From assembly GCA_021775955.1 (NCBI GenBank), contig JAJFGU010000014.1, positions 62,001 through 126,000 on the forward strand: a stretch of 64,000 nucleotides of DNA. The letters run 5' to 3'. This DNA comes from Alphaproteobacteria bacterium (lineage in GTDB: Bacteria > Pseudomonadota > Alphaproteobacteria > Micavibrionales > Micavibrionaceae). A program made the position numbers and the translations under genes. Numbering within the stretch: position 1 is the first letter of the stretch; the number at the start of each line of letters is the position of its first letter. Of this stretch, positions 1 to 64,000 are shown one piece after another. Under the pieces are notes generated by a model. The model was given only the letters and a program-made list of their open reading frames with translations, had not been told where the DNA came from and made no database searches.

Positions 1-977
1 TGGAAGCCCTCGACAAGGCACCGCGCATTACGCTGATTGCCTGCGGCACAGCCTTTTACGCCTGTATGGTGGCGAAATACTGGTTCGAGCAGGTGGCGCG
101 CATTCCCTGCGAGATTGATGTCGCCTCCGAGTTCCGCTACCGCGAAGCACCGATGCCCGAGGGTGGCCTTTGTATTTTTGTTTCTCAATCCGGCGAAACC
201 CTCGATACGCTCGAAGCGCTTCGGTACTGCAAACGACAAAAACAAAAAATTCTCTCGATTGTGAATACGATCGAAAGCACGATTGAACGTGAATCAGATA
301 TTGTTCTTCATACACTGGCCGGGCCGGAAATCGGCGTTGCTTCGACCAAAGCCTTTACGACGCAGCTCACCACGCTGGCATGTCTTGCCTTTGCAACCGC
401 GCGTAGCCGCAAAGCCATTACCGTTGAGCAAATGTCTGAAATCGGCGAAGCTCTGCGTCATGTGCCGAAGGTGATGGCCGATATCCTCGGTCATGATGAA
501 CAGATCAAAGACATTGCCGATGAAATCTCTGCGGCGCGTTATGTGCTTTATCTCGGGCGCAGTGCGATGTACCCGATTGCGCTCGAAGGCGCGCTCAAGC
601 TCAAGGAAATTTCCTATATTTACGCTGAAGGCTACGCCGCCGGTGAAATGAAACACGGACCGATTGCGCTGATTGACGAAAATGTGCCGGTGGTGGTGGT
701 GGCGCCGGGGCAGGATCCGCTGTTTGACAAAACCGCCTCCAATGTCCAGGAAACCGTGGCGCGCGGCGGCAAGGTGTTCCTGATTACCGATCAAAAAGGT
801 CAATCACAGCTCTCCGATCATGTGAAATGGAACATCGTTCTGGAGGAGGTTAATTCCTTTGTCGCGCCGATCCTTTATGCCGTTCCGGTCCAGCTTCTGG
901 CCTATCACGTCGCCGTGGCCAAAGGCACCGATGTCGATCAGCCACGCAACCTCGCCAAATCGGTCACGGTGGAGTAA
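1..977 (+). CDS. glmS: GlmS, glutamine--fructose-6-phosphate aminotransferase (3' part)
   Basis: The enzyme makes glucosamine-6-phosphate from fructose-6-phosphate and glutamine, the entry to UDP-GlcNAc for peptidoglycan and LPS, in the cytoplasm. The frame is already open at base 3, so the start and the N-terminal glutaminase domain lie outside the window. What remains is the isomerase half with two SIS domains: ACGTAFYA opens the first, SQSGET (183-200) is the sugar-phosphate loop, and EIGVASTK follows. The second domain carries LGRS and EGALKLKEISYIYAE. The tail ends KSVTVE, the usual GlmS C-terminus. The assignment is secure; only the missing 5' part limits it. Confidence 0.97.
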   Translation, partial: EALDKAPRITLIACGTAFYACMVAKYWFEQVARIPCEIDVASEFRYREAPMPEGGLCIFVSQSGETLDTLEALRYCKRQKQKILSIVNTIESTIERESDIVLHTLAGPEIGVASTKAFTTQLTTLACLAFATARSRKAITVEQMSEIGEALRHVPKVMADILGHDEQIKDIADEISAARYVLYLGRSAMYPIALEGALKLKEISYIYAEGYAAGEMKHGPIALIDENVPVVVVAPGQDPLFDKTASNVQETVARGGKVFLITDQKGQSQLSDHVKWNIVLEEVNSFVAPILYAVPVQLLAYHVAVAKGTDVDQPRNLAKSVTVE

Positions 978-986
978 GATAGCTCT

Positions 987-1667
987 ATGAGCGAGGGGAA
1001 CCTTCATAAAATCTGGTGGCTGTGGCTACCGCTTGTTTTCATTGCGGTGCAGGTTGCGCTGGAGTATTTTTTACCCCATCACCAGCTTTCTACGCTGTTG
1101 TCCGAAAACGGGCCGCATGAAACCCTGCAGGCTCTGACTGTCTTTGCAGCCTTTCTTGTCGCGGTGGCAACGGTGGTAAAAATAGATATCAAGAACAATT
1201 TATGGCTGGCCGGATGGGTTGGTTTGGCCGCTATCTGCTGCCTTTATGTTGCGGGGGAAGAGATTAGCTGGGGCCAGCATGTGCTCGCCTGGTCAACGCC
1301 AGAGTTCTGGACGCAAGTAAATGATCAGGGCGAAACCAATTTGCACAATACCTCGTCCTGGCTTGATCAAAAACCAAGATTGATACTGGAGATTGGAATT
1401 GTAATCGGTGGTCTTATTATCCCGCTTCTGCTGCGGTTTAAGCCATCACGGCTGCCGCAAAAATTTAATATTATTTACCCGCCTGCGCAGTTATGCGTGG
1501 TGGCGGCCTTGGCTGTCAGTGTGAAAATTATCGAAAAAATAGACAAATCCCTCAGTGATGTCGTTTTCATGGAACGTGCCAGCGAAGTCGAGGAGCTTTA
1601 CCTGTTTTATTTCGTGCTTTTATATTTGATTGTCCTGCGCCGCCGTATACTGCAGTACAAGGCTTGA
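987..1667 (+). CDS. Hypothetical multi-pass membrane protein
   Basis: A 226-residue protein with about six hydrophobic stretches (near residues 10-28, 47-63, 73-90, 130-147, 168-183 and 203-218), so an integral inner-membrane protein. Between the third and fourth segments is a polar stretch, GEEISWGQ followed about 30 residues later by ETNLHNTSSW. I have seen this combination in unannotated membrane proteins of many bacteria, but I know no function for it. It starts 9 bp after glmS and may be co-transcribed. Its last 48 bp overlap the end of prmA, which runs the other way. No catalytic motif is recognised. Confidence 0.8.
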   Translation: MSEGNLHKIWWLWLPLVFIAVQVALEYFLPHHQLSTLLSENGPHETLQALTVFAAFLVAVATVVKIDIKNNLWLAGWVGLAAICCLYVAGEEISWGQHVLAWSTPEFWTQVNDQGETNLHNTSSWLDQKPRLILEIGIVIGGLIIPLLLRFKPSRLPQKFNIIYPPAQLCVVAALAVSVKIIEKIDKSLSDVVFMERASEVEELYLFYFVLLYLIVLRRRILQYKA

Positions 1668-2549
1668 CCATTCGCCCAAATCAATGCGTTGTTTCAAACG
1701 TAGGCCCAAATCCTCATAGGTTTTTAAAACGTTGTCCGCCTGTTCATTCAGCATACCGGACAAAATAACGATGCCGTTTTCGTCGAGAACGTTTTTCAAA
1801 TCGCCCGCCATTTCGGTCAGAGTCCCGGCCAGAATATTGGCGACAATCAAATCAAACGGTCCGCGTTCCTTAACAATAGCGGCTTTAAACCCGTCACCCT
1901 GTTCACATGTGATGGTTGTGCCGCCGGCTTTGATATCATTGGCCTGACAATAACGGCTTGTAACATGAATGGCCTCTTCGTCATTATCTACGGCCAGAAC
2001 CGGGCTCTTCCACAATTTCCAGGCGGCAATCGCCAAAATGCCCGAGCCGCATCCCATATCCAGCACATTCCACGGGCACAGCCCCTGATCTTTCAGTTCA
2101 ATCATCGCCTGAAGGCATCCTTTTGTGGTGCCGTGTTCACCCGATCCAAAGGCGGTGGCCGCATCAATTTGCAGACCCATCTGTCCCTCGGGATATGCAC
2201 CTTCATAATGACTGCCATAGATAAAAAAAGGTCCAACGGAAAAAGGCTTAAATTTCTTGTAGCTTTCGGCCAGCCAGTTTTTTTCCGGCATTTCCTCGAT
2301 CTCCCAGTCGTCATTGGACACATCCAAGGCGGAAATATCTTCAAGCTCGGCCTTGAGAACAAGACGGGCGGTTAAATCGGATGGGTGGTTTTTCTCTTCG
2401 GTAATCCAGTGAAGATCCCAAGATGTGCTTTCTTGACTTTCCTCAAGCATAGCGGAATGGCTGGTGGACATATCAGAAAGCGCATTTCCAAGAACAGAAA
2501 TATCATGTTGTGATAAAGACGCAGACAGCTTTAAACGGTTTAAAAACAC
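1620..2549 (-). CDS. prmA: Ribosomal protein L11 methyltransferase PrmA
   Basis: SAM-dependent class I methyltransferase that methylates ribosomal protein L11. The 309-residue length fits the family. The C-terminal half holds the signature: GSGEHGTTKGC before the fold, the SAM-binding LDMGCGSGILAIAAW, an acidic VDNDEEA strand and VANILAGTL, the NPPY-like post-motif typical of PrmA. The N-terminal 110 residues are the substrate-recognition domain and are more divergent. The start is GTG, with AAGGAAGA about 7 bases upstream. The 3' end overlaps the convergent membrane-protein gene by 48 bp. Confidence 0.93.
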   Translation of the reverse strand: MFLNRLKLSASLSQHDISVLGNALSDMSTSHSAMLEESQESTSWDLHWITEEKNHPSDLTARLVLKAELEDISALDVSNDDWEIEEMPEKNWLAESYKKFKPFSVGPFFIYGSHYEGAYPEGQMGLQIDAATAFGSGEHGTTKGCLQAMIELKDQGLCPWNVLDMGCGSGILAIAAWKLWKSPVLAVDNDEEAIHVTSRYCQANDIKAGGTTITCEQGDGFKAAIVKERGPFDLIVANILAGTLTEMAGDLKNVLDENGIVILSGMLNEQADNVLKTYEDLGLRLKQRIDLGEWSSLVLQYTAAQDNQI

Positions 2550-2558
2550 CGCTCTTCC

Positions 2559-3017
2559 TTAATCCTTCTTTTCTTTCTCAGGCTCTTTCGCCTCTTCTTC
2601 AAGATCGGCCTCGATATCATCACTCAGGTCGTCATCAAGGGAGGTTTCGATATCATCGAGGCTATCATCGTCAAGATCGATTTTGACGGTTGGAGAATCG
2701 TCATCACTATCCGCCGTATCCTCAACCTCCTTCACCTCGTCCAGGCTTATAACTTGGGCTTCACCCTCAACCTCTTCTTCCTCGTCGTCATCTGCCGCTT
2801 CTGCTGCAGCCTTCTTAGCGGCCTCTTTCTTAAGCTGTCCTTCATCAGGATCATTGGCGACGGTCGCGCGTGAACGGCGCGTCTTGACCTTAATCTCGCC
2901 GGTAAATTCTACATCACAACTTGGACAAATAATGGGGCGTTTGGTGAAATCATAAAAATGTGTTCCACAACCCATGCAAATTCGTTTTAAACCTTTTTCT
3001 TGCGCCTTCGCAGCCAC
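2559..3017 (-). CDS. TIGR02300 family zinc-ribbon/acidic protein
   Basis: A 152-residue protein built from an N-terminal zinc-ribbon-like segment and a very acidic tail. Two CxxC pairs (ICMGC and ICPSC) bracket FYDFTKRP, close to the 'FYDLN' motif that names TIGR02300, a family largely confined to Alphaproteobacteria. From about residue 75 onward the protein is dominated by Asp and Glu and is probably disordered. The start is GTG with GGGAGA 7 bases upstream. It lies just upstream of prmA (9 bp), so the two are probably co-transcribed. The function is unknown; metal binding is inferred from the cysteines. Confidence 0.88.
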   Translation of the reverse strand: MAAKAQEKGLKRICMGCGTHFYDFTKRPIICPSCDVEFTGEIKVKTRRSRATVANDPDEGQLKKEAAKKAAAEAADDDEEEEVEGEAQVISLDEVKEVEDTADSDDDSPTVKIDLDDDSLDDIETSLDDDLSDDIEADLEEEAKEPEKEKKD

Positions 3018-3183
3018 TGATACTCTCCCTATGAATCTGGATTAATCTCCTGAGGCCTTCAGTGCCCCATTTTTGATTCCCTGTCAATCTCAATAGTGCA
3101 TATATTGAAGGAAACCCATAGACCCCCTATGTATATCAATATAAAGTAATAAGGATTTTTCTTCTCACCAGGAGGTGTTTCAT

Positions 3184-4311
3184 ATGCAAAAGCCCGTTGT
3201 TATTTGTGGATTCAAACGCTCACCCATGCATTTTGCGGGTAAGGGCGAACTGGCCAGGGTTCGGCCCGATGACATGGCCGCTGCGGTCATCAAGGCGTTG
3301 GTGGCTGACACCGGCGTTAATCCTGAGGATATTGAAGACCTTTTGATGGGCTGTGCCTTTCCCGAGGCCGAGCAGGGTTTTAACTTGGCCCGCATCGTCG
3401 TCAATCTGGCGGGGTTGCCGATTTCTGTGGGCGGGGCGACGGTCAATCGTTTCTGTGGCTCCTCCATGACCTCCATTCATATCGCAGCGGGCTCTATCCA
3501 GATGGGCGCGGGCGAGGTCTTTATCGCGGCGGGCGTGGAATCGATGAGCCGCATTCCCATGGGTGGTTTTAACCCTATGCCCAATCCAGCTTTGGGTGAA
3601 TTATACCCTCAAGCCTATATGGGCATGGGTGAAACGGCGGAAAACTTGGCCAAGAAATATGATATTTCACGTGAAGAGCAGGAGAAGTTCGCGGTGTCCT
3701 CTCATCACAAAGCGGCCGAGGCGGCCAAAAGCGGTAAGTTTGACGATGAAATTGTGCCCATTGGCGATATTAAAACCGATGGCACCATTCGCCCTGATTC
3801 GAGCGTCGAAGCACTGGCCGGACTAAAACCGGCCTTTCTTGAAGACGGTAGTGTGACGGCGGCGACGTCTTCACCGCTGACCGATGGTAGTGCGGCGGTG
3901 TTGGTGGCTTCTGAAGACTATGCCTCGAAAAACAATTTGCCGGTTCTGGCGCGGATTAAATCCGTGGCTGTTTCCGGCTGCGCCGCAGAGATTATGGGGA
4001 TCGGTCCGGTTCCGGCGACGCAAAAAGCGCTGGAGCGCGCCGGGATTAAACTGGATGATATCGATATAATCGAGCTGAACGAAGCCTTCGCAGCGCAGGG
4101 GCTTTCGGTGCTCAAAGAGCTTGGCGCCGATATCGGCAAGGTCAATCTGGATGGAGGTGCGATTGCGCTGGGTCATCCGCTGGGTACTTCCGGCGCGCGT
4201 ATAACCGGTAAAGCGGCGAGCCTGCTCAAGCGCGAAGGTAAAAAGCACGCCCTTGCGACAATGTGTATCGGCGGCGGCCAGGGGATCGCGACGATTTTAG
4301 AATCGGTCTGA
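3184..4311 (+). CDS. fadA: Thiolase family protein (acetyl-CoA acyltransferase)
   Basis: Thiolase, most likely the 3-ketoacyl-CoA thiolase that ends each beta-oxidation turn by releasing acetyl-CoA. All catalytic residues are visible: nucleophilic Cys91 in NRFCGSSM, His331 in ALGHPLG and Cys361 in CIGGGQG. Length (375 residues) is slightly short but normal. ATG 3184 is chosen over an upstream in-frame GTG (3175) because AGGAGG (3170-3175) lies 8 bases before it. It heads a cluster with the coiled-coil gene and the FadN-type gene, which supports the degradative role. A biosynthetic acetoacetyl-CoA thiolase is the alternative. Confidence 0.93.
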   Translation: MQKPVVICGFKRSPMHFAGKGELARVRPDDMAAAVIKALVADTGVNPEDIEDLLMGCAFPEAEQGFNLARIVVNLAGLPISVGGATVNRFCGSSMTSIHIAAGSIQMGAGEVFIAAGVESMSRIPMGGFNPMPNPALGELYPQAYMGMGETAENLAKKYDISREEQEKFAVSSHHKAAEAAKSGKFDDEIVPIGDIKTDGTIRPDSSVEALAGLKPAFLEDGSVTAATSSPLTDGSAAVLVASEDYASKNNLPVLARIKSVAVSGCAAEIMGIGPVPATQKALERAGIKLDDIDIIELNEAFAAQGLSVLKELGADIGKVNLDGGAIALGHPLGTSGARITGKAASLLKREGKKHALATMCIGGGQGIATILESV

Positions 4312-4339
4312 TCAATGTCTACATGAGGGATGCGGTAGA

Positions 4340-5506
4340 ATGAATATACAAAATCTTGCTCTCATGCTCGGTTTGAAACAGGGTACTGAAATTTCAAATG
4401 CCTCGTCTATTTTCCTTGAGCAGGTCAAGGACTATATGAACTCCGCCCAGGATAACCCATCCGAAGCCCATGCCAAGGCGGAGGAAGGCGCGCTGACCAT
4501 GCTTTATCAGAACTTTTTTCAATACGCAGTTGAATGGGTCAAAGAAGAGCGGCAAAAAACCGTAGAAATTCCCAGTCATGAGAATGCAAAAGAGCTAAAG
4601 AAGCGCGCCAATGAAGCCCTGACAGATTTACAGGAGAATATTTTAAAATATGCGCTGTGCTATATGCGGTTAAACCGGGCAATGGGCACGGTTCAAGGGG
4701 AGATGGAATCGCAATTACAAAACGGGCCAACTGATAAGGATATCAAATGGACATCCGATACCGGAACGCTGCTGAAGCGCTACCGCCAGGAAAGAAGAAA
4801 GCTGCGATCCGATAACAAGCGCTTTGCCAACGGCATGAAAGCTCTGGAAACAGCAGAAAAAAATTATGATACGTGCCGGAACGGGGCTGTAAGCCTGTTT
4901 GGCGAAAAAGCGGCGGAGGATATCCTGCGCCCCTACCGCTCTGCACTTCGCTCCGGTGATTTCCCGAAAGCCAAAAAGGCTTTGTCATCAATGGAAACGG
5001 CCAAGAAGAAATTTTCAATCGGTAAAAAGGGTGAGGGAGCCGATGTAAATACCATTCAAAAGGCTGGTAAGGATTACGTCGAAGTGCTCGAGAGTGTGCA
5101 AGATGATTTGCGTACGGGAGAAAATAAACTGTTTTTAGCCGGCAAGGAAATCAGTGTGACTATTGGGGCGCAGGAAAGAGAAATCGAACAAAAGACCCAA
5201 TACATCAACAAATATCATATGCCGTATATGGATCATAAATTAAAATCTCTTCGCCACTTAAGGGAAAAATTATTGGTTATCGGATCGCTGGAAAGTCTTA
5301 CCACGCTTTATATTCGTCTTATTCGTGGTATTGCTGAACCGATGGAAGATATTAAAAAAGTTCGTGAATATGAAGAAGAAGTGGTCGAGAGGGTTTATTA
5401 TCTTTTGAAGGGTCAGTTTCAGGAAGTTGAAAAAATTGAAAACTGGAATCTGGAGGCTATGGAAGAGTTCTCAGAGAGCATGGCAGATTTTACAGGGACA
5501 GCTTAA
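4340..5506 (+). CDS. Unknown helical/coiled-coil protein inside the fad cluster
   Basis: A 388-residue soluble protein rich in Lys, Glu and Ala with long predicted helices, including charged heptad-like stretches around residues 150-175, 215-265 and 275-310. There is no signal peptide, membrane segment or catalytic motif that I recognise. It sits 28 bp after the thiolase and 15 bp before the FadN-type gene on the same strand, so it is almost certainly translated from the same mRNA. That position suggests a role linked to beta-oxidation, such as a scaffold or assembly partner, but nothing in the sequence proves it. I do not know a family for it. Confidence 0.8.
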   Translation: MNIQNLALMLGLKQGTEISNASSIFLEQVKDYMNSAQDNPSEAHAKAEEGALTMLYQNFFQYAVEWVKEERQKTVEIPSHENAKELKKRANEALTDLQENILKYALCYMRLNRAMGTVQGEMESQLQNGPTDKDIKWTSDTGTLLKRYRQERRKLRSDNKRFANGMKALETAEKNYDTCRNGAVSLFGEKAAEDILRPYRSALRSGDFPKAKKALSSMETAKKKFSIGKKGEGADVNTIQKAGKDYVEVLESVQDDLRTGENKLFLAGKEISVTIGAQEREIEQKTQYINKYHMPYMDHKLKSLRHLREKLLVIGSLESLTTLYIRLIRGIAEPMEDIKKVREYEEEVVERVYYLLKGQFQEVEKIENWNLEAMEEFSESMADFTGTA

Positions 5507-5521
5507 AGGAAGGAACTAAAA

Positions 5522-7921
5522 ATGAGCATTGAAAAAGTAGCCGTTATCGGTTCAGGGGTGATGGGAAGCGGCATTGCCGCGCAGGTGGCCAATGCAGGTT
5601 TGGAGGTGGTTCTGCTCGATATCAAGCTTGAGGATAAGAACCTGGCCGCAGATGCAATCGCCAGAATGCTGAAAACCGACCCCGCGTCGTTCATGCACAA
5701 AAACAACGCCAAATTAATTACGCCGGGCAATCTCGAAGACGATATAGAGCTTTTATCCGATTGCGACTGGATTATCGAGGTAGTGCTCGAAGATCTCAAA
5801 ATCAAACACGCGACTTACGAGAAAATCCAAAAGCACCGCAAGAAAGGCTCCATCGTCACTTCGAATACCTCGACCATTCCTCTTAGCAAGCTCGCTGAAG
5901 GCCAGCCTGATGAATTCGTCAAAGATTTTATGATCACGCATTTTTTCAATCCGCCGCGCTATATGCGTTTGCTCGAGCTGATTGTCAGCGACAAGACCGA
6001 TAAAAAAGCCGTCGAAATCGTGCGGGAATTTTGTGATCTGAGCCTTGGCAAGGGCGTGGTTGTGTGTAACGACACGCCGGGCTTTATCGTTAATCGTTTG
6101 CTGGTGTTCTGGATGCAGGCGGCGGTGAATGCGGCTGTCGAAGATAACGTGCCGATTGAAATTGCTGATGCGGTGATGGGCAAACCGATTGGTGTGCCGA
6201 AAACGGCTGTCTTTGGTCTGATCGATCTGGTCGGTGTTGATTTGATGCCGTATCTGTCGAGTTCCATGCTCTCCACTCTTCCTGAAGATGATGAATACCG
6301 TAAGATTTACAAAGATCACGCTTTCGTCGGTCAAATGATCGAGGCCGGTTATAACGGCCGCAAAGGCAAGGGCGGGTTTTATCGTCTTAACCCCGATGCG
6401 CCCAAGGGTGAGAGAGAAAAACAAACGCTGAAACTGGAGGCGGATAAATTCGATGAGGACCAATATCATAAAGCCGACAAACCCAAACTTGCATCCGTCG
6501 AGGCGGGACGGGAGGGCCTTCGTGCCGTTGTCGAAACCGATGACGATGGCGGCCATTACGCCTGGAAGGTGCTGAGTCAAACATTGGCTTATGCGGCTTC
6601 CCTGGTGCCGCAAATCGCCGATACCATCGCCGATGTCGATCAGGCCATGCGCCTTGGCACCAATTGGAAGAAGGGCCCGTTCGAGATGATTGACGCGCTC
6701 GGCCCCAAATGGTTTGCGGAAAAGCTGGGCGAGGCTGGTATTGCGGTGCCCGAGATGGTTACCAAAGTCGGTGACGGAACCTTTTACCGAGTCGAAAACG
6801 GTAAGCAGCAATATTTTGGCACTGACGGCAAATATCATGACGTCCAGCGCGCTGAAGGTGTTCTCTTGCTCAGCGATATAAAACTCGCTTCCGATCCTGT
6901 GATGAAAAATGCCTCTGCATCCGTCTGGGATATTGGCGATGGCGTTTTGTGTTTTGAACACACATCAAAGATGAACACGTTTGATGAACAAATTTTTGAA
7001 TTGCTTCATAAATCAATCAAAACCATCGGCGATGGAACCGGTGAATATAAATCACTTGTGATCTATAACGAAGCCTCGCATTTTTCCGCTGGCGCCAATC
7101 TGGGTCTTGCAATGTTCGCGATTAATATCGCCCTCTGGCCACAGGTGGAGGAATTCGTCGCCGGCGGGCAAAAAGCTTTTATGGCGCTAAAATATGCACC
7201 GTTTCCGGTGGTCAGCGCGCCCTCAGGCATGGCACTGGGTGGCGGTTGTGAGATATTGCTGGCTTCCGATGCCGTGCAGGCGCATGCCGAAACCTATTGC
7301 GGTCTGGTCGAGGTTGGCGTCGGACTGATCCCCGGCTGGGGCGGCTGTAAGGAAATGATTTTGCGCTTTCAGGAAAAGGAACGCGAACAATTCGCCAAAG
7401 GCGTGGAGAAACATGGCAAGGACGCCATGTGGTTTGCCCCCGATACCACCCCGGTTGGTGCCACCCGTAAAGCGTTTGAGGTTATCGGACTGGCCGCCGT
7501 TGCCAAATCCGCAGCCGAGGCCAAATCGATCGGTTATTTACGCGAAAGTGACGGTATCACCATGAACCGCGACCGTCTGCTCTTTGATGCCAAACAACGC
7601 GCATTGGAGCTGGCTAAAGGTTATGAGGTGCCAGAAAAAGTCGAGGAAATCCGTATGCCCGGACCAGCCGGTAAAATGGCGCTCGACCTGGCTGTGAGTG
7701 ACCTTCGCAAATCCGGCAAAGCGACGCCTTATGATGTCACGGTATCCGATCATCTGGCCACAGTTCTATCCGGTGGTGACAAGGCCGACTGGACCAACCC
7801 GATTTCCGAGGACGACCTGGTCAAGCTCGAGCGCACAGAATTCATGAAACTCGTGCGCAACGAAGGTACCATGGCGCGCATAGAGCATATGCTCGAAAAA
7901 GGTAAACCGCTGAGGAATTAG
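5522..7921 (+). CDS. fadN: 3-hydroxyacyl-CoA dehydrogenase/enoyl-CoA hydratase (FadN type)
   Basis: Bifunctional beta-oxidation enzyme that hydrates enoyl-CoA and oxidises the 3-hydroxyacyl-CoA with NAD. The domain order is the FadN order, not that of E. coli FadB: the NAD-binding Rossmann domain comes first (GSGVMGSGIAAQ near residue 11), then the dehydrogenase C-terminal domains, including NDTPGFIVNR. The crotonase-fold hydratase occupies roughly residues 480-680, with SAGANLG, GGGCEILLASD and GLVEVGVGLIPGWGG; the two glutamates in the last two motifs are the expected hydratase acids. At 799 residues it is full length. AGGA lies about 8 bases before the start. The thiolase upstream completes the trifunctional set. 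Confidence 0.94.
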   Translation: MSIEKVAVIGSGVMGSGIAAQVANAGLEVVLLDIKLEDKNLAADAIARMLKTDPASFMHKNNAKLITPGNLEDDIELLSDCDWIIEVVLEDLKIKHATYEKIQKHRKKGSIVTSNTSTIPLSKLAEGQPDEFVKDFMITHFFNPPRYMRLLELIVSDKTDKKAVEIVREFCDLSLGKGVVVCNDTPGFIVNRLLVFWMQAAVNAAVEDNVPIEIADAVMGKPIGVPKTAVFGLIDLVGVDLMPYLSSSMLSTLPEDDEYRKIYKDHAFVGQMIEAGYNGRKGKGGFYRLNPDAPKGEREKQTLKLEADKFDEDQYHKADKPKLASVEAGREGLRAVVETDDDGGHYAWKVLSQTLAYAASLVPQIADTIADVDQAMRLGTNWKKGPFEMIDALGPKWFAEKLGEAGIAVPEMVTKVGDGTFYRVENGKQQYFGTDGKYHDVQRAEGVLLLSDIKLASDPVMKNASASVWDIGDGVLCFEHTSKMNTFDEQIFELLHKSIKTIGDGTGEYKSLVIYNEASHFSAGANLGLAMFAINIALWPQVEEFVAGGQKAFMALKYAPFPVVSAPSGMALGGGCEILLASDAVQAHAETYCGLVEVGVGLIPGWGGCKEMILRFQEKEREQFAKGVEKHGKDAMWFAPDTTPVGATRKAFEVIGLAAVAKSAAEAKSIGYLRESDGITMNRDRLLFDAKQRALELAKGYEVPEKVEEIRMPGPAGKMALDLAVSDLRKSGKATPYDVTVSDHLATVLSGGDKADWTNPISEDDLVKLERTEFMKLVRNEGTMARIEHMLEKGKPLRN

Positions 7922-7924
7922 AGT

Positions 7925-8374
7925 ATGAGCTACGCATTTTTTCCGTTTTTAGCCGCCGCTTGTTACGGGATTGGTTATCTTATCCTCGAAAAGGCAGTTG
8001 CCGGGGTTAATCTGGCAACGCTGTATTTTACAGGCGCCTCATTGGGGATTGTCATCTCGATATGTTATGCCTTCTGGCAGAATGAAACGATCTCTTATTC
8101 CTTTGCCAAAGAGACGCCGTCCTTGCTGCTGATATTAATTTCAGCAACCCTGGCAACCGGGATGGGCTGGATTTTTACCACCAATGCTGTGAAAAACACC
8201 TCCGCCGTCTACGCTGCGATGGGGGAGGTTTCTTACCCGCTTTTCACTGTCTTATTTGCCTTTTTGTTTTTTGGTGTGCGCTATTTTGACTGGACGGTTT
8301 TGCTCGGCGGCGCCTTGATCATGATAGGCTCTTTTATCCTTGTTTACGGCCAAATCCGTACAAAAACTGGATAA
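7925..8374 (+). CDS. Small EamA/DMT-like membrane protein
   Basis: A 149-residue membrane protein with four to five hydrophobic helices (about 4-20, 28-45, 62-80, 92-115 and 122-142). It matches a single EamA unit of the drug/metabolite transporter superfamily; such half-size proteins are thought to work as dimers. The last segment (GGALIMIGSFILVYG) is typical of EamA C-termini. The gene starts 3 bp after fadN, with GAGGA about 9 bases upstream, so it is translated from the same mRNA. The substrate is unknown; export of a beta-oxidation by-product is only a guess. Confidence 0.78.
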   Translation: MSYAFFPFLAAACYGIGYLILEKAVAGVNLATLYFTGASLGIVISICYAFWQNETISYSFAKETPSLLLILISATLATGMGWIFTTNAVKNTSAVYAAMGEVSYPLFTVLFAFLFFGVRYFDWTVLLGGALIMIGSFILVYGQIRTKTG

Positions 8375-8451
8375 ATTTCCATATCTCTTGATTTTTTCTA
8401 ATTTCATCCCTATTATAGGCGGCTATTTAAGCAGCCGAGGAGTTATTAGTT

Positions 8452-11400
8452 TTGTATCCTGGTCAAGAGCCTGATCGTACTTCAGCATCAAGAGCCTTTG
8501 CTGGTAGTGTAACTGAGCCGCCACTGGATTTTGCCAGTTCGGATAAGGATGTTAATGCCTTTAACCTTGATCAATTATTCGAACAAGAGCTTGAAAAAAT
8601 AAGTGATGATGAACGTCCTGATAGTTTTTTTGGCTTAACTACTAAAGAAGCTAAAGAATCTTACCAGGCATCATTAAGTATAGAAAAGACCTTTGATACG
8701 GTTCGTGGAATCCTGCATCAAACAAGCCAATCAGATAGCCCAGACAGTCGTGTTGACCAATGGAGTCCAGAAAAACTCGCTGCTGTTCAGCACTTGCGCA
8801 ATGTGCAGCAGATTCTGACGGGACAAGTTGCTCCTTTCTTTTCTGAGCTTAATGGGCGTGAAGACAGGGTAGCGATGATTAAAGAGTCGCTTGAAACTGC
8901 TAAGAAGGTTGGCGCTGATGCAGACTATATCAATAAACTTTTGCCGATCATAAAAGAGAAATTTCCCTTTACACCCCACAACACAGATGACCTTAGCGAC
9001 TATGGAGAGACGGAATTCTACCTGGCTATTATGAAAGCCACTGATGCACCGCCCGAAGAGCGTGAGGATATTATAAGGGCAGGCATTGCCAAAGCGCTTC
9101 GTACAAGGATAACACCTCAAAGCAAAGGTACTATACTCGAAGAAATCGATAAGGGTATCAGACGGGAAAAAGTTTATGTACGTGGACAGGTTATGGGCGC
9201 CAAAGATTTGCAAAAAGGATGCGATATGGTTCATCCTGGTCAAATTAATATCGCATCTGCAATGAAACACACAATGCTTGCCGAAACATGGTTTGTTTCT
9301 GACGCTGATAAAAAGGAAAATGCTGATGCGGCGGCATATCTTGTAAAAATTATTGGTAGTATGAAATCCTTCGCGGAAATTAATCTGGAGTATCTGGATG
9401 GAGCACATCCGTCTGATATCGAAACATTAAGACCTTATCATAAGGTTTTTGAAGAAATCCATGCGTCTACGAATTTTCTTTTTGAAAAAAGAGAACAGCT
9501 GATCACTGAAACAAGTAATGATAAGAGAGGAAAAATAAATCCTCTTTACGAAGAAGTTTTAGAAGAATCAAAAACACTACACAAAAAGATTTTTTTTAAA
9601 GGGTATTGCTATGATAGTGAAGAAGAATTGCTGGGTGTGGTCTTAGATGATTTACAAACAACCCTTCAAGACAAAAAATTACATGTGCAGACACAAGAAG
9701 CTCTTGATAGCTGTCGCTATATACTGGAGCCACGGGTTCTCAGTACGGTTCTACATCAAAGCAGGCATGATGCAGAAATACTTCAGGAAATTTTTGCCAA
9801 TCTTTTTGAGTATGCTCACGACAATGAGACCGTAGAACCTGGAAAAGGTCAGAGCCTTACAGATTTTGAATCCACTACATTCGTAAACACTTTGAAACTT
9901 TTCAATGTTATGCCATCAGATAAATATCGGGAACTGCTGTTGAAAGCAAACGGTCCTGACAAAGGGTTCGCACATCAGGTTTTAAAGCGCTTTTTTGACG
10001 TTATGGCTGGGCATCAGAATAAGATGAGCATTGCCATTATTTCAGAATCAATTCGCCCGTCCCCTTTCCAACAGGAATCTCTGGCTTATGCTGCAGGAAT
10101 AAAAGATATTATTACAGTGCCGCTGAGTGAAAGTCGTGAAACTGTAAGAAGGGCTGCAGAGAATATTAATTTTGTTGATATACAAGATCCTCGCCGGCAC
10201 AGCAGCTATTTTATGATGGATTGCGGTAGCGATATACAAAAGCGCGAAAGTTTTATCGTAAAAGCACTTAGATATCAGGCATCGATGGAAACGACGCAAT
10301 GGGGCTATGACCATGAAAAGCCTGTTCCTTCTCAATGGGGCGGCGGCTTTTCCAAGGCACGAAATGGCTGTTCCACTCTAACTCAGCCTGATCTGTATCT
10401 TTACAAGCTGATGGATATGGAGCTTCTTGGACAAAATCCATCAAAGAACTGGATTTTAAAACAGGAAGCCTGCACTGTAGCTAGAACTATGCAGGGAAGA
10501 GCTGCCCGCCTGCTTTTTGGAACAGAGACGCAGGTTGCCAATAATAAATGTGATATTTTTTCTAAGCTCCTGGGCGTTTGTCTTGCTATTGATGGAAAAG
10601 TAGATCCTGAATTAATTGTACCCAGACCCCCTAATTATAGTCTTGCCATGCGTAATGCTTTGGAACGAGCGCAGATAGCCACACAAAATGACCATCGTCT
10701 TTTGATGACAACGCGCAGTAATGATGTGCCGGGTCAAACGCAGATGGATCATTATTTGCGAACAATTGTGTCCCTACCAATGGCTAAGCATTTGACGCCA
10801 GGTGCCAGAAACGGTGCCAAGAAGGCAAACACGCCACCGACTGAGTGGCGGGCTATCGGATCGGATAAATTAGCCAGGATGGCGGGGTATTCTACCAATG
10901 GCTGTCATGGGTTAGGGTTTTTCCTGAATTTTCTTCATCAAGATTATCAGGCAGGGAGAATTAATGAAAAAGACCTGTCAGATTTAAAATCTGATCCCCT
11001 AAGAATGTATTATATCATGGAATCTGCGGTTCATGATTTGGTTGATTCCGACTTCAGATATGGGTTTCATTATAAAGATGCTAAAATATTAACAAATGAG
11101 TGGTCTGTCAAAGATGTTTTTCAAGCTGCAGAAAGTGGCAATATACGGTGGCATGATAGGAAATTAACAGAAATAGAGGAAATACAGGTTAAATTAGCTC
11201 ATGATGGAGTCTTGGGTATGGAATTGTTTCGTCAGTTTCTACAAACACCTGATCAGTTGAACTCGCAGCAAAAAGTTGGATTTAATAAAACATGGGGTCA
11301 AATTCGTGCGGGTATTATTAATATAGATAGCATCTTGGAAATAACGCCGCCTACTGAGGTTACGAATCTTTTTCCAAGTTTGGAAGATGTTTCTAATACA

Positions 11401-11670
11401 AAAAAGCATAGACGTTTTGATAGGGCAGCCGTTATTCAGGCTGGTCGTTTGATTGATGACGGTGTAATTGACCCGGCAAGATCAGCAGATATTCTTTTTT
11501 CTATAGGCGCTTCATTTAACTCAACAACGCTGACTCATATTCCTATGATTCAGGGGGTTAAAGGTGGTTTTCCAGGCCACAGAATGGAGCCTTGGTACAA
11601 GAAAGCAATAATCAATAGAGATTTATCACATAGCGTAGATGCTTCAACAACCAGTCGACAACTCCACTAA
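8452..11670 (+). CDS. Divergent phosphoenolpyruvate carboxylase-like protein
   Basis: A 1072-residue soluble protein with a TTG start preceded by GAGGAG at 8437-8442. At first sight it matches nothing, but compared from memory with E. coli PEP carboxylase the key motifs appear in order. TPHNTD (His176) stands for TAHPTE, QSRHDAEIL for QESTRHTEAL, VPLSES (Glu560) for PLFET, and GSDIQK (Asp594, Lys597) for GYSDSAK. ARNG (Arg637) stands for GRGG, GARNGAKK (Arg786) for GSRPAKR, and WRAIG (Arg800) for LRAIP. Spacing is close: 14 residues from Arg786 to Arg800 and 43 from Asp594 to Arg637, against 14 and 44. The first GRGG arginine appears replaced. PEPC would make oxaloacetate from PEP and bicarbonate; activity here is unproven. 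The gene is more AT-rich than its neighbours. Confidence 0.72.
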   Translation: MYPGQEPDRTSASRAFAGSVTEPPLDFASSDKDVNAFNLDQLFEQELEKISDDERPDSFFGLTTKEAKESYQASLSIEKTFDTVRGILHQTSQSDSPDSRVDQWSPEKLAAVQHLRNVQQILTGQVAPFFSELNGREDRVAMIKESLETAKKVGADADYINKLLPIIKEKFPFTPHNTDDLSDYGETEFYLAIMKATDAPPEEREDIIRAGIAKALRTRITPQSKGTILEEIDKGIRREKVYVRGQVMGAKDLQKGCDMVHPGQINIASAMKHTMLAETWFVSDADKKENADAAAYLVKIIGSMKSFAEINLEYLDGAHPSDIETLRPYHKVFEEIHASTNFLFEKREQLITETSNDKRGKINPLYEEVLEESKTLHKKIFFKGYCYDSEEELLGVVLDDLQTTLQDKKLHVQTQEALDSCRYILEPRVLSTVLHQSRHDAEILQEIFANLFEYAHDNETVEPGKGQSLTDFESTTFVNTLKLFNVMPSDKYRELLLKANGPDKGFAHQVLKRFFDVMAGHQNKMSIAIISESIRPSPFQQESLAYAAGIKDIITVPLSESRETVRRAAENINFVDIQDPRRHSSYFMMDCGSDIQKRESFIVKALRYQASMETTQWGYDHEKPVPSQWGGGFSKARNGCSTLTQPDLYLYKLMDMELLGQNPSKNWILKQEACTVARTMQGRAARLLFGTETQVANNKCDIFSKLLGVCLAIDGKVDPELIVPRPPNYSLAMRNALERAQIATQNDHRLLMTTRSNDVPGQTQMDHYLRTIVSLPMAKHLTPGARNGAKKANTPPTEWRAIGSDKLARMAGYSTNGCHGLGFFLNFLHQDYQAGRINEKDLSDLKSDPLRMYYIMESAVHDLVDSDFRYGFHYKDAKILTNEWSVKDVFQAAESGNIRWHDRKLTEIEEIQVKLAHDGVLGMELFRQFLQTPDQLNSQQKVGFNKTWGQIRAGIINIDSILEITPPTEVTNLFPSLEDVSNTKKHRRFDRAAVIQAGRLIDDGVIDPARSADILFSIGASFNSTTLTHIPMIQGVKGGFPGHRMEPWYKKAIINRDLSHSVDASTTSRQLH

Positions 11671-11736
11671 AACCCAATATATAAAACACTTTCTAACATT
11701 TACCTTCCCTTAACCCTTCTCTGGCACGATGGTGCG

Positions 11737-12039
11737 ATGTTTTGGTTGAACAAGAACAAAAACAAACGCACGGACAAACGGAACAAGCCTCAAGAAGGGC
11801 TTGACGGTATAGGGGATAACCGTGTTAAGGAAACGAGCAAAAGCCAGCGCATCCGCGAGGAAGCGCTGGCTAACGCCCGTGCCGCCCGCGAAAGGGTCGG
11901 TGAGGAAACCATTCAGAAAATTGCCGAAGCCATGACCAAAAAACAAAATTCACCGATGGAACAGGCCAAGGCCAAGATCACGGCTGCTGATTCCCATCTT
12001 GTCGCCGATGAAATCCTTGCTATGCTGGATGATGATTAA
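11737..12039 (+). CDS. Small basic hypothetical protein
   Basis: A 100-residue protein with a Lys/Asn/Arg-rich first 25 residues, a charged helical middle (roughly 35-85) and an acidic end (ADEILAMLDDD). There is no signal peptide or membrane segment. No ribosome-binding site stands out before the ATG. It lies alone between the PEPC-like gene and the acyl-CoA dehydrogenase, in the same direction. Codon choice resembles the neighbouring housekeeping genes, which favours a real gene. I recognise no family. Confidence 0.65.
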   Translation: MFWLNKNKNKRTDKRNKPQEGLDGIGDNRVKETSKSQRIREEALANARAARERVGEETIQKIAEAMTKKQNSPMEQAKAKITAADSHLVADEILAMLDDD

Positions 12040-12106
12040 CCTTACAAGCTATCTTCGAGTCTCTGCGTCTTCGTGATTAATAATATGAAACAACAGGAAG
12101 TTCGTT

Positions 12107-13909
12107 ATGCCGGTTTATCAAGCACCACTCGAAAATATTCGTTTTGTCCTTCATGATGTTCTGGGCGCGGAGAGTCTTTCCCAGTTGCCCGGCTATGAAG
12201 AAGTCTCTATCGACCTTATTGATCAAATCCTCGAAGAGGGCGGCAAAATCTGTGAAGAGGTTCTTTTCCCGCTGAACCAAAGCGGTGATCAGGAAGGCTG
12301 TCATTTTGATGACGGCAATGTCACAACGCCCAAAGGATTCAAAGAAGCTTACGATACTTTTGTCGCAGGTGGCTGGACCGGGCTTGCCTGTCACCCGGAC
12401 TATGGCGGTATGGGTATGCCGACGCTGATCGGAACGGCAATGAAAGAAATGATTTGCTCGGCGAATATGTCGCTCGGCATGTATCCGGGCCTGTCCTATG
12501 GCGCGTATGAAGCCATTCATAAATTCGGAAATGATACGATGAAGGACCTCTATCTGCCCAAGCTGGTCGATGGGATCTGGTCCGGTACGATGTGTCTGAC
12601 CGAGCCGCATTGCGGGACCGATCTTGGTCTTATTAAATCAAAAGCCGTGCCGAATGATGATGACTCTTACAACATTACCGGCACCAAGATTTTTATTTCT
12701 GCCGGTGAGCATGATATGACGGAAAATATTATCCATCTGGTGCTGGCAAAATTGCCCGATGCGCCCGATGGCGTGAAGGGCATTTCGCTTTTTGTCGTGC
12801 CTAAATTCGTACCCGATGATGCCGGTGAAATTGGTGAACGTAACGCCATCAATTGCGGATCGATCGAGCACAAAATGGGCATTAACGGCAACGCGACCTG
12901 CGTGATGAACCTCGATGATGCCAAAGGCTGGCTGGTCGGTGAGCCGCATAAAGGCTTGCGTGCCATGTTCGCGTTTATGAATGACGCTCGCCTCGGCGTG
13001 GCGATGCAAGGGCTCGGCATTGCTGAAGTGGCGTATCAAAACGGCGCGGCCTATGCCAAGGACCGGTTGCAGATGCGCTCTCTGACGGGTGCAAAATACC
13101 CCGACAAACCGGCGGACCCGATTATTGTTCACCCCGATGTGCGGCGTATGTTGCTGGTTTCCAAGGCTGCGACCGAAGGTGCGCGCGCGTTGTCTTACTG
13201 GGTCGGGATGGAGCTTGATATTTCCCTGCACCATGAAGACGAAGCCGAAAGACAAAGAGCCGATGATCTCGTGGCTCTGCTCACGCCGGTTATCAAGGCC
13301 TATCAGACCGATATGGGGTTCGAGATTGCCAATCACACCATTCAAATTCATGGCGGCCACGGCTATATCGCTGAATACGGCGTCGAGCAATATGCGCGTG
13401 ATGCCCGTATTGCGATGATTTATGAAGGCACCAACGGTATTCAGGCGCTGGACCTCGTTGGTCGCAAAATGGCGCAAGGGTTCGGCCGTTTGCTGCGCCG
13501 TTTCTTCCATCCGGTCAGTGATTTTATCGAGGCCCATCAGGCTGATGAGAACTTACAGGAATTTATCTTTCCGCTGGCCAAAGCTTTCGCCAAGCTCCAG
13601 CAATCCAGCGCCATGACCGCACAAAAAGCATTTAAAAACCCCGATGAAGCGGGGGCGGCATCTGTCGATTACCTGCGTCAATTCGCGTTGGTGTCGCTGG
13701 CCTATATGTGGTGCAAAATGGTGATTGCGGCGCAGAAAAAGTTAGAGTCTATAGAAGAGGGGGGCGAAGGCGATAAGGCATTTTACGAATCCAAAATCAA
13801 AACCGCTCGCTTTTATATGCAGCGCATGCTGCCCGAAGCCGATAGCAGGTTTAAGATGGTTCTGGCTGGCGCTGAAACTCTGATGGCACCATCACAAGAC
13901 GATTTCTAA
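12107..13909 (+). CDS. Acyl-CoA dehydrogenase (long form with C-terminal extension)
   Basis: FAD-dependent acyl-CoA dehydrogenase, the first oxidative step of beta-oxidation or a related acyl-CoA oxidation; electrons would pass to ETF. At 600 residues it is the long form that carries an extra C-terminal helical domain after residue ~470. Visible motifs are MCLTEPHCGTDLG (FAD/substrate loop near residue 165), IHGGHGYIAEYGVEQYARDARI and MIYEGTNGIQALDL, the last two being the conserved C-terminal FAD-binding and catalytic-base region. The start has AGGAA 7 bases upstream. It shares strand and theme with the thiolase/FadN cluster. DmdC-like proteins share this layout, so the natural substrate is uncertain. 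Confidence 0.92.
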   Translation: MPVYQAPLENIRFVLHDVLGAESLSQLPGYEEVSIDLIDQILEEGGKICEEVLFPLNQSGDQEGCHFDDGNVTTPKGFKEAYDTFVAGGWTGLACHPDYGGMGMPTLIGTAMKEMICSANMSLGMYPGLSYGAYEAIHKFGNDTMKDLYLPKLVDGIWSGTMCLTEPHCGTDLGLIKSKAVPNDDDSYNITGTKIFISAGEHDMTENIIHLVLAKLPDAPDGVKGISLFVVPKFVPDDAGEIGERNAINCGSIEHKMGINGNATCVMNLDDAKGWLVGEPHKGLRAMFAFMNDARLGVAMQGLGIAEVAYQNGAAYAKDRLQMRSLTGAKYPDKPADPIIVHPDVRRMLLVSKAATEGARALSYWVGMELDISLHHEDEAERQRADDLVALLTPVIKAYQTDMGFEIANHTIQIHGGHGYIAEYGVEQYARDARIAMIYEGTNGIQALDLVGRKMAQGFGRLLRRFFHPVSDFIEAHQADENLQEFIFPLAKAFAKLQQSSAMTAQKAFKNPDEAGAASVDYLRQFALVSLAYMWCKMVIAAQKKLESIEEGGEGDKAFYESKIKTARFYMQRMLPEADSRFKMVLAGAETLMAPSQDDF

Positions 13910-13928
13910 AATTTTTATTTATCATTAA

Positions 13929-14056
13929 TGTCACCCCCGCGGCGCTGCATAGCAGCGCTTAGACGGCGGGGGTCCAGAAAGGACAGCAGCAAAGCTGCTG
14001 ACATATGGATCCCGTTTGTTTAAGCGAGGCGAAGGTGCCTCGCCAACGGGATGACA
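13929..14056. repeat. Palindromic intergenic repeat, family A, copy 1
   Basis: A 128-bp element bounded by GTCA and TGAC. It contains three strong hairpins: an outer CCCGC/GCGGG arm with an inner GCGCTGC/GCAGCGC-like stem, CAGCAGC/GCTGCTG, and GGCGAGG-type/CCTCGCC near the right end, then CAACGGGATGAC. A homologous copy with different but still paired stems is at 22001-22128. It lies between two convergent genes and may double as a terminator. Confidence 0.85.
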
Positions 14057-14062
14057 AATACG

Positions 14063-15424
14063 CTAAGGCTGTCCCTGAAGCTTGCGGATGCGGGATTCAT
14101 AGGCAGCCAGTTTGCTTTTGGTACGCTCCAGCTCACGCTCCAGCTCAGTTAGCCGCGCCATTTGCTCGGTGCTGGTAAGTTCCGGATCAAACAACATAGT
14201 TTCCAGCTTCTGGCTTTCCTGCAGGCACTGGCCGCGCTCACGTTGCAACTGACGTCCCAGCTTATCAATCTGGCGCTCGGCCTCGTTATAGCGCTTGGTT
14301 GCTTGTTCAAGGTTCCAGTTATCTGAAGACAGTGAAATACGCTCCTGCTCACCTTCACGCAAAGCCTTTTGCAGCTCGGTTTCCAGCGCGGTGTTTTCTT
14401 CGCTTAAGCGGTTCACCATGCGCTCGAGATTGGTCATTTTAATCCGCATGTCGCCGTCACCACTATGGCGGTCGCTAAACGGCGCGCCGCTGCTGGCCGG
14501 TTCGACATCACCAAGCCCGGTAAAATCTGTATCCATCTTACTATATGTTTTCGTGACTTTTATCTCCGGTGTCTTCATGGATGTTGTGGTTGGGCTTGTC
14601 GCCTTCACAGCATCAACCTCTATCGTTTTGATTGTATCTTTCCTGTTGTCCATTTCCCTGGCCAGTTTCTCAGACATTCTTTCATAGCCATCCGGCTTTG
14701 GCTTTTTGTCCATGGATTCAAGAATCGGAGTCATCACGTCCTCTTCTTTTTCAGTGATCATCTCAATGCTGGCAACGGTCTTGGAAGAGCCGGTCTCTTT
14801 TTTGTCTTCTTCCTCAAAGGGAATTTCATAGACATCTTTGGACACATTCGGTGTGATCATGGCATCGATTATTTCAAAAGGATCGGGGGCTGCAACCGCA
14901 GGGCTGTCTGTTGCCACGCAAGCCTTAAAGCGCTTTATCGCATCGGCAAAACCGGTCAGGTAAAAGCGAAACTCATTTTGTTCAATCGTGATATCAAAAA
15001 CATTGGCAGTGCTGAGGTTTTCGTATAAATCTTTTTCGCTGCTCATAGTGATCGCCAGCAATTCGGGGCGCGGTGCGTTTGCGCGCAAATCTTTTTGCAC
15101 CTTGCCTGGTACGCTCATGCTCACGTCATAGGTAAGGCCCTGCTCAAAAGCGGGCTGGATGAAATTAATGGTCAGGGTATCGATCTGATGGCTGGAGCCG
15201 CCAATTTCAACCTGGAACCCGTTATTGAATTCATTGCTGATGACACAGTTTTTGCCGCCGCTACTGACCAGATCAATCGGAACCGGCGCGACTTTCCATC
15301 CTTGCGCCGGGTAAAAATAAAGCTCCGGGCCTGTGGCGCCGGCCAGGGTAGGGAATGCAATGATACCGGCGCAGAGCGCTGCTAAAAATGTCCTGAATGT
15401 CCCACGCGCTGTCATTTGTGTCAT
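14063..15424 (-). CDS. Secreted protein with C-terminal coiled coil
   Basis: A 453-residue protein with an N-terminal signal peptide (hydrophobic core LAALCAGIIAFPTLAGATG), so exported. A globular region of about 150 residues follows, then a Thr/Ser/Lys-rich linker (about 170-310). The end is a long coiled coil (about 315-450) full of Leu, Glu, Gln and Arg heptads. ATG 15424 is preferred to an in-frame TTG at 15439 because AAGG sits 8 bases before it. The layout suggests a periplasmic or envelope structural protein, but no family is recognised. Confidence 0.82.
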   Translation of the reverse strand: MTQMTARGTFRTFLAALCAGIIAFPTLAGATGPELYFYPAQGWKVAPVPIDLVSSGGKNCVISNEFNNGFQVEIGGSSHQIDTLTINFIQPAFEQGLTYDVSMSVPGKVQKDLRANAPRPELLAITMSSEKDLYENLSTANVFDITIEQNEFRFYLTGFADAIKRFKACVATDSPAVAAPDPFEIIDAMITPNVSKDVYEIPFEEEDKKETGSSKTVASIEMITEKEEDVMTPILESMDKKPKPDGYERMSEKLAREMDNRKDTIKTIEVDAVKATSPTTTSMKTPEIKVTKTYSKMDTDFTGLGDVEPASSGAPFSDRHSGDGDMRIKMTNLERMVNRLSEENTALETELQKALREGEQERISLSSDNWNLEQATKRYNEAERQIDKLGRQLQRERGQCLQESQKLETMLFDPELTSTEQMARLTELERELERTKSKLAAYESRIRKLQGQP

Positions 15425-15591
15425 GCTGGTTGCCTTCAATTTATGAATTCTAATAAAAAATTGTAAATTAGGTTAAATCCTTCACCAACCAGACACTAGC
15501 ACTGTGGATAACGTCATACAATCACTTTTGGAAAATGACAATAAGGATTGTCTGTCATTTCCTCGTAGGAAGAGGGCCGGGACCTTCTTAA

Positions 15592-15701
15592 ATCGTCATC
15601 GCCTGAATTCATTATATGAATTCTAAGGCGATCCATATGTTATGAGTGGATTCCCTTAGAATTTTTTATTCATAAAAATTCAGGGAATGACGATGGTTAA
15701 G
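15592..15701. repeat. Double-hairpin palindromic element
   Basis: Two adjacent strong hairpins (about 15598-15634 and 15650-15688) share one architecture: CCT-GAATT...AATTC-TAAGG, with the second copy inverted relative to the first and the same two-base bulge. The pair is enclosed by CGTCAT (15594-15599) and ATGACG (15687-15692). It lies in the 319-bp region between the divergent secreted-protein gene and the SCP2 gene. I see no gene in that region. Confidence 0.7.
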
Positions 15702-15743
15702 TATCTATAGATTTAACCGTAAACATAACGTTATAATAACCCC

Positions 15744-16046
15744 ATGAGCCTCGAAGACATCAGTGAAAAAATAAAGCAAAAACTGGCCTACGGCCCGCAA
15801 TTCGGGGCGAAGATAAAGTTTGATTTCGGCGATGACGGGATTGTTTTTGTTGATGCAACCCAGAACCCCCCGGTGCTGAGCCATGACGATGAGGACGCCG
15901 ATACCACGCTGGTCACCTCAATCGAAACCTTCGAAGCCATTTTGGCCGGCACTCAGGATCCTAATATCGCCTTCATGATGGGTAAGCTCAAGATTAAGGG
16001 CTCGATGGGCTATGCGATGAAGCTCAATGCGATTTTGGAGGATTAA
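15744..16046 (+). CDS. SCP2 sterol-binding domain protein
   Basis: A 100-residue single-domain protein of the SCP2/sterol-carrier fold, which binds lipids or acyl-CoA in a hydrophobic tunnel. The pattern fits the family: an amphipathic N-terminal helix, FDFGDDGIVFVDA strands, then ADTTLVTSIETFEAILAGTQDP and FMMGKLKIKGSMGYAMKL, the highly conserved SCP2 end. There is no export signal, so it is cytoplasmic. It is followed by an intergenic repeat and stands alone. The beta-oxidation genes nearby make an acyl-CoA role plausible. Confidence 0.9.
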   Translation: MSLEDISEKIKQKLAYGPQFGAKIKFDFGDDGIVFVDATQNPPVLSHDDEDADTTLVTSIETFEAILAGTQDPNIAFMMGKLKIKGSMGYAMKLNAILED

Positions 16047-16058
16047 AAACTTCCCCTT

Positions 16059-16159
16059 TGTCATCTCGACCGACCGAAGGGAGTGGAGAGATCTCCCCTA
16101 ATTGCATGAGATCCCTCGACACGAACAAAGCTTCGCTTTGCTTCGGCTCGGGATGACAA
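16059..16159. repeat. Intergenic repeat, family B, copy 1
   Basis: Element of about 100 bp bounded by TGTCATC and GGATGACAA, containing GATCTCCC, GCATGAGATCCCTCGAC and an AAAGCTTCGCTTTG hairpin. The same words recur in the same order at 26742-26822. It lies between the convergent SCP2 and SCO1 genes and could terminate both. Confidence 0.8.
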
Positions 16160-16166
16160 TTAAGGG

Positions 16167-16799
16167 TTAGCCGGTAATCAGGCGGTTTTTGATGTCTTTG
16201 GCGATATTTTCGGCCGTATCCTCGGTGGGATAGAGCGTGATCAGCACATCATCCGGGCTCATCAGATACATAAAGGCCGAATGATCCATCATATAGCCGT
16301 CCATGAACTCGCTTTCGACCTTGGTCGCATAAACCTTATAGCTCTCCAGCACAGTATCGATTTGCGCGCGTGACCCCGTAAGGCCGGTAATGGACGGATG
16401 AAACTGCATGACGTAATCGCGTATCACATCTGGCGTGTCGCGCTCCGGGTCGACAGAGATAAACAGCGGCTCGATATCGCCGCCATCCTCGCCCAGAATA
16501 TCCAGCACCCGCGTCATTTTCTGCAGCTCGGTCGGGCACACCGCCGGGCAATAGGTAAAGCCGAAAAAGATAATCTTGTACGACCCGGAATAATTGGCTT
16601 CACTCACCGCTTTGCCGTTATGATCGATGAGCGAATATCCGCCGCCAACCTGCGCACCCCCGGCCAGAGGCTCGACCCGACCCATTTTTTGCTCGACACG
16701 TGCCGTTTCGGAATTCATTTGCATATACGTCACCCCGCCGCCAATCACAAAAGCAAAGGCGGCCAACATCGCGGTTCTTTTCAGACGTTTTTTGAACAT
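16167..16799 (-). CDS. SCO1/SenC family copper protein
   Basis: Thioredoxin-fold, membrane-anchored copper protein involved in assembling the CuA centre of cytochrome oxidase. At 210 residues it is standard length. An N-terminal membrane anchor (about residues 10-28) puts the domain in the periplasm. The metal and redox motif FGFTYCPAVCPTEL supplies the CxxxC pair and MMDHSAFMYL the conserved histidine. SVDPERDTP is also typical. No cytochrome oxidase genes are in the window. The gene is divergent from the thiC riboswitch. Confidence 0.93.
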   Translation of the reverse strand: MFKKRLKRTAMLAAFAFVIGGGVTYMQMNSETARVEQKMGRVEPLAGGAQVGGGYSLIDHNGKAVSEANYSGSYKIIFFGFTYCPAVCPTELQKMTRVLDILGEDGGDIEPLFISVDPERDTPDVIRDYVMQFHPSITGLTGSRAQIDTVLESYKVYATKVESEFMDGYMMDHSAFMYLMSPDDVLITLYPTEDTAENIAKDIKNRLITG

Positions 16800-16870
16800 A
16801 ATGCTTATATAAACCAGCAGGCCCGCCTTGACAAATCTTTTCCGCTCCGCGAAGTTGATCGCATCTTAAA

Positions 16871-18536
<1,666 letters not shown>

Positions 18537-18538
18537 AC

Positions 18539-18802
18539 ATGAGCGAGCATAACGACACAATCGACGCCCTGATCTTGACTGCGGCCAGCAATGAGTGGGT
18601 CAAGATTGCGCTCATGATCTCAAAAGTCTTCGAAGCCCCGGCGCTGGAGGGCATAGACGGCCTGGCCCAGATGGTGGCAGAGCGCATTTATACCCTGGTC
18701 GATGCGGGCAGGCTTGCCGCGCAGGGCAACATGCGAAGATGGCGAGAGGGCGAGGTGCGTTTGGGGGAGAAGGGAATTGATGAGAAGGGCGAGGCGGCTT
18801 AA
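18539..18802 (+). CDS. DUF3658-like small protein
   Basis: An 87-residue protein whose pattern (A-x-x-x-EW-x-K-I-A near the start, then L..R+..LV..G.L...GN......EV+L) resembles DUF3658, a small domain of unknown function. It begins 2 bp after the thiC stop, so it is co-transcribed and probably under the same TPP control. No catalytic residues are evident. Its last 4 bp overlap the end of the convergent AT-rich gene. Confidence 0.7.
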   Translation: MSEHNDTIDALILTAASNEWVKIALMISKVFEAPALEGIDGLAQMVAERIYTLVDAGRLAAQGNMRRWREGEVRLGEKGIDEKGEAA

Positions 18803-19581
18803 AAAAGTGCCAATTGCTGAACCTCATCCATGCGGATAACTCCATTAATGAGCCAAGTATTAGGGTGAAGAGAGTGTGTGCCCATCGCTAACAACATTCC
18901 CTTTTTGGGATAGTCTTCTCCAAAAGTTTTCATTATGAATTGAAGTGCTTTTTCTTCACCATCTCGCCTTTTGTGGTGGTAATAAGTTGCTTCAATCTCC
19001 CAATCCTGACAAGTGCCTTCTCTAGGTCCATCATCTGTTTTGTATTTATATTTAAATTTGTATGGACAAGGCTCTATTGGATTTGTTTCTTTTTGAATAA
19101 ACATGTCTGTTTGTTTAGCTAACTCATCAAACTTTACTTTTTGTTTTTGAATCTCTTCTTCTGTTTTTTGTTCATAAAAAAACTGGAGATCTTGTGCTTT
19201 TAATAGGGCTAAACTTTTGTTTTTTTCTCTCTCCTTATCCAGAGAAGTAACGATTAAAGGGGCAAGAAAGGCTTCTTTTTCGCTATTTTTTAGCTTTCCT
19301 ACAATTTCTAATGATTGTTGATCAATTCTGCGACTTTCTATTCTCTGGTCTTCGGCTTTGGGCAGTCTCCATTTAAAATTTATTCTGTCCCATCTTTTAA
19401 ATTTTTGATTTTTTTGCAGAGTTCTAAAGGATACTGGATAGAGTCTTAACCAGTTTCCTTCAAGATCTACACCAGCACAACAAACGGTTTCACCATGTTT
19501 TTGGCCAATTTGAGGAGCTGCCTTTATAATAACAATGGCGTCTGTTTCACCACTGGTTTCAAGCGTAGGCATAATCATCAT
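18799..19581 (-). CDS. Unknown protein paired with DUF488
   Basis: A protein of about 260 residues, cytoplasmic, with conserved-looking segments: KHGETVCCAGVDLEGNWLRLYP near the start, FKRWDRINFKWR, and near the end KGMLLAMGTHSLHPNTWLINGV. The middle is a charged helix. The start is uncertain: three ATGs (19581, 19578, 19572) and an upstream TTG lie inside the end of the DUF488 gene, with no clear ribosome-binding site, so translation is probably coupled. The gene is clearly AT-rich compared with its neighbours, which suggests recent acquisition. I do not know its function. Confidence 0.75.
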   Translation of the reverse strand: MMIMPTLETSGETDAIVIIKAAPQIGQKHGETVCCAGVDLEGNWLRLYPVSFRTLQKNQKFKRWDRINFKWRLPKAEDQRIESRRIDQQSLEIVGKLKNSEKEAFLAPLIVTSLDKEREKNKSLALLKAQDLQFFYEQKTEEEIQKQKVKFDELAKQTDMFIQKETNPIEPCPYKFKYKYKTDDGPREGTCQDWEIEATYYHHKRRDGEEKALQFIMKTFGEDYPKKGMLLAMGTHSLHPNTWLINGVIRMDEVQQLALF

Positions 19582-20059
19582 CAGGGCATATATCAAAGTG
19601 TGAGCAAGCGTCTTCCTCTACACCTAGATGTTTCACTTTTTGGCCTGTATTTTTGATTAATTCTTTTACAACAATATTTCGATGGCAGGTTTCGTGGTCA
19701 CGCTCAAAGCATAGGAAACAGGCTCTTTCTTTTTTAGCAATCTCAGTTGCTTCCACCATATCCATTTTCGCGACTTCAGATTTCATATGTTTTGTAAAAA
19801 TTTTCAAAAACTTCTTAAAATCTCCGGCACGCGCAGCATCTCTTCCCTCCTTAGGATCTCCCAAACCTTTTAAATGAACGTACTCTATGCCATGTTGATC
19901 CAAAGCGTTTGCCAGTATATTTTTTGAGAATCCTTTTTTACGGGACAGAGGTAATTCTCTTATATCGACAAGAACTGAAATTTTAGCCAAAAGGAGGGTC
20001 GCAATGAAATCTTCGATGGAAGAGCCTTCATAGCCTATTGTATGAACATTTTGCTGCAT
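19559..20059 (-). CDS. DUF488 family protein
   Basis: A 166-residue DUF488 protein. Typical features are TIGYEG at the start, LVDIRELPLSRKKGFSK, YVHLKGLGDP and the CFERDHETCHRNIVVKEL segment that carries the conserved cysteine/histidine pair. The family has no established biochemical role. It is the first gene of an AT-rich two-gene unit with the unknown protein downstream, with overlapping ends. Together they look like an acquired islet between thiC and a small lipoprotein gene. Confidence 0.88.
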   Translation of the reverse strand: MQQNVHTIGYEGSSIEDFIATLLLAKISVLVDIRELPLSRKKGFSKNILANALDQHGIEYVHLKGLGDPKEGRDAARAGDFKKFLKIFTKHMKSEVAKMDMVEATEIAKKERACFLCFERDHETCHRNIVVKELIKNTGQKVKHLGVEEDACSHFDICPDDDYAYA

Positions 20060-20250
20060 AGATTGCGCCTTTCTTTGCCTATCCTAGTTATTAACTTACC
20101 ACAGAATTGTTAGGATTTTCTCCTGTTTCAACATGTCAGACTCTATCAGTCAACAAAAATTTTCCAGAATCATTATGGAATCCAATGGATTCTTAGTGTC
20201 TTCATGGTAAACCTCGTTCTAAGATAATAAATACAAAGAAAATTATCCGC

Positions 20251-20508
20251 ATGAAAAACGTACTTTTAGCATTTCTAACTTTAACCCTCACCGCCTGTGG
20301 GAATTACAAAATGCCGGGGGTGGCGCAGGCCCCAGCCGAGATGAGCGCCGACACGCTGTGTTTTGGCTATTACAGCTCGCAGAACCCGGCGCTGGAGCGG
20401 GAAATTGCTGCGCGCGGGTTGGACTGCATGAGCCTTCTGGAAGACGATCCGCTCTATAACGGCCAGGCGCGCGAAGACCTCGATGCTGCGCATCGCATGT
20501 CGCGTTAA
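20251..20508 (+). CDS. Small lipoprotein
   Basis: An 85-residue predicted lipoprotein: a lysine and a hydrophobic stretch, then the lipobox LTAC with Cys at residue 16, so it is exported and lipid-anchored. The mature part has two further cysteines in MSADTLCFGYYSS and RGLDCMSLL, which could form a disulfide. No ribosome-binding site stands out. Similar short cysteine-containing lipoproteins are common in Proteobacteria, but I recognise no function. Confidence 0.72.
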   Translation: MKNVLLAFLTLTLTACGNYKMPGVAQAPAEMSADTLCFGYYSSQNPALEREIAARGLDCMSLLEDDPLYNGQAREDLDAAHRMSR

Positions 20509-20522
20509 GTACAGGTCGGTTT

Positions 20523-20602
20523 GACCACAGATAAACACAGATAAGCACAGATTTTTTATTACGAAACCTTATCTATGTTCATCCGTGTCCATCTGTGGTT
20601 TT
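20523..20602. repeat. ACCACAGAT-type inverted repeat
   Basis: An 80-bp element: ACCACAGATAAACACAGAT on the left is roughly mirrored by ATCCGTGTCCATCTGTGGT on the right, giving a long imperfect hairpin. Internally the CACAGAT word repeats three times. Elements of this sort are scattered in many bacterial genomes. It follows the lipoprotein gene and may act as a terminator. Confidence 0.7.
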
Positions 20603-20709
20603 TTAATTACTTTGCTGGCCCCCCCGGCAAAAAACGAGGACTTGTCGCGCCATAGCTCGCAGAGCGACGGCGGAACGAACTGGCGAAGCTGGAAAAGGAA
20701 GTCAAAACA

Positions 20710-20946
20710 ATGAGCTATGATGAAGACAACGACAACGAGATTGTAAAAGATTCAAACGGAACGCAGCTTAAGGATGGCGATAGCGTGACGTTAATACGTG
20801 ATCTCAAGGTGAAGGGCTCCAGCCTTAATCTCAAGCGTGGCAGTCTGGCCAAAAACATAAGTCTCACCGCCAAAGATGACGAAGTCGAATGTCGTTTCGG
20901 TAAGCAAACCATTGTGCTGCGGACTGAATATTTAAAGAAGGCGTGA
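20710..20946 (+). CDS. PhnA/YjdM C-terminal domain protein
   Basis: A 78-residue protein matching the C-terminal SH3-like domain of the YjdM (PhnA) family: VKDSNGTQLKDGDSV, LIRDLKVKGSS and a final LRTEYLKKA. The N-terminal zinc ribbon of about 30 residues present in full YjdM is missing. The ORF starts just at the linker, with AAGGAAG about 7 bases before the ATG, so the short form seems genuine. YjdM's function is not settled; the phosphonate link is historical. Confidence 0.8.
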   Translation: MSYDEDNDNEIVKDSNGTQLKDGDSVTLIRDLKVKGSSLNLKRGSLAKNISLTAKDDEVECRFGKQTIVLRTEYLKKA

Positions 20947-20957
20947 CTCTCATGTTC

Positions 20958-20993
20958 AAAAAAAGGGCCGCGCATTTCTGCACGACCCTTTCT
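20958..20993 (-). terminator. Intrinsic terminator of phoH
   Basis: Stem AAAGGG/CCCTTT extended by further pairs around an ATTTCT loop. On the minus strand the stem is followed by a run of seven T residues, so it ends phoH transcription; it may also serve the convergent small gene. Confidence 0.75.
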
Positions 20994-21019
20994 GGACGAG
21001 GGGTTATTTCGGTTATTCT

Positions 21020-21778
<759 letters not shown>

Positions 21779-22000
21779 GCAAAGTTCCTTCTCTGTTGGA
21801 AGTGAAGTGAAAACGTCTTGCAGTTTGAGTGAGTCGGCACTCTAAAGGGAGGCTTCTGGCGTTTGAAATATCGCCGCGATAGGATGGATTTGAAGCTATT
21901 TTGGTTCTTCTATTCAAGGAAGCTCCCTTATTACCAGTTAGTCCCAGCATAACAGATATATCACTGTTTTCCCACAGGTTTATGCACAGGCCCCAAAACC
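21779..22000. other. Intergenic region upstream of phoH
   Basis: About 220 bp without a plausible gene, holding the phoH promoter region. I see no clear operator or repeat before the family A element that begins at 22001. Confidence 0.5.
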
Positions 22001-22128
22001 GTCATGCCCGCGGCCCGTCGAAGACGGGCTTAAACTGCGGGTATCCAGTAAAGACAGCGAGCAAAGCTCGCTGACATTATAGATCCCGTTCGTGCAAGCG
22101 CCCTGACGGGCGCGCCAACGGGATGACG
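22001..22128. repeat. Palindromic intergenic repeat, family A, copy 2
   Basis: A 128-bp element in the same orientation as 13929-14056 and alignable end to end: GTCA, CCCGCGGC, TCCAG.AA.GACAGC, GATCCCGTT and CCAACGGGATGAC are shared. The stem arms differ yet stay paired, for example CCCGTC/GACGGG, GCGAGC/GCTCGC and GCCCTGACGGGC. It lies just downstream of the ferritin-like gene. Confidence 0.85.
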
Positions 22129-22145
22129 GTGAGGGGAATTGATTG

Positions 22146-22979
22146 TTAGGCGGCGATCTTTTGCATACGCTTCGCATCGTTTTCGAATTTCCACCAGGCA
22201 ATGCGGGCGGCGAGGCGATAGGCCATGGTTTGCGGCTTAAATCCGCAGGCTTTGAAAATCATGGAAACGGCGCGGTCCACTTCCGGCTTTTGATAATAGC
22301 TATAGGCCCGCCCGAGATATTCGCGGCTGAATTTCTCACGGTCGTAAGACTCATTATCGTTGGCATTGGCGGCGAAATAGGCATAGGCCAGCTCATCGTC
22401 TTCGCTCTCGGAAATGCGGCTTAGTGCCACTTTCAGCCGGCCCATTTTACCAAGATTTTCCAGCTCCAGATAATGGCCGAGGAAATCATAGAATAATTTG
22501 TAATGGCGAAACTCGTCGCCGGCGATTTTCTTGCAAATCTCTTTCAGGACTGGCTCCTGACAGGAATTACCGATCGCGGTGTAATAGGAGCTTGTCCCGG
22601 TTTCGACCATGCAGCGTGCCACCAGTTCGCCGGCGCGTGAGCCGCGCACCGAAGACGAAACATCACCCAGGAAATGTTCAATTTTATAGCCTTCACGGAA
22701 TTTTGCCATCGCCTCTTCCAGGCTCCAGTCAGGGTCGATTTTCTCTGCCCAGACGCCCAGCGCTTTGCCATGTTGGACTTCCTCGATAGCCCATTCCTGC
22801 GTTGCCTTCTGAAATTTTGTATCATCTGTAAAGACCTTGCATAGGTAATCGGCGTAGGATTCAGCGTTGTATTCCACCAGAGCGGCGGCCTTTACGATTT
22901 TTAACAAATCCGGCCCGACTTTTGATGGGTCCAGTCGGTCCCAGGGCAATCCTTCTATCGTCCAGTGTGTATAGCTCAT
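22146..22979 (-). CDS. Ferritin-like diiron domain protein
   Basis: A 277-residue soluble helical protein of the ferritin-like superfamily. Likely diiron ligands are visible: a Glu in ALVEYNAE, EEVQHG (ExxH), a later Glu in MVETGTSSYY and DEFRHYKLF (ExxH). Two ExxH pairs on separate helices are the hallmark of this fold, including acyl-ACP-desaturase-like and rubrerythrin-like enzymes. No signal peptide is seen. The substrate is unknown; the length suits an oxygenase or desaturase-type protein more than an iron store. Confidence 0.82.
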   Translation of the reverse strand: MSYTHWTIEGLPWDRLDPSKVGPDLLKIVKAAALVEYNAESYADYLCKVFTDDTKFQKATQEWAIEEVQHGKALGVWAEKIDPDWSLEEAMAKFREGYKIEHFLGDVSSSVRGSRAGELVARCMVETGTSSYYTAIGNSCQEPVLKEICKKIAGDEFRHYKLFYDFLGHYLELENLGKMGRLKVALSRISESEDDELAYAYFAANANDNESYDREKFSREYLGRAYSYYQKPEVDRAVSMIFKACGFKPQTMAYRLAARIAWWKFENDAKRMQKIAA

Positions 22980-23110
22980 GGTAGATATCTCCTTGCTTTA
23001 ACCCAGTTTCCTTAACATCTTTGGCGGGTGCGGGCAAGGGCTCATTCGCTTCCATTTGCCTTTGGTTACAAATGGCTATAGTGTTTGCGCTCATATTTTT
23101 ATGGAAGAAA

Positions 23111-24322
23111 ATGACCATTACATTTGAAGATATACAAAAGGCCCGCAAGGCTATTGAGGGCGCTACGATTCTGACTCCGACCGTGCATGCGGCGCGGTTA
23201 TCTGTGCATCTGAACATTGATCTGTATCTGAAGCTGGAGAACCTGCAGCATACCAATGCTTTTAAGGGGCGCGGCGCGTTGAACAAGCTTTTGTCTTTAA
23301 ACGAAGAACAAAGGAAAAAAGGCGTTATCGCCCAAAGCCGTGGCAATCATGCGCAGGGCGTGGCCTATCATGCGCAGCGCCTTGGTGTTCCGGCGATTAT
23401 CGTGATGCCGGAAGGCACGCCGTTTAACAAAATCAAGAAGACCGAAGATTTCGGCGCGCGGGTTGTGCTGCATGGCAAGGATTTGGTTGAATCAACCAAA
23501 GAGGTCGAACGTCTGATCGAAAAGCACGGCTATACCTTTATTCATCCCTTTGACGATAAGCTGGTTGTGGCCGGGCAGGGCACGCTGGGGCTGGAGATGA
23601 TCGAAGCGCAGCCCGATCTGGATGTAGTGGTGGTGCCGGTTGGCGGCGGCGGGCTAATCTCCGGTGTGGCCACGGCGATTAAAGGCGTTAAGCCCGAGGT
23701 CGAAATTATCGGTGTCCAGACGGAAAACTATCCGATGATACAGGCTGCTTTTGATGGGGTTGAAGGCAAAATCGGCGAGGCGACTCTGGCCGAAGGCATT
23801 GCGGTGGAAGAGCCGTCACAAACCAATATTGAAACCATCAAAAAATTGGTCTCGCACATGGAAACGGTGAGTGAAGCGGAAATCGAAGAAGGCGTTTTTG
23901 ATCTTCTTAGCGATGAAAAGCTGGTGGTCGAGGGGTCGGCGGCGGCCGGTTATGCCTATATCAAAAAACATGCAAAGGATTTGAAGGGCAAAAAAGTCGG
24001 CCTTGTCGTGTGCGGTGGCAATATCGACTCGCGTACACTTTCGACGCTCATCCTGCGCGGGCTGGTGCGTGACGGCCGGATTACGCGGCTTACTTTTGAA
24101 ATTGACGACACGCCGGGCCAGCTTTCGGATATCTCGCGCATTATCGGTGAAAGCAGCGCCAATGTGATCGAGGTGATTCACCAGCGCATGATGCAAACTG
24201 TATCCTTAAAACGCGCCGAGCTTGAGGTGGTGATCGAAGCGCGCGACAAAGCCCATGTCGAAGAAATCCTCAGCACCCTGCGCAATGCCGGCTTCACCGT
24301 CCATACGATGAGTGATGTTTAG
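23111..24322 (+). CDS. ilvA: Threonine ammonia-lyase with ACT domain
   Basis: PLP enzyme that deaminates threonine to 2-oxobutanoate, either for isoleucine synthesis or threonine breakdown. From ATG 23111 the protein has about 403 residues. Motifs are LKLENLQHTNAFKGRGA (PLP lysine in FKGRGA), SRGNHAQGVAYHA, the phosphate-binding VGGGGLISG, and VVCGGNID. The last 80 residues form an ACT domain (FEIDDTPGQLSDISRI), giving allosteric control. The length and single ACT domain match the shorter form, not E. coli IlvA. An in-frame extension to 23021 lacks a start context; GGAAG sits close before 23111. Confidence 0.93.
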   Translation: MTITFEDIQKARKAIEGATILTPTVHAARLSVHLNIDLYLKLENLQHTNAFKGRGALNKLLSLNEEQRKKGVIAQSRGNHAQGVAYHAQRLGVPAIIVMPEGTPFNKIKKTEDFGARVVLHGKDLVESTKEVERLIEKHGYTFIHPFDDKLVVAGQGTLGLEMIEAQPDLDVVVVPVGGGGLISGVATAIKGVKPEVEIIGVQTENYPMIQAAFDGVEGKIGEATLAEGIAVEEPSQTNIETIKKLVSHMETVSEAEIEEGVFDLLSDEKLVVEGSAAAGYAYIKKHAKDLKGKKVGLVVCGGNIDSRTLSTLILRGLVRDGRITRLTFEIDDTPGQLSDISRIIGESSANVIEVIHQRMMQTVSLKRAELEVVIEARDKAHVEEILSTLRNAGFTVHTMSDV

Positions 24323-24334
24323 GCTGAACGATGG

Positions 24335-24838
24335 TTAATCAATAACCTTGATACCTTTAGGTCGCTTAATTTGCTCTGGTAAATGTTCAGCAGGTAAGAT
24401 TCTTTGGTAGCTTCCACTTGTTTGAACCATGACGCGCTCGCCCTTTTCTATGATCGGCTCATCTTTTTTAAAGTATTGTGCTATCGTAAGCGTCTTACCC
24501 TCTTCGGTTACTACGGTGAATTCGCGCCCCTGACTGTCCTGTAAGGCTTGCTCAGCTATAGCCCCGACAACAACCCCAGCAATGGCCCCTGCGGCAGCTC
24601 CAGCTATTTGACCATCCCCACTACCCATTTGTGCCCCTGCTGTAGCACCGGCAACACCGCCCAGGGCAGCCCCGGCTCCTGTATTCTCTCCCTTAATCTT
24701 TATAGGTCGCACATCTACAACGGTTCCAAATTTTACTATTACAGAGCGCCCTGCTTCTCTGTAATCATATACATTTTGACTGGGTGTTTCGCATGCTGCT
24801 AATGCAAGAAAACCAATCATAAAAATAAGTTTTTTCAT
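24335..24838 (-). CDS. Glycine-zipper 2TM lipoprotein (SlyB-like)
   Basis: A 167-residue predicted lipoprotein with lipobox LAAC, so anchored in the outer or inner membrane. The middle is a glycine-zipper segment (GAGAALGGVAGATAGA and AAAGAIAGVVVGAIAE) as in SlyB/17-kDa antigen proteins. The C-terminal part has a VVTEEGKTLTIAQ strand region and ends basic. ATG 24838 is chosen because GGAG lies 8 bases before it; a GTG at 24859 falls inside the preceding gene. It forms an operon with the lipoprotein gene upstream. Confidence 0.87.
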   Translation of the reverse strand: MKKLIFMIGFLALAACETPSQNVYDYREAGRSVIVKFGTVVDVRPIKIKGENTGAGAALGGVAGATAGAQMGSGDGQIAGAAAGAIAGVVVGAIAEQALQDSQGREFTVVTEEGKTLTIAQYFKKDEPIIEKGERVMVQTSGSYQRILPAEHLPEQIKRPKGIKVID

Positions 24839-24855
24839 TTTAAAAACTCCAATAT

Positions 24856-25368
24856 TCACTCTTGAGATATTACTTTTATCAGGTGGGTAATATTTTCACC
24901 GACAGCACAGCCGCTTGCCAGCCTTAGACGCACGGCTCCGTCAAATGCATCCCCCATGGTTTTTGTACAAGGCACCGAAACGCTTTCTGAAAGAACCTTG
25001 CTGTCATTAGATTTTTTTATAACTTCGTAATCCGCTGTGGCCGTCGCTGTTAAATTAAAGCCAAACATGGGCTGCTTCATGTCCGTCATGGCAGCATCTA
25101 ATGCGTATTTTGCTTTTTCTTCCTTACTGTATAAGTCGGCTTGTCTGAATGACGACACCAACGCAGCCCTATACTCTTCCGGCGTGACAGGTGAAACACC
25201 ACCAACGCCTTTTGCTACATCAACATTTCTAATAAAAATAGAGTTTTCAAACTTTTGTGCATCTAGCTCGTCATAAAAATCGAATTGAGGGAGCATTTCT
25301 TGTGATTTTAGCGGGATAGCACATGCTGATAGAGCTAGAGAGGCAAGAACCAAGATGTAGTTTCTCAT
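24856..25368 (-). CDS. Hypothetical lipoprotein
   Basis: A 170-residue predicted lipoprotein with lipobox LSAC (Cys at residue 16). The mature part includes GGVSPVTPEEYRAAL, an alanine- and threonine-rich beta-like section (NLTATATADYEV), and two cysteines (VPCTKT, SGCAVG) that may form a disulfide. It precedes the glycine-zipper lipoprotein by 17 bp and is surely co-transcribed. No family is recognised; an envelope role is inferred from the anchor and neighbour. Confidence 0.8.
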   Translation of the reverse strand: MRNYILVLASLALSACAIPLKSQEMLPQFDFYDELDAQKFENSIFIRNVDVAKGVGGVSPVTPEEYRAALVSSFRQADLYSKEEKAKYALDAAMTDMKQPMFGFNLTATATADYEVIKKSNDSKVLSESVSVPCTKTMGDAFDGAVRLRLASGCAVGENITHLIKVISQE

Positions 25369-25521
25369 CAGATTTTCAACTTTTTGTTTGCTATAGAGAA
25401 TATGTACAACTTACCATTGTTGTGCGCAAGTTTTTGTTATTCTCATTTCTGTTATAATGAAAACATGATTTTGGATAATTGAGAAAAGTGATCACCAGGA
25501 GTTTTTTCTGGGCCTGTAAGT

Positions 25522-26622
25522 CTACTCCGCAGCTAAAATATCGTCGCCGCCGTCGCCATCATCATTCCCGGCGTCAGAACCGCCATCGACGCCGCCTATT
25601 TTCTTGCCGTAATTGCCGGAGAAAATATCCTGCTCGAAGATATTCTCCCATTCGCCTTGGGTCGAGGCTTTGGAATATTCGGTCGAACGGTTTTCGAAAA
25701 AGTTCGTGTGTTCGGCACCGTTCAGCATTTCATCCATCCACGGCAGCGGGTTTTTGTCGGTGCCGAAAACAGGCTCCAGCGTGAGTTGCTGCAAACGGCG
25801 GTCACCGATATAGCGGATGTAGTCTTTTACTTCCTGTGGGGTGAGACCTTCAATCGGGCCCTGCTCAAAGGCCAGATCAATAAAGGCATCCTCAAAACCA
25901 ATAATGGTTTTACAACTTTCTGTGATTTCAGCTTTCAGCTCGTCATCCCAGATGTCTTTGTTTTCGCTGATGAATTCTTTGAACAGCCTGATCATCGACA
26001 GGCAATGTAATGTTTCATCGCGCACCGACCAGGTGATGATCTGGCCCATGCCCTTCATTTTGTTAAAGCGCGGGAAGTTCATCAAAATGGCAAAGCTTGC
26101 AAAGAGCTGCAGCCCTTCGGTGAACGCGCCGAACATCGCCATGGTCTTGGCAATATCGCGGCGGGAATTCATTGATGCGTTTTGCATGTAATCATATTTG
26201 TCCTTCATTTCCTTGTATTTCATGAAGGCGGAATATTCGGATTCGGGCATGCCCAATGTGTCGAGCAAATGCGAATAGGCGGCGATATGCACGGTTTCAA
26301 TATTTGAAAACGCCGAGAGCATCATCTGCACTTCGACCGGGCCAAAGACCTGGCTGTAATGCTTCATGTAGCAATTATTGACCTCAACATCGGCCTGGGT
26401 GAAAAAGCGGAAGATTTGCGTCAGGAGATTTTTCTCGGATTCGGTCAGGGTTTTTTTCCAGTCATGAACGTCCTGGGCCATCGGCACTTCCTCGGGCAGC
26501 CAATGCACGCGCTGCTGCGTCAGCCACGCCTCATAACACCAGGGATATAAGAACGGTTTGTAAACATGACGCTCTTGTAAAAGCGGTGATTTGGATTCGG
26601 CGAGGTCGTTTTTGGTGGCCAT
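25522..26622 (-). CDS. nrdB: Ribonucleotide reductase class Ia, beta subunit
   Basis: Radical-generating subunit that supplies the tyrosyl radical to NrdA for dNTP synthesis. The 366-residue protein shows the iron-ligand pattern: an early Asp/Glu region, IETVHIAAYSHLL with ExxH and the radical tyrosine, and later ETLHCLSMIRL with ExxxH. The acidic C-terminal tail is longer than usual (Asp/Gly-rich after GGVDGG) and ends DILAAE; the tail normally docks on NrdA. Its promoter region carries NrdR-like boxes. nrdA lies about 690 bp downstream in transcription from its own promoter's point of view, on the same strand further upstream. Confidence 0.96.
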   Translation of the reverse strand: MATKNDLAESKSPLLQERHVYKPFLYPWCYEAWLTQQRVHWLPEEVPMAQDVHDWKKTLTESEKNLLTQIFRFFTQADVEVNNCYMKHYSQVFGPVEVQMMLSAFSNIETVHIAAYSHLLDTLGMPESEYSAFMKYKEMKDKYDYMQNASMNSRRDIAKTMAMFGAFTEGLQLFASFAILMNFPRFNKMKGMGQIITWSVRDETLHCLSMIRLFKEFISENKDIWDDELKAEITESCKTIIGFEDAFIDLAFEQGPIEGLTPQEVKDYIRYIGDRRLQQLTLEPVFGTDKNPLPWMDEMLNGAEHTNFFENRSTEYSKASTQGEWENIFEQDIFSGNYGKKIGGVDGGSDAGNDDGDGGDDILAAE

Positions 26623-26741
26623 GGTGGATACTCCTTGTTTAGAATCGGCTCCATTTTAACGCGGGTGGCCCGAAGGCGCGAAGCGGGTGGAGCAAAAATT
26701 TCAAATTACGCACAGATTCGATTTTGGTGAGCTCCCTCTCT

Positions 26742-26822
26742 TGTCATCCTGAAGGGCTTTAGCCCTGAAGGATCTCCCGGCTTAATGGCATGAGATCCCT
26801 CGACTACGCTCAGGATGACAAT
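26742..26822. repeat. Intergenic repeat, family B, copy 2
   Basis: An 81-bp element bounded by TGTCATCC and GGATGACA, sharing GATCTCCC, GGCATGAGATCCCTCGAC and the terminal words with 16059-16159. The inner hairpin is AGGGCTTTAGCCCT here, different in sequence from the other copy. Confidence 0.8.
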
Positions 26823-26840
26823 ATAGGAAAGAACCAAGAA

Positions 26841-26888
26841 TAAGCACATATTGTGCCAACAAAACAACCATACTACTATATATTGTGT
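26841..26888. promoter_or_regulatory. Paired NrdR-like boxes upstream of nrdB
   Basis: Two sites resembling the NrdR consensus ACACAATATATAGTGT in reverse orientation. One at 26873-26888 (CTACTATATATTGTGT) is close to perfect; a weaker one at 26841-26856 contains ATATTGTG. Their spacing is 32 bp, about three helix turns, as expected for cooperative binding. NrdR represses ribonucleotide reductase genes; the regulator gene is not in the window. Confidence 0.75.
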
Positions 26889-26990
26889 TTTTCAAGGGTG
26901 TTTTGGTGTTTTTATACAAAAATTTCTTGACAAACAAGGAATACTATCCTATGCTATCTCCTTTTTAGGTTTACTGTGTAGGAGACAAAA

Positions 26991-27041
26991 ATGACAAAAG
27001 GATGGAGCGAGGAACGGCGGCAAAAACGAACTGATGGATAA
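26991..27041 (+). pseudogene. Remnant ORF beginning MTKGWSEERR
   Basis: A 16-codon open frame with TAGGAGA upstream. The start (MTKGWSEERRQKR) looks like the beginning of a longer basic protein known in several proteobacterial genomes, then stops. It may be a decayed fragment or a short leader; no function can be given. The rest of 26889-27145 has no other gene that I can support. Confidence 0.3.
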
Positions 27042-27145
27042 TTGTTTAAAATCAATATCTTATTTTCCCTGGAAAAATTCAGGCAAACGAAGTGAAGGAA
27101 ATGGTGAAAACGGAAATGTTTCAGGGGTTTAACATCTATAATAAA

Positions 27146-27238
27146 CCGTCACCCCGGAAAGTCCGCAGGGCTTATCCGGGGTTTATGCCGGAGGAATCTG
27201 TAATGGCACAAATGCCGGATCAAGTCCGGCATGACGGG
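27146..27238. repeat. Intergenic GTCACCCCGG...CCGGCATGACGG element
   Basis: A 93-bp element bounded by CCGTCACCCCGG and CCGGCATGACGG, with inner pairings such as GCCGGATCAAGTCCGGC. A member of the broad class of GTCA/TGAC-bounded repeats, seen once in this form here. Confidence 0.65.
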
Positions 27239-27246
27239 AGGTTCAT

Positions 27247-27276
27247 AAAAAAATCCCCGCGGGGTTTGCGGGGATT
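27247..27276 (-). terminator. Intrinsic terminator of nrdA
   Basis: Perfect 9-bp stem AATCCCCGC/GCGGGGATT with a 7-base loop, followed on the minus strand by a run of seven T residues, 39 bp past the nrdA stop. Confidence 0.92.
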
Positions 27277-27314
27277 CTTACGCAATGACGTAAATAAGCT
27301 TTATTGGCAGGCTC

Positions 27315-29147
27315 CTACTGACAAGCCAAACATTCCTCGTATTTGCTTTCTTCTTCTAGCTCCGGCTCGCGGTTGTCTTTGGGCGCGTCGTCCACTTGCG
27401 CGCGTTTCCATGATGCATCTGACTCGGCGCGCTGGATCGATTTGGAGCGGCAGTAATACAAAGACTTCAAACCCTTCTGCCACGCTTCCCAGTGAATGCG
27501 GTGGAGATCGGCCTTGTGCACATTGGCCGGCAGGAAGATGTTGACGCTTTGTGCCTGACAGACAAACGGTGCGCGGTCGGAAGAGTGTTCGATAATCCAG
27601 CGCTGGTCGATTTCAAACGCGGTTTTGAACACATCCTTTTCTTCTTTGGACAGGAAATCCAGATGTTGCACCGAGCCTTCATTGGTAAAGATCGAGCTCC
27701 AGATATCTTCGCTGTTCTGTCCTTTTTCCTCCAGGATCGCTTCGAGATATTTGTTCTTCACCGGGAAGGAACCCGAGAGCGTTTTATGCGTGTAAGCATT
27801 GGCAGCATTGGGCTCTATGCCCGGCGACGCGCCGCCGCAAATGATAGAAATCGAGGCCGTTGGCGCAATCGCCATCTTGTTGGAAAAACGCTCCATCACG
27901 CCGTAATCGGCGGCATCGGGACAAGCACCGCGCTCATGCGCGAGCTTCACAGAGGCTTCATCGGCCTGACGTTTGATTTGTTGGAATATCTTGCGGTTCC
28001 AGACCTTGGCCATGACGCCTTCCATTGGAATCATCTTGGATTGCAGGAAGGAATGCCAGCCCATAACGCCAAGTCCGACGCTGCGCTCTCTCATCGCCGC
28101 ATATTTGGCACGCTTCATCGAATCCGGCGCTTTGGCGATAAAGTCCGAAAGTACGTTATCAAGAAAGCGCATGATGTCTTCGACAATGGTCGGGTGATCT
28201 TTCCACTCATCAAATTTCTCGAGATTGAGCGAAGACAGGCAGCAAACCGCCGTGCGTTCATTGCCGAGATGGTCCTTACCCGTAGGCAGTGTGATTTCGG
28301 AGCACAGATTGGACATTTTCACATTCAGACCGGCCATTTTGTGGTGATCGGGAATGGCATCATTCACATGATCGATATAAACGATATAGGGCTCGCCGGT
28401 TTCAACGCGGGCGGTCAGCAGGCGGATCCACAGATCGCGGGCATTGACTTTATCGACAACCGCGCCGTCTTTTGGTGATTTCAGCGCAAATTCCTCATTG
28501 CGCTCGACTGCGTTCATAAAGGCGTTATTGACCAGCACACCGTGATGCAAATTGAGCGCTTTGCGGTTGGGATCGCCGCCGGTCGGACGGCGGATCTCGA
28601 TGAATTCTTCAATCTCCGGGTGCCATATGGGGAGATAAATTGCGGCTGATCCACGGCGCAAAGAGCCTTGCGAGATCGCCAGAGTAAGGGAATCCATCAC
28701 GCGGATAAACGGAACGATACCGCTCGTTTTTCCATTGCGGCCGACCTTTTCACCGATGGAACGGACATTGCCCCAATAGGAGCCAATACCGCCGCCAAGG
28801 CTGGCTAGCCAGACATTTTCATTCCACAGCTCGACGATGTTCTCCAAAGAGTCGCCGGATTCGTTGAGGAAACAGGAAATCGGCAGGCCTCTGCTGGTGC
28901 CACCATTAGACAAAATAGGCGTCGAAGGCATAAACCACAACTTGGACATGTAATCGTAAAGCCGCTGGGAATGTTCACTGTCGTCGCCGTAATACATGGC
29001 CACGCGCGCATAGAGATCCTGATAGGATTCTTCCGGCATTAAATATCTATCAGTCAGGGTGGCTTTGCCGAAATTAGTAAGATAATCGTCACGAGACCGA
29101 TCGATCTGTACGCGATTACCCCTCTCCATTTGCGCAACGTCAAACAT
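27315..29147 (-). CDS. nrdA: Ribonucleotide reductase class Ia, alpha subunit
   Basis: Catalytic subunit that reduces ribonucleotides to deoxyribonucleotides. Visible features: PISCFL (first redox Cys), SNLCSEI (thiyl Cys flanked by the conserved Asn and Glu), VCCLSSLNL (second redox Cys), PTASISI, the radical-relay pair in LYYCRSKS and the C-terminal EECLACQ disulfide arm. ATG 29147 has GAGGAG 7 bases upstream; the open frame continues upstream without support. The 610-residue protein begins almost directly with the catalytic domain, so no ATP-cone is present and dATP feedback through it is not expected. NrdR-like boxes lie in its promoter. Confidence 0.96.
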   Translation of the reverse strand: MFDVAQMERGNRVQIDRSRDDYLTNFGKATLTDRYLMPEESYQDLYARVAMYYGDDSEHSQRLYDYMSKLWFMPSTPILSNGGTSRGLPISCFLNESGDSLENIVELWNENVWLASLGGGIGSYWGNVRSIGEKVGRNGKTSGIVPFIRVMDSLTLAISQGSLRRGSAAIYLPIWHPEIEEFIEIRRPTGGDPNRKALNLHHGVLVNNAFMNAVERNEEFALKSPKDGAVVDKVNARDLWIRLLTARVETGEPYIVYIDHVNDAIPDHHKMAGLNVKMSNLCSEITLPTGKDHLGNERTAVCCLSSLNLEKFDEWKDHPTIVEDIMRFLDNVLSDFIAKAPDSMKRAKYAAMRERSVGLGVMGWHSFLQSKMIPMEGVMAKVWNRKIFQQIKRQADEASVKLAHERGACPDAADYGVMERFSNKMAIAPTASISIICGGASPGIEPNAANAYTHKTLSGSFPVKNKYLEAILEEKGQNSEDIWSSIFTNEGSVQHLDFLSKEEKDVFKTAFEIDQRWIIEHSSDRAPFVCQAQSVNIFLPANVHKADLHRIHWEAWQKGLKSLYYCRSKSIQRAESDASWKRAQVDDAPKDNREPELEEESKYEECLACQ

Positions 29148-29220
29148 GAGCATACTCCTCAAAAATAAATAGTGTATCCACTGGGGATGAAAGTAAAGGG
29201 ATGTGGGTATGTGTATAAAT

Positions 29221-29267
29221 ACACAATCCGTGGTGTTTCTTAAAAAACAACATACTATATCTCGTGG
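29221..29267. promoter_or_regulatory. Paired NrdR-like boxes upstream of nrdA
   Basis: ACACAATCCGTGGTGT (29221-29236) and ATACTATATCTCGTGG (29252-29267) each match about 12 of 16 positions of the NrdR consensus, exactly 31 bp apart. The arrangement mirrors the nrdB pair. The remainder of the 360-bp region to pyk holds no gene that I can support. Confidence 0.65.
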
Positions 29268-29507
29268 TATCGGGCAAAAAGAACATATTCCTAAACGGCT
29301 CATCCACAAGGGATAACACCATGAATTTGCATTAGAAAACCCTGATATCCCGTTTCTTATCCCGGCGAAAAAAAGTTCAAAATCGTGAAGCTATGAAAAA
29401 TTCTGTCTTGTATTTTTTGCACCGAAAAATACGATTCCGTGGCGTTTTTGTAAGGCAGATATGATACGATTCGCATTGGAAATAACTGTTTTGAAAAGAA
29501 AAAATAC

Positions 29508-30926
29508 ATGGCTCGTAAAAGACAAACCAAAATCGTAGCCACGCTCGGCCCGGCCTCGGATAAAAAAGAGACAATTCGGGCGCTGGTGGAGGCCGGAGTC
29601 GATGTCTTTCGTCTGAACTTTTCCCACGGCTCTCACAAGGATCATCAAAAATCGGTGCGTTTTATTCACAGCATCGAAAAGGAAATCGGCCGCCCCATTG
29701 GCATTATGGCCGATCTGCAGGGGCCGAAATTGCGTATTGGCGATTTTAAAGAGGGTTTTATCGCTCTGGAGCCGGGCATGACGATTCGCTTTGATTCGAG
29801 TGCGGCGCCGGGTGATGAGCGCCGCGTCAATTTGCCGCATCCGGAAGTGATAAGCGCGCTTAAAAAAGGTAGCGAGATTTTGCTCGACGACGGCAAGGTG
29901 CGCATTAAGGTCACCAAAAAAGGCAAAGATTATCTCGATTGCAAAGTCATGGAAGGCTTGTGTCTGGCCGGGCGCAAGGGATTTAACCTGCCCGGCGTGG
30001 TGGTGCCGGTGCCGGCGCTGACCAAAAAGGATAAGGTGGATTTAAAGGCCGCACTGGAAATGGGCGTGGACTGGATCGCGCAAAGCTTTGTGCAAAGGCC
30101 GGAAGATGTTCGCTCTGCCAAAAGATTAATCGCAGGCCGCGCGGCGCTGATGGTTAAGCTGGAAAAACCTTCGGCGCTGGAAGAGCTGGACGGCATTTTA
30201 AAGCTCGCAGATGGAATCATGCTGGCGCGCGGCGATCTCGGTGTTGAGATTCCGCCCGAAGATGTGCCGGCGGTGCAAAAGCGCGTGATTCGCGAGGTAC
30301 GTCATGCCGGCAAGCCGGTGATTGTGGCGACGCAGATGTTAGAATCGATGATCAAGAATGCGCGGCCCACTCGCGCCGAGGCTTCGGATGTGGCCACGGC
30401 TGTTTATGACGGCGCCGATGCGGTGATGCTCTCGGCGGAAACAGCCGCCGGGGAATTTCCGCTCAAGGCCGTGACCATCATGGACCGTATCGCCACGCGC
30501 ACGGAAAGCGACGAGACCTATCAGCAAATCATGGAAAACGATCATCCTGACACATTGGGCAACCCATCGGATGCGATTACCACGGCGGCCTATTATGTGG
30601 CACAGGATGTTGATGCCAAGGTGATCGTCACCTATACGGTATCGGGCTCAACCGCGTTGCGGGCGGCGCGGCAACGGCCCGATGTACCGATATTATGCCT
30701 GACGCCGGATATAGATGTGGCGCGCCGGCTTACAGTTTCTTACGGCGTGCATTCTGTGCATGCGCCGGAAACCGATGATGATTTTACCGGCCCGGCGCGG
30801 CATGCGGCCGGTCTGGTGCGTGATCACGGCTTTGCCAAAAAAGGCGAACGCTTTATCCTCACCGCCGGGGTTCCGTTCAACACGCCGGGCTCTACGAATA
30901 TCTTGCGAATTGCGGAAGTGGAATAA
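29508..30926 (+). CDS. pyk: Pyruvate kinase
   Basis: Final glycolytic step, PEP plus ADP to pyruvate plus ATP. The 472-residue length is typical. Motifs: TKIVATLGPAS at the start, FRLNFSHGSH, DLQGPKLRIG, a B domain, the active-site signature MVKLEKPSALEELDGI with its lysine and glutamate, MLARGDLGVEIP and TQMLESMI. The C-terminal allosteric domain follows (YTVSGSTALRAARQRP). ATG 29508 is the first residue of the conserved start MARKRQTKI. A broken asparaginase-like gene follows after 3 bp. Confidence 0.96.
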   Translation: MARKRQTKIVATLGPASDKKETIRALVEAGVDVFRLNFSHGSHKDHQKSVRFIHSIEKEIGRPIGIMADLQGPKLRIGDFKEGFIALEPGMTIRFDSSAAPGDERRVNLPHPEVISALKKGSEILLDDGKVRIKVTKKGKDYLDCKVMEGLCLAGRKGFNLPGVVVPVPALTKKDKVDLKAALEMGVDWIAQSFVQRPEDVRSAKRLIAGRAALMVKLEKPSALEELDGILKLADGIMLARGDLGVEIPPEDVPAVQKRVIREVRHAGKPVIVATQMLESMIKNARPTRAEASDVATAVYDGADAVMLSAETAAGEFPLKAVTIMDRIATRTESDETYQQIMENDHPDTLGNPSDAITTAAYYVAQDVDAKVIVTYTVSGSTALRAARQRPDVPILCLTPDIDVARRLTVSYGVHSVHAPETDDDFTGPARHAAGLVRDHGFAKKGERFILTAGVPFNTPGSTNILRIAEVE

Positions 30927-30929
30927 TTG

Positions 30930-31437
30930 ATGAGCGATATTCATTTCATTATAACCGGCGGCACGATTGATAAATCGTATAATCCTGTTACCGAGAAACC
31001 GGAGCTGGATGAAGGCTCTTTTATTCAGGAATATATACGCAGCAAAATAAGGCCATGTTTGGAACCCTCATTCGAAACCCTTTGCATGATAGGATAGCCT
31101 GGATATGACGGACGATATTCGTGGCCAGATTGTCCAGTCTATCGAAAAGACAGAGTCAAAACGGATCATTATTACGCATGGAACCTCAACTCTGACCAAC
31201 ACAGCAGAATTTCTAAGCGAACGTTTAGGGGCCTCTGATAAGACGGCTGTACTAACCGGGGCGATGATTCCCTTAAAAGAATTTGCTATGAGTGATGGAG
31301 GTTTTAATCTGGGCCATGCCGTTTGCGCGGCGCAGACTTTAGAATCAGGCGTTTATATCTGTATGAATGCGCAGACGTTCAAGGCTGGCGAAGCTGTCAA
31401 AGATGTTCAGCAGGCACGTTTTCTAAATAAATCCTAA
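30930..31437 (+). pseudogene. Frameshifted asparaginase-domain protein
   Basis: Two adjacent frames together give one small asparaginase-fold protein of about 168 residues. The first frame (30930-31097) carries the nucleophile motif FIITGGTIDK. The second carries THGTSTL, then LTGAMIPLKEFAMSDGGFNLGHAV. Deleting one G at 31092-31093 joins them as CMIDSLDMTDDI, which fits the family. The site GATAGGATAG is not a long homopolymer, so a true mutation or a sequencing error are both possible. Short asparaginase-domain proteins of this size are known, with unclear substrate. It follows pyk by 3 bp in the same operon. Confidence 0.82.
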
Positions 31438-31460
31438 TCCGCCGAGGCCAAACCACCACC

Positions 31461-31538
31461 TGTCATTGCGAGCGTATGCGAAGCAATCCAGAAAAGGCTG
31501 GATTGCCGCGTCGGCTTTGCAGCCTCCTCGCAATGACG
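31461..31538. repeat. CATTGCGAG-type intergenic repeat
   Basis: A 78-bp element with GTCATTGCGAG at the left and CTCGCAATGAC at the right, inner words GAAGCAATCCAG and CTGGATTGCC forming a second stem. This element class is widespread in alphaproteobacterial and other genomes. It lies between convergent genes. Confidence 0.8.
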
Positions 31539-31562
31539 GTTAAAGAGTGATGTGTGGAATAA

Positions 31563-32522
31563 TTAATCCGCAGACGCCAAAATCGTACGGCTCTTGGAAG
31601 CCGTGTGCAGCCACCAGGCCTGGCGGTTGATCGAAAAGATTGGACGGTAGCGGTCAACCCTTGAGGCAGAGCGCATTTGCTTGACTTGATTATCGAGAAT
31701 ATAAGCGCCTTGATCCGTGTAAACCACCAGAACTGCATGCGGAATGTTTTTAATCTTGTCATGAACAATGGCCAGGCGTAGACGATTATCAGGAACGCCG
31801 AGAGCGCGTAAAGCGGTATATTTGGCAATGGCGTAATCCTCACAGTCACCGCCGTTTTTATAAAACTCCACCGGCGTCGCCCAGTAATCTGATTTCCCCC
31901 AGTTTTTGCGATCGCTTTTATATTTCTTTTGATTCATCAGCGCATTGACCTCATCGGCCATATCGCGCAGGGGAAGATTTTGAAATCCGCTCAAATTTTC
32001 TTTCCATTGCTGCATCATGCGATGGGAGCTTGACGACGTCATAGAACGGTCAAAGCGCTCGAACATGCTGGTCCATTTGGTAAAGGCCTTGAGGCTCACG
32101 GATTTTTTCTCGTGGCTGCCGAACAAAGCCGGATAAGCGGCAACTTTTGTAAAATCAGTGGTCGGGCTGGCAACGCTAATGGCAGCCGGGATGTCACGAA
32201 CAACATCAGCCCTGGCTTTCTTGCTGTTCACATTCATCATCGACAGCGTGCAAAACATCAACATGGCGGCGCAACGAACGCTTATCTGACGCCCCAAAAT
32301 GAACGTAAGCTGACGTTTCGAAATCATAGCGTTTTCGAGGAAAATCTGTCCTAAAGGTTTTTCGGTTTCTTTTTGCTGTGAAAGTGCCAGGCGCAGTTGC
32401 TGCGTTGTGATGATGCCTTTCAGGACCAGCAATTCGCCCAAGCGGCTGCGGTCGAGATACGCCTTTAATTTGGTGAAGATACCTTTTCTCTGATTGTTGT
32501 TGTTGTCCTCGTTCACGCACAC
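31563..32522 (-). CDS. MshEN-like c-di-GMP domain fused to LapG-like transglutaminase-type cysteine protease
   Basis: A protein of up to 319 residues in three parts. Residues 27-50 and 56-79 are two 24-residue motifs (LG near the start, L at positions 17 and 21, Q at 24) with a 5-residue spacer, as in MshEN c-di-GMP-binding domains; the first also has R1 and G10. A hydrophobic segment (about 84-98) follows, then KARADV, which could be a signal-peptidase site. The C-terminal part is a bacterial transglutaminase-like cysteine proteinase with Cys227 in GGDCEDY, His262 in PHAVLV and Asp277 in YILDN; DCED also supplies the calcium-binding pattern of LapG. GTG 32522 or GTG 32516 may be the start; AAGGA is upstream of both. 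Confidence 0.82.
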   Translation of the reverse strand: MCVNEDNNNNQRKGIFTKLKAYLDRSRLGELLVLKGIITTQQLRLALSQQKETEKPLGQIFLENAMISKRQLTFILGRQISVRCAAMLMFCTLSMMNVNSKKARADVVRDIPAAISVASPTTDFTKVAAYPALFGSHEKKSVSLKAFTKWTSMFERFDRSMTSSSSHRMMQQWKENLSGFQNLPLRDMADEVNALMNQKKYKSDRKNWGKSDYWATPVEFYKNGGDCEDYAIAKYTALRALGVPDNRLRLAIVHDKIKNIPHAVLVVYTDQGAYILDNQVKQMRSASRVDRYRPIFSINRQAWWLHTASKSRTILASAD

Positions 32523-32665
32523 ATCCTTCTATTTTCCCTGCTCGTTTGCCCGTTGTCATATTTTTTTGTTACCACTATTAAAGCCTAGAAAGATTGACGA
32601 AACCCTAACAAAGGCGCATAAATGCTGGGTTTTTAACAAAAAAAGCCGATTTTGGAGAACAAAGC

Positions 32666-34141
32666 ATGAAAATTAGTGATTTTGACGCTGAAAAATGCCT
32701 GAAAAACATGGAAGAAACGAGCGTTCTCGTGGCGGGCGATATCATGCTCGATCGCTTCGTTTACGGGTCTGTCGAGCGGATTTCACCCGAAAGCCCGGTG
32801 CCGGTGCTCTCGATTGATCGCCAGAGCCATATGCTGGGCGGGGCGGGCAATGCATTGGCCAATCTTGCCGGGCTGGGTGTGCGTGCGAAAGTTCTTTCGG
32901 TCATTGGCAATGATGAAGAAGGTATAGAGATTCGCAAACTGGCCAAAGAGAGTGGCATTGATACCGCCGGTCTGCTGATGGATGAGGATCGTCCTACCAT
33001 CGTCAAGACGCGCTACCTCGCCGGGCATCAGCAGCTTTTACGCACTGATTTTGAGAATAAACAATCCGTATCGGATCAGATTGAAAAAGCCTTGCTGCAA
33101 AAGGCGCAGGAACTTATGGACGGTATCGGCGCGCTTATCATCTCCGATTACGGCAAGGGCGTGCTGAGTGATAAGCTCATACAGGGCCTCATCAAGCTTG
33201 CGAAGAAAAACAAAATTCCGGTTCTGGTTGATCCGAAGGGCAGCGATTACACGCGCTATAAAGGGGTAAGCGTTCTCACTCCCAACAAAAAGGAACTGAC
33301 CGAGGCCACCAATATGGCAGTGAATAGTGACGAAGAGGTGAGCGCCGCCGCCCGCGCGCTGATCAAACAAAGCGGGGTGGAGGCGGTTGTTGCCACCCGT
33401 TCCGGTGATGGGATGAGCGTTGTTCAAAAAAGCGTGGCCGATCCCGTTCATCTGCAGACAAAGGATATCGAGGTATTCGATGTTTCCGGCGCGGGCGATA
33501 CGGTGATTGCCACCATTGCTGCGGCGCTGGCCGCCGGGGCCGATCTGGTGGAGGCGTCAAAGCTCGCCAATATCGCGGCCTCGATTGTCGTGTCCAAAGT
33601 CGGTACCGCGCCGATCCGCGCCAAAGAACTGCGCGAGGGCTTCGATGGTGCGTATCAGGCGCCACTTTATGATGAAGACAAAGCCGGTGAGCAGGTCCAG
33701 CGCTGGAAAGCGCGGGGGCTGAAGGTTGGTTTTACCAATGGCTGTTTTGATGTGCTGCATGCCGGTCATGTTGCGTATCTGGCTGAGGCACGCGGAAAAT
33801 GCGACCGGCTGATTGTCGGGTTGAACTGTGACGCATCGGTAAAAATCCTGAAAGGCGAGGACCGCCCGGTGCATGATGAAAATTCGCGCGCTGCCGTTTT
33901 GGCGGCCTTGTCCAGCGTTGATATGGTCGTGCCGTTCGGCGCGCAAAAGCAAGGCGATGACAATACCGCTACGGCGCTGATCGAAAAGCTCCAGCCTGAT
34001 TTTTACTTCAAAGGTGGCGATTATACGGAAGATCAAATCCCGGAAGCCCCGGCGGTGAAAGCGGGCGGTGGCGAAATTTGCATCATGAAATTCACCGAAG
34101 GCCACTCCACATCCTCCTCCATCGCCAAAATCCGGGATTAA
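32666..34141 (+). CDS. hldE: Bifunctional heptose-7-phosphate kinase / heptose-1-phosphate adenylyltransferase
   Basis: Makes ADP-heptose precursors for the LPS inner core. Residues 1-320 form a ribokinase-type kinase: GDIMLDRFVYG, the SPESPVPV segment and the catalytic DVSGAGDTVIAT loop. Residues 345-491 are a nucleotidyltransferase with GCFDVLHAGHV and a final EGHSTSSSI motif. Both domains are intact and the total length (491) matches the fused E. coli type. GGAG lies about 7 bases before the ATG. No other LPS genes are beside it. Confidence 0.95.
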   Translation: MKISDFDAEKCLKNMEETSVLVAGDIMLDRFVYGSVERISPESPVPVLSIDRQSHMLGGAGNALANLAGLGVRAKVLSVIGNDEEGIEIRKLAKESGIDTAGLLMDEDRPTIVKTRYLAGHQQLLRTDFENKQSVSDQIEKALLQKAQELMDGIGALIISDYGKGVLSDKLIQGLIKLAKKNKIPVLVDPKGSDYTRYKGVSVLTPNKKELTEATNMAVNSDEEVSAAARALIKQSGVEAVVATRSGDGMSVVQKSVADPVHLQTKDIEVFDVSGAGDTVIATIAAALAAGADLVEASKLANIAASIVVSKVGTAPIRAKELREGFDGAYQAPLYDEDKAGEQVQRWKARGLKVGFTNGCFDVLHAGHVAYLAEARGKCDRLIVGLNCDASVKILKGEDRPVHDENSRAAVLAALSSVDMVVPFGAQKQGDDNTATALIEKLQPDFYFKGGDYTEDQIPEAPAVKAGGGEICIMKFTEGHSTSSSIAKIRD

Positions 34142-34239
34142 GCGGCTTAGCAATTTCAGACATCAAACACCCTATACCTGCCTTCAAAGACTTGCTAAAC
34201 TGACCCGGTCGGTAACGCCACAATATATGCAGGTTTAAT

Positions 34240-34881
34240 ATGCGCCGTTTTCTTGTTCTGCCTTTATCCATGATCGCTTTGGCCGGGTGCCAGACCAGTG
34301 ATATCACCAATCTTTACAGTGATATCACCAATCTTTGGGATCCGTCCCCGATGGGGCGCGGTTACAGCTCGTTCTCCGAGCCCTATAAATCGCCGCCGGG
34401 TCCAAAGCCGCCGGAAATAGGCTATGAATACAGTGAGGAGAAAAACGCCGAGGTACTCTCTGAGCTGCGTAGCGCGAGTAGTAGTTTGGTAACAAAATTG
34501 GAAGAGACGGTCGAGGTGCCGGAAAAATTCGTTTATGTCGCGCCGCCGCCGCCGCGTCCCTTTATCGAAGGAAGCGGCGCTTTTTACAACAGTTTCGACC
34601 ATGTTTTGCGCGAGGAGCTGATATCGCGCGGCTATAGCGTCACCAGCGAGCCGCAAAATGCCACAACCCTGCAATTCAGGGCTGATCCGCCCGAAGGTCA
34701 GAATTTCTTTTCCGAGACGCGCCCGCGCGATGGAAGGGATTTTGAAATTACCCTCATCGTCGGACCGGAGCAAAAACCGGAAGCCTGGATCAGCGATATT
34801 TATCACGTGCCCGCCTATGGCTATGGCGGCCTGATGGGTCTGACCTCCATCCCTGAACCCGCCGCCGGAGGGGTGAATTAG
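34240..34881 (+). CDS. Lipoprotein with internal duplication
   Basis: A 213-residue predicted lipoprotein with lipobox LAGC (Cys 17). Just after the Cys, SDITNL is repeated as a 21-base tandem duplication (AGTGATATCACCAATCTTT twice). A proline-rich region follows (PPGPKPPE, PPPPRP), then a compact domain of about 100 residues beginning GAFYNSFDHVLREELISRGY, which reads like an alpha/beta outer-membrane assembly-type fold. The gene overlaps the next lipoprotein gene by one base (TAGTG), so the products are likely made together. Confidence 0.8.
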   Translation: MRRFLVLPLSMIALAGCQTSDITNLYSDITNLWDPSPMGRGYSSFSEPYKSPPGPKPPEIGYEYSEEKNAEVLSELRSASSSLVTKLEETVEVPEKFVYVAPPPPRPFIEGSGAFYNSFDHVLREELISRGYSVTSEPQNATTLQFRADPPEGQNFFSETRPRDGRDFEITLIVGPEQKPEAWISDIYHVPAYGYGGLMGLTSIPEPAAGGVN

Positions 34882-35465
34882 TGATCGATAAGCCAAGAGC
34901 GAGGCTCTGCGTTTTGACGGGATTTGTGCTTGCGCTTGGCATCCCTGTCTTATCGGGCTGTGGTCTTGTTGATGGTGGAACCGTGGTGACCGCGACAGCC
35001 GGCACGATCATCAAGGATATTTTTTCGCGGCCCGACGTGAATCTCACTGAAAAGAATAATGCTGCGGCGGATTACCTGGTGCAGCAAATCCACAGCTTCG
35101 TTTCCAAAACCGCACCGGTCGCGGTGCAGCCTCTGACGCTGGTGGGTGAAGAGGCTATTACCTCGGAACTCGGTAGCAAAATTACAGAAGGGGTGGGTCA
35201 GCGGCTGCAACAACTTGGCTATAGGGTGCATCTTGATGAAACCATGGCGGGTGCCGTGCGCGGCACGTCTATGAAGGACAGAAAACCCAGCTTTATTCTT
35301 GGTGGCACTTACGAGATTGACGGCCGTGATGTGCCGATTAATTTGCGTATGGTCCGGGCTTCTGATGGCCGTGTTGTTGGTGCTTTTGATTATACCATCC
35401 CGCGTACCGGTGAGCTGCGCGCCATGGCCGAACACAAGGCGACAATTTACCGCATTTCCGAATAA
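34881..35465 (+). CDS. FlgO-like lipoprotein
   Basis: A 194-residue predicted lipoprotein with lipobox LSGC. The mature part resembles the FlgO domain (AAADYLVQQIHSFV, ELGSKITEGVGQRLQQLGYRV, ILGGTYEIDGRDVPINLRMVRASDGRVVGAF). FlgO proteins are outer-membrane proteins linked to flagella in Vibrio, but the domain is widespread outside flagellar loci and no flagellar gene is in this window. The start is GTG at 34881, sharing a base with the previous stop. Confidence 0.83.
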   Translation: MIDKPRARLCVLTGFVLALGIPVLSGCGLVDGGTVVTATAGTIIKDIFSRPDVNLTEKNNAAADYLVQQIHSFVSKTAPVAVQPLTLVGEEAITSELGSKITEGVGQRLQQLGYRVHLDETMAGAVRGTSMKDRKPSFILGGTYEIDGRDVPINLRMVRASDGRVVGAFDYTIPRTGELRAMAEHKATIYRISE

Positions 35466-35466
35466 A

Positions 35467-36225
35467 TTACCGCGCCAAAAGCACATGATAGAAATGGTAG
35501 GGTGATCCCGCCATGTCGACACACTGCACACAGCCTTGCGTGCCGGGCATGGTGGTATAGGTGGTATCATCCACCGTATTGGGTGTCGACGGGGTATCAT
35601 AAAATTGCTGCGCACCATCAAAACGGCCCAGCGCGCCGATATGCAGACAATCGCCGGGGCTGATCCCGGCCGCCGCCGTGGCGCCGGTGTCTTCGGGTTG
35701 GTCGGTGTTTTGCTCATTGATATCGTTGATTTTTATGCAAAGGCCTTGCGTTACATTGGGCAAAACCGCAATCAGATCGGCCCGGGTTGATCCCACTTCG
35801 GGCAGATGCGTACCGGCGTAAAACTCCCAGGCTCCCGCGGTTGCTGTCTGAATGCCATCTGGTGGCGCTCTGTATTTTGCTGCGCCGCCCAGGCGGTGAA
35901 AAACCTGATCAGTCGGGTCGATATCAGCAGAAAGATCGCCGTAATCGGTATGGGCGTCGGGGTGGGAGAAGCGAATATCGCTCTCGCTTTTGCCGTTTTG
36001 CTGCAGGATAAACAGCACGGCGCGCTCCAGCTCGGATGCGTAGCGCTGTACTTCGCTGGCGCGGATGATAAGCGTTTCCCTATCGATATGGGCGCCTTTC
36101 GGGCTGCTGGTGGATTGAATGGCGGCGGTCAGGGCGCCGATCAACACCACAGCGATCAGGATCATGAACAGTAAATTGCCCCGCTCGCCGGGTCTTGTTT
36201 CATATGAAGTCTGTTTTGAGGTCAT
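35467..36225 (-). CDS. Prepilin-like secreted protein 1
   Basis: A 252-residue protein with a short charged N-terminus, then ERGNLLFMILIAVVLIGALTAAI, where a Gly-Asn step precedes a long hydrophobic helix (about residues 18-38), as in pilin-like or type-II-secretion pseudopilins. The body is polar with four cysteines, two in CVQCVD. It ends in PYHFYHVLLAR. A second protein of the same plan lies at 41732-42430, with the same kind of ending (FFYQVLIVR). No peptidase or pilus genes are nearby. Function unknown. Confidence 0.75.
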   Translation of the reverse strand: MTSKQTSYETRPGERGNLLFMILIAVVLIGALTAAIQSTSSPKGAHIDRETLIIRASEVQRYASELERAVLFILQQNGKSESDIRFSHPDAHTDYGDLSADIDPTDQVFHRLGGAAKYRAPPDGIQTATAGAWEFYAGTHLPEVGSTRADLIAVLPNVTQGLCIKINDINEQNTDQPEDTGATAAAGISPGDCLHIGALGRFDGAQQFYDTPSTPNTVDDTTYTTMPGTQGCVQCVDMAGSPYHFYHVLLAR

Positions 36226-36228
36226 ATT

Positions 36229-37701
36229 CTAGCGTTTTTTTGGAGCGATCGGCAGGCAGTCCTGTAGATAAGAGCAAGCCTGTAGGGCCTGATCGCGCGT
36301 ATAACCGCTCAGCCGTCCGCGGAACACCCATCCCGTATCAGTGCTCAGCGGTGCAATCATAGGGTTGGCTTCAGTGAGCTCGCTCGGAAGGTTTTTCAAA
36401 GCATTGGAAATGACGCGATCGGTTTTGGCGCGGCTGGCAAAAGCGCCAACCTGAATAGCCCAGGGCCCGTTTATTGTAGGGCCCTTTTTCTTTGCACTGC
36501 TGTGGGCCTGTTTTTGAATATCGCTTTTAAAGGGAGTGAGCGCCGTTTTGTCTGAATCTATGCTGACAATCTGCATGTATTTCTCGGGGATTTTCTCGCC
36601 CTTATGGGCGGCAATAGCCATCAGACCGGTTTCAATTCGTTTGGAGGCAACCGGGTCGGAATCGCCCTCGCCGATCAGGCGGCTGAATACACCATTTTGT
36701 AAGGATGAATTAAGACTGGCCCATTTCGTATCCCCTGCTTCCGCTCCGGATGCGGGCTTCATGTCATTCAGTGTTTGCAGAGCGACCAAAATGCCCGGCT
36801 TGCGCGGCGGCAGCGGCACTTTGATATTGGCAACGCGAATGTCGTTCATCTTGGCAAAGCCGCGATCCATCAATTTTGCCATATGCGCGTTTCTTGATTT
36901 GGAGGTGCGGCCGCCGAACACCACGCCAATCAGGCGACGATTATTACGTACGGCGGAGGATACAAGATTAAAGCCTGAAGCCTGAACATAGCCGGTTTTC
37001 ATACCATCCATGCCATCGTAGCGTGCCATCAGGCGATTATGATTACGATACGTCTTGCCGCGATATGTGAAATTCTTGGTCGAAAAATAACGGTAATAGC
37101 TGGGATAGCGGTTGATAATCACCCGGGCCAGCTTGGACATATCGCGTGCGGTGCTGATTTGCCGCGGATTATGCAGACCCGAAGCATTGCGAAAAACAGT
37201 ACGCGTCATGCCGATTTCATGGGCGCGGTTTGTCATCATTTTGGCGAAATTGGACTCGCTCTGACCCAGGTGCTCGGCCAGCGCAACGGCCACATCATTA
37301 GCTGATTTGGTAACAAGTGAATAAATTGCGTCTTCAACACGTATGCTTGATCCAACCGGTAAATCGAGCTTGCTGGGCACCATATTGGCTGCATGCCGGG
37401 AGATACGAACCCGGTCTTTCATGCTCAGTTCACCTTTTTCAATGGCCTCAAAAGTCATTAAAAGGGTCATCATTTTGGTCAGTGAGGCTGGATGTAGGCT
37501 CCTATTGGCCCGGCTCTCCGAGAGGATAAGGCCGGTATCGGCATCCATAACAATTGAGGCATAGCGGGGATTCCCCTTGGCTGAAGCCGGGTTTGAAAGC
37601 CCGGTAACCCCGATAGAAACGCCCAGCACAAAGACTAGAATCGTAAGGGCTTTTCGTTTTATATCAAAGGATTGAATAGAAAAATAAGGGGCTCGAGTCA
37701 T
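36229..37701 (-). CDS. D-alanyl-D-alanine carboxypeptidase with SPOR domain
   Basis: Periplasmic penicillin-binding protein that trims peptidoglycan pentapeptides (PBP5/6 type). The three active-site motifs are visible: SLTK (in HPASLTKMM), SAN (in KSANDVAV) and KTG (in DGMKTGYV). A signal peptide or anchor lies at the N-terminus (ALTILVFVLGVSIGV). The C-terminal 80 residues form a SPOR domain (GPWAIQVGAFASRAKTDRV), which binds septal glycan and is common in alphaproteobacterial versions. ATG 37701 is preferred to the upstream TTG frame start at 37731. The stop is 3 bp before the prepilin-like gene, so they share a transcript. Confidence 0.93.
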   Translation of the reverse strand: MTRAPYFSIQSFDIKRKALTILVFVLGVSIGVTGLSNPASAKGNPRYASIVMDADTGLILSESRANRSLHPASLTKMMTLLMTFEAIEKGELSMKDRVRISRHAANMVPSKLDLPVGSSIRVEDAIYSLVTKSANDVAVALAEHLGQSESNFAKMMTNRAHEIGMTRTVFRNASGLHNPRQISTARDMSKLARVIINRYPSYYRYFSTKNFTYRGKTYRNHNRLMARYDGMDGMKTGYVQASGFNLVSSAVRNNRRLIGVVFGGRTSKSRNAHMAKLMDRGFAKMNDIRVANIKVPLPPRKPGILVALQTLNDMKPASGAEAGDTKWASLNSSLQNGVFSRLIGEGDSDPVASKRIETGLMAIAAHKGEKIPEKYMQIVSIDSDKTALTPFKSDIQKQAHSSAKKKGPTINGPWAIQVGAFASRAKTDRVISNALKNLPSELTEANPMIAPLSTDTGWVFRGRLSGYTRDQALQACSYLQDCLPIAPKKR

Positions 37702-37838
37702 AAAAGGCTCACCGTTCAAAAGACCTGTCAAAAGTGTTATAAGTAGAGCTCAAAAGAAGCCACACAGCAACTTCTATGATACTAATTTCCACGGTTTTTG
37801 TCCATTGTTACGGAGAATCCAGCCAAATAAAAAACTTT

Positions 37839-37912
37839 TTGTGCAGTGCAAAAAAACCTTGACGTGTATGGAAATCAGTGTTACTTTGAAACTAGGAATT
37901 GTGCAGTGCAAA
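37839..37912 (+). promoter_or_regulatory. Phasin promoter flanked by twin PhaR-like operators
   Basis: TTGTGCAGTGCAAAA occurs twice (cores GTGCAGTGCA at 37841-37850 and 37901-37910), exactly 60 bp apart. Each holds a TGCA-G-TGCA dyad like reported PhaR sites. Between them are a -35 TTGACG (37859-37864) and a -10 TACTTT (37882-37887) with a 17-bp spacer. One operator abuts the -35 and the other lies just past the start site, suggesting repression. Confidence 0.72.
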
Positions 37913-37975
37913 ACTTTACCAAAGGCCCTGTCAAAGCCACTTTAGACGCAGAAATAATGAAAAAGGATGGCAATC

Positions 37976-38599
37976 ATGGCTGTAAAAAAGAAGACTGCAA
38001 AAGCCAAAACACCAGCAAAAGCGGCCCCAAAGACTGCTTCTGCCAAAAAAGCCGCTGATAAGCCGGTCGCCCGTAAGAAAGCGCTAGTCAAAAAGCCAGC
38101 GGCAACGCCGTCCACTGCGTCTAAGCCAAAAACTTATACCGCAAGACCTGCTTCAGGGCAGATGCAAATAGAGCAATTTTTCCTGAACGGGCCTTCGAAC
38201 AAATCAATGGAGACGATGATGACACAAAATAAAACACAAATGGATAAAGCGGCTCAGGATGCTGCGAATTTCAGCCGTGAAAATACGGAAGCGTTTATGA
38301 AATTCGGTCAGCTTTTCATGAAGGGCTTTGAAGATATTATGCGTGAAACGGCGGCTTTGGCCCAAGACTCTGCAGAAAAGCAGGCGCAATATTTGAAAGA
38401 GGCTATGAGCACCAAAACACTCAATGAGTGGGCAGACGTGCAAAACAAAATGGCGCAGGCCAATTTTGATGACTTCATGGCCGGTGCGACCAAAATTTCC
38501 GAGCTGAGCGTTAAGGTTATGACCGATAGCGTTGAGCCTTTTAACGCCCAGATGAGCGAAGCGATGAAAAAAGCCAGCTCTGGCATGATGGCCGCTTAA
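37976..38599 (+). CDS. Phasin family protein
   Basis: A 207-residue phasin that coats polyhydroxyalkanoate granules. The first 60 residues are a Lys/Ala/Pro-rich tail like those of histone H1-like or PhaF-type phasins. The helical phasin domain (about 75-205) is Ala/Gln/Met-rich, with ENTEAFMKFGQLFMKGFEDI and LNEWADVQNKMAQANFDDFM. ATG 37976 is chosen over 37967 because AAGGA sits 8 bases before it. The twin operator upstream resembles PhaR sites. No PHA synthase gene is in the window. Confidence 0.88.
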   Translation: MAVKKKTAKAKTPAKAAPKTASAKKAADKPVARKKALVKKPAATPSTASKPKTYTARPASGQMQIEQFFLNGPSNKSMETMMTQNKTQMDKAAQDAANFSRENTEAFMKFGQLFMKGFEDIMRETAALAQDSAEKQAQYLKEAMSTKTLNEWADVQNKMAQANFDDFMAGATKISELSVKVMTDSVEPFNAQMSEAMKKASSGMMAA

Positions 38600-38622
38600 T
38601 TGCTGGTTTAACCCGTGAATTT

Positions 38623-38657
38623 CAAAAGCCCCGGCCAATTGCGGTTCGGGGCTTTTT
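38623..38657 (+). terminator. Intrinsic terminator of the phasin gene
   Basis: Stem AAAAGCCCCG/CGGGGCTTTT around GCCAATTGCGGTT, followed by a T run, 24 bp after the stop. Confidence 0.93.
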
Positions 38658-38780
38658 TGTGGTTTAAAACCGAAGAATATATCATTTCAATATTGTGGCA
38701 TTCCCCCAAGAATTGATATGATAGTAAAAGAGCTTATATTTAAGGACAAGGGTCAAAACTCATTACCAGCAAGAGATTTT

Positions 38781-38992
38781 GTAAGAATATGACGGTAAAG
38801 ATACAAGGAAAACAGGCGCATGGAAGTGATTACCCACTTTTAAGCCTTTTTGACGCAGTAGATTTGCCGTCATATTCTTACCCTTCGGGCGCTGCGAATT
38901 TTTGTGCCTGTTTGCTCAAACCGTTTGACCGTAGCGCGGCTATGGCCATGCACGGTTTTCACAAACATTCATCAAAAATTCGCTTGCGCAAA
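38781..38992. repeat. Two long palindromes upstream of clpS
   Basis: The first palindrome has 15-bp perfect ends: GTAAGAATATGACGG (38783 area) and CCGTCATATTCTTAC (about 38870-38884), about 100 bp overall, with an inner AAGTG/CACTT hairpin. The second starts at once: GCGCTGCGAATTTTTG pairs with CAAAAATTCGCTTGCGC, and TGTTTGCTCAAACCGT with ACGGTTTTCACAAACA inside it. No gene is supported here. Confidence 0.75.
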
Positions 38993-39012
38993 ATCCATGG
39001 GAGTAATGAGTT

Positions 39013-39417
39013 TTGACCCTAGGCATGATCGTCATAGAAAAAATAGAGCGGGCGGAGGATGAGCCTGATTTTGGGCCACCGGGTGAGGGGCCGGATCACG
39101 GCGATGGTGCCGGTCGGCCGGACGAGCAAACCGGAATTATTCTTAAAACCCGGCCCAAGACCAAAAAACCGTCCATGTATAAGGTCCTTATTCTGAATGA
39201 CGATTACACGCCGATGGAATTCGTTGTTCATATACTCGAGAGTTATTTTAGCAAGAACCGTCAGGAAGCCACTGATGTTATGCTGCATGTTCACAGGCGC
39301 GGCGTCGGGATTTGTGGTATCTTTACCTACGAGATTGCCGAAACCAAGGTGGCGCAGGTCATGGATTTTGCGCGCGCCAATGAACAACCCCTCCAATGCA
39401 CGATGGAGAAGGAATAA
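39013..39417 (+). CDS. clpS: ATP-dependent Clp protease adaptor ClpS
   Basis: Adaptor that delivers N-degron substrates to ClpA(P). The ClpS core is clear: [17 protein letters not shown] (the N-end-rule pocket residues Asn-Asp-Asp), [23 protein letters not shown] and a final LQCTMEKE. An N-terminal extension of about 45 residues, rich in Gly/Asp/Pro, precedes it. The TTG at 39013 has GGGAG 9 bases upstream; ATG 39025 is a possible alternative with a poorer site. clpA follows with no gap. Two long palindromes fill the leader. Confidence 0.93.
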
Positions 39418-41730
39418 ATGCTCTCACGGAATTTAGAACAAACACTTCACAAAGCTCTTGGTAGTGCCAATGACAAGCATCACGAATATGCGACGCTGGA
39501 GCATTTATTGCTGGCGCTGACCGATGATCAGGATGCAATGGCGGTGTTGCGCTCCTGCGGGATTAATCTGCCTGATTTGCGCGACCAGCTGGAACAATAT
39601 ATCCAAAGCGAGCTCACCTATCTGGTCAACAAAGACGCTGAGGAAGCCAAGCCTACAACAGCCTTCCAGCGCGTGTTGCAGCGCGCCGCCATTCATGTGC
39701 AATCATCCGGGCGTGAGGAAGTCACCGGCGCAAACGTATTGGTTGCGCTGTTTTCCGAACGCGAAAGCCACGCGGTGTATTTCCTGCAGGAACAGGACAT
39801 GACGCGCTTTGATGCGGTGAATTATATCTCGCACGGCATTGCCAAAGTGCCTTCGCAAAATGATGGAGGGCGTACGCCCCGCGGCGTCGAAGAAAGCGAA
39901 GATCAGCAAAGCAAAACCGGCTCCGAGGCACTCGATTCTTACTGCGCCAACCTGAATGAAAAGGCAAAGGCCGGCAAGATCGACCCGCTGATCGGGCGTG
40001 AGCAGGAGGTTGAGCGCACCGTTCAAATTTTGTGCCGCCGCTCTAAAAACAATCCGCTTTATGTTGGCGATCCCGGCGTTGGCAAAACCGCAATTGCCGA
40101 AGGCCTGGCCAAGCGCATCGTTGAGGGTGAGGTGCCAAGCGTCTTAAAAGATTCCATTATCTTTTCTCTCGATATGGGGAATCTGCTGGCCGGAACACGT
40201 TATCGTGGCGATTTCGAAGAACGCATCAAGGCGGTACTGGCCGAGCTCGAAAAAATTGACGGCTCGATCTTGTTCATTGATGAAATTCATACGGTGATCG
40301 GTGCCGGCGCGACAAGCGGTGGGGCGATGGATGCTTCGAACCTTTTGAAACCGGCGCTATCCAGTGGTGAGCTGCGCTGTATGGGCTCCACCACCTATAA
40401 AGAGTACCGCAATTACTTCGAGAAAGACCGCGCGTTGGTGCGCCGCTTCCAGAAAATAGATGTCCATGAGCCGAGCGTGGAAGACACGATCAAAATTCTT
40501 ATGGGCCTCAAGCCCTATTACGAGGAACATCACAAGGTGAAATATACGGCTGATGCGATTAAGGCCGCCGTCGAGCTTTCGGACAAATATATGGGCGATC
40601 GCAAATTGCCCGATAAAGCCATCGATATTATCGACGAAGTTGGCGCGGCGCAGATGCTGGTGCCGGAAAACAAACGAAAAAAGAAAATTGATGTGAAAGA
40701 CATCGAAGGCGTGGTCGCAGCGATTGCCCGCATTCCCGCCCAGACCATGACCAAGGACGACAAAACCGCGCTGCAAAATATGGAGCGCGATCTGAAAACC
40801 ATGGTCTATGATCAGGATAAAGCCATCGATGTACTGTGCGATTCGATCAAAATGGCGCGCGCGGGTTTGCGCGATAGCGAAAAACCCATCGGTTCTTATC
40901 TGTTTTCCGGTCCGACCGGAGTTGGTAAAACCGAAGTGGCGCGCCAGCTTGCCAAAACCATGGGCGTGGAACTTTTGCGCTTTGACATGTCGGAGTATAT
41001 GGAACGCCACTCTGTAAGCCGCCTGATCGGCACGCCGCCGGGCTATGTTGGCTTTGAACAGGGCGGGTTGCTCACCGATAAGATTGATCAGCATCCTCAT
41101 AGTGTTCTTCTGCTCGATGAAATTGAAAAAGCCCATCCGGACTTATTTAACATCCTGTTACAGGTAATGGATTACGGCAAGCTGACGGATAATAACGGCA
41201 AGACAATTGATTTCCGTAACGTTATTCTAATCATGACCACCAATGCCGGGGCGCAGGAAATGGCAAAAGCGCCGATGGGATTTGAACGCGAGGTGCGGGT
41301 CGAGGAAGACATGGACGCGATCAATAAAATGTTCTCGCCCGAGTTTAGAAACCGCCTTGATTCCGTTGTGCCGTTCCAGAATCTGCAACCTACAACCGTC
41401 GAGCGCGTGGTTGATAAATTCATTATGCAGCTCGAGGCGCAGTTATCCGATAAAGATGTGGTGATCGAACTCACCGATAAGGCGCGTAAACACCTGGCCG
41501 AAGCCGGTTATGACGTGACCATGGGTGCGCGGCCACTGGCACGGATTATCCAGGAAAAGGTTAAACGCCCGCTGGCTGAGGAAATCCTGTTTGGCAAGCT
41601 TGCCGGTGGCGGTGCGGTCACGGTCGATTACGACGATGGTGCGCTTACCTTTGTTTATGAAGACGAGGCAGAAGAGGACAAGCCGAAAAAGAGCAAGAAG
41701 TCTTCGAAAAAAGAAGAAGTTCCGAAATAA
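39418..41730 (+). CDS. clpA: ATP-dependent Clp protease ATP-binding subunit ClpA
   Basis: AAA+ unfoldase partner of ClpP. The 770-residue protein has the N-terminal double Clp-N repeat (about 1-145), the first AAA domain (Walker A GDPGVGKT, Walker [10 protein letters not shown]) and the second ([19 protein letters not shown]), plus a ClpB-D2-type end. An IGF/IGL-type ClpP-docking loop was not checked residue by residue. The last 30 residues are a Lys/Glu-rich tail ([13 protein letters not shown]). Its ATG directly follows the clpS stop (TAA-ATG), so translation is coupled. Confidence 0.96.
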
Positions 41731-41731
41731 C

Positions 41732-42430
41732 TTACCGCACAATCAAAACCTGATAGAAAAAATACGACCCGCCAGCGGAGGTTTCCGTGCAGCCGGCCAG
41801 CTTGCCTTTCAGCACATCATCACCGGCTGAATCTTCAATATCTTCCTGCCAGGTATAATCGCCGATAAATTTGGTAAAGCTCACGGCGTCATTTTGCTGT
41901 GGTGGCGCGCCCGAAGGCGTCGTGATACCGAGCTTGTCATTGATGGCGCTGCAAACCGGCAACTTGATATCTTCCAGCACCGCATAAAGCTCGGTGCAGG
42001 TCGTTCCGGCGCCGCAATCGGTACCGACATCATCAACCTCAAGCCGTCCGCCGAAAGCCCAGTCCGTGCCGCCATTAATTTCTGCAGGCGAGGGCACAAG
42101 CAGCATCGCCCCACCATCGGTGTGAAATACTTTACACTTGTCGCTTACAACCGGTGTGTGGGCATAACCGGCAATGGTAGCATTGTTAAAGCTGATATCG
42201 GTATCGGTGCAACTATTGGAAATGCGTATTGATTGTACGGCCTGACGCAATTTTCGCCCGTAATCGATGACTTCCCCGGCATTCAGTGCACCTTTTTCAT
42301 CGCCGATACTGCCCGTATCACCGCCGCGCATCATATTACCGACGGTGAAGCTGAGCGCCGCGAATAAAACGATTGCAACGAAAATAAGAATGAGGACACT
42401 GCCGTTTTCAGAATTTTTTTGCACAATCAT
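41732..42430 (-). CDS. Prepilin-like secreted protein 2
   Basis: A 232-residue protein with the same plan as the one at 35467-36225. SENGSVLILIFVAIVLFAALSFTVG supplies a Gly step before a hydrophobic helix (about residues 9-29). A conserved-looking EVIDYGRKLRQAVQSI helix follows, then a polar cysteine-rich body (eight or so Cys) and the ending SYFFYQVLIVR. ATG 42430 is preferred to the much longer open frame because the hydrophobic start is then at residue 9, as in pilin-like proteins. It converges with clpA with no gap. Function unknown. Confidence 0.75.
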   Translation of the reverse strand: MIVQKNSENGSVLILIFVAIVLFAALSFTVGNMMRGGDTGSIGDEKGALNAGEVIDYGRKLRQAVQSIRISNSCTDTDISFNNATIAGYAHTPVVSDKCKVFHTDGGAMLLVPSPAEINGGTDWAFGGRLEVDDVGTDCGAGTTCTELYAVLEDIKLPVCSAINDKLGITTPSGAPPQQNDAVSFTKFIGDYTWQEDIEDSAGDDVLKGKLAGCTETSAGGSYFFYQVLIVR

Positions 42431-42533
42431 CTCTAAACTATAGCAAATTTCTAATCGTTTCCTTGCTAAAGTTTGTAAAACAGCCAAAAAAAGTTCGATG
42501 AAACGCCTTAATTCATGGTTTAATAATATCACT

Positions 42534-43421
42534 ATGAGTGAAACGCCTTTTATAACCATTTTAATTGCTGAAGATAACGATGTCAGTCGCCAGATGATGG
42601 CGGGCATTGTTGAGAGCCAGGGTTATAAATCCATTGGCGCGATTGATGGTAACAGCGCCATCAAGGTGGTGGAGGAACATAATGTCGATCTCGCGCTGGT
42701 CGATCTTAATATGTCACCCAAAGGTGGGTTTGAATTCGTCAAATATCTGATGATTAATTCCATTGATCTCCCGGTGATTATTGTCACGGCCGATAATTCC
42801 AGCGATTTGCTGATGGAGGCCAATAATCTTGGCGTGAAGCAAATCCTGCAAAAACCGTTCAAACCGGAAATGCTGATCAAAATGATGCAGCGCATCTTGA
42901 AGCAACAGGGCTTAAACCCGCAGCCGCTTGCAGTGACCTCGCATGAGACGAAATACAGCCCGGAAGAGCTGATGCAATATGCGGTTGATCTGGCTGATCG
43001 CAACGCCCAGACCAAAAGGGGTGGACCTTTCGGTGCCGTGGTTGCGGACAAGGAAGGCCAAATTCTCGGCGAAGGGGTCAGCGGCATTACCTCACGCGTT
43101 GACCCCACAGCACACGCCGAAGTAATGGCGATTCGTCAGGCGGCGGAAAGACTGGGGCGTTCCGATCTCATAGATTGCACGCTATATTGTAGCTCGGAGC
43201 CGACGATGATGGGAAAAGCGCTCATTATTTCGGTTGGTATTCCGAAGGTCTGTTATGGGCTGAGTCACGAAGATATCAAATCTATCCGTGAGCGCGAGGA
43301 AGCCGTACGCGAAGAATTAATCGGCACAGCGACGCGGACGGAATACCGGCAGATCGGCCACGAATCTGCGATGAAAATGTTCCGGCGCTGGGAAGCGCAG
43401 GATGAGAAGCTGAGTGATTAG
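42534..43421 (+). CDS. Response regulator receiver fused to a degenerate cytidine-deaminase-like domain
   Basis: A 295-residue protein from ATG 42534 (an upstream ATG at 42498 is possible). Residues 6-122 form a complete receiver domain: acidic pair Glu13-Asp14, phospho-acceptor Asp57 in LVDLNM, Thr85 in VTAD and Lys107 in LQKPF. After a linker, residues 143-275 have the fold of guanine/cytosine deaminases: RGGPFGAVVADKEG and PTAHAEVMAI (zinc His194 and Glu196). Where active enzymes have PCxxC, this protein has SSEPTMMGK, so both zinc cysteines are replaced by Thr224 and Gly227. A deaminase role is therefore unlikely. RidA lies convergent and overlaps by 4 bp. Confidence 0.88.
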   Translation: MSETPFITILIAEDNDVSRQMMAGIVESQGYKSIGAIDGNSAIKVVEEHNVDLALVDLNMSPKGGFEFVKYLMINSIDLPVIIVTADNSSDLLMEANNLGVKQILQKPFKPEMLIKMMQRILKQQGLNPQPLAVTSHETKYSPEELMQYAVDLADRNAQTKRGGPFGAVVADKEGQILGEGVSGITSRVDPTAHAEVMAIRQAAERLGRSDLIDCTLYCSSEPTMMGKALIISVGIPKVCYGLSHEDIKSIREREEAVREELIGTATRTEYRQIGHESAMKMFRRWEAQDEKLSD

Positions 43422-43882
43422 GCTGCTATTTCGAACACGGCATCAATTTCCACCGCGACATCCAAAGGCAAAGACGGTGCGCCGACAGCAAAACGTGCGT
43501 GTTTTCCGGCATCGCCCATCACTTTGACGATGAGCTCGGACGCGCCGTTAATCACCGCCGGGTGGTCGGTGAAATCGGCCGTAGCATTGACGAAGCCGCC
43601 GAGCTTGACGCAGCGTGTAACCCGGCTCCAATCACCATCCGCAGCCGCATTCGCCTGGGCCAGAATGTTGAGGGCGCAGGCTTTGGCCGCTTCAACACCT
43701 TGCTCGATAGAGAGGTCTTCACCCAGTCTTCCGGTGTGCATCTTCTCGCCGTTTAGAAACGGTATTTGTCCGGCAACAAAGACCAGATTGCCGCTCACGA
43801 CATAGGGGACATAGCTGGCGTAAGCCGTAGGTGCATCCGGCAATTCATAGCCAAGCCCTGCTAGTTTGTCTTTCAAGCTCAT
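43418..43882 (-). CDS. RidA/YjgF family protein
   Basis: A 154-residue RidA-family protein, the longer YjgF-like class. It has VVSGNLVFVAGQIPF near residue 28, GVEAAKACALNILAQ, and near the end KHARFAVGAPSLPLDVAVEID, where the arginine is the residue that binds the carboxylate in enamine/imine deaminases. Family members trim reactive imines. The start overlaps the stop of the upstream secreted-protein gene by ATGA, so it is translationally coupled to that gene. Confidence 0.9.
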   Translation of the reverse strand: MSLKDKLAGLGYELPDAPTAYASYVPYVVSGNLVFVAGQIPFLNGEKMHTGRLGEDLSIEQGVEAAKACALNILAQANAAADGDWSRVTRCVKLGGFVNATADFTDHPAVINGASELIVKVMGDAGKHARFAVGAPSLPLDVAVEIDAVFEIAA

Positions 43883-44811
43883 AACTCGTTCTCATCGAAT
43901 TCAGGTTTCTCTTCTTCTTCCTCTTCCTCACCCGCAGCCGGCTCCAGCGTTGGCAACGCCAGAAGTTCGGCCTTTTGCTGCTCGAACACGTCGCGGGCAT
44001 TATCGGTATCATACATCCATGCCGGGTCGTCGAAATAGTCCTCAATCTCGGGGTTGTCGTTTTCAAGGACGGTATGCTTCATTGCTGCGTACTCATCCAT
44101 GCTTTTAAAGACACTTTTATAAGCAGGGTCGTGAATGATGATTTCCTTGTTTTCCTTTATCTCTTTGACGAAAGCCTGAAAGGCTTCCAGCGGCTCTAGC
44201 CCGGCTTGTTGGGCGACCACTTTGCCACCATATTCCTCATATAAAGCCTTTTTGATCTTCCAGCTTTTAACCATGCTTTCGGCCATTTGGTATTCGCCCT
44301 GCTCCATTTTCTCTCTCATCGCATCGGGAAACGCCTCACGCATGTTGTACATCATGATTTCCTTCTGCTTATGCGCTGCCAGCTCGTTGAGCAGTTTAGA
44401 ATTCTCAGGAGTATATTGATTCTGCGCAAGCAGCTCTTCAATCAGATCGTCCGTTTTCTTATTCAGATCGTTCTGCTTCCGGATGGTTTTGTGAAAGGCC
44501 TTAAGATAGGATTTCACCTCTCTCTTTGACGGAATAATCTCATCTTCACCATATTTGCGAATAAGCGCAGTTTCCCAGAGAAGGCCAAACAGGCTGGAAA
44601 CCTTGAAGTCTCTAACGGCCTGATGGGGGTTTTGCTTGGATTTACGGGCGTAGTCGCGGATGTTGTCCTCAAGCGCCTTACCGGGCAGAATTTCTTTGGC
44701 GCAAACATCCTGGCCAAAAATACTGGCTATCGGTTTGCAGGCCTCTTCCGCCAAGGCTTGTGCGGGTAGAGAAATAATAATCAGAACACTGAAGAGTCGA
44801 AATATATACAT
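43879..44811 (-). CDS. Secreted helical protein, acidic tail
   Basis: A 310-residue protein with a signal peptide (FRLFSVLIIISLPAQALA, cleavage near residue 21). The first mature segment ACKPIASIFGQDVCAKEILP has two cysteines. Long charged helices follow, and the protein ends in an acidic run (GEEEEEEEKPEFDENEL). The helical N-terminal half is loosely like SurA-type chaperones, but there is no prolyl-isomerase motif that I can see. It is the first gene of a pair with RidA (ATGA overlap). Function unknown. Confidence 0.8.
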   Translation of the reverse strand: MYIFRLFSVLIIISLPAQALAEEACKPIASIFGQDVCAKEILPGKALEDNIRDYARKSKQNPHQAVRDFKVSSLFGLLWETALIRKYGEDEIIPSKREVKSYLKAFHKTIRKQNDLNKKTDDLIEELLAQNQYTPENSKLLNELAAHKQKEIMMYNMREAFPDAMREKMEQGEYQMAESMVKSWKIKKALYEEYGGKVVAQQAGLEPLEAFQAFVKEIKENKEIIIHDPAYKSVFKSMDEYAAMKHTVLENDNPEIEDYFDDPAWMYDTDNARDVFEQQKAELLALPTLEPAAGEEEEEEEKPEFDENEL

Positions 44812-44928
44812 AAGTTATCACCCATTTTCCAAATGATGCTTATCATGGTTGCTTGAAAGGACTTTGTAAAGTGATGATGATCTGCCATAATTTCAATCCT
44901 GAGATAAAGAAAAAATCGGAAGGCAAAA

Positions 44929-45324
44929 ATGGGATTGTTTAAACTTCTGGGTGTTTTGTCACCGGCGCATATTTCCTGGTTTACCCTGGTTTATGGCGGA
45001 AAGAAAATCGGCATGGATCAAACCGGCAACCGCTATTTCGAAGGTAAGCCGCGCAAAGGCTATAAGAACGTTCGCCGCTGGGTACTCTATAAAGGGGAGC
45101 CGGAAGCAAGCAAGGTGCCGCCCGAATGGCATGGCTGGTTGCATCATCAAAGCGATGCGGTGCCTGGCGCCAAAAGCGCCTCGTTCCGCCGCAAATGGCA
45201 AAAACCGCATGTGCCGAATTTAACCGGGACCGACCATGCCTACCATCCGCCGGGTCATATTCTCGAAGGCGGGCAGCGTGACAAGGCCACAGGCGATTAT
45301 GAAGCCTGGAGACCGCCGGAATGA
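44929..45324 (+). CDS. NDUFA12 family protein (complex I accessory subunit)
   Basis: A 131-residue homologue of the mitochondrial complex I subunit NDUFA12/B17.2, present in Alphaproteobacteria. Typical signs: GMDQTGNRYFEGK, RRWVLYKGEPEASKVPPEWHGWLHHQ and a Pro/His-rich end with HAYHPPGHILEGGQR. It sits at the inner membrane on complex I. GGAAGG lies 7 bases before the ATG. mlaD and DUF2155 follow on the same strand, a common alphaproteobacterial arrangement. Confidence 0.95.
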   Translation: MGLFKLLGVLSPAHISWFTLVYGGKKIGMDQTGNRYFEGKPRKGYKNVRRWVLYKGEPEASKVPPEWHGWLHHQSDAVPGAKSASFRRKWQKPHVPNLTGTDHAYHPPGHILEGGQRDKATGDYEAWRPPE

Positions 45325-45396
45325 ATCCGTTTGCAGTTTACAGGCCTGTCCATTTTACTGTAGAAATCTAACGTTAGTTGTAGGAAGAGGAAGACA

Positions 45397-45861
45397 ATGA
45401 AGCGCAGTGTTATTGAAACTATTTTAGGGGCTGGAGTTTTGCTTGTGGCTGGGGTTTTTCTGGCCTTCAGTTATGACACGGCCAATGTCGGCGCCGGCGG
45501 CGGCGGTTATGAAGTCACGGCTGATTTTTCCGGGATTGGCGGCTTGTCCGCAGGTGATGCCGTGCAGATTAGCGGCGTCAAGGTTGGAACGATAACAGCT
45601 GTGGATCTTGTTCCTGAGAGCTATCTTGCCCGCGTTCATATGAGCATTGATGGCAATTTTCAAATTCCAACTGATACGGCGGCGCTGATTAGCAGTGAAA
45701 GCCTGCTCGGCGGGCTTTATCTTGCGCTCGAGCCCGGAGCAGACGAAGAAATGATCCCTGATGGTGGCCGCATACAATATACCCAGGCGCCGCAAAACCT
45801 TGAGCAATTGCTCGGCCAGTTTATATTCAGCATGCAGAGTGATGAAGAACCCACGCAGTAA
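45397..45861 (+). CDS. mlaD: Outer membrane lipid asymmetry protein MlaD
   Basis: Periplasmic MCE-domain protein of the Mla phospholipid transport system. A single N-terminal membrane helix (about residues 6-24) is followed by the MCE domain: YEVTADFSGIGGLSAGDAVQISGVKVGTI, then IPTDTAALISSESLLGGLYLALEPG. Length (154 residues) matches E. coli MlaD-type single-domain proteins. The ABC components mlaE/mlaF are not adjacent here. GGAAGAGGAAG precedes the ATG. The end overlaps the DUF2155 gene by 20 bp. Confidence 0.92.
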   Translation: MKRSVIETILGAGVLLVAGVFLAFSYDTANVGAGGGGYEVTADFSGIGGLSAGDAVQISGVKVGTITAVDLVPESYLARVHMSIDGNFQIPTDTAALISSESLLGGLYLALEPGADEEMIPDGGRIQYTQAPQNLEQLLGQFIFSMQSDEEPTQ

Positions 45862-46369
45862 AGCGCCTCATCTTTTCCTCATAACCGCATTGTTTCTCGC
45901 TTTGGGATTTGCCTTGGGCGGCGGCGGTCTCGTCGTGGCAGCAGAGCTGGAAACAGAAGTCACCGGGAAAATGCAGGACTTCCCCATCGTCAAGCTGCAG
46001 TCGCTGGACAAAGTTACAGCGCGCACCATGACATTTGAGGCGCGGGTTGGCTCAACCGTCAAATTCGGCCAGATCTATATTAAAGTTCAGGCCTGCCGCA
46101 AAGCCTCGCCGCTTGAGCTGCCTGAATCTGCGGCTTTCTTACAGATATGGCAGATTACTTTGGAAGAAAAAGCCGAGTGGATATTTTCCGGTTGGATGTT
46201 TGCCTCCTCGCCCGGCCTGTCGTCTATGGACCATCCGATCTATGATGTCTGGGTGATTGACTGCCTGGAATCGAAGAACAACGCCAAAGCCGGGATTGAA
46301 AAAGAAGAGCTGGGCGAAGGTGAAAGCAAGAATGAAACTTTGCTCGAGCCGAAAGAGAAGCTGGAATAG
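45842..46369 (+). CDS. DUF2155 family secreted protein
   Basis: A 175-residue protein with an N-terminal hydrophobic signal (LFLITALFLALGFALGGGGLVVA) and the DUF2155 body: VKLQSLDKVTARTMTFEARVG, FGQIYIKVQACRK, and FSGWMFASSPGLSSMDHPIYDVWVIDC, the family hallmark with two conserved cysteines. The ORF extends upstream to 45761, but that would lie inside mlaD; ATG 45842 gives a proper signal peptide. DUF2155 genes often sit beside NDUFA12 and accBC in Alphaproteobacteria. Function unknown, envelope-associated. Confidence 0.92.
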   Translation: MKNPRSKAPHLFLITALFLALGFALGGGGLVVAAELETEVTGKMQDFPIVKLQSLDKVTARTMTFEARVGSTVKFGQIYIKVQACRKASPLELPESAAFLQIWQITLEEKAEWIFSGWMFASSPGLSSMDHPIYDVWVIDCLESKNNAKAGIEKEELGEGESKNETLLEPKEKLE

Positions 46370-46372
46370 AGC

Positions 46373-47029
46373 TTAATATTTTTCACGCATCTCAAAGAAT
46401 TTTTCAAGAAGATCGCTTTCTTTCATTCCAGGTAAAAGGAAATCGGCCTCAACTTTAAGAACAGGCTCAAGGCGTTTCATATATTCCTTATGGCTTAGTT
46501 CATAAGCGCCGAATTGTTTCAGGTGGTCGTTGATAAATTGCGTATCGAGCATGGCAAAGCGGCCTTCCCACAAACGGGCCGCCAGATGGATTAGCGCAAT
46601 TTTGCTGGCATCACGCCTACGCGAAAACATGCTCTCACCAAAAAACGCGCCGCCAATGGCAATGCCGTATAAACCGCCGACCAGTTCATCATCTTTCCAG
46701 CACTCAATGCTATGGGCGTGGCCTTGTTCATGCAGCTTGCAATAGGCCTCAACAATCGATTGATTGATCCAGGTCTCGGGGCGGTTTTCGGTGTTCTCGG
46801 CGCAGGACTCCATGATTTTTTTGAAAGCCGTATTGATCCGAATTTTATACGGTGCGGAGCGGAGCGTTTTCATGAGACGCTCCGGAATGTGAATTTCATC
46901 GATGGGCAGCTGGCCGCGCTGCTCCGGGCATATCCAGTGGATATAGCGGCTATGGGCGCTATAGGCCATGGGAAAAAGCCCCTGTTTATAGGCCTCTAAA
47001 AGCAATTCTGATGTAAGGACAAGCTGCAT
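46373..47029 (-). CDS. aat: Leucyl/phenylalanyl-tRNA--protein transferase
   Basis: Adds Leu or Phe to N-terminal Arg/Lys of proteins, making N-degrons for ClpS-ClpA degradation. The 218-residue protein has the conserved LLLEAYKQGLFPMA start, WICPEQRGQLP, GHAHSIECWKDDELVGGLYGIAIGGAFFGESMFSRRRDASKIAL and FAMLDTQFINDHLKQFGA. The N-end-rule partner clpS is also in this window. It is the last gene of the minus-strand block and ends 3 bp from the convergent DUF2155 gene. Confidence 0.96.
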   Translation of the reverse strand: MQLVLTSELLLEAYKQGLFPMAYSAHSRYIHWICPEQRGQLPIDEIHIPERLMKTLRSAPYKIRINTAFKKIMESCAENTENRPETWINQSIVEAYCKLHEQGHAHSIECWKDDELVGGLYGIAIGGAFFGESMFSRRRDASKIALIHLAARLWEGRFAMLDTQFINDHLKQFGAYELSHKEYMKRLEPVLKVEADFLLPGMKESDLLEKFFEMREKY

Positions 47030-47074
47030 ATTTTCATTATGCCGCAGATTGTAAATTTAGGGAAATTTTGACAG

Positions 47075-48418
47075 CTAGGAACGTTCGGCCAGCTTATTTT
47101 CCAGCCATTGAATCGTGTAATCGCCGCTTAGAAATTCCGGCTGTTGCAAAATCCAGTCATGGAGCGGCAGGGTGGTTTTCACCCCTTCAACCACGGTTTC
47201 ACGAATGGCGCGGCTGAGGCGGCGGATACATTCCTCGCGGTTGCGGCCATGGACGATCAGCTTGCCAATCATCGAATCGTAATAAGGCGGGATGGTATAG
47301 CCGCCATAGATTGCACTATCGAAACGTACGCCTAGCCCGCCCGGCGCATGAAACTGCGTGATCGTACCCGGTGAGGGCATGAAGGTGTCGGGATCTTCAG
47401 CATTGATACGAATCTCGATGGCATGGCCACGAAAACGCAGGCGCTCTTTTTTGACGGTCAAAGGTTCACCGGCGGCGACTCGTATCTGCTCGGCGATTAA
47501 ATCAATCCCTGTAATCATTTCGGTGACAGGGTGTTCGACCTGAATCCGGGTGTTCATTTCCATGAAATAGAACTCCCCATTCTCGTATAAAAATTCAATT
47601 GTGCCCGCGCCAACATAACCGATTTTTTTAACTGTTTTGGCGGCCAGCGTACCAATTTTATCTCTCTGCTCGTCGGTAATCACAGGTGATGGCGCTTCTT
47701 CCAGCAATTTTTGATGACGGCGCTGGATCGAGCAATCGCGTTCGCCAAGATGAATGGCATTGCCGTGCTTATCGGCGAAAACCTGAATTTCGATATGTTT
47801 GGGGTTTTCGAGATATTTCTCGAGATAAACCGTATCGTCGCCGAAATTGGCCAGCGCCTCGGCGCGGGCGGTGTTATAAGCTCCTTCAAATTCGCCTGCC
47901 GCGCGGATGACCTGCATGCCTTTGCCGCCGCCACCTGAGGCCGCTTTCAGTAAGACCGGAAAGCCCATCTCTTCGGCTGTCGCCAAACCGTCTTCAGCGT
48001 TTTCCACCCCGCCATCGGAGCCGGGAACAACGGGCAGGCCAAGCTCCTGTACGGTTTGCTTGGCCATGATCTTATCGCCCATCTTCTCGATTAATTCCGC
48101 CGAAGGGCCGATAAAGGTAAAGCCGTGCTCTTCGACCATGCGGGCGAAATCGGCGTTCTCGGATAAAAACCCGTAACCGGGATGAATGGCATCGACCCCG
48201 GTGAGCGAGGCGGCGCTTAAGATAGCGGGAATATTGAGATAGCTGTCCTTGCTCGGTGGTGGACCGATACAGACGGATTCGTCGGCCAGACGCACTGGCA
48301 TGGCATTGGCGTCAGCAGTGGAATGCACCGCCACGGTTTCAACGCCCATCTCCCGACAGGCCCGGATGATCCGCAAGGCGATTTCTCCACGATTGGCTAT
48401 GAGAACTTTTTTGAACAT
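47075..48418 (-). CDS. accC: Acetyl-CoA carboxylase, biotin carboxylase subunit
   Basis: Carboxylates biotin on AccB with ATP and bicarbonate, the first half-reaction of acetyl-CoA carboxylase in fatty-acid synthesis. Starting at [14 protein letters not shown] (ATG 48418), it has 447 residues, as in E. coli. ATP-grasp motifs are present: [11 protein letters not shown], the [17 protein letters not shown] strand, [14 protein letters not shown] and [16 protein letters not shown]. The longer open frame to 48481 is not supported. It directly follows accB in the operon. Confidence 0.97.
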
Positions 48419-48431
48419 GGGATTTTGGCTT

Positions 48432-48890
48432 TTATTCAATAACCATGAGAACGTCACCGAACTCAACAGGATGGTTGTCATTGACGAGGATCTGGGACAC
48501 GGTGCCGGCTTTTTCCGCTTTGATCGGGTTCATGACCTTCATGGCTTCAATAATCATAAGCGTATCACCGGCTGCCACTTTGTCGCCCTTTTGTACAAAA
48601 GGCGGTGAATCCGGATCGGACTGCATATAGGCCGTGCCGACCATCGGCGAGGTGACAGCGCCCGGATGAGAAAGCGCGGTTGTATCCGGTGCGTCCGTAT
48701 TGGCCATCTGCGGCATTTCGGGATTGGAAGACATGATTTCAGGATGGCCGTTACCGTTTCCACTTACGACAACGCCACCACCTTTACTGACGCGGATGGA
48801 TTTTTCACCGTTGGCGACTTCGATTTCATTCAGGCCGGTTTCTTCGAGCAATTCCGCCAGCTCTTTAATTGCCTTGGCATCAATTTTCAT
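48432..48890 (-). CDS. accB: Acetyl-CoA carboxylase, biotin carboxyl carrier protein
   Basis: Carrier subunit whose biotin shuttles carboxyl groups from AccC to the carboxyltransferase. From ATG 48890 it has 152 residues. The N-terminal helix ([24 protein letters not shown]) is typical of AccB. A Gly/Asn/Pro/Ala linker follows. The biotinyl domain carries the lysine in IEAMKVMN. Residues before this ATG in the longer frame look untranslated. It lies between aroQ and accC in a six-gene unit. Confidence 0.96.
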
Positions 48891-48958
48891 GAATTTCTGT
48901 GCTTTTTTATTGGTCCAGCGGCTAATTTTAGAGGGCGGGCGGTTTGTTCGCAAGGCTT

Positions 48959-49396
48959 TTAAGAGGTTATCAATTCACATGCTTTTTCAAGGGCTTGCGT
49001 ATATCCTTGCGCCCCTTCACCGGCAATAACCGCTGAGGCTATGGGCTCTATATAAGAGACATGGCGGAACTTCTCCCGTTTCTTCGGATCGGACAGGTGA
49101 ACCTCGATAACCGGCATGCCTAGCATTTTAAGCGCATCATGAATGGCAATCGAGCTATGGGTGTAGGCCGCAGCGTTGATAATCAGCGCGTCAAAAATTC
49201 CGTCCGCTTCTTGCACCCATTCAATCAGCTCACCTTCATGATTGGACTGACGAAAATCAATTTTGCAGCCCAACTCTCTGGCTTTTTCCAGGCACAGCGC
49301 GTTGATATCCTCCAGCGTGTCATGGCCATATATGTCAGGCTCACGCGTGCCGAGCATGTTCAAATTGGGTCCGTTTAAAATCAGTATCCTATGCAT
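48959..49396 (-). CDS. aroQ: 3-dehydroquinate dehydratase, type II
   Basis: Third step of the shikimate pathway, dehydrating 3-dehydroquinate. The 145-residue length and motifs fit the type II family: ILNGPNLNMLGTREPDIYG at the start (with catalytic Arg/Tyr region), CKIDFRQSNHEGELI, INAAAYTHSS (active-site His) and PVIEVHLSDPKKREKFRHVS. The start overlaps the stop of the DsbA-like gene by one base (TAATG). Confidence 0.97.
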   Translation of the reverse strand: MHRILILNGPNLNMLGTREPDIYGHDTLEDINALCLEKARELGCKIDFRQSNHEGELIEWVQEADGIFDALIINAAAYTHSSIAIHDALKMLGMPVIEVHLSDPKKREKFRHVSYIEPIASAVIAGEGAQGYTQALEKACELITS

Positions 49397-49995
49397 TACA
49401 ATCCACGCGCTTCGTTAAACATCCGCAAGAAATCCTCCACGGTCGGTATTTTATCTTCCGGTACATATATTATTTTTTTGCCGATGAGGAAAGTCGGAAC
49501 GGAATCTCTGCCGAGTTTCATATAAACCTCTCCGTTTCTGGCGATCGTTTTTAAGATGGCCTCGTCCTTTGCGTCCTCTTCCAGTTTAGCTCTATCGATA
49601 TCAGGAGGGATATGAGATTTAATAGCTCCGCTTCCGTTTTGGAAGTTTTCGATCAGAGCGTTATGCACATCGATAAAGCGCCCCTGTTTTCCGGCTGCGT
49701 AAACCAGCTGCGCGGTTTTGACCGATTGGGCATCGCTGGAAGGCAAGGGACGCGGGATATAGGTTACGCGCCCGTCTTTTTGCAGCGCCTCTTTTATGAT
49801 GGGGTGTATTTGCCGACAATCCGGGCAGCTATAATCAAGAAATTCGACAACTTTTAAGTCAGCACTATCTGAGCCAGACGTATATTCCGCAGGGACTTTA
49901 AATGCGGCCCGGCTTAGTGAAGACAGGGTGTATATCTGAAAACTCAGATAGCTGGCGATGAGAACCAGAATAATGGTGACAATGCGAAATGCCAT
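49396..49995 (-). CDS. DsbA-like thioredoxin-fold protein 1
   Basis: A 199-residue membrane-anchored thiol-disulfide protein. The first 25 residues are a hydrophobic anchor (IVTIILVLIASYLSFQIYTL) and the thioredoxin fold follows, with the active site CPDC in LDYSCPDCRQIHP and the cis-proline in DSVPTFLIGKK. CPDC is less oxidising-looking than the CPHC of E. coli DsbA. It follows a second DsbA-like gene (27 bp apart) and precedes aroQ. Confidence 0.88.
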   Translation of the reverse strand: MAFRIVTIILVLIASYLSFQIYTLSSLSRAAFKVPAEYTSGSDSADLKVVEFLDYSCPDCRQIHPIIKEALQKDGRVTYIPRPLPSSDAQSVKTAQLVYAAGKQGRFIDVHNALIENFQNGSGAIKSHIPPDIDRAKLEEDAKDEAILKTIARNGEVYMKLGRDSVPTFLIGKKIIYVPEDKIPTVEDFLRMFNEARGL

Positions 49996-50022
49996 CGCGC
50001 TTTATACCTTTAAGGCGAAAAC

Positions 50023-50796
50023 CTAGCCTTCTTTCTTTCCTCTCGCGTTTTCAATGGCGGCCTTCATGCCGTCCGGCCCCATATAACCACGGACCAGTTC
50101 ACCATTGACGATAAAGGCTGGCGTTCCCTGAATGCCGATATCGCGCGCCGTTTGCATGCTTTTGTTCAGCATGGATTTCACATCTTCTGAGTTCGCATCC
50201 TGCTTCATCTTTTTTGTGTCCAGCCCAAGCTTGTCTGCAATCTTGGTAAGCTCGGATTCATTCTTGGCGCCTCTGTGGTCCATCAAAGCTGTATGATATT
50301 CAAAATATTTCCCTTGCTTATGCGCGGCCAAAGCCCATTGTGCGGCTGTAAAAGATGTTGGCCCCAAAATAGGCATTTCCTGAAAGATAAAGCGCACATC
50401 TTTTTCCTCGTTCAGGACTTTTTGAATGTCGGGCAAAGCGCGCTTGCAATAACCGCAATTGTAATCAAAGAACTCTACAATCGTGATAGAACCATCCGCA
50501 TTACCTGCCGAAGGTGCATCACTTCTTGTCAGATAGGACAGGCTTTCAGTAACTTTGGCGGCAGATTGTTCTTCCTGCTCGCGCTCCTCTTTAACCCTGT
50601 AGGCTTCCAGAGATTCAACCAGAACTTCCGGGTTTTCCATCAGGTATTGTTTAACAATTGTTTGTATTTCACTCTTTTGCGCTTCAGCAAAACCTTCTTC
50701 AGCCTGTGCGCCGGGTCCAAAAGCCGTAAAAACAAGACCGCATACCAGGGTTGCCGCAATAAAAGAAAAGAAAATGTTATGTTTGATATTATTCAC
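50023..50796 (-). CDS. DsbA-like thioredoxin-fold protein 2
   Basis: A 257-residue exported protein: signal peptide (FFSFIAATLVCGLVFTAFGPGAQA), a helical stretch with QTIVKQYLMENPEVLVESLEAY (like the N-terminal region of ScsC/BdbD-type proteins), then a thioredoxin fold with CGYC in FDYNCGYCKRALPDI and the cis-proline in GTPAFIVNGEL. The N-terminal helices may drive oligomerisation as in ScsC, which would favour isomerase-type work. Start is GTG with GGAG 7 bases upstream. First gene of the minus-strand unit. Confidence 0.9.
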   Translation of the reverse strand: MNNIKHNIFFSFIAATLVCGLVFTAFGPGAQAEEGFAEAQKSEIQTIVKQYLMENPEVLVESLEAYRVKEEREQEEQSAAKVTESLSYLTRSDAPSAGNADGSITIVEFFDYNCGYCKRALPDIQKVLNEEKDVRFIFQEMPILGPTSFTAAQWALAAHKQGKYFEYHTALMDHRGAKNESELTKIADKLGLDTKKMKQDANSEDVKSMLNKSMQTARDIGIQGTPAFIVNGELVRGYMGPDGMKAAIENARGKKEG

Positions 50797-50889
50797 CGCT
50801 AAACTCCTTTTTCCTGCCGTAAAATTCTATTTTCAGTGTAACCCATAAGAGGGCTGTTTGAATAGTATTCGTTATAAAAAGGGTGCCCG

Positions 50890-52239
50890 TTACCCGTTCT
50901 TTTCAACGTTTTCGATGTGCGAAAGAATGTCTCTGGCCTGAATCCATTCGCGGCTCCCCTTTTCCACTGTCTTTAGGGCTGCCTCGGCTTGATGTTTTGC
51001 ATATGGGATGCGCCCTTGCAGTATGGCTTCTTCCGCCAGATGGATTTTAGCAATTGTTTCCTGGCCCAGTCGCCCATAGGCGGTTGCGACCAGTCTATGG
51101 GCGCGCGCGGAGCGTTGTTCATGTTGGAGCGCGCGCTCAAGATGGGTGATGGCCTCCCTGAGGCTGGTATCATCACCTTTTTCTAAAAGGGCATGACCCA
51201 GGGCAATGCGGATCAACGGCGCTTTTCCGAGTATCTTCGCGGAGCGGCGGTAAAAAGGAATGCCTTCATTGACGTGGCCGAATTCAACCAGCATCTGGCC
51301 CTTCAACTCGAGAAAATAAGGATTGTTGTTTTCAAGAGTCAGCAATTCATCAATCTCTCTCAGAGCCTGGTCTATCTTATTTGTACGGTAAGCGGCAATG
51401 GCGCGTGCATAGCGTGCTGGAACAGATAAATCGCGGTCATCATAAACCCAGGGAACCTGCCCCGGATTGATAAAGCCGGTGAGCTTTGCCTTGAGCCGCG
51501 CGTGCTGTTCCACCCAGTGCGGCGGGTAGACTTTGCCGAAGGACGGCGATTTTTCAGCGCGCACTCTGATCGCCTCTATCCGGTCGCGGGTGATCGGGTG
51601 GGTGCGTACATATTCGCTTTGCTGGCTGGCGGGAAGAAGTTCCTCCGATTCCAGCTTGCTCATAAAGGTTGCCAGGCCGTTTGCATTCATCTCTGCCTTT
51701 TCAAAATAAGACAAAGCCGCCTGGTCGGCGCTGGATTCATTGACCCGGCTATGGGCAAGGAAACGCCGCTGCGCTACAGAGCTTGCGCCCATGCCGATCG
51801 CGGCGGCAGCCCCGCCATCCCCCGTGGCAAGGGCGGCGCCGATTCCTATAATGGTGCCGAGAATACTTTCATAGGTTGCGCGCTCCATCGCATCGCGCGT
51901 GGCAATCAGATGACCGCCCGAGATATGGCCAAGCTCGTGCGCCATCACCCCGATAATTTCATCCGGCGTATCGGTTTTTCCCAAAAGCCCCGTATAGAAA
52001 AAGATGTTCGCGCCGCCTGCGACAAAGGCGTTGATATCGTTGCTTTGCACCAAAATCATGCGGACATTGTCGGGTGCGATATCGGCGGCCTTAAAAATAG
52101 GTTGCGCCCATTCGCTCATGGTATTTTCAATTTCGGTGTCACGAATAATAACAGGGGCACTGCCATTTTGCGCCGGAGCAGGCTGCAAAGGTAGGAAAAT
52201 CAAAAGCGTCGTAATAAAAAGTAGTAAATAATATCTCAT
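50890..52239 (-). CDS. M48 family metalloprotease with TPR repeats (BepA-like)
   Basis: Periplasmic zinc peptidase of the YfgC/BepA class, involved in outer-membrane protein quality control. A signal peptide (YYLLLFITTLLIFLPLQPAPA) precedes the catalytic domain: HELGH in VMAHELGHISGGH supplies two zinc ligands and the general base, and the Glu in ESSADQAALSYF is the third. From about residue 270 the protein is TPR-like (FLELKGQMLVEFGHVNEGI, SARAHRLVATAYGRLGQ). ATG 52239 gives 449 residues; the upstream codons to 52260 are unsupported. It is divergent from the small membrane protein. Confidence 0.93.
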   Translation of the reverse strand: MRYYLLLFITTLLIFLPLQPAPAQNGSAPVIIRDTEIENTMSEWAQPIFKAADIAPDNVRMILVQSNDINAFVAGGANIFFYTGLLGKTDTPDEIIGVMAHELGHISGGHLIATRDAMERATYESILGTIIGIGAALATGDGGAAAAIGMGASSVAQRRFLAHSRVNESSADQAALSYFEKAEMNANGLATFMSKLESEELLPASQQSEYVRTHPITRDRIEAIRVRAEKSPSFGKVYPPHWVEQHARLKAKLTGFINPGQVPWVYDDRDLSVPARYARAIAAYRTNKIDQALREIDELLTLENNNPYFLELKGQMLVEFGHVNEGIPFYRRSAKILGKAPLIRIALGHALLEKGDDTSLREAITHLERALQHEQRSARAHRLVATAYGRLGQETIAKIHLAEEAILQGRIPYAKHQAEAALKTVEKGSREWIQARDILSHIENVEKNG

Positions 52240-52300
52240 TTTTGGTCCGTTTGTTAGCAAAGTGCTTTCCGCTTTGCGCAGAACATATACAATAAACTAG

Positions 52301-52648
52301 ATGAGTGCCTTTATCTATCAATGGATTGATGCGTTATGGATACCGGTAGGGTTGCTGGTGGTTCATAAAAAGCACCGTTTATGGGCGGTTGGCTTTATTG
52401 CTGCCTGTATGCTTATGATGCGTTTGCAGGTTGAGCTTCTGGCCGGGGTCGGCTATGAACGCGGGATTGTCGGCCTTATGGACTCGCATATTTTCAATCG
52501 CGGCCTGGTTGTTTATAGCGTGATTTATATTATTTACTTCCTGTTGGCTTATTATTCGCCGGGAACGAGGGGCTCTGTGTTTATGGCTGCCTCGATTAGT
52601 ATTTTCTTTTTCGCCCTGTTTTTATCGATGATTGTAATGGTGCTGTAG
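52301..52648 (+). CDS. Small membrane protein upstream of rlmE
   Basis: A 115-residue protein with three or four hydrophobic helices (about 10-20, 29-45, 65-85, 92-112). No active-site or transport motif is seen. It lies 2 bp before rlmE and is co-transcribed with it. No ribosome-binding site is obvious before the ATG. I know no family. Confidence 0.7.
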   Translation: MSAFIYQWIDALWIPVGLLVVHKKHRLWAVGFIAACMLMMRLQVELLAGVGYERGIVGLMDSHIFNRGLVVYSVIYIIYFLLAYYSPGTRGSVFMAASISIFFFALFLSMIVMVL

Positions 52649-52650
52649 AT

Positions 52651-53298
52651 ATGTCGCGTAACAAACCAAAATCCAAAGTCAAAACGGCAAAGGGCCGTAA
52701 AGGGTCTTCGACGCGCTGGCTGCAGAGGCAGCTCAACGATCCTTATATCGACGAAGCGGAAAAAGCGGGCTACCGTTCGCGCGCCGCGTTTAAGATCAAG
52801 GAAATTGATGAAAAGCTGAAGCTGTTCAAAAAGGGTATGAAGGTTTTGGATCTTGGCGCAGCGCCGGGTGGCTGGTGCCAGATCGCGGCGGAAAAGGGCT
52901 GCGAGATTATTGCCATGGATCTGCTCGAGATGGATGAAATTCCTGGTGTTGACTTCATCCAGATGGATTTTATGGATGATGACGCGCCGGAAAAATTAAA
53001 GGCGATGCTGGGCGGGCAGGCCGATATCGTGCTCTCTGATTTGGCGCCCAACACCACGGGCCATAAGCAGACGGATCATATACGGATTATGGTGGTGGTC
53101 GAGGCGGCCTATGATTTCGCGCTCGAGGTTTTAAAGCCCGACGGTGTTTTCGTCGCCAAGGTTCTGCAGGGCGGCACGCAGAATGAATTGTTGGGCCGAA
53201 TGAAGAAGGATTTTAAGAAAGTACAGCATATAAAACCCCCGGCCAGCCGCAAGGAAAGCTCCGAGCAATATGTTGTCGCCAGCGGCTTCAGAAGTTAA
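52651..53298 (+). CDS. rlmE: 23S rRNA (uridine-2'-O) methyltransferase RlmE
   Basis: SAM-dependent methyltransferase that modifies U2552 in the A-loop of 23S rRNA. The 215-residue protein shows RSRAAFKIKEIDEK with the catalytic Lys, VLDLGAAPGGW for SAM, VLSDLAPNTTGHKQTD with the catalytic Asp, and a further Lys in VAKVLQGG. A basic N-terminus (KPKSKVKTAKGRKGSS) suits RNA binding. It follows the small membrane protein by 2 bp. Confidence 0.95.
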   Translation: MSRNKPKSKVKTAKGRKGSSTRWLQRQLNDPYIDEAEKAGYRSRAAFKIKEIDEKLKLFKKGMKVLDLGAAPGGWCQIAAEKGCEIIAMDLLEMDEIPGVDFIQMDFMDDDAPEKLKAMLGGQADIVLSDLAPNTTGHKQTDHIRIMVVVEAAYDFALEVLKPDGVFVAKVLQGGTQNELLGRMKKDFKKVQHIKPPASRKESSEQYVVASGFRS

Positions 53299-53301
53299 AA
53301 C

Positions 53302-53703
53302 TTATGCTTTTAGTCCTGGTAAAGGTTCTGTGATATCCAGGGTACTAGCATGTGTGTTTTGTGCCTCGAGTTGTATGGCTTGAAATTCTTGCACTGTAGT
53401 TTCTTCTAAATTTTCTGGATGCGCTGCACCCTCATGCAATTTTTCCAAAGCGCCGTGAGCCATCTCCAATACCCAAGAAGCCCCGCCATGATTCATTCCT
53501 GAATAAGCATCAATGATGCCGGTAAGATCTGACTCGGTATACAAGACCTGATTTGCTGGGTTTTGTATACCATAGCCCTGTTTGGGAAGCTCACTAGGTC
53601 CATAAGGCTCACCATTGTGATTCGTATGAAATTGAGCGATGACGTATACGTCATCATTTATCTTAACTGCGTCCTCAATCGTTGTAAGATTTGGATCCGC
53701 CAT
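53302..53703 (-). CDS. Hypothetical soluble protein
   Basis: A 133-residue acidic protein with no signal, membrane segment or known motif. It is polar and Asn/Gly-rich in the middle (AYSGMNHGGASWVLEMAHGALE). ATG 53703 is preferred over GTG 53709 because AGAGGTG sits about 5 bases upstream of it. It converges with rlmE and is slightly more AT-rich than its neighbours. Unknown family. Confidence 0.7.
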   Translation of the reverse strand: MADPNLTTIEDAVKINDDVYVIAQFHTNHNGEPYGPSELPKQGYGIQNPANQVLYTESDLTGIIDAYSGMNHGGASWVLEMAHGALEKLHEGAAHPENLEETTVQEFQAIQLEAQNTHASTLDITEPLPGLKA

Positions 53704-53840
53704 AACCACACCTCTATTTTTTGTTTTTAATACCGTGCCTCCTATTATTCATATTACCTATTAATATGGGGTTAAATATGCTCCATTTTATTTAGAAAAC
53801 CCCTGTATTCCAGGGGTCTTAGAGGAAATAAAATCGCCTG

Positions 53841-53877
53841 TTGACTCTTCTGTAAGTTCAAACTAACATTTGAATCA
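53841..53877 (+). promoter_or_regulatory. Promoter and operator of the arsR/SRPBCC pair
   Basis: -35 TTGACT (53841-53846) and -10 TAACAT (53864-53869) with a 17-bp spacer. A perfect inverted repeat TTCAAA-N6-TTTGAA (53857-53874) covers the -10, placing a repressor site on the promoter. The start codon at 53877 falls at the predicted +1, so the transcript may be leaderless. Confidence 0.6.
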
Positions 53878-54191
53878 TGTTAGAAAAAATACAAGCCATT
53901 AGCGACCCAACCCGTTTTGCCATCCTCGAGTTGCTGAGGGATCAGGAAATGCCCGCCGGCAAAATAGCCACGCATTTTCCATCGATTTCCCGCCCGGCGG
54001 TGTCGCAACATTTGCGTATTCTGAAGCACAATAATCTGCTTTGGGAACGACGTGAGGGCACCAAGCGTATCTATCGCCTGCGGCCCAAGGGCTTTTACGA
54101 CATTTACCAGTTTTTAGAAGAATTTTGGGATCCGCGGCTGCAAAAACTCAAAGCCGTCGCTGAAAAAGAGGAAGAAAGGAAAAGAGCATGA
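53877..54191 (+). CDS. ArsR family transcriptional regulator
   Basis: A 104-residue winged-helix repressor of the ArsR/SmtB type. SDPTRFAILELLRDQEMPAGKIA opens the fold, SRPAVSQHLRILKHNNLLWERREGTKRIYRL gives the recognition helix and wing. No metal-binding Cys pairs (such as CxC) are present, so it probably does not sense metals. Its stop overlaps the SRPBCC gene by ATGA. This pairing of an ArsR regulator with an AHSA1-type protein is common. It is likely self-repressed through the palindrome on its own promoter. Confidence 0.93.
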   Translation: MLEKIQAISDPTRFAILELLRDQEMPAGKIATHFPSISRPAVSQHLRILKHNNLLWERREGTKRIYRLRPKGFYDIYQFLEEFWDPRLQKLKAVAEKEEERKRA

Positions 54192-54667
54192 GCAATACGA
54201 TAGAACTTAGCTGTGAAATCTTTATCGATGCCAGTCCTGAAACAGTGTTTTCCTTTCTGACCGAGCAGGACAAAGCCGCGCAGTGGTTCGGCGAAATTGT
54301 TGATATTGAAGGCAAGCCTGGCGGTAAATTTTATATTGCTGCCGAAGCCGGTTTCGCAGCTGTGGGTGAATATACTGAGATCATACCGCATGAAAAAGTG
54401 GTGTTCACCTGGGGTGGTATGCATGACATCCCCGAAGGCGGCACCACCGTCGAAATTACTTTAAAGGCTGAAAACGGTGGCACACGGCTGACGCTGCGCC
54501 ATTACAATATACCAACGCAGGAAGCTGCAGACAGCTTCGGTCACGGCTGGCCAAACCATGCCTTCCCTGTGCTCAAAATTGTTGCCGAAGGTGGCACAAC
54601 GGATGATCGTTGTTTTCGCGCGCGGGATAATACTGACTGCGGTAAAGAAGACGAAGAAGCAGCCTAG
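54188..54667 (+). CDS. SRPBCC (AHSA1-type) domain protein
   Basis: A 159-residue START/Bet v 1-like protein. FIDASPETVFSFLTEQDKAAQWFG and GGKFYIAAEAG mark the fold; VVFTWGGMHDIPEGGTTVEITL and a GHGWPNHAFPVLKIV helix complete it. The extra acidic tail (GKEDEEAA) is unusual. The hydrophobic cavity would bind a small ligand, perhaps linked to the ArsR partner's signal. It overlaps the end of cfa by 4 bp in convergent orientation. Confidence 0.9.
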   Translation: MSNTIELSCEIFIDASPETVFSFLTEQDKAAQWFGEIVDIEGKPGGKFYIAAEAGFAAVGEYTEIIPHEKVVFTWGGMHDIPEGGTTVEITLKAENGGTRLTLRHYNIPTQEAADSFGHGWPNHAFPVLKIVAEGGTTDDRCFRARDNTDCGKEDEEAA

Positions 54668-55914
54668 GCAGGCTTTTCAAACACCACCTGCGCGACGCGG
54701 TAGCTGCAGCCGTCAAACATCGCTTCGCACATGACAAAATAGAAAACCCACATGCGGATAAAACGCTCGTCATATCTTGCCGGGTCAAGCTGATCGAGAT
54801 TGCTGAGGAAATTTCCCCGCCAGCGCCGCAGTGTTTCGGCGTAATGAAAACTCTCATGGATATAGGGCTCATGCGCGAGCGTTAAACCCTGCTGCTCTCC
54901 TTCGCGTACCATGTCCTCAGCCTCACACAAGCAACCGCCGGGGAAAATATATTTATCCAGCCACGGGCTGGAGAGTTCTGCCGTTGAAGGCTCGCCGGAA
55001 CGCACAATCGAATGGACGAGTGCTTTGCCGCCGGGTTTTAGCTGTTTATAAATTGCGCCAAAATACTCGCCGTAACTTTTATCGCCGACATGTTCGAACA
55101 TGCCGATAGAAATAATCCGGTCGTAAAAATTTTCATGTGCGTTTGCGTGCTCGCGGTAATCTTCAAGATAGAACGCCGGACGGTGAGTCATCGGCTTGGC
55201 TTTTTCCATCGCCCATTGAATCTGGTTTTCCGCCAGGCTAATGCCGGTGGCAGCAGCGCCGGATTCTTCAACAATGGTTCTGCAGGTTTTGCCCCAGCCG
55301 CAGCCGATATCCAACACTTTCATACCGGGCCGGATATCCAGGCGCGCAATCGAGGTGCGGATTTTGTTCAGCTGCGCATCGTGCAAGGGCTGCTCCGGCT
55401 GCTCAAAAAACGCACAGGAATAATTCATGTCCTCGTCCAGAAACAATGTGTAAAGATCATTACCGATATCGTAATGATGCTGCACCTGGCCGTAGCTGGC
55501 TTCCGGCGAGTGATCGTAATCCTCCGGGCGTTTGTTCAAAAGCGTGGTGAAGAGCCTTCCTGACGTACCTTCAAACAGCTTTTGCCGCCCGCGTGCAAAC
55601 ATGGAAACGAACGCGCCGATATCGCCCTCGGCCAGCTCCCATTTGCCATCCATATAGGTTTCGCCAAGTCCGGGGTCGGCATCGCGGAGTATCTCCCACA
55701 GCGTACCCGGCTGATCGATGACCATGGTATAAGGCTCTTGGCCTGCCTTGCCGAATTTCAAAAAAGCGCCGCCATTTTTGCATTCAACGATCAAACGGGA
55801 ATCATTCACCAGCTGCCCAAGCAACAGCCCAGCCAGCCGGAAACGCATGATTTCCGCTGCTCCTAGCCTTTTTTCAGGCTCTATCTTCTCCGCTTTCCCC
55901 ATCTTTGTATTCAT
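54664..55914 (-). CDS. cfa: Cyclopropane-fatty-acyl-phospholipid synthase
   Basis: SAM-dependent enzyme that adds a methylene bridge to unsaturated acyl chains of membrane lipids. The 416-residue protein has an N-terminal lipid-binding domain and a methyltransferase domain: YDIGNDLYTLFLDEDMNYSCAFF, VLDIGCGWGKTC for SAM, ISIGMFEHVGDKSYGEYF and LDKYIFPGGCL. All are conserved CFA-synthase blocks. It lies divergent from guaB. Confidence 0.94.
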   Translation of the reverse strand: MNTKMGKAEKIEPEKRLGAAEIMRFRLAGLLLGQLVNDSRLIVECKNGGAFLKFGKAGQEPYTMVIDQPGTLWEILRDADPGLGETYMDGKWELAEGDIGAFVSMFARGRQKLFEGTSGRLFTTLLNKRPEDYDHSPEASYGQVQHHYDIGNDLYTLFLDEDMNYSCAFFEQPEQPLHDAQLNKIRTSIARLDIRPGMKVLDIGCGWGKTCRTIVEESGAAATGISLAENQIQWAMEKAKPMTHRPAFYLEDYREHANAHENFYDRIISIGMFEHVGDKSYGEYFGAIYKQLKPGGKALVHSIVRSGEPSTAELSSPWLDKYIFPGGCLCEAEDMVREGEQQGLTLAHEPYIHESFHYAETLRRWRGNFLSNLDQLDPARYDERFIRMWVFYFVMCEAMFDGCSYRVAQVVFEKPA

Positions 55915-55989
55915 TTCTTTACATTTTTATAAATTAGCGTATAACTCACATGCAAATTTCAAGCAATAGCGCTGCCAAAAGTGCATTAG

Positions 55990-57477
<1,488 letters not shown>

Positions 57478-57480
57478 GAG

Positions 57481-57600
57481 TTAGCCGGCAGATTTCTCCA
57501 CGAAATTGTAGTCGCCCATCTTGAGCACCTCCAGCATCATGCCTGGCTGGTTGCTGGCCTCGCGGGCCCAGATGGTTTTAAACTCTTCCGTTGTCAACAC
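57481..57600 (-). CDS. Tiny ORF of 39 residues
   Basis: A short open frame starting GTG, with GGGAG 8 bases upstream, encoding 39 residues. It includes LTTEEFKTIWAREA and a hydrophobic middle (MMLEVLKMG), ending KSAG. Codon choice looks like the neighbouring genes. A perfect palindromic operator-like site lies 24 bp upstream. It converges with guaB. Whether it is a real peptide or the tail of a lost gene is unclear; it is too short to be found by ordinary gene finders. Confidence 0.5.
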   Translation of the reverse strand: MLTTEEFKTIWAREASNQPGMMLEVLKMGDYNFVEKSAG

Positions 57601-57623
57601 GACATTTACTCCCTAACTCTAAA

Positions 57624-57653
57624 ACAAATACGTATTACTCTATTCGTATTTGT
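57624..57653. promoter_or_regulatory. Palindromic operator-like site
   Basis: Perfect 9-bp inverted repeat ACAAATACG-N12-CGTATTTGT, 24 bp upstream of the tiny GTG ORF and in its likely promoter. The geometry fits a dimeric repressor such as a TetR-type protein, but no such gene is nearby. Confidence 0.6.
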
Positions 57654-57757
57654 TGCTCTAAGATTACACATATTACATCAAAACGTCAAATTGAGGACAT
57701 TTTATTGTTTCTTTTCAATAAATTAACAATTTACATATTTTTTGTCTTTGCGCCCTT

Positions 57758-58327
57758 TTAGGCTGCCTGCTTCTGGGCCGGGTCCCAGGATTCGGCTGCA
57801 AATTCATCATTCACCGGCGTATCAATCAGGTGGTTGATGTAATTGGTGAAGGTTTTTAGTGCCACACCGATCATCACTTCCAGCACGTTTTCTTCCGTGT
57901 AACCAGTATCCAAAAATGCCTGTAGATCAGCTTCGCTCTGATTGCCTCTCGTCGCCGTTACTTTGCGGGTGAACCTAGCCAGCGCGTTGAGTTTTGCATC
58001 GGGCAAATCACGATTTTCACGCAGAGCTGCAACATTATCATCCCCCAAGGCCGTTTGCCCTTTGGCAATGGTGGAATGGGCGGCAACACAAAACTTACAT
58101 TCATTCTCAACGCTGACCGCAATCAAAATCAGCTGCTTTTCCTCGGCGCTGAAGGTGGTCTGCTCAAAAACGCCATTAATCGCCGGATAGGTTTTCAGTG
58201 CCGCTGGCGCTCCGGCCATCAAACCAAACAGATTGGCATTAAACCCTAACTTGTCTTGAAATCCCTGCAGCAGTTCCTTCGAGCCCTCGGGTGCGTTCTC
58301 GGGCGTGTATATTTTAAAATCTGCCAT
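57758..58327 (-). CDS. Carboxymuconolactone decarboxylase/AhpD-like protein
   Basis: A 189-residue AhpD-like helical protein. The redox site CKFCVAAH gives a CxxC pair followed by a histidine, as in AhpD, where it serves peroxide reduction. FGLMAGAPAALKTY and the final YINHLIDTPVNDEF are family-typical. ATG 58327 is fixed by GGAG 9 bases upstream; the frame remains open far beyond but only as antisense of the methyltransferase gene. It is divergent from that gene. Confidence 0.93.
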   Translation of the reverse strand: MADFKIYTPENAPEGSKELLQGFQDKLGFNANLFGLMAGAPAALKTYPAINGVFEQTTFSAEEKQLILIAVSVENECKFCVAAHSTIAKGQTALGDDNVAALRENRDLPDAKLNALARFTRKVTATRGNQSEADLQAFLDTGYTEENVLEVMIGVALKTFTNYINHLIDTPVNDEFAAESWDPAQKQAA

Positions 58328-58411
58328 AATCGTAGTCTCCTTATAACAATTGCGGTTAACGGGTCTTTGCTGTAGAGAATTAGGCCGCACACATAAGAAA
58401 GCAAGAACAAA

Positions 58412-59698
58412 ATGAAACCGGCCGCACGGGTTAACGCCACAATTGACGTTCTGGAGAAAATTGAAGAAGCGCTCAGAATTCCGATGGACGGGGTTGTTGG
58501 AGATTATATGCGTCATCGCCGCTATATCGGCTCCAAGGACCGTGCGGCGGTTGCCGAGCGCGTTTATGCGGTTGCCAGAGCGCATGCCCGGCTCGGCTGG
58601 TGGCTGGAGCAGGCGGGGCTGTCCGACACACCGCGCCACCGGGTGATTGCTTATCTGGTTCTGGCCGAGGAAGAAAATGAAAAGCGCATGGCCGATTTGT
58701 TTGACGGCTCGCAATATGCGCCACAACCAATTGACGAAGAAGAGCACGAATTTATCAAATCGCTTTTGAACAAGAGCCTGGCCAGCTCCGACATGCTGGA
58801 AACCGTTCGCGTCGAATGCCCGCCGGATCATGAGGAAAAGCTGCGCGCCGTCTTTGGCGATGACTTCGCGCCCGAAATGGAGGCGATGCTTGGCTCTGCG
58901 TTTCTCGATTTGCGGGTGAACACGTTTTCCGCCACGCGCGAAAAGGCACAGGACTCTTTGAAAGCCGACGGGGTCGAAACGGAACCCACCCCCTATAGTC
59001 CCTGGGGCCTGCGTTGCAAGGGCAAGGCGTATCTTGCCAAGACTAAAGCGTTTGTCAAAGGCTGGGTCGAAATTCAGGATGAAGGCTCGCAGCTCGTGGC
59101 TTTTCTGTGTGATGCCAAGCCCGGTATGCAGTTGCTGGATTATTGCGCCGGGGCCGGGGGCAAGACGCTGGCGCTGGCCGCCGCGATGGAGCGCAAAGGG
59201 CGGGTTGTGGCTATGGACACGGATGAAAAGCGTCTGGAAAAAGGCCGCAAGCGCTACAGAAAAGCGCGGTTGACGGACATTATCGAAGTGCGCGCATTGT
59301 CGGATGAAAAACAACGCAAATGGCTGAAGCGCCAGAAGGAAAAATTCGATGTTGTGCTGCTCGATGTGCCGTGCAGCGGCTCGGGAACCTGGCGGCGCAA
59401 CCCCGATATGCGCTGGAAAACTTACGGGCCGTCGCTGGAAGAGCTGACCGGGATACAGGCCGATATTCTGGCCCGCGCAGCCAAAACCGTGAAGCCGGGC
59501 GGGCGGCTGGTTTATGCGACGTGTTCGTTGTTTACGCAAGAAAACGAAGCGCAAATCGAGGCGTTTTTGCAGGAGCATCCGGAATTTACCGTGCTGCCCG
59601 TTGATGAGGCGCTGGGCAAAAACTTCATGCGCCTGACCCCGCATCGCCACGGCACGGATGGGTTTTTTGCCGCTGTGCTGGTGCGTTCGGGCGGATAA
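58412..59698 (+). CDS. RsmB-like RNA (cytosine-5) methyltransferase
   Basis: SAM-dependent m5C methyltransferase of the RsmB/NOP2 family, probably acting on 16S rRNA. The N-terminal 150 residues resemble the NusB-like domain of RsmB. The catalytic domain has LDYCAGAGGKTLALAA, the DVPCSGSGTWRRNPDMRW block with the releasing Cys, and VYATCSLFTQENE with the nucleophilic Cys. Length (428) matches RsmB of E. coli. GGAG-type signals near the ATG are weak. Confidence 0.93.
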   Translation: MKPAARVNATIDVLEKIEEALRIPMDGVVGDYMRHRRYIGSKDRAAVAERVYAVARAHARLGWWLEQAGLSDTPRHRVIAYLVLAEEENEKRMADLFDGSQYAPQPIDEEEHEFIKSLLNKSLASSDMLETVRVECPPDHEEKLRAVFGDDFAPEMEAMLGSAFLDLRVNTFSATREKAQDSLKADGVETEPTPYSPWGLRCKGKAYLAKTKAFVKGWVEIQDEGSQLVAFLCDAKPGMQLLDYCAGAGGKTLALAAAMERKGRVVAMDTDEKRLEKGRKRYRKARLTDIIEVRALSDEKQRKWLKRQKEKFDVVLLDVPCSGSGTWRRNPDMRWKTYGPSLEELTGIQADILARAAKTVKPGGRLVYATCSLFTQENEAQIEAFLQEHPEFTVLPVDEALGKNFMRLTPHRHGTDGFFAAVLVRSGG

Positions 59699-60099
59699 TG
59701 ATTTGCCCTTTTGCACTCCTTTTTATTATGTCCACTCCTTCACTTTGAATCACAGGGAAAACGCATTTTCAGAGTTATGGCATGGAATAAATCATTGATT
59801 TTACAGGGTCTGCCTTTTCGTTTTGCTGCTATGAAAAATATTTCCATGATTTTTTCTTCTTTTTTGGTTTGCGTATAAATTTGCGTATAAATACGTTCCA
59901 TTGTCTTCGAGTCCTTTTGTCCATTTTTACCGGCGGGCATGCCCGTTACAGGCAGATATAATAGGAAAATATTCATGATTTGTCAAGAAAAACAATCATA
60001 TTGCGGATAAGTTTGCTATTCGGAGCTTGACGGTTTCCCATATTGGTTGCTATGGTCAGGCCAAATCCGAAATTACTAATATTTAAGGGAGTGATGGGT
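59699..60099. other. Gene-poor region with direct repeat and palindrome
   Basis: About 400 bp. TTGCGTATAAAT is repeated head to tail (59869-59880 and 59881-59892), and CGGGCATGCCCG, a 12-bp palindrome, lies near 59935-59946. A 78-residue minus-strand frame covers the repeats but lacks family features, so I do not call it a gene. Confidence 0.5.
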
Positions 60100-60315
60100 A
60101 TGCCAAGACGTTATGTTGTTGATAGGGGAGCGAACTCTTTTGATGGTATTCATCAGAGTGACAATCCTAAGGAAATAAAAGAGTATTTGATAAGCAATGG
60201 GCAGTGTACGGAAGCCACCCCCGTTTTTACCTATTATCAAGAGGAGGGCTTCAAAGCCCAAAAAAAACTTGAGCGTCTAAGAGGGGTCAGCCCCCCTGAC
60301 TTCAGTTGTAATTAA
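60100..60315 (+). CDS. Small hypothetical protein
   Basis: A 71-residue soluble protein starting MPRRYVVDRGANSF at ATG 60100, chosen because GGGAG lies 8 bases upstream; the open frame extends to 60043. The residues are mixed polar with no motif that I recognise. It overlaps the end of metE by 4 bp in convergent orientation. Unknown family; the ribosome-binding site supports its reality. Confidence 0.6.
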   Translation: MPRRYVVDRGANSFDGIHQSDNPKEIKEYLISNGQCTEATPVFTYYQEEGFKAQKKLERLRGVSPPDFSCN

Positions 60316-62606
60316 GCCGCCGCACTCGCCGCTTTTTCGCGCATAATCCGTGCCGCTTCGACCATGTTTTTCAGCGCCGGTTCAACCTCGGCCCAACCTC
60401 TGGTCTTCAACCCGCAATCGGGATTAACCCAGAGCTGACCCGGATCGATGACCTTGGCTGCCGTCTCTAACAATGCCACCATTTCATCGGTATCGGGCAC
60501 GCGCGGGGAGTGAATATCATACACGCCGGGGCCGATTTCATTCGGGTATTTGTATTCGACAAAGGCTTCTAAAAGCTCCATATGCGAGCGCGAAGTTTCG
60601 ATGGAAATCACATCGGCATCCATATCGCCGATCGAAGAAATCATGTCGTTAAATTCCGAATAGCACATATGGGTGTGAATCTGTGTGGTGTCCTCGACAC
60701 AACAAGAGGTGATGCGAAAATCCTCGACGGCGTTTTTCAGATAAGCATCCCAGTCGCCTTTACGAAGCGGCAGTCCTTCGCGGATCGCGGCTTCGTCGAT
60801 TTGAATGATTTTGATGCCGGCGGTTTCAAGATCGGCAACCTCGTCACGGATGGCGAGCGAGATCTGGCGTGAGGTGTCTGAGCGCGGCTGATCATCACGG
60901 ACAAAGGACCATTGCAAAATGGTGATCGGCCCGGTGAGCATGCCTTTCATCACCTTGTCGGTTTGCGCTTGCGCGAATTTCGACCATTCCACCGTCATCG
61001 GCTTGGGGCGTGAAACATCACCGAAAATAATCGGCGGCTTGACGCAGCGCGAGCCGTAAGATTGCACCCAGCCGTTCTTGCTAAAGGTAAAGCCGTCGAG
61101 TTGCTCGCCGAAATATTCAACCATGTCGTTGCGCTCTGGCTCGCCATGGACCAGCACATCCATGCCGATGTCTTCCTGATATTTGACCACGGATTGAATT
61201 TCTTTTTCCATCGCGGTTTTATAGGCGGCCTCGTCGATCTCGCCTTTTTTGAAGGCGGAGCGGGCCTTGCGGATTTCCTGCGTTTGCGGGAAGGAACCGA
61301 TCGAGGTCGTCGGAAATGGCGGCAGGCTTAATGCTGCGCGTTGGAGTTTCTGGCGCTCGGAAAATGGAGATTTACGTTTTTTCATGTCGTCGGTGATGGC
61401 ACTCACGCGCTTTTTGACATCGTCATTATGGATGCGTTTAGACGTGCGGCGCTCTTCCTGCACGGCGTCGCTGGCTTCAATCTCGGATGCAATCGCATCG
61501 CGGCCCTCACGCGCGCCTTTGGCGACAATAGCAATTTCACCCAGTTTTTGCGTCGCATAGGCCATCCAGTTTTTAATTTCCGGATCAAGCGCGTCTTCGT
61601 TGTTCAAATCTACGGGCGTATGCAGAAGCGAGCAGCTGGGCGCGATCATGATGTTGTCCTTGCCGATATGCGATTCGACAAATTCGGCAATCTCGACCGA
61701 TTGGTGAATATTGTTCTTCCAGATATTGCGGCCATCGACCAGGCCGAGCGATAACGTCATGCCTTCGGGGACCATGGCAATGGCGTCTTTATATTGATGC
61801 GGCGCGCGGTTTGATAAATCGAGATGGACTCCGGCTACGGGCAGCGAAAACACGGTTTCCATGTTCTCGCGCAGGTCTCCAAAGTAAGTCGTGAGCAGAA
61901 TTTTTATGCCCGGCGCAGCCTTTGACAGGCGCTCATAGCATTGTTTAAACCCTTCGCGTGCCATATCGCCGAGATCAAGCGCCAGCATTGGCTCGTCAAT
62001 TTGCACCCATTCGGCGCCAGTGGCTTCGAGCTTTTGCAGGATTTCCTCATAAACGCTGATGATGTCGTTCCACAGTTTCATGTGGTCGATATTCTCGCCC
62101 TTATGTTTGGCAAGAAACGGCAAGGTGCACGGGCCGATGAGGACAGGCCGCGTGGTAATGCCGAGCGCTTTGGCTTCTTCAAATTCGTCAAAAATTTTGG
62201 TGGAGGAGAGTTTTGGCTGTGTACCGTCTTCCATCTCCGGCACCATGAAATGGTAATTGGTGTCGAACCATTTGGTCATTTCCATCGCCGGCGCATCATC
62301 ATTGCCGCGCGCCATGGCGAAATAAGTATCAATACCGATATCGCCGCCATCCCAGTTGTAGCGCTTTGGCACCAGGCCCAGCGTGCAGATCATATCCAGG
62401 ACCTGGTCGTACATGGAAAAATCATTCGAGGGTATGTGGTCGAGCCCGGCATCCTTTTGCAGTTTCCAGTGCCGCGCGCGTAAATCCTGCGCCGTTTTGG
62501 CCAGCTCCTCATGTGATGATTTGCCTTTCCAGTACGCCTCAACCGCCTTTTTAAGCTCGCGGTTTGCGCCGATACGGGGAAAGCCAAGATTTGTCGCCAG
62601 AACCAT
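60312..62606 (-). CDS. metE: Cobalamin-independent methionine synthase
   Basis: Transfers methyl from 5-methyltetrahydrofolate-polyglutamate to homocysteine. The 764-residue length is normal. The N-terminal half starts LGFPRIGANRELKKAVEAYW. The C-terminal half carries the zinc/homocysteine site: FPTTSIGSFPQT, QIDEAAIREGLPLR, THMCYSEF (His and Cys ligands) and WVNPDCGLKTR (second Cys). GGAG lies 7 bases before the ATG. It directly follows metF in a two-gene operon, so both methyl-supply steps are made together. Confidence 0.97.
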   Translation of the reverse strand: MVLATNLGFPRIGANRELKKAVEAYWKGKSSHEELAKTAQDLRARHWKLQKDAGLDHIPSNDFSMYDQVLDMICTLGLVPKRYNWDGGDIGIDTYFAMARGNDDAPAMEMTKWFDTNYHFMVPEMEDGTQPKLSSTKIFDEFEEAKALGITTRPVLIGPCTLPFLAKHKGENIDHMKLWNDIISVYEEILQKLEATGAEWVQIDEPMLALDLGDMAREGFKQCYERLSKAAPGIKILLTTYFGDLRENMETVFSLPVAGVHLDLSNRAPHQYKDAIAMVPEGMTLSLGLVDGRNIWKNNIHQSVEIAEFVESHIGKDNIMIAPSCSLLHTPVDLNNEDALDPEIKNWMAYATQKLGEIAIVAKGAREGRDAIASEIEASDAVQEERRTSKRIHNDDVKKRVSAITDDMKKRKSPFSERQKLQRAALSLPPFPTTSIGSFPQTQEIRKARSAFKKGEIDEAAYKTAMEKEIQSVVKYQEDIGMDVLVHGEPERNDMVEYFGEQLDGFTFSKNGWVQSYGSRCVKPPIIFGDVSRPKPMTVEWSKFAQAQTDKVMKGMLTGPITILQWSFVRDDQPRSDTSRQISLAIRDEVADLETAGIKIIQIDEAAIREGLPLRKGDWDAYLKNAVEDFRITSCCVEDTTQIHTHMCYSEFNDMISSIGDMDADVISIETSRSHMELLEAFVEYKYPNEIGPGVYDIHSPRVPDTDEMVALLETAAKVIDPGQLWVNPDCGLKTRGWAEVEPALKNMVEAARIMREKAASAAA

Positions 62607-62656
62607 GTTTCATCTCCTATGAATGATCAATTGCCTATGGGATTCTTCAGGCGCGA

Positions 62657-63514
62657 TTAAACCGCAAGCCCCGCGGCTATGCAAGCGGTTTTGGTCAGCG
62701 CCGTCTTGTTCAGCGTGTAGAAATGGATATGCCGCGCGCCGTTTTTAACCAGGTCGGTGACCTGTTCACACAAAAGATCCTCAGCGAGCTTATAGGCCTC
62801 CTCCGGTTTGTCTTCCAGCCCGGCGAATTTTTTATGCAGCCAGTCCGGCAATTGCGCCTGGCAGTTTTTGGCAAAACGTTGCAGGCCCTTGAAGTCGTAA
62901 ATCGGCACCAGCCCGGGATGGATAGGCGTGGTGACCCCGGCGGCGGCGCAGCGCTCAAGAAATTTATAGTAACAATCATTGTCGAAAAAGAATTGCGTGA
63001 TGGCGCGATTGGCCCCGGCCCCGCATTTTAATTTCAGCGCCTCGATATCGGCCTCCAGAGACGGTGCATCGGGGTGTTTTTCCGGGTACGCGCCGACGGT
63101 AATCTCAAAGTCATGGCGGGATTTCAGCCAGGTAACAAAGTTGCTGGTGTAATCGAAATAATCATCGCCCTTAAAATCATCAAAGCTTTTGCCGTGGGGT
63201 AAATCGCCGCGCAGGGCAACAATATGGCGGACATTATTTTGCCAAAGCATATCAACATAGGTTTCAAGATCGGCTTTGGTGGTGCTGAGGAATGTCAGAT
63301 GCGAGGCGATGGGAATGTCGGGGTATTCACGGGCCAGGCGCTGCGTGATTTCCAGCGTTTTATCGCGGGTCGAGCCGCCAGCGCCATAGGTCACGGTCAT
63401 GTATTTGGGGCCGAGTCTGGCGAGCTCTTGTGCTTCGATCCAGAGCTGGTTTTGCGACTCGATGGTCTTGGGGGGGAAGAATTCGAAGCTGAATGTAAGG
63501 TTTTTTGCGCTCAT
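62657..63514 (-). CDS. metF: Methylenetetrahydrofolate reductase
   Basis: FAD enzyme that reduces methylenetetrahydrofolate to methyltetrahydrofolate for methionine synthesis. The 285-residue protein has FSFEFFPPKT at the start, TVTYGAGGSTRDKTLEI, ALRGDLPHG, VGAYPEKHPDAPS and ITQFFFDNDCYYKFLERC, all typical of the bacterial MetF barrel. No SAM riboswitch is evident in the 170 bp upstream. It is the first gene of the metF-metE operon. Confidence 0.96.
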   Translation of the reverse strand: MSAKNLTFSFEFFPPKTIESQNQLWIEAQELARLGPKYMTVTYGAGGSTRDKTLEITQRLAREYPDIPIASHLTFLSTTKADLETYVDMLWQNNVRHIVALRGDLPHGKSFDDFKGDDYFDYTSNFVTWLKSRHDFEITVGAYPEKHPDAPSLEADIEALKLKCGAGANRAITQFFFDNDCYYKFLERCAAAGVTTPIHPGLVPIYDFKGLQRFAKNCQAQLPDWLHKKFAGLEDKPEEAYKLAEDLLCEQVTDLVKNGARHIHFYTLNKTALTKTACIAAGLAV

Positions 63515-63633
63515 CTGTTCATTTGTAGCGGCAAAGGGCGAAAAAACAAGGCCTGTTTAAGTATTTGACATAAAATGATATTATCGATATTGTTGCGGCG
63601 CAATATACTAATAAATTGCATGAAACGCTCAAA

Positions 63634-63706
63634 TTTAGTACTTTTCGCCTTCTAATTATGTATATTGCTTGAAAGACGGTTAAGTATGACTGCGAAAAGT
63701 ACTAAA
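63634..63706. promoter_or_regulatory. Hairpin spanning the start of the terminal gene
   Basis: Perfect 15-bp inverted repeat TTTAGTACTTTTCGC (63634-63648) and GCGAAAAGTACTAAA (63692-63706), with a 43-base interval containing the start codon at 63686. Pairing in the RNA would place the ribosome-binding region in the loop. Confidence 0.55.
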
Positions 63707-64000
63707 GGTAAAAAACTTTCAAAAAAGACGCCTGTAAAAAAGGTGAGGGGCTCTGCCTCTCACCAGACTCGCGAGTCTGGGAAAGCTGGCCGCAAGAGAA
63801 AAAAAGCTATAGGCATTGAAGAAATTGACGCAAATCTTCCTCAAATTCCTGAAGAAGATAAACGTAAATATTTTACCTTGGATGACACAGAATGGGCAGA
63901 AAACGGCCCGACAGCCGGTATGGCTTTGCTCATTAGTCGCTTTCCTTCTGGGACGAAAATACTCGATGCTGCTCAAGGGTCAGTACAACCTATCGATGAG
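63686..64000 (+). CDS. Unknown protein, truncated by window end
   Basis: An open frame of 105 codons with no stop before the window ends, starting ATG 63686. The first 50 residues are strongly basic (Lys/Arg/Ser/Thr-rich, with KKLSKKTPVKK). After IGIEEIDANLPQIPEEDKR the composition becomes ordinary. The basic tail includes DNA that is palindromic (CCAGACTCGCGAGTCTGG near 63762-63779). No family can be named. The 3' part lies outside the window. Confidence 0.6.
   Translation, partial: MTAKSTKGKKLSKKTPVKKVRGSASHQTRESGKAGRKRKKAIGIEEIDANLPQIPEEDKRKYFTLDDTEWAENGPTAGMALLISRFPSGTKILDAAQGSVQPIDE

Follow-up and report, generated by a model that had tools for sequence, protein, structure and literature searches.

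The window analysed here, a stretch of 64,000 nucleotides from a contig of a Micavibrionaceae bacterium (JAJFGU010000014.1, positions 62,001 to 126,000), encodes a 295-residue protein in which a receiver (REC) domain is joined to a guanine-deaminase-like domain that lacks its zinc site. Pfam places Response_reg on residues 9-118 (E 4.1e-22) and dCMP_cyt_deam_1 on residues 143-242 (E 2.4e-20), and the nearest solved structure by sequence is guanine deaminase from B. subtilis, 1wkq (E 5.3e-18). An alternative in-frame ATG at 42498 would lengthen the protein by 12 residues. Misreading of the ORF, or a frame error, can be ruled out, since 42 full-length copies from 20 genera are open. Downstream, the gene order is RidA, an unnamed gene, NDUFA12, MlaD, DUF2155 and aat. 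No kinase was found among the window neighbours scanned with Pfam, two of which have no Pfam match at all. A scan for promoters and terminators returned three promoter-like sites (2.4 in shuffled sequence) and five terminator-like sites (2.5 in shuffles), and none of these was used. The features of the locus are collected in Table 1.

Table 1. Genes and protein features at the fusion locus, in window coordinates
Feature	Coordinates	Strand	Basis and remarks
clpS, N-degron adaptor, upstream	39013..39417	+	Pfam ClpS 3e-35; start codon uncertain
clpA, upstream	39418..41730	+	match to ClpA
Gene between clpA and the fusion gene; hydrophobic stretch near the likely start, pilin-like by eye	41732..42607	-	no Pfam match
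REC + zinc-less guanine-deaminase-like fusion gene, 295 aa	42534..43421	+	ORF and Pfam; 42 full-length copies including this one
Receiver (REC) domain, residues 7-125	42552..42908	+	Pfam Response_reg; VIA-align Z 22.4 to VicR receiver
Phospho-acceptor codon Asp57 (with E13, D14, T85, K107)	42702..42704	+	sequence, alignment
Guanine-deaminase-fold domain without zinc site, residues 142-295	42957..43418	+	Pfam; Z 21.9 to 7dqn
Ser183, counterpart of the purine-anchoring Asn (BsGD N42, AtGSDA N69)	43080..43082	+	alignment; Asn in 36/42 copies
Arg188, common to the zinc-less clade (40/42)	43095..43097	+	alignment
HAE motif 194-196, retained	43113..43121	+	alignment
Thr224-Gly227; Thr and Gly replace both zinc cysteines (PTMMG vs PCPMC)	43203..43214	+	alignment
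RidA/YjgF-like gene, convergent, overlaps the end of the fusion gene by 4 bases	43418..43882	-	Pfam YjgF_endoribonc 3.3e-26
310-aa gene, signal-peptide-like start by eye	43879..44811	-	no Pfam match; relatives in 7/41 other f1 loci
aat, leucyl/phenylalanyl-tRNA protein transferase (N-degron pathway)	46373..47029	-	Pfam Leu_Phe_trans 6.5e-68

Both halves of the protein adopt the expected folds in an AlphaFold2 (AF2) model with a mean pLDDT of 84.5, although an important caveat is that the pTM of 0.53 is low, so that how the two domains are placed relative to each other is not reliable and should not be read. The low-confidence stretches are residues 131-138 and 255-266. Structural alignment with VIA-align matches residues 6-127 to the VicR receiver (Z 22.4) and residues 142-295 to Arabidopsis guanosine deaminase 7dqn (Z 21.9, rmsd 2.3 over 148 residues), and Foldseek likewise ranks Arabidopsis guanosine deaminase first for the deaminase part. 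An earlier note on this DNA had made its reading depend on a deaminase fold in the C-terminal part; Pfam, the AF2 model and the structure comparison all place it in the cytidine deaminase superfamily. The receiver of the window copy carries all five phosphorylation residues (E13, D14, D57, T85 and K107), as the note had read.

Where 1wkq has CEPCPMC, the window protein has SEPTMMG, and HAE is kept at residues 194-196, which bears out the earlier description of a deaminase partner without its zinc cysteines. In guanosine deaminase, as set out in PMC9739398, zinc is bound by His80, Cys110 and Cys113. Glu82 serves as general base, Asn69 holds the purine in place, and the C-terminal Tyr185 closes the site as a cap. 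These residues (H80/C110/C113/E82/N69/Y185) align to H194/T224/G227/E196/S183/D295 of the window protein. The domain resembles GuaD enzymes (B. subtilis 1wkq/1tiy, N. europaea NE0047, plant guanosine deaminase 7dbf) in its fold, in its match to 1wkq (42% over 105 columns), in the GGPF and DPTAHAE motifs and, in most of the family, in the purine-anchoring Asn. It differs from them in having an attached REC domain and in what its clade has lost, namely both cysteines and, mostly, the Tyr cap and the GFDD..Y segment.

We searched 142 genomes of the order, fetched the loci and read the sequences. Zinc-less REC fusions occur only in the window's own family (f1), as 42 full-length copies plus one deaminase fragment at a contig end (G097), which is left out of every count of 42. 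None of the 42 retains either zinc cysteine; of the His-Cys-Cys ligand set of guanine deaminase only the histidine is kept, in 41 copies. The position of the first cysteine is Thr224 throughout (42/42), and position 227, that of the second, is Gly in 39 copies, Ser in two and Ala in one. The catalytic Glu196 of HAE is invariant. Position 183 is Asn in 36 copies, Ser in five, the window copy among them, and Gly in one. Two further residues are widely shared, Arg188 (40/42) and Ser221 (37/42). The substrate cap has changed as well: a final Tyr is found in only 2 of the 42 zinc-less copies versus 90 of 95 active sequences, the window copy ending in Asp295, and the GFDD..Y segment is mostly missing from the zinc-less clade by the same comparison. 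The active set combines 24 sequences of the order with 71 from guanine-deaminase-like loci listed in contigs of other genomes; G034, G083 and G097 were omitted from the comparison, as were L183, L197, L169, L182 and L196 from the 76 such loci.

Because both zinc cysteines are gone, normal guanine deaminase activity of the fusion protein is very unlikely. One could instead suppose that HAE, together with Thr224, Ser221 and Arg188, has become a new active site that works without zinc or is altered in some other way. The conservation of these residues (Glu 42/42, His 41/42, Thr224 42/42, Arg188 40/42, Ser221 37/42) speaks for such an enzyme, but guanine and guanosine deaminases are zinc-dependent according to PMC9739398, and the substrate cap is mostly gone too. 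We regard an altered enzyme as extremely improbable.

In a tree of 87 deaminase domains, the 42 f1 copies lie on one side of a branch of length 1.1 with support of 100/100, although the zinc-motif columns were included, which may contribute to keeping the zinc-less copies in one clade. The tree uses 20 of the 76 other loci and omits G083 and G097. Two changes of zinc state are needed on it, the second being in G034, and the simplest reading of these sequences is that zinc was lost once, before f1 diversified. A single mutated copy, the outcome the earlier note had set against its own reading, is ruled out by the 0 of 42 orthologues that keep either cysteine. The cysteines are lost throughout among orthologues, but not among the distant REC-deaminase fusions of other families, where 13 of 14 keep the zinc site.

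The zinc-less domain is under purifying selection and does not look like a domain in decay. Of eight zinc-less pairs, six yielded a dN/dS for it: 0.034, 0.064, 0.007, 0.041, 0.037 and 0.086 (the other two are saturated, and three of the six have dS of at least 1.7, so that these values are rough). Three zinc-bearing pairs give 0.043, 0.119 and 0.045. Mean pairwise identity among the 42 copies is 0.62 in the deaminase part (residues 142-245) and 0.49 in REC. It is the low dN/dS range, together with an identity above that of REC, that argues against decay.

Alternatively, REC alone would do the work, and the deaminase half would be a degenerating tail. For that reading one can cite G065 and G016, two f1 genomes in which REC stands by itself in the locus slot, and G113, which lacks the histidine and has a very long branch in the deaminase tree. 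A REC tree nests the G065 and G016 receivers among the fused copies, although this tree is poorly resolved, has few columns and came with a warning of joined long branches. The deaminase part was probably lost secondarily in these two genomes, and on their evidence the dead domain can apparently be dispensed with. Against a decaying tail, the deaminase half persists in 42 genomes from 20 genera, at dN/dS values of 0.007-0.086 and a mean identity above that of REC, and we consider it very improbable.

The receiver of f1 is mostly, but not uniformly, intact. All five key residues are present in 35 of the 42 copies and part of the set is missing from seven, among them G024 and G066, in which E-Q replaces the acidic pair; the phospho-Asp itself is missing from four. 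The earlier picture of a dead deaminase held behind an intact receiver therefore stands in full for the deaminase, dead in 42 of 42, and needs qualifying for the receiver.

Families f3 and f5 of the order also have REC-deaminase fusions, of which we read 14 copies. These have the same domain order, and the f3 copies adjoin clpSA, but they are otherwise a mirror image of the f1 protein. The zinc motif is CEPCPMC or TEPCPMC in 13 of the 14, whereas none has the full five-residue receiver set: Asp57 and Lys107 are present in all, one or both acidic residues are missing in all, and the Thr is missing in 12. Because the zinc site is kept in 13 of 14, the dead form has, to judge by these motifs, active-enzyme relatives of the same architecture. 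It is suggestive that the two halves of this fusion family are alive by turns, although the independent events are few and the pattern is not a statistical result; the fused state requires at least four changes across f1, f3 and f5 on the deaminase tree. One f5 fusion, G034 (L114, 5258-6058, minus strand), has undergone its own, different site loss, with HAE changed to KAV and CEPCPMC to SEPEPMS. Four f5 loci (L098, L104, L106 and L107) hold zinc-bearing deaminases with a receiver-like part that has few of the key residues, and have no nearby ClpA match.

When the window protein was searched against 385 genomes drawn evenly over the class, matches at E<=1e-25 came only from f1 (three genomes), and with an f3 fusion as query the listed matches outside f1 all start past query residue 128, which is the deaminase part only; in both searches at most six candidates per genome were scored, and a fusion may have escaped notice. 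Among 80 guanine-deaminase-like loci listed from many phyla, four are zinc-less fusions (L121-L124, that is G061, G013, G081 and G060). PCxxC is present in 74 of the 76 others listed, the frame of L183 not being recovered, and no receiver was found in the open frames of these 76. One of them, L197 (5557-6009), a solo guanine-deaminase-like ORF in a Bacilli MAG, reads PCPMR, with the second zinc cysteine changed.

Taken together, these observations support a model in which the fusion protein is a non-catalytic, selected and phospho-controlled binding module, a core reading that we hold with good confidence. It probably acts through a binding partner or a purine, not through catalysis.

Binding of a purine is the main rival to a ClpAP-linked regulator. 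According to this proposal, the zinc-free pocket would bind guanine, xanthine or a related nucleotide and so tune phosphorylation or dimerisation of REC, or the reverse. The inner half of the pocket is retained, with HAE, GGP and, in 36 of 42 copies, the purine-anchoring Asn largely kept, and PMC9739398 reports crystals of the guanosine deaminase mutants E82Q and Y185F with guanosine bound. A solo match at guanine-deaminase level is found in only 1 of the 42 genomes (G012, E 2e-63), so the ligand would mostly go unconsumed by such an enzyme. The outer half is less favourable: little is left of the C-terminal Tyr and the GFDD..Y segment in these copies, and in the plant enzyme a cap two or four residues shorter lowers ligand-bound stability, as the same paper describes (PMC9739398). 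In addition, six copies, that of the window among them, have Ser or Gly in place of the anchoring Asn. On balance, we think a purine sensor unlikely.

The domain might instead serve as a pseudo-subunit, forming a heterodimer with an active deaminase, either TadA or, where present, guanine deaminase. There is a precedent in ADAT3, which heterodimerises with ADAT2. The shared fold would allow such pairing, and 41 of the 42 genomes have at least one further, mostly weaker deaminase match; we read the scores of these matches as mostly TadA. Bacterial TadA, however, is a homodimer. As for guanine deaminase, a solo match at that level occurs only in G012, the next solo matches being 1.4e-20 or weaker, and partnering with an active guanine deaminase is unlikely for that reason. 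We judge the pseudo-subunit reading distinctly improbable.

The neighbourhood points toward the Clp system, although not to it alone. Matches to the window's neighbours were sought in the 41 other f1 loci, many of which are cut by contig ends (28 of 41 are at least 12 kb), and are most frequent for the pilin-like gene (33 loci) and NDUFA12 (32), followed by Aat (28), ClpA (27), RidA (25) and ClpS (18). With the window included, a ClpA-type match is present in 28 of 42 f1 loci, three of the matches being only 47-52% identical and perhaps paralogues. In G003, G009 and G012, clpA lies about 15 kb away or on another contig. In L214 (G012), L215 (G016) and L216 (G015), clpA has a further ClpA-like gene beside it, with 37-56% identity to the window ClpA, and the 52% matches in L072/L073 (G024, G066) and the 47% match in L080 (G014) may be the same ClpA paralogue.

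The association extends beyond f1. ClpA is present in all 14 f3 loci, beside a solo guaD in five and a REC-guaD in nine, all zinc-bearing. In 12 of these 14 the distance between the stop of the preceding long ORF (clpA) and the guaD or REC-guaD start is -1 to 19 bp, a spacing as in an operon; the other two distances are -95 and 626. In family f2, G030 has a standalone REC, 48% identical to the window REC, just after clpA and on the same strand, and G025 has a similar REC and clpA on different contigs. By comparison, a ClpA match is found near none of five f5 fusions (four of these loci are shorter than 10 kb) and a ClpA-like match in 1 of the 76 other guanine-deaminase-like loci listed from many phyla. 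Among the neighbours tested, clpA is the one common to f1, f3 and G030, and for this reason an adaptor or anti-adaptor of ClpAP is our first choice.

Several observations caution against reading too much into this. The pilin-like gene, NDUFA12 and Aat are found as often as ClpA in f1, or more often, which counts against the link. In most f1 loci a gene on the opposite strand splits clpA from the fusion gene. In addition, the order clpA...NDUFA12-MlaD-DUF2155 is present in all four f7 regions, and neither a REC nor a deaminase was recognised inside it. This arrangement is an old synteny, and the fusion gene may have inherited its neighbourhood.

The design itself has a precedent. RssB combines a REC domain that has its phospho-Asp with a PP2C fold that has lost its active-site residues, and is the ClpXP adaptor for sigma S (PMC7226468). 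Like the f1 fusion, it places a phospho-Asp receiver N-terminal to an enzyme fold missing active-site residues; unlike it, the dead domain is PP2C rather than guanine deaminase, and the Clp link in f1 is genomic only and to ClpA, not ClpX. RssB is, by analogy, the nearest working counterpart, and it shows that such a design exists. Membership of the RssB family itself is ruled out, because the model scores 61.9 versus a cut-off of 329 and covers residues 8-119 only, and because the effector has a deaminase fold.

CpdR, which acts with ClpXP, and other single-domain REC adaptors of Alphaproteobacteria also tie a receiver to a Clp protease. They resemble the f1 fusion in that tie, and the standalone REC beside clpA in G030 recalls them, but they have no deaminase domain. 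The window protein is not a CpdR: the NCBIfam model gives 3.2e-11 and 43.3 bits versus a cut-off of 180, below other receiver models.

We tentatively propose, at less than even confidence, that the fusion protein works as an atypical response regulator. Its output would be a guanine deaminase that no longer catalyses and that serves as a phospho-switched adaptor or anti-adaptor of ClpAP. In this mechanism, a histidine kinase would phosphorylate Asp57 of REC, and phosphorylation would change target binding by the zinc-free domain, so that the output would be binding and not deamination. The zinc-free domain would probably be dimeric, as deaminases are. Its target would most likely be part of the ClpS-ClpA(P) system encoded nearby, for which the protein would be an adaptor, or an anti-adaptor, under the control of phosphorylation. 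The link to ClpAP, drawn from genome context and the analogy with RssB, is the doubtful element, and taken by itself we consider it possible but unlikely.

A more elaborate and decidedly less probable version merges the two ideas. In it, the zinc-free domain would be a two-component output that senses a purine and thereby sets ClpS-ClpA(P) proteolysis, making the protein a purine- and phosphate-gated protease adaptor. The same long shot would have one fusion family lead two opposite lives, as an enzyme with a broken receiver and as a receiver with a broken enzyme, in hosts that include an obligate predator.

The pairing of REC with a dead enzyme is already known from RssB; what appear to be new, within the literature searched, are a dead guanine deaminase as output and the pattern of halves alive by turns. 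That literature comprised titles and the starts of abstracts, with most subscription journals outside its scope; it yielded no REC-guanine-deaminase fusion and no paper with 'guanine deaminase' together with 'pseudoenzyme'. The word deaminase is also absent from the main text of the genome paper of Micavibrio aeruginosavorus ARL-13 (PMC3189940).

If the core reading holds, the f1 fusion would bring a pseudo-deaminase into the set of response-regulator outputs that do not bind DNA, and would be a further case, after RssB, of a receiver coupled to a dead enzyme. The order would then offer a natural series, running from the solo enzyme, through an incomplete receiver with a zinc-bearing enzyme and an intact receiver with a dead enzyme, to the receiver alone, which would show how a metabolic enzyme becomes a signalling module. 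There seems to be a cultured orthologue, in the predator Micavibrio aeruginosavorus, which makes the question testable.
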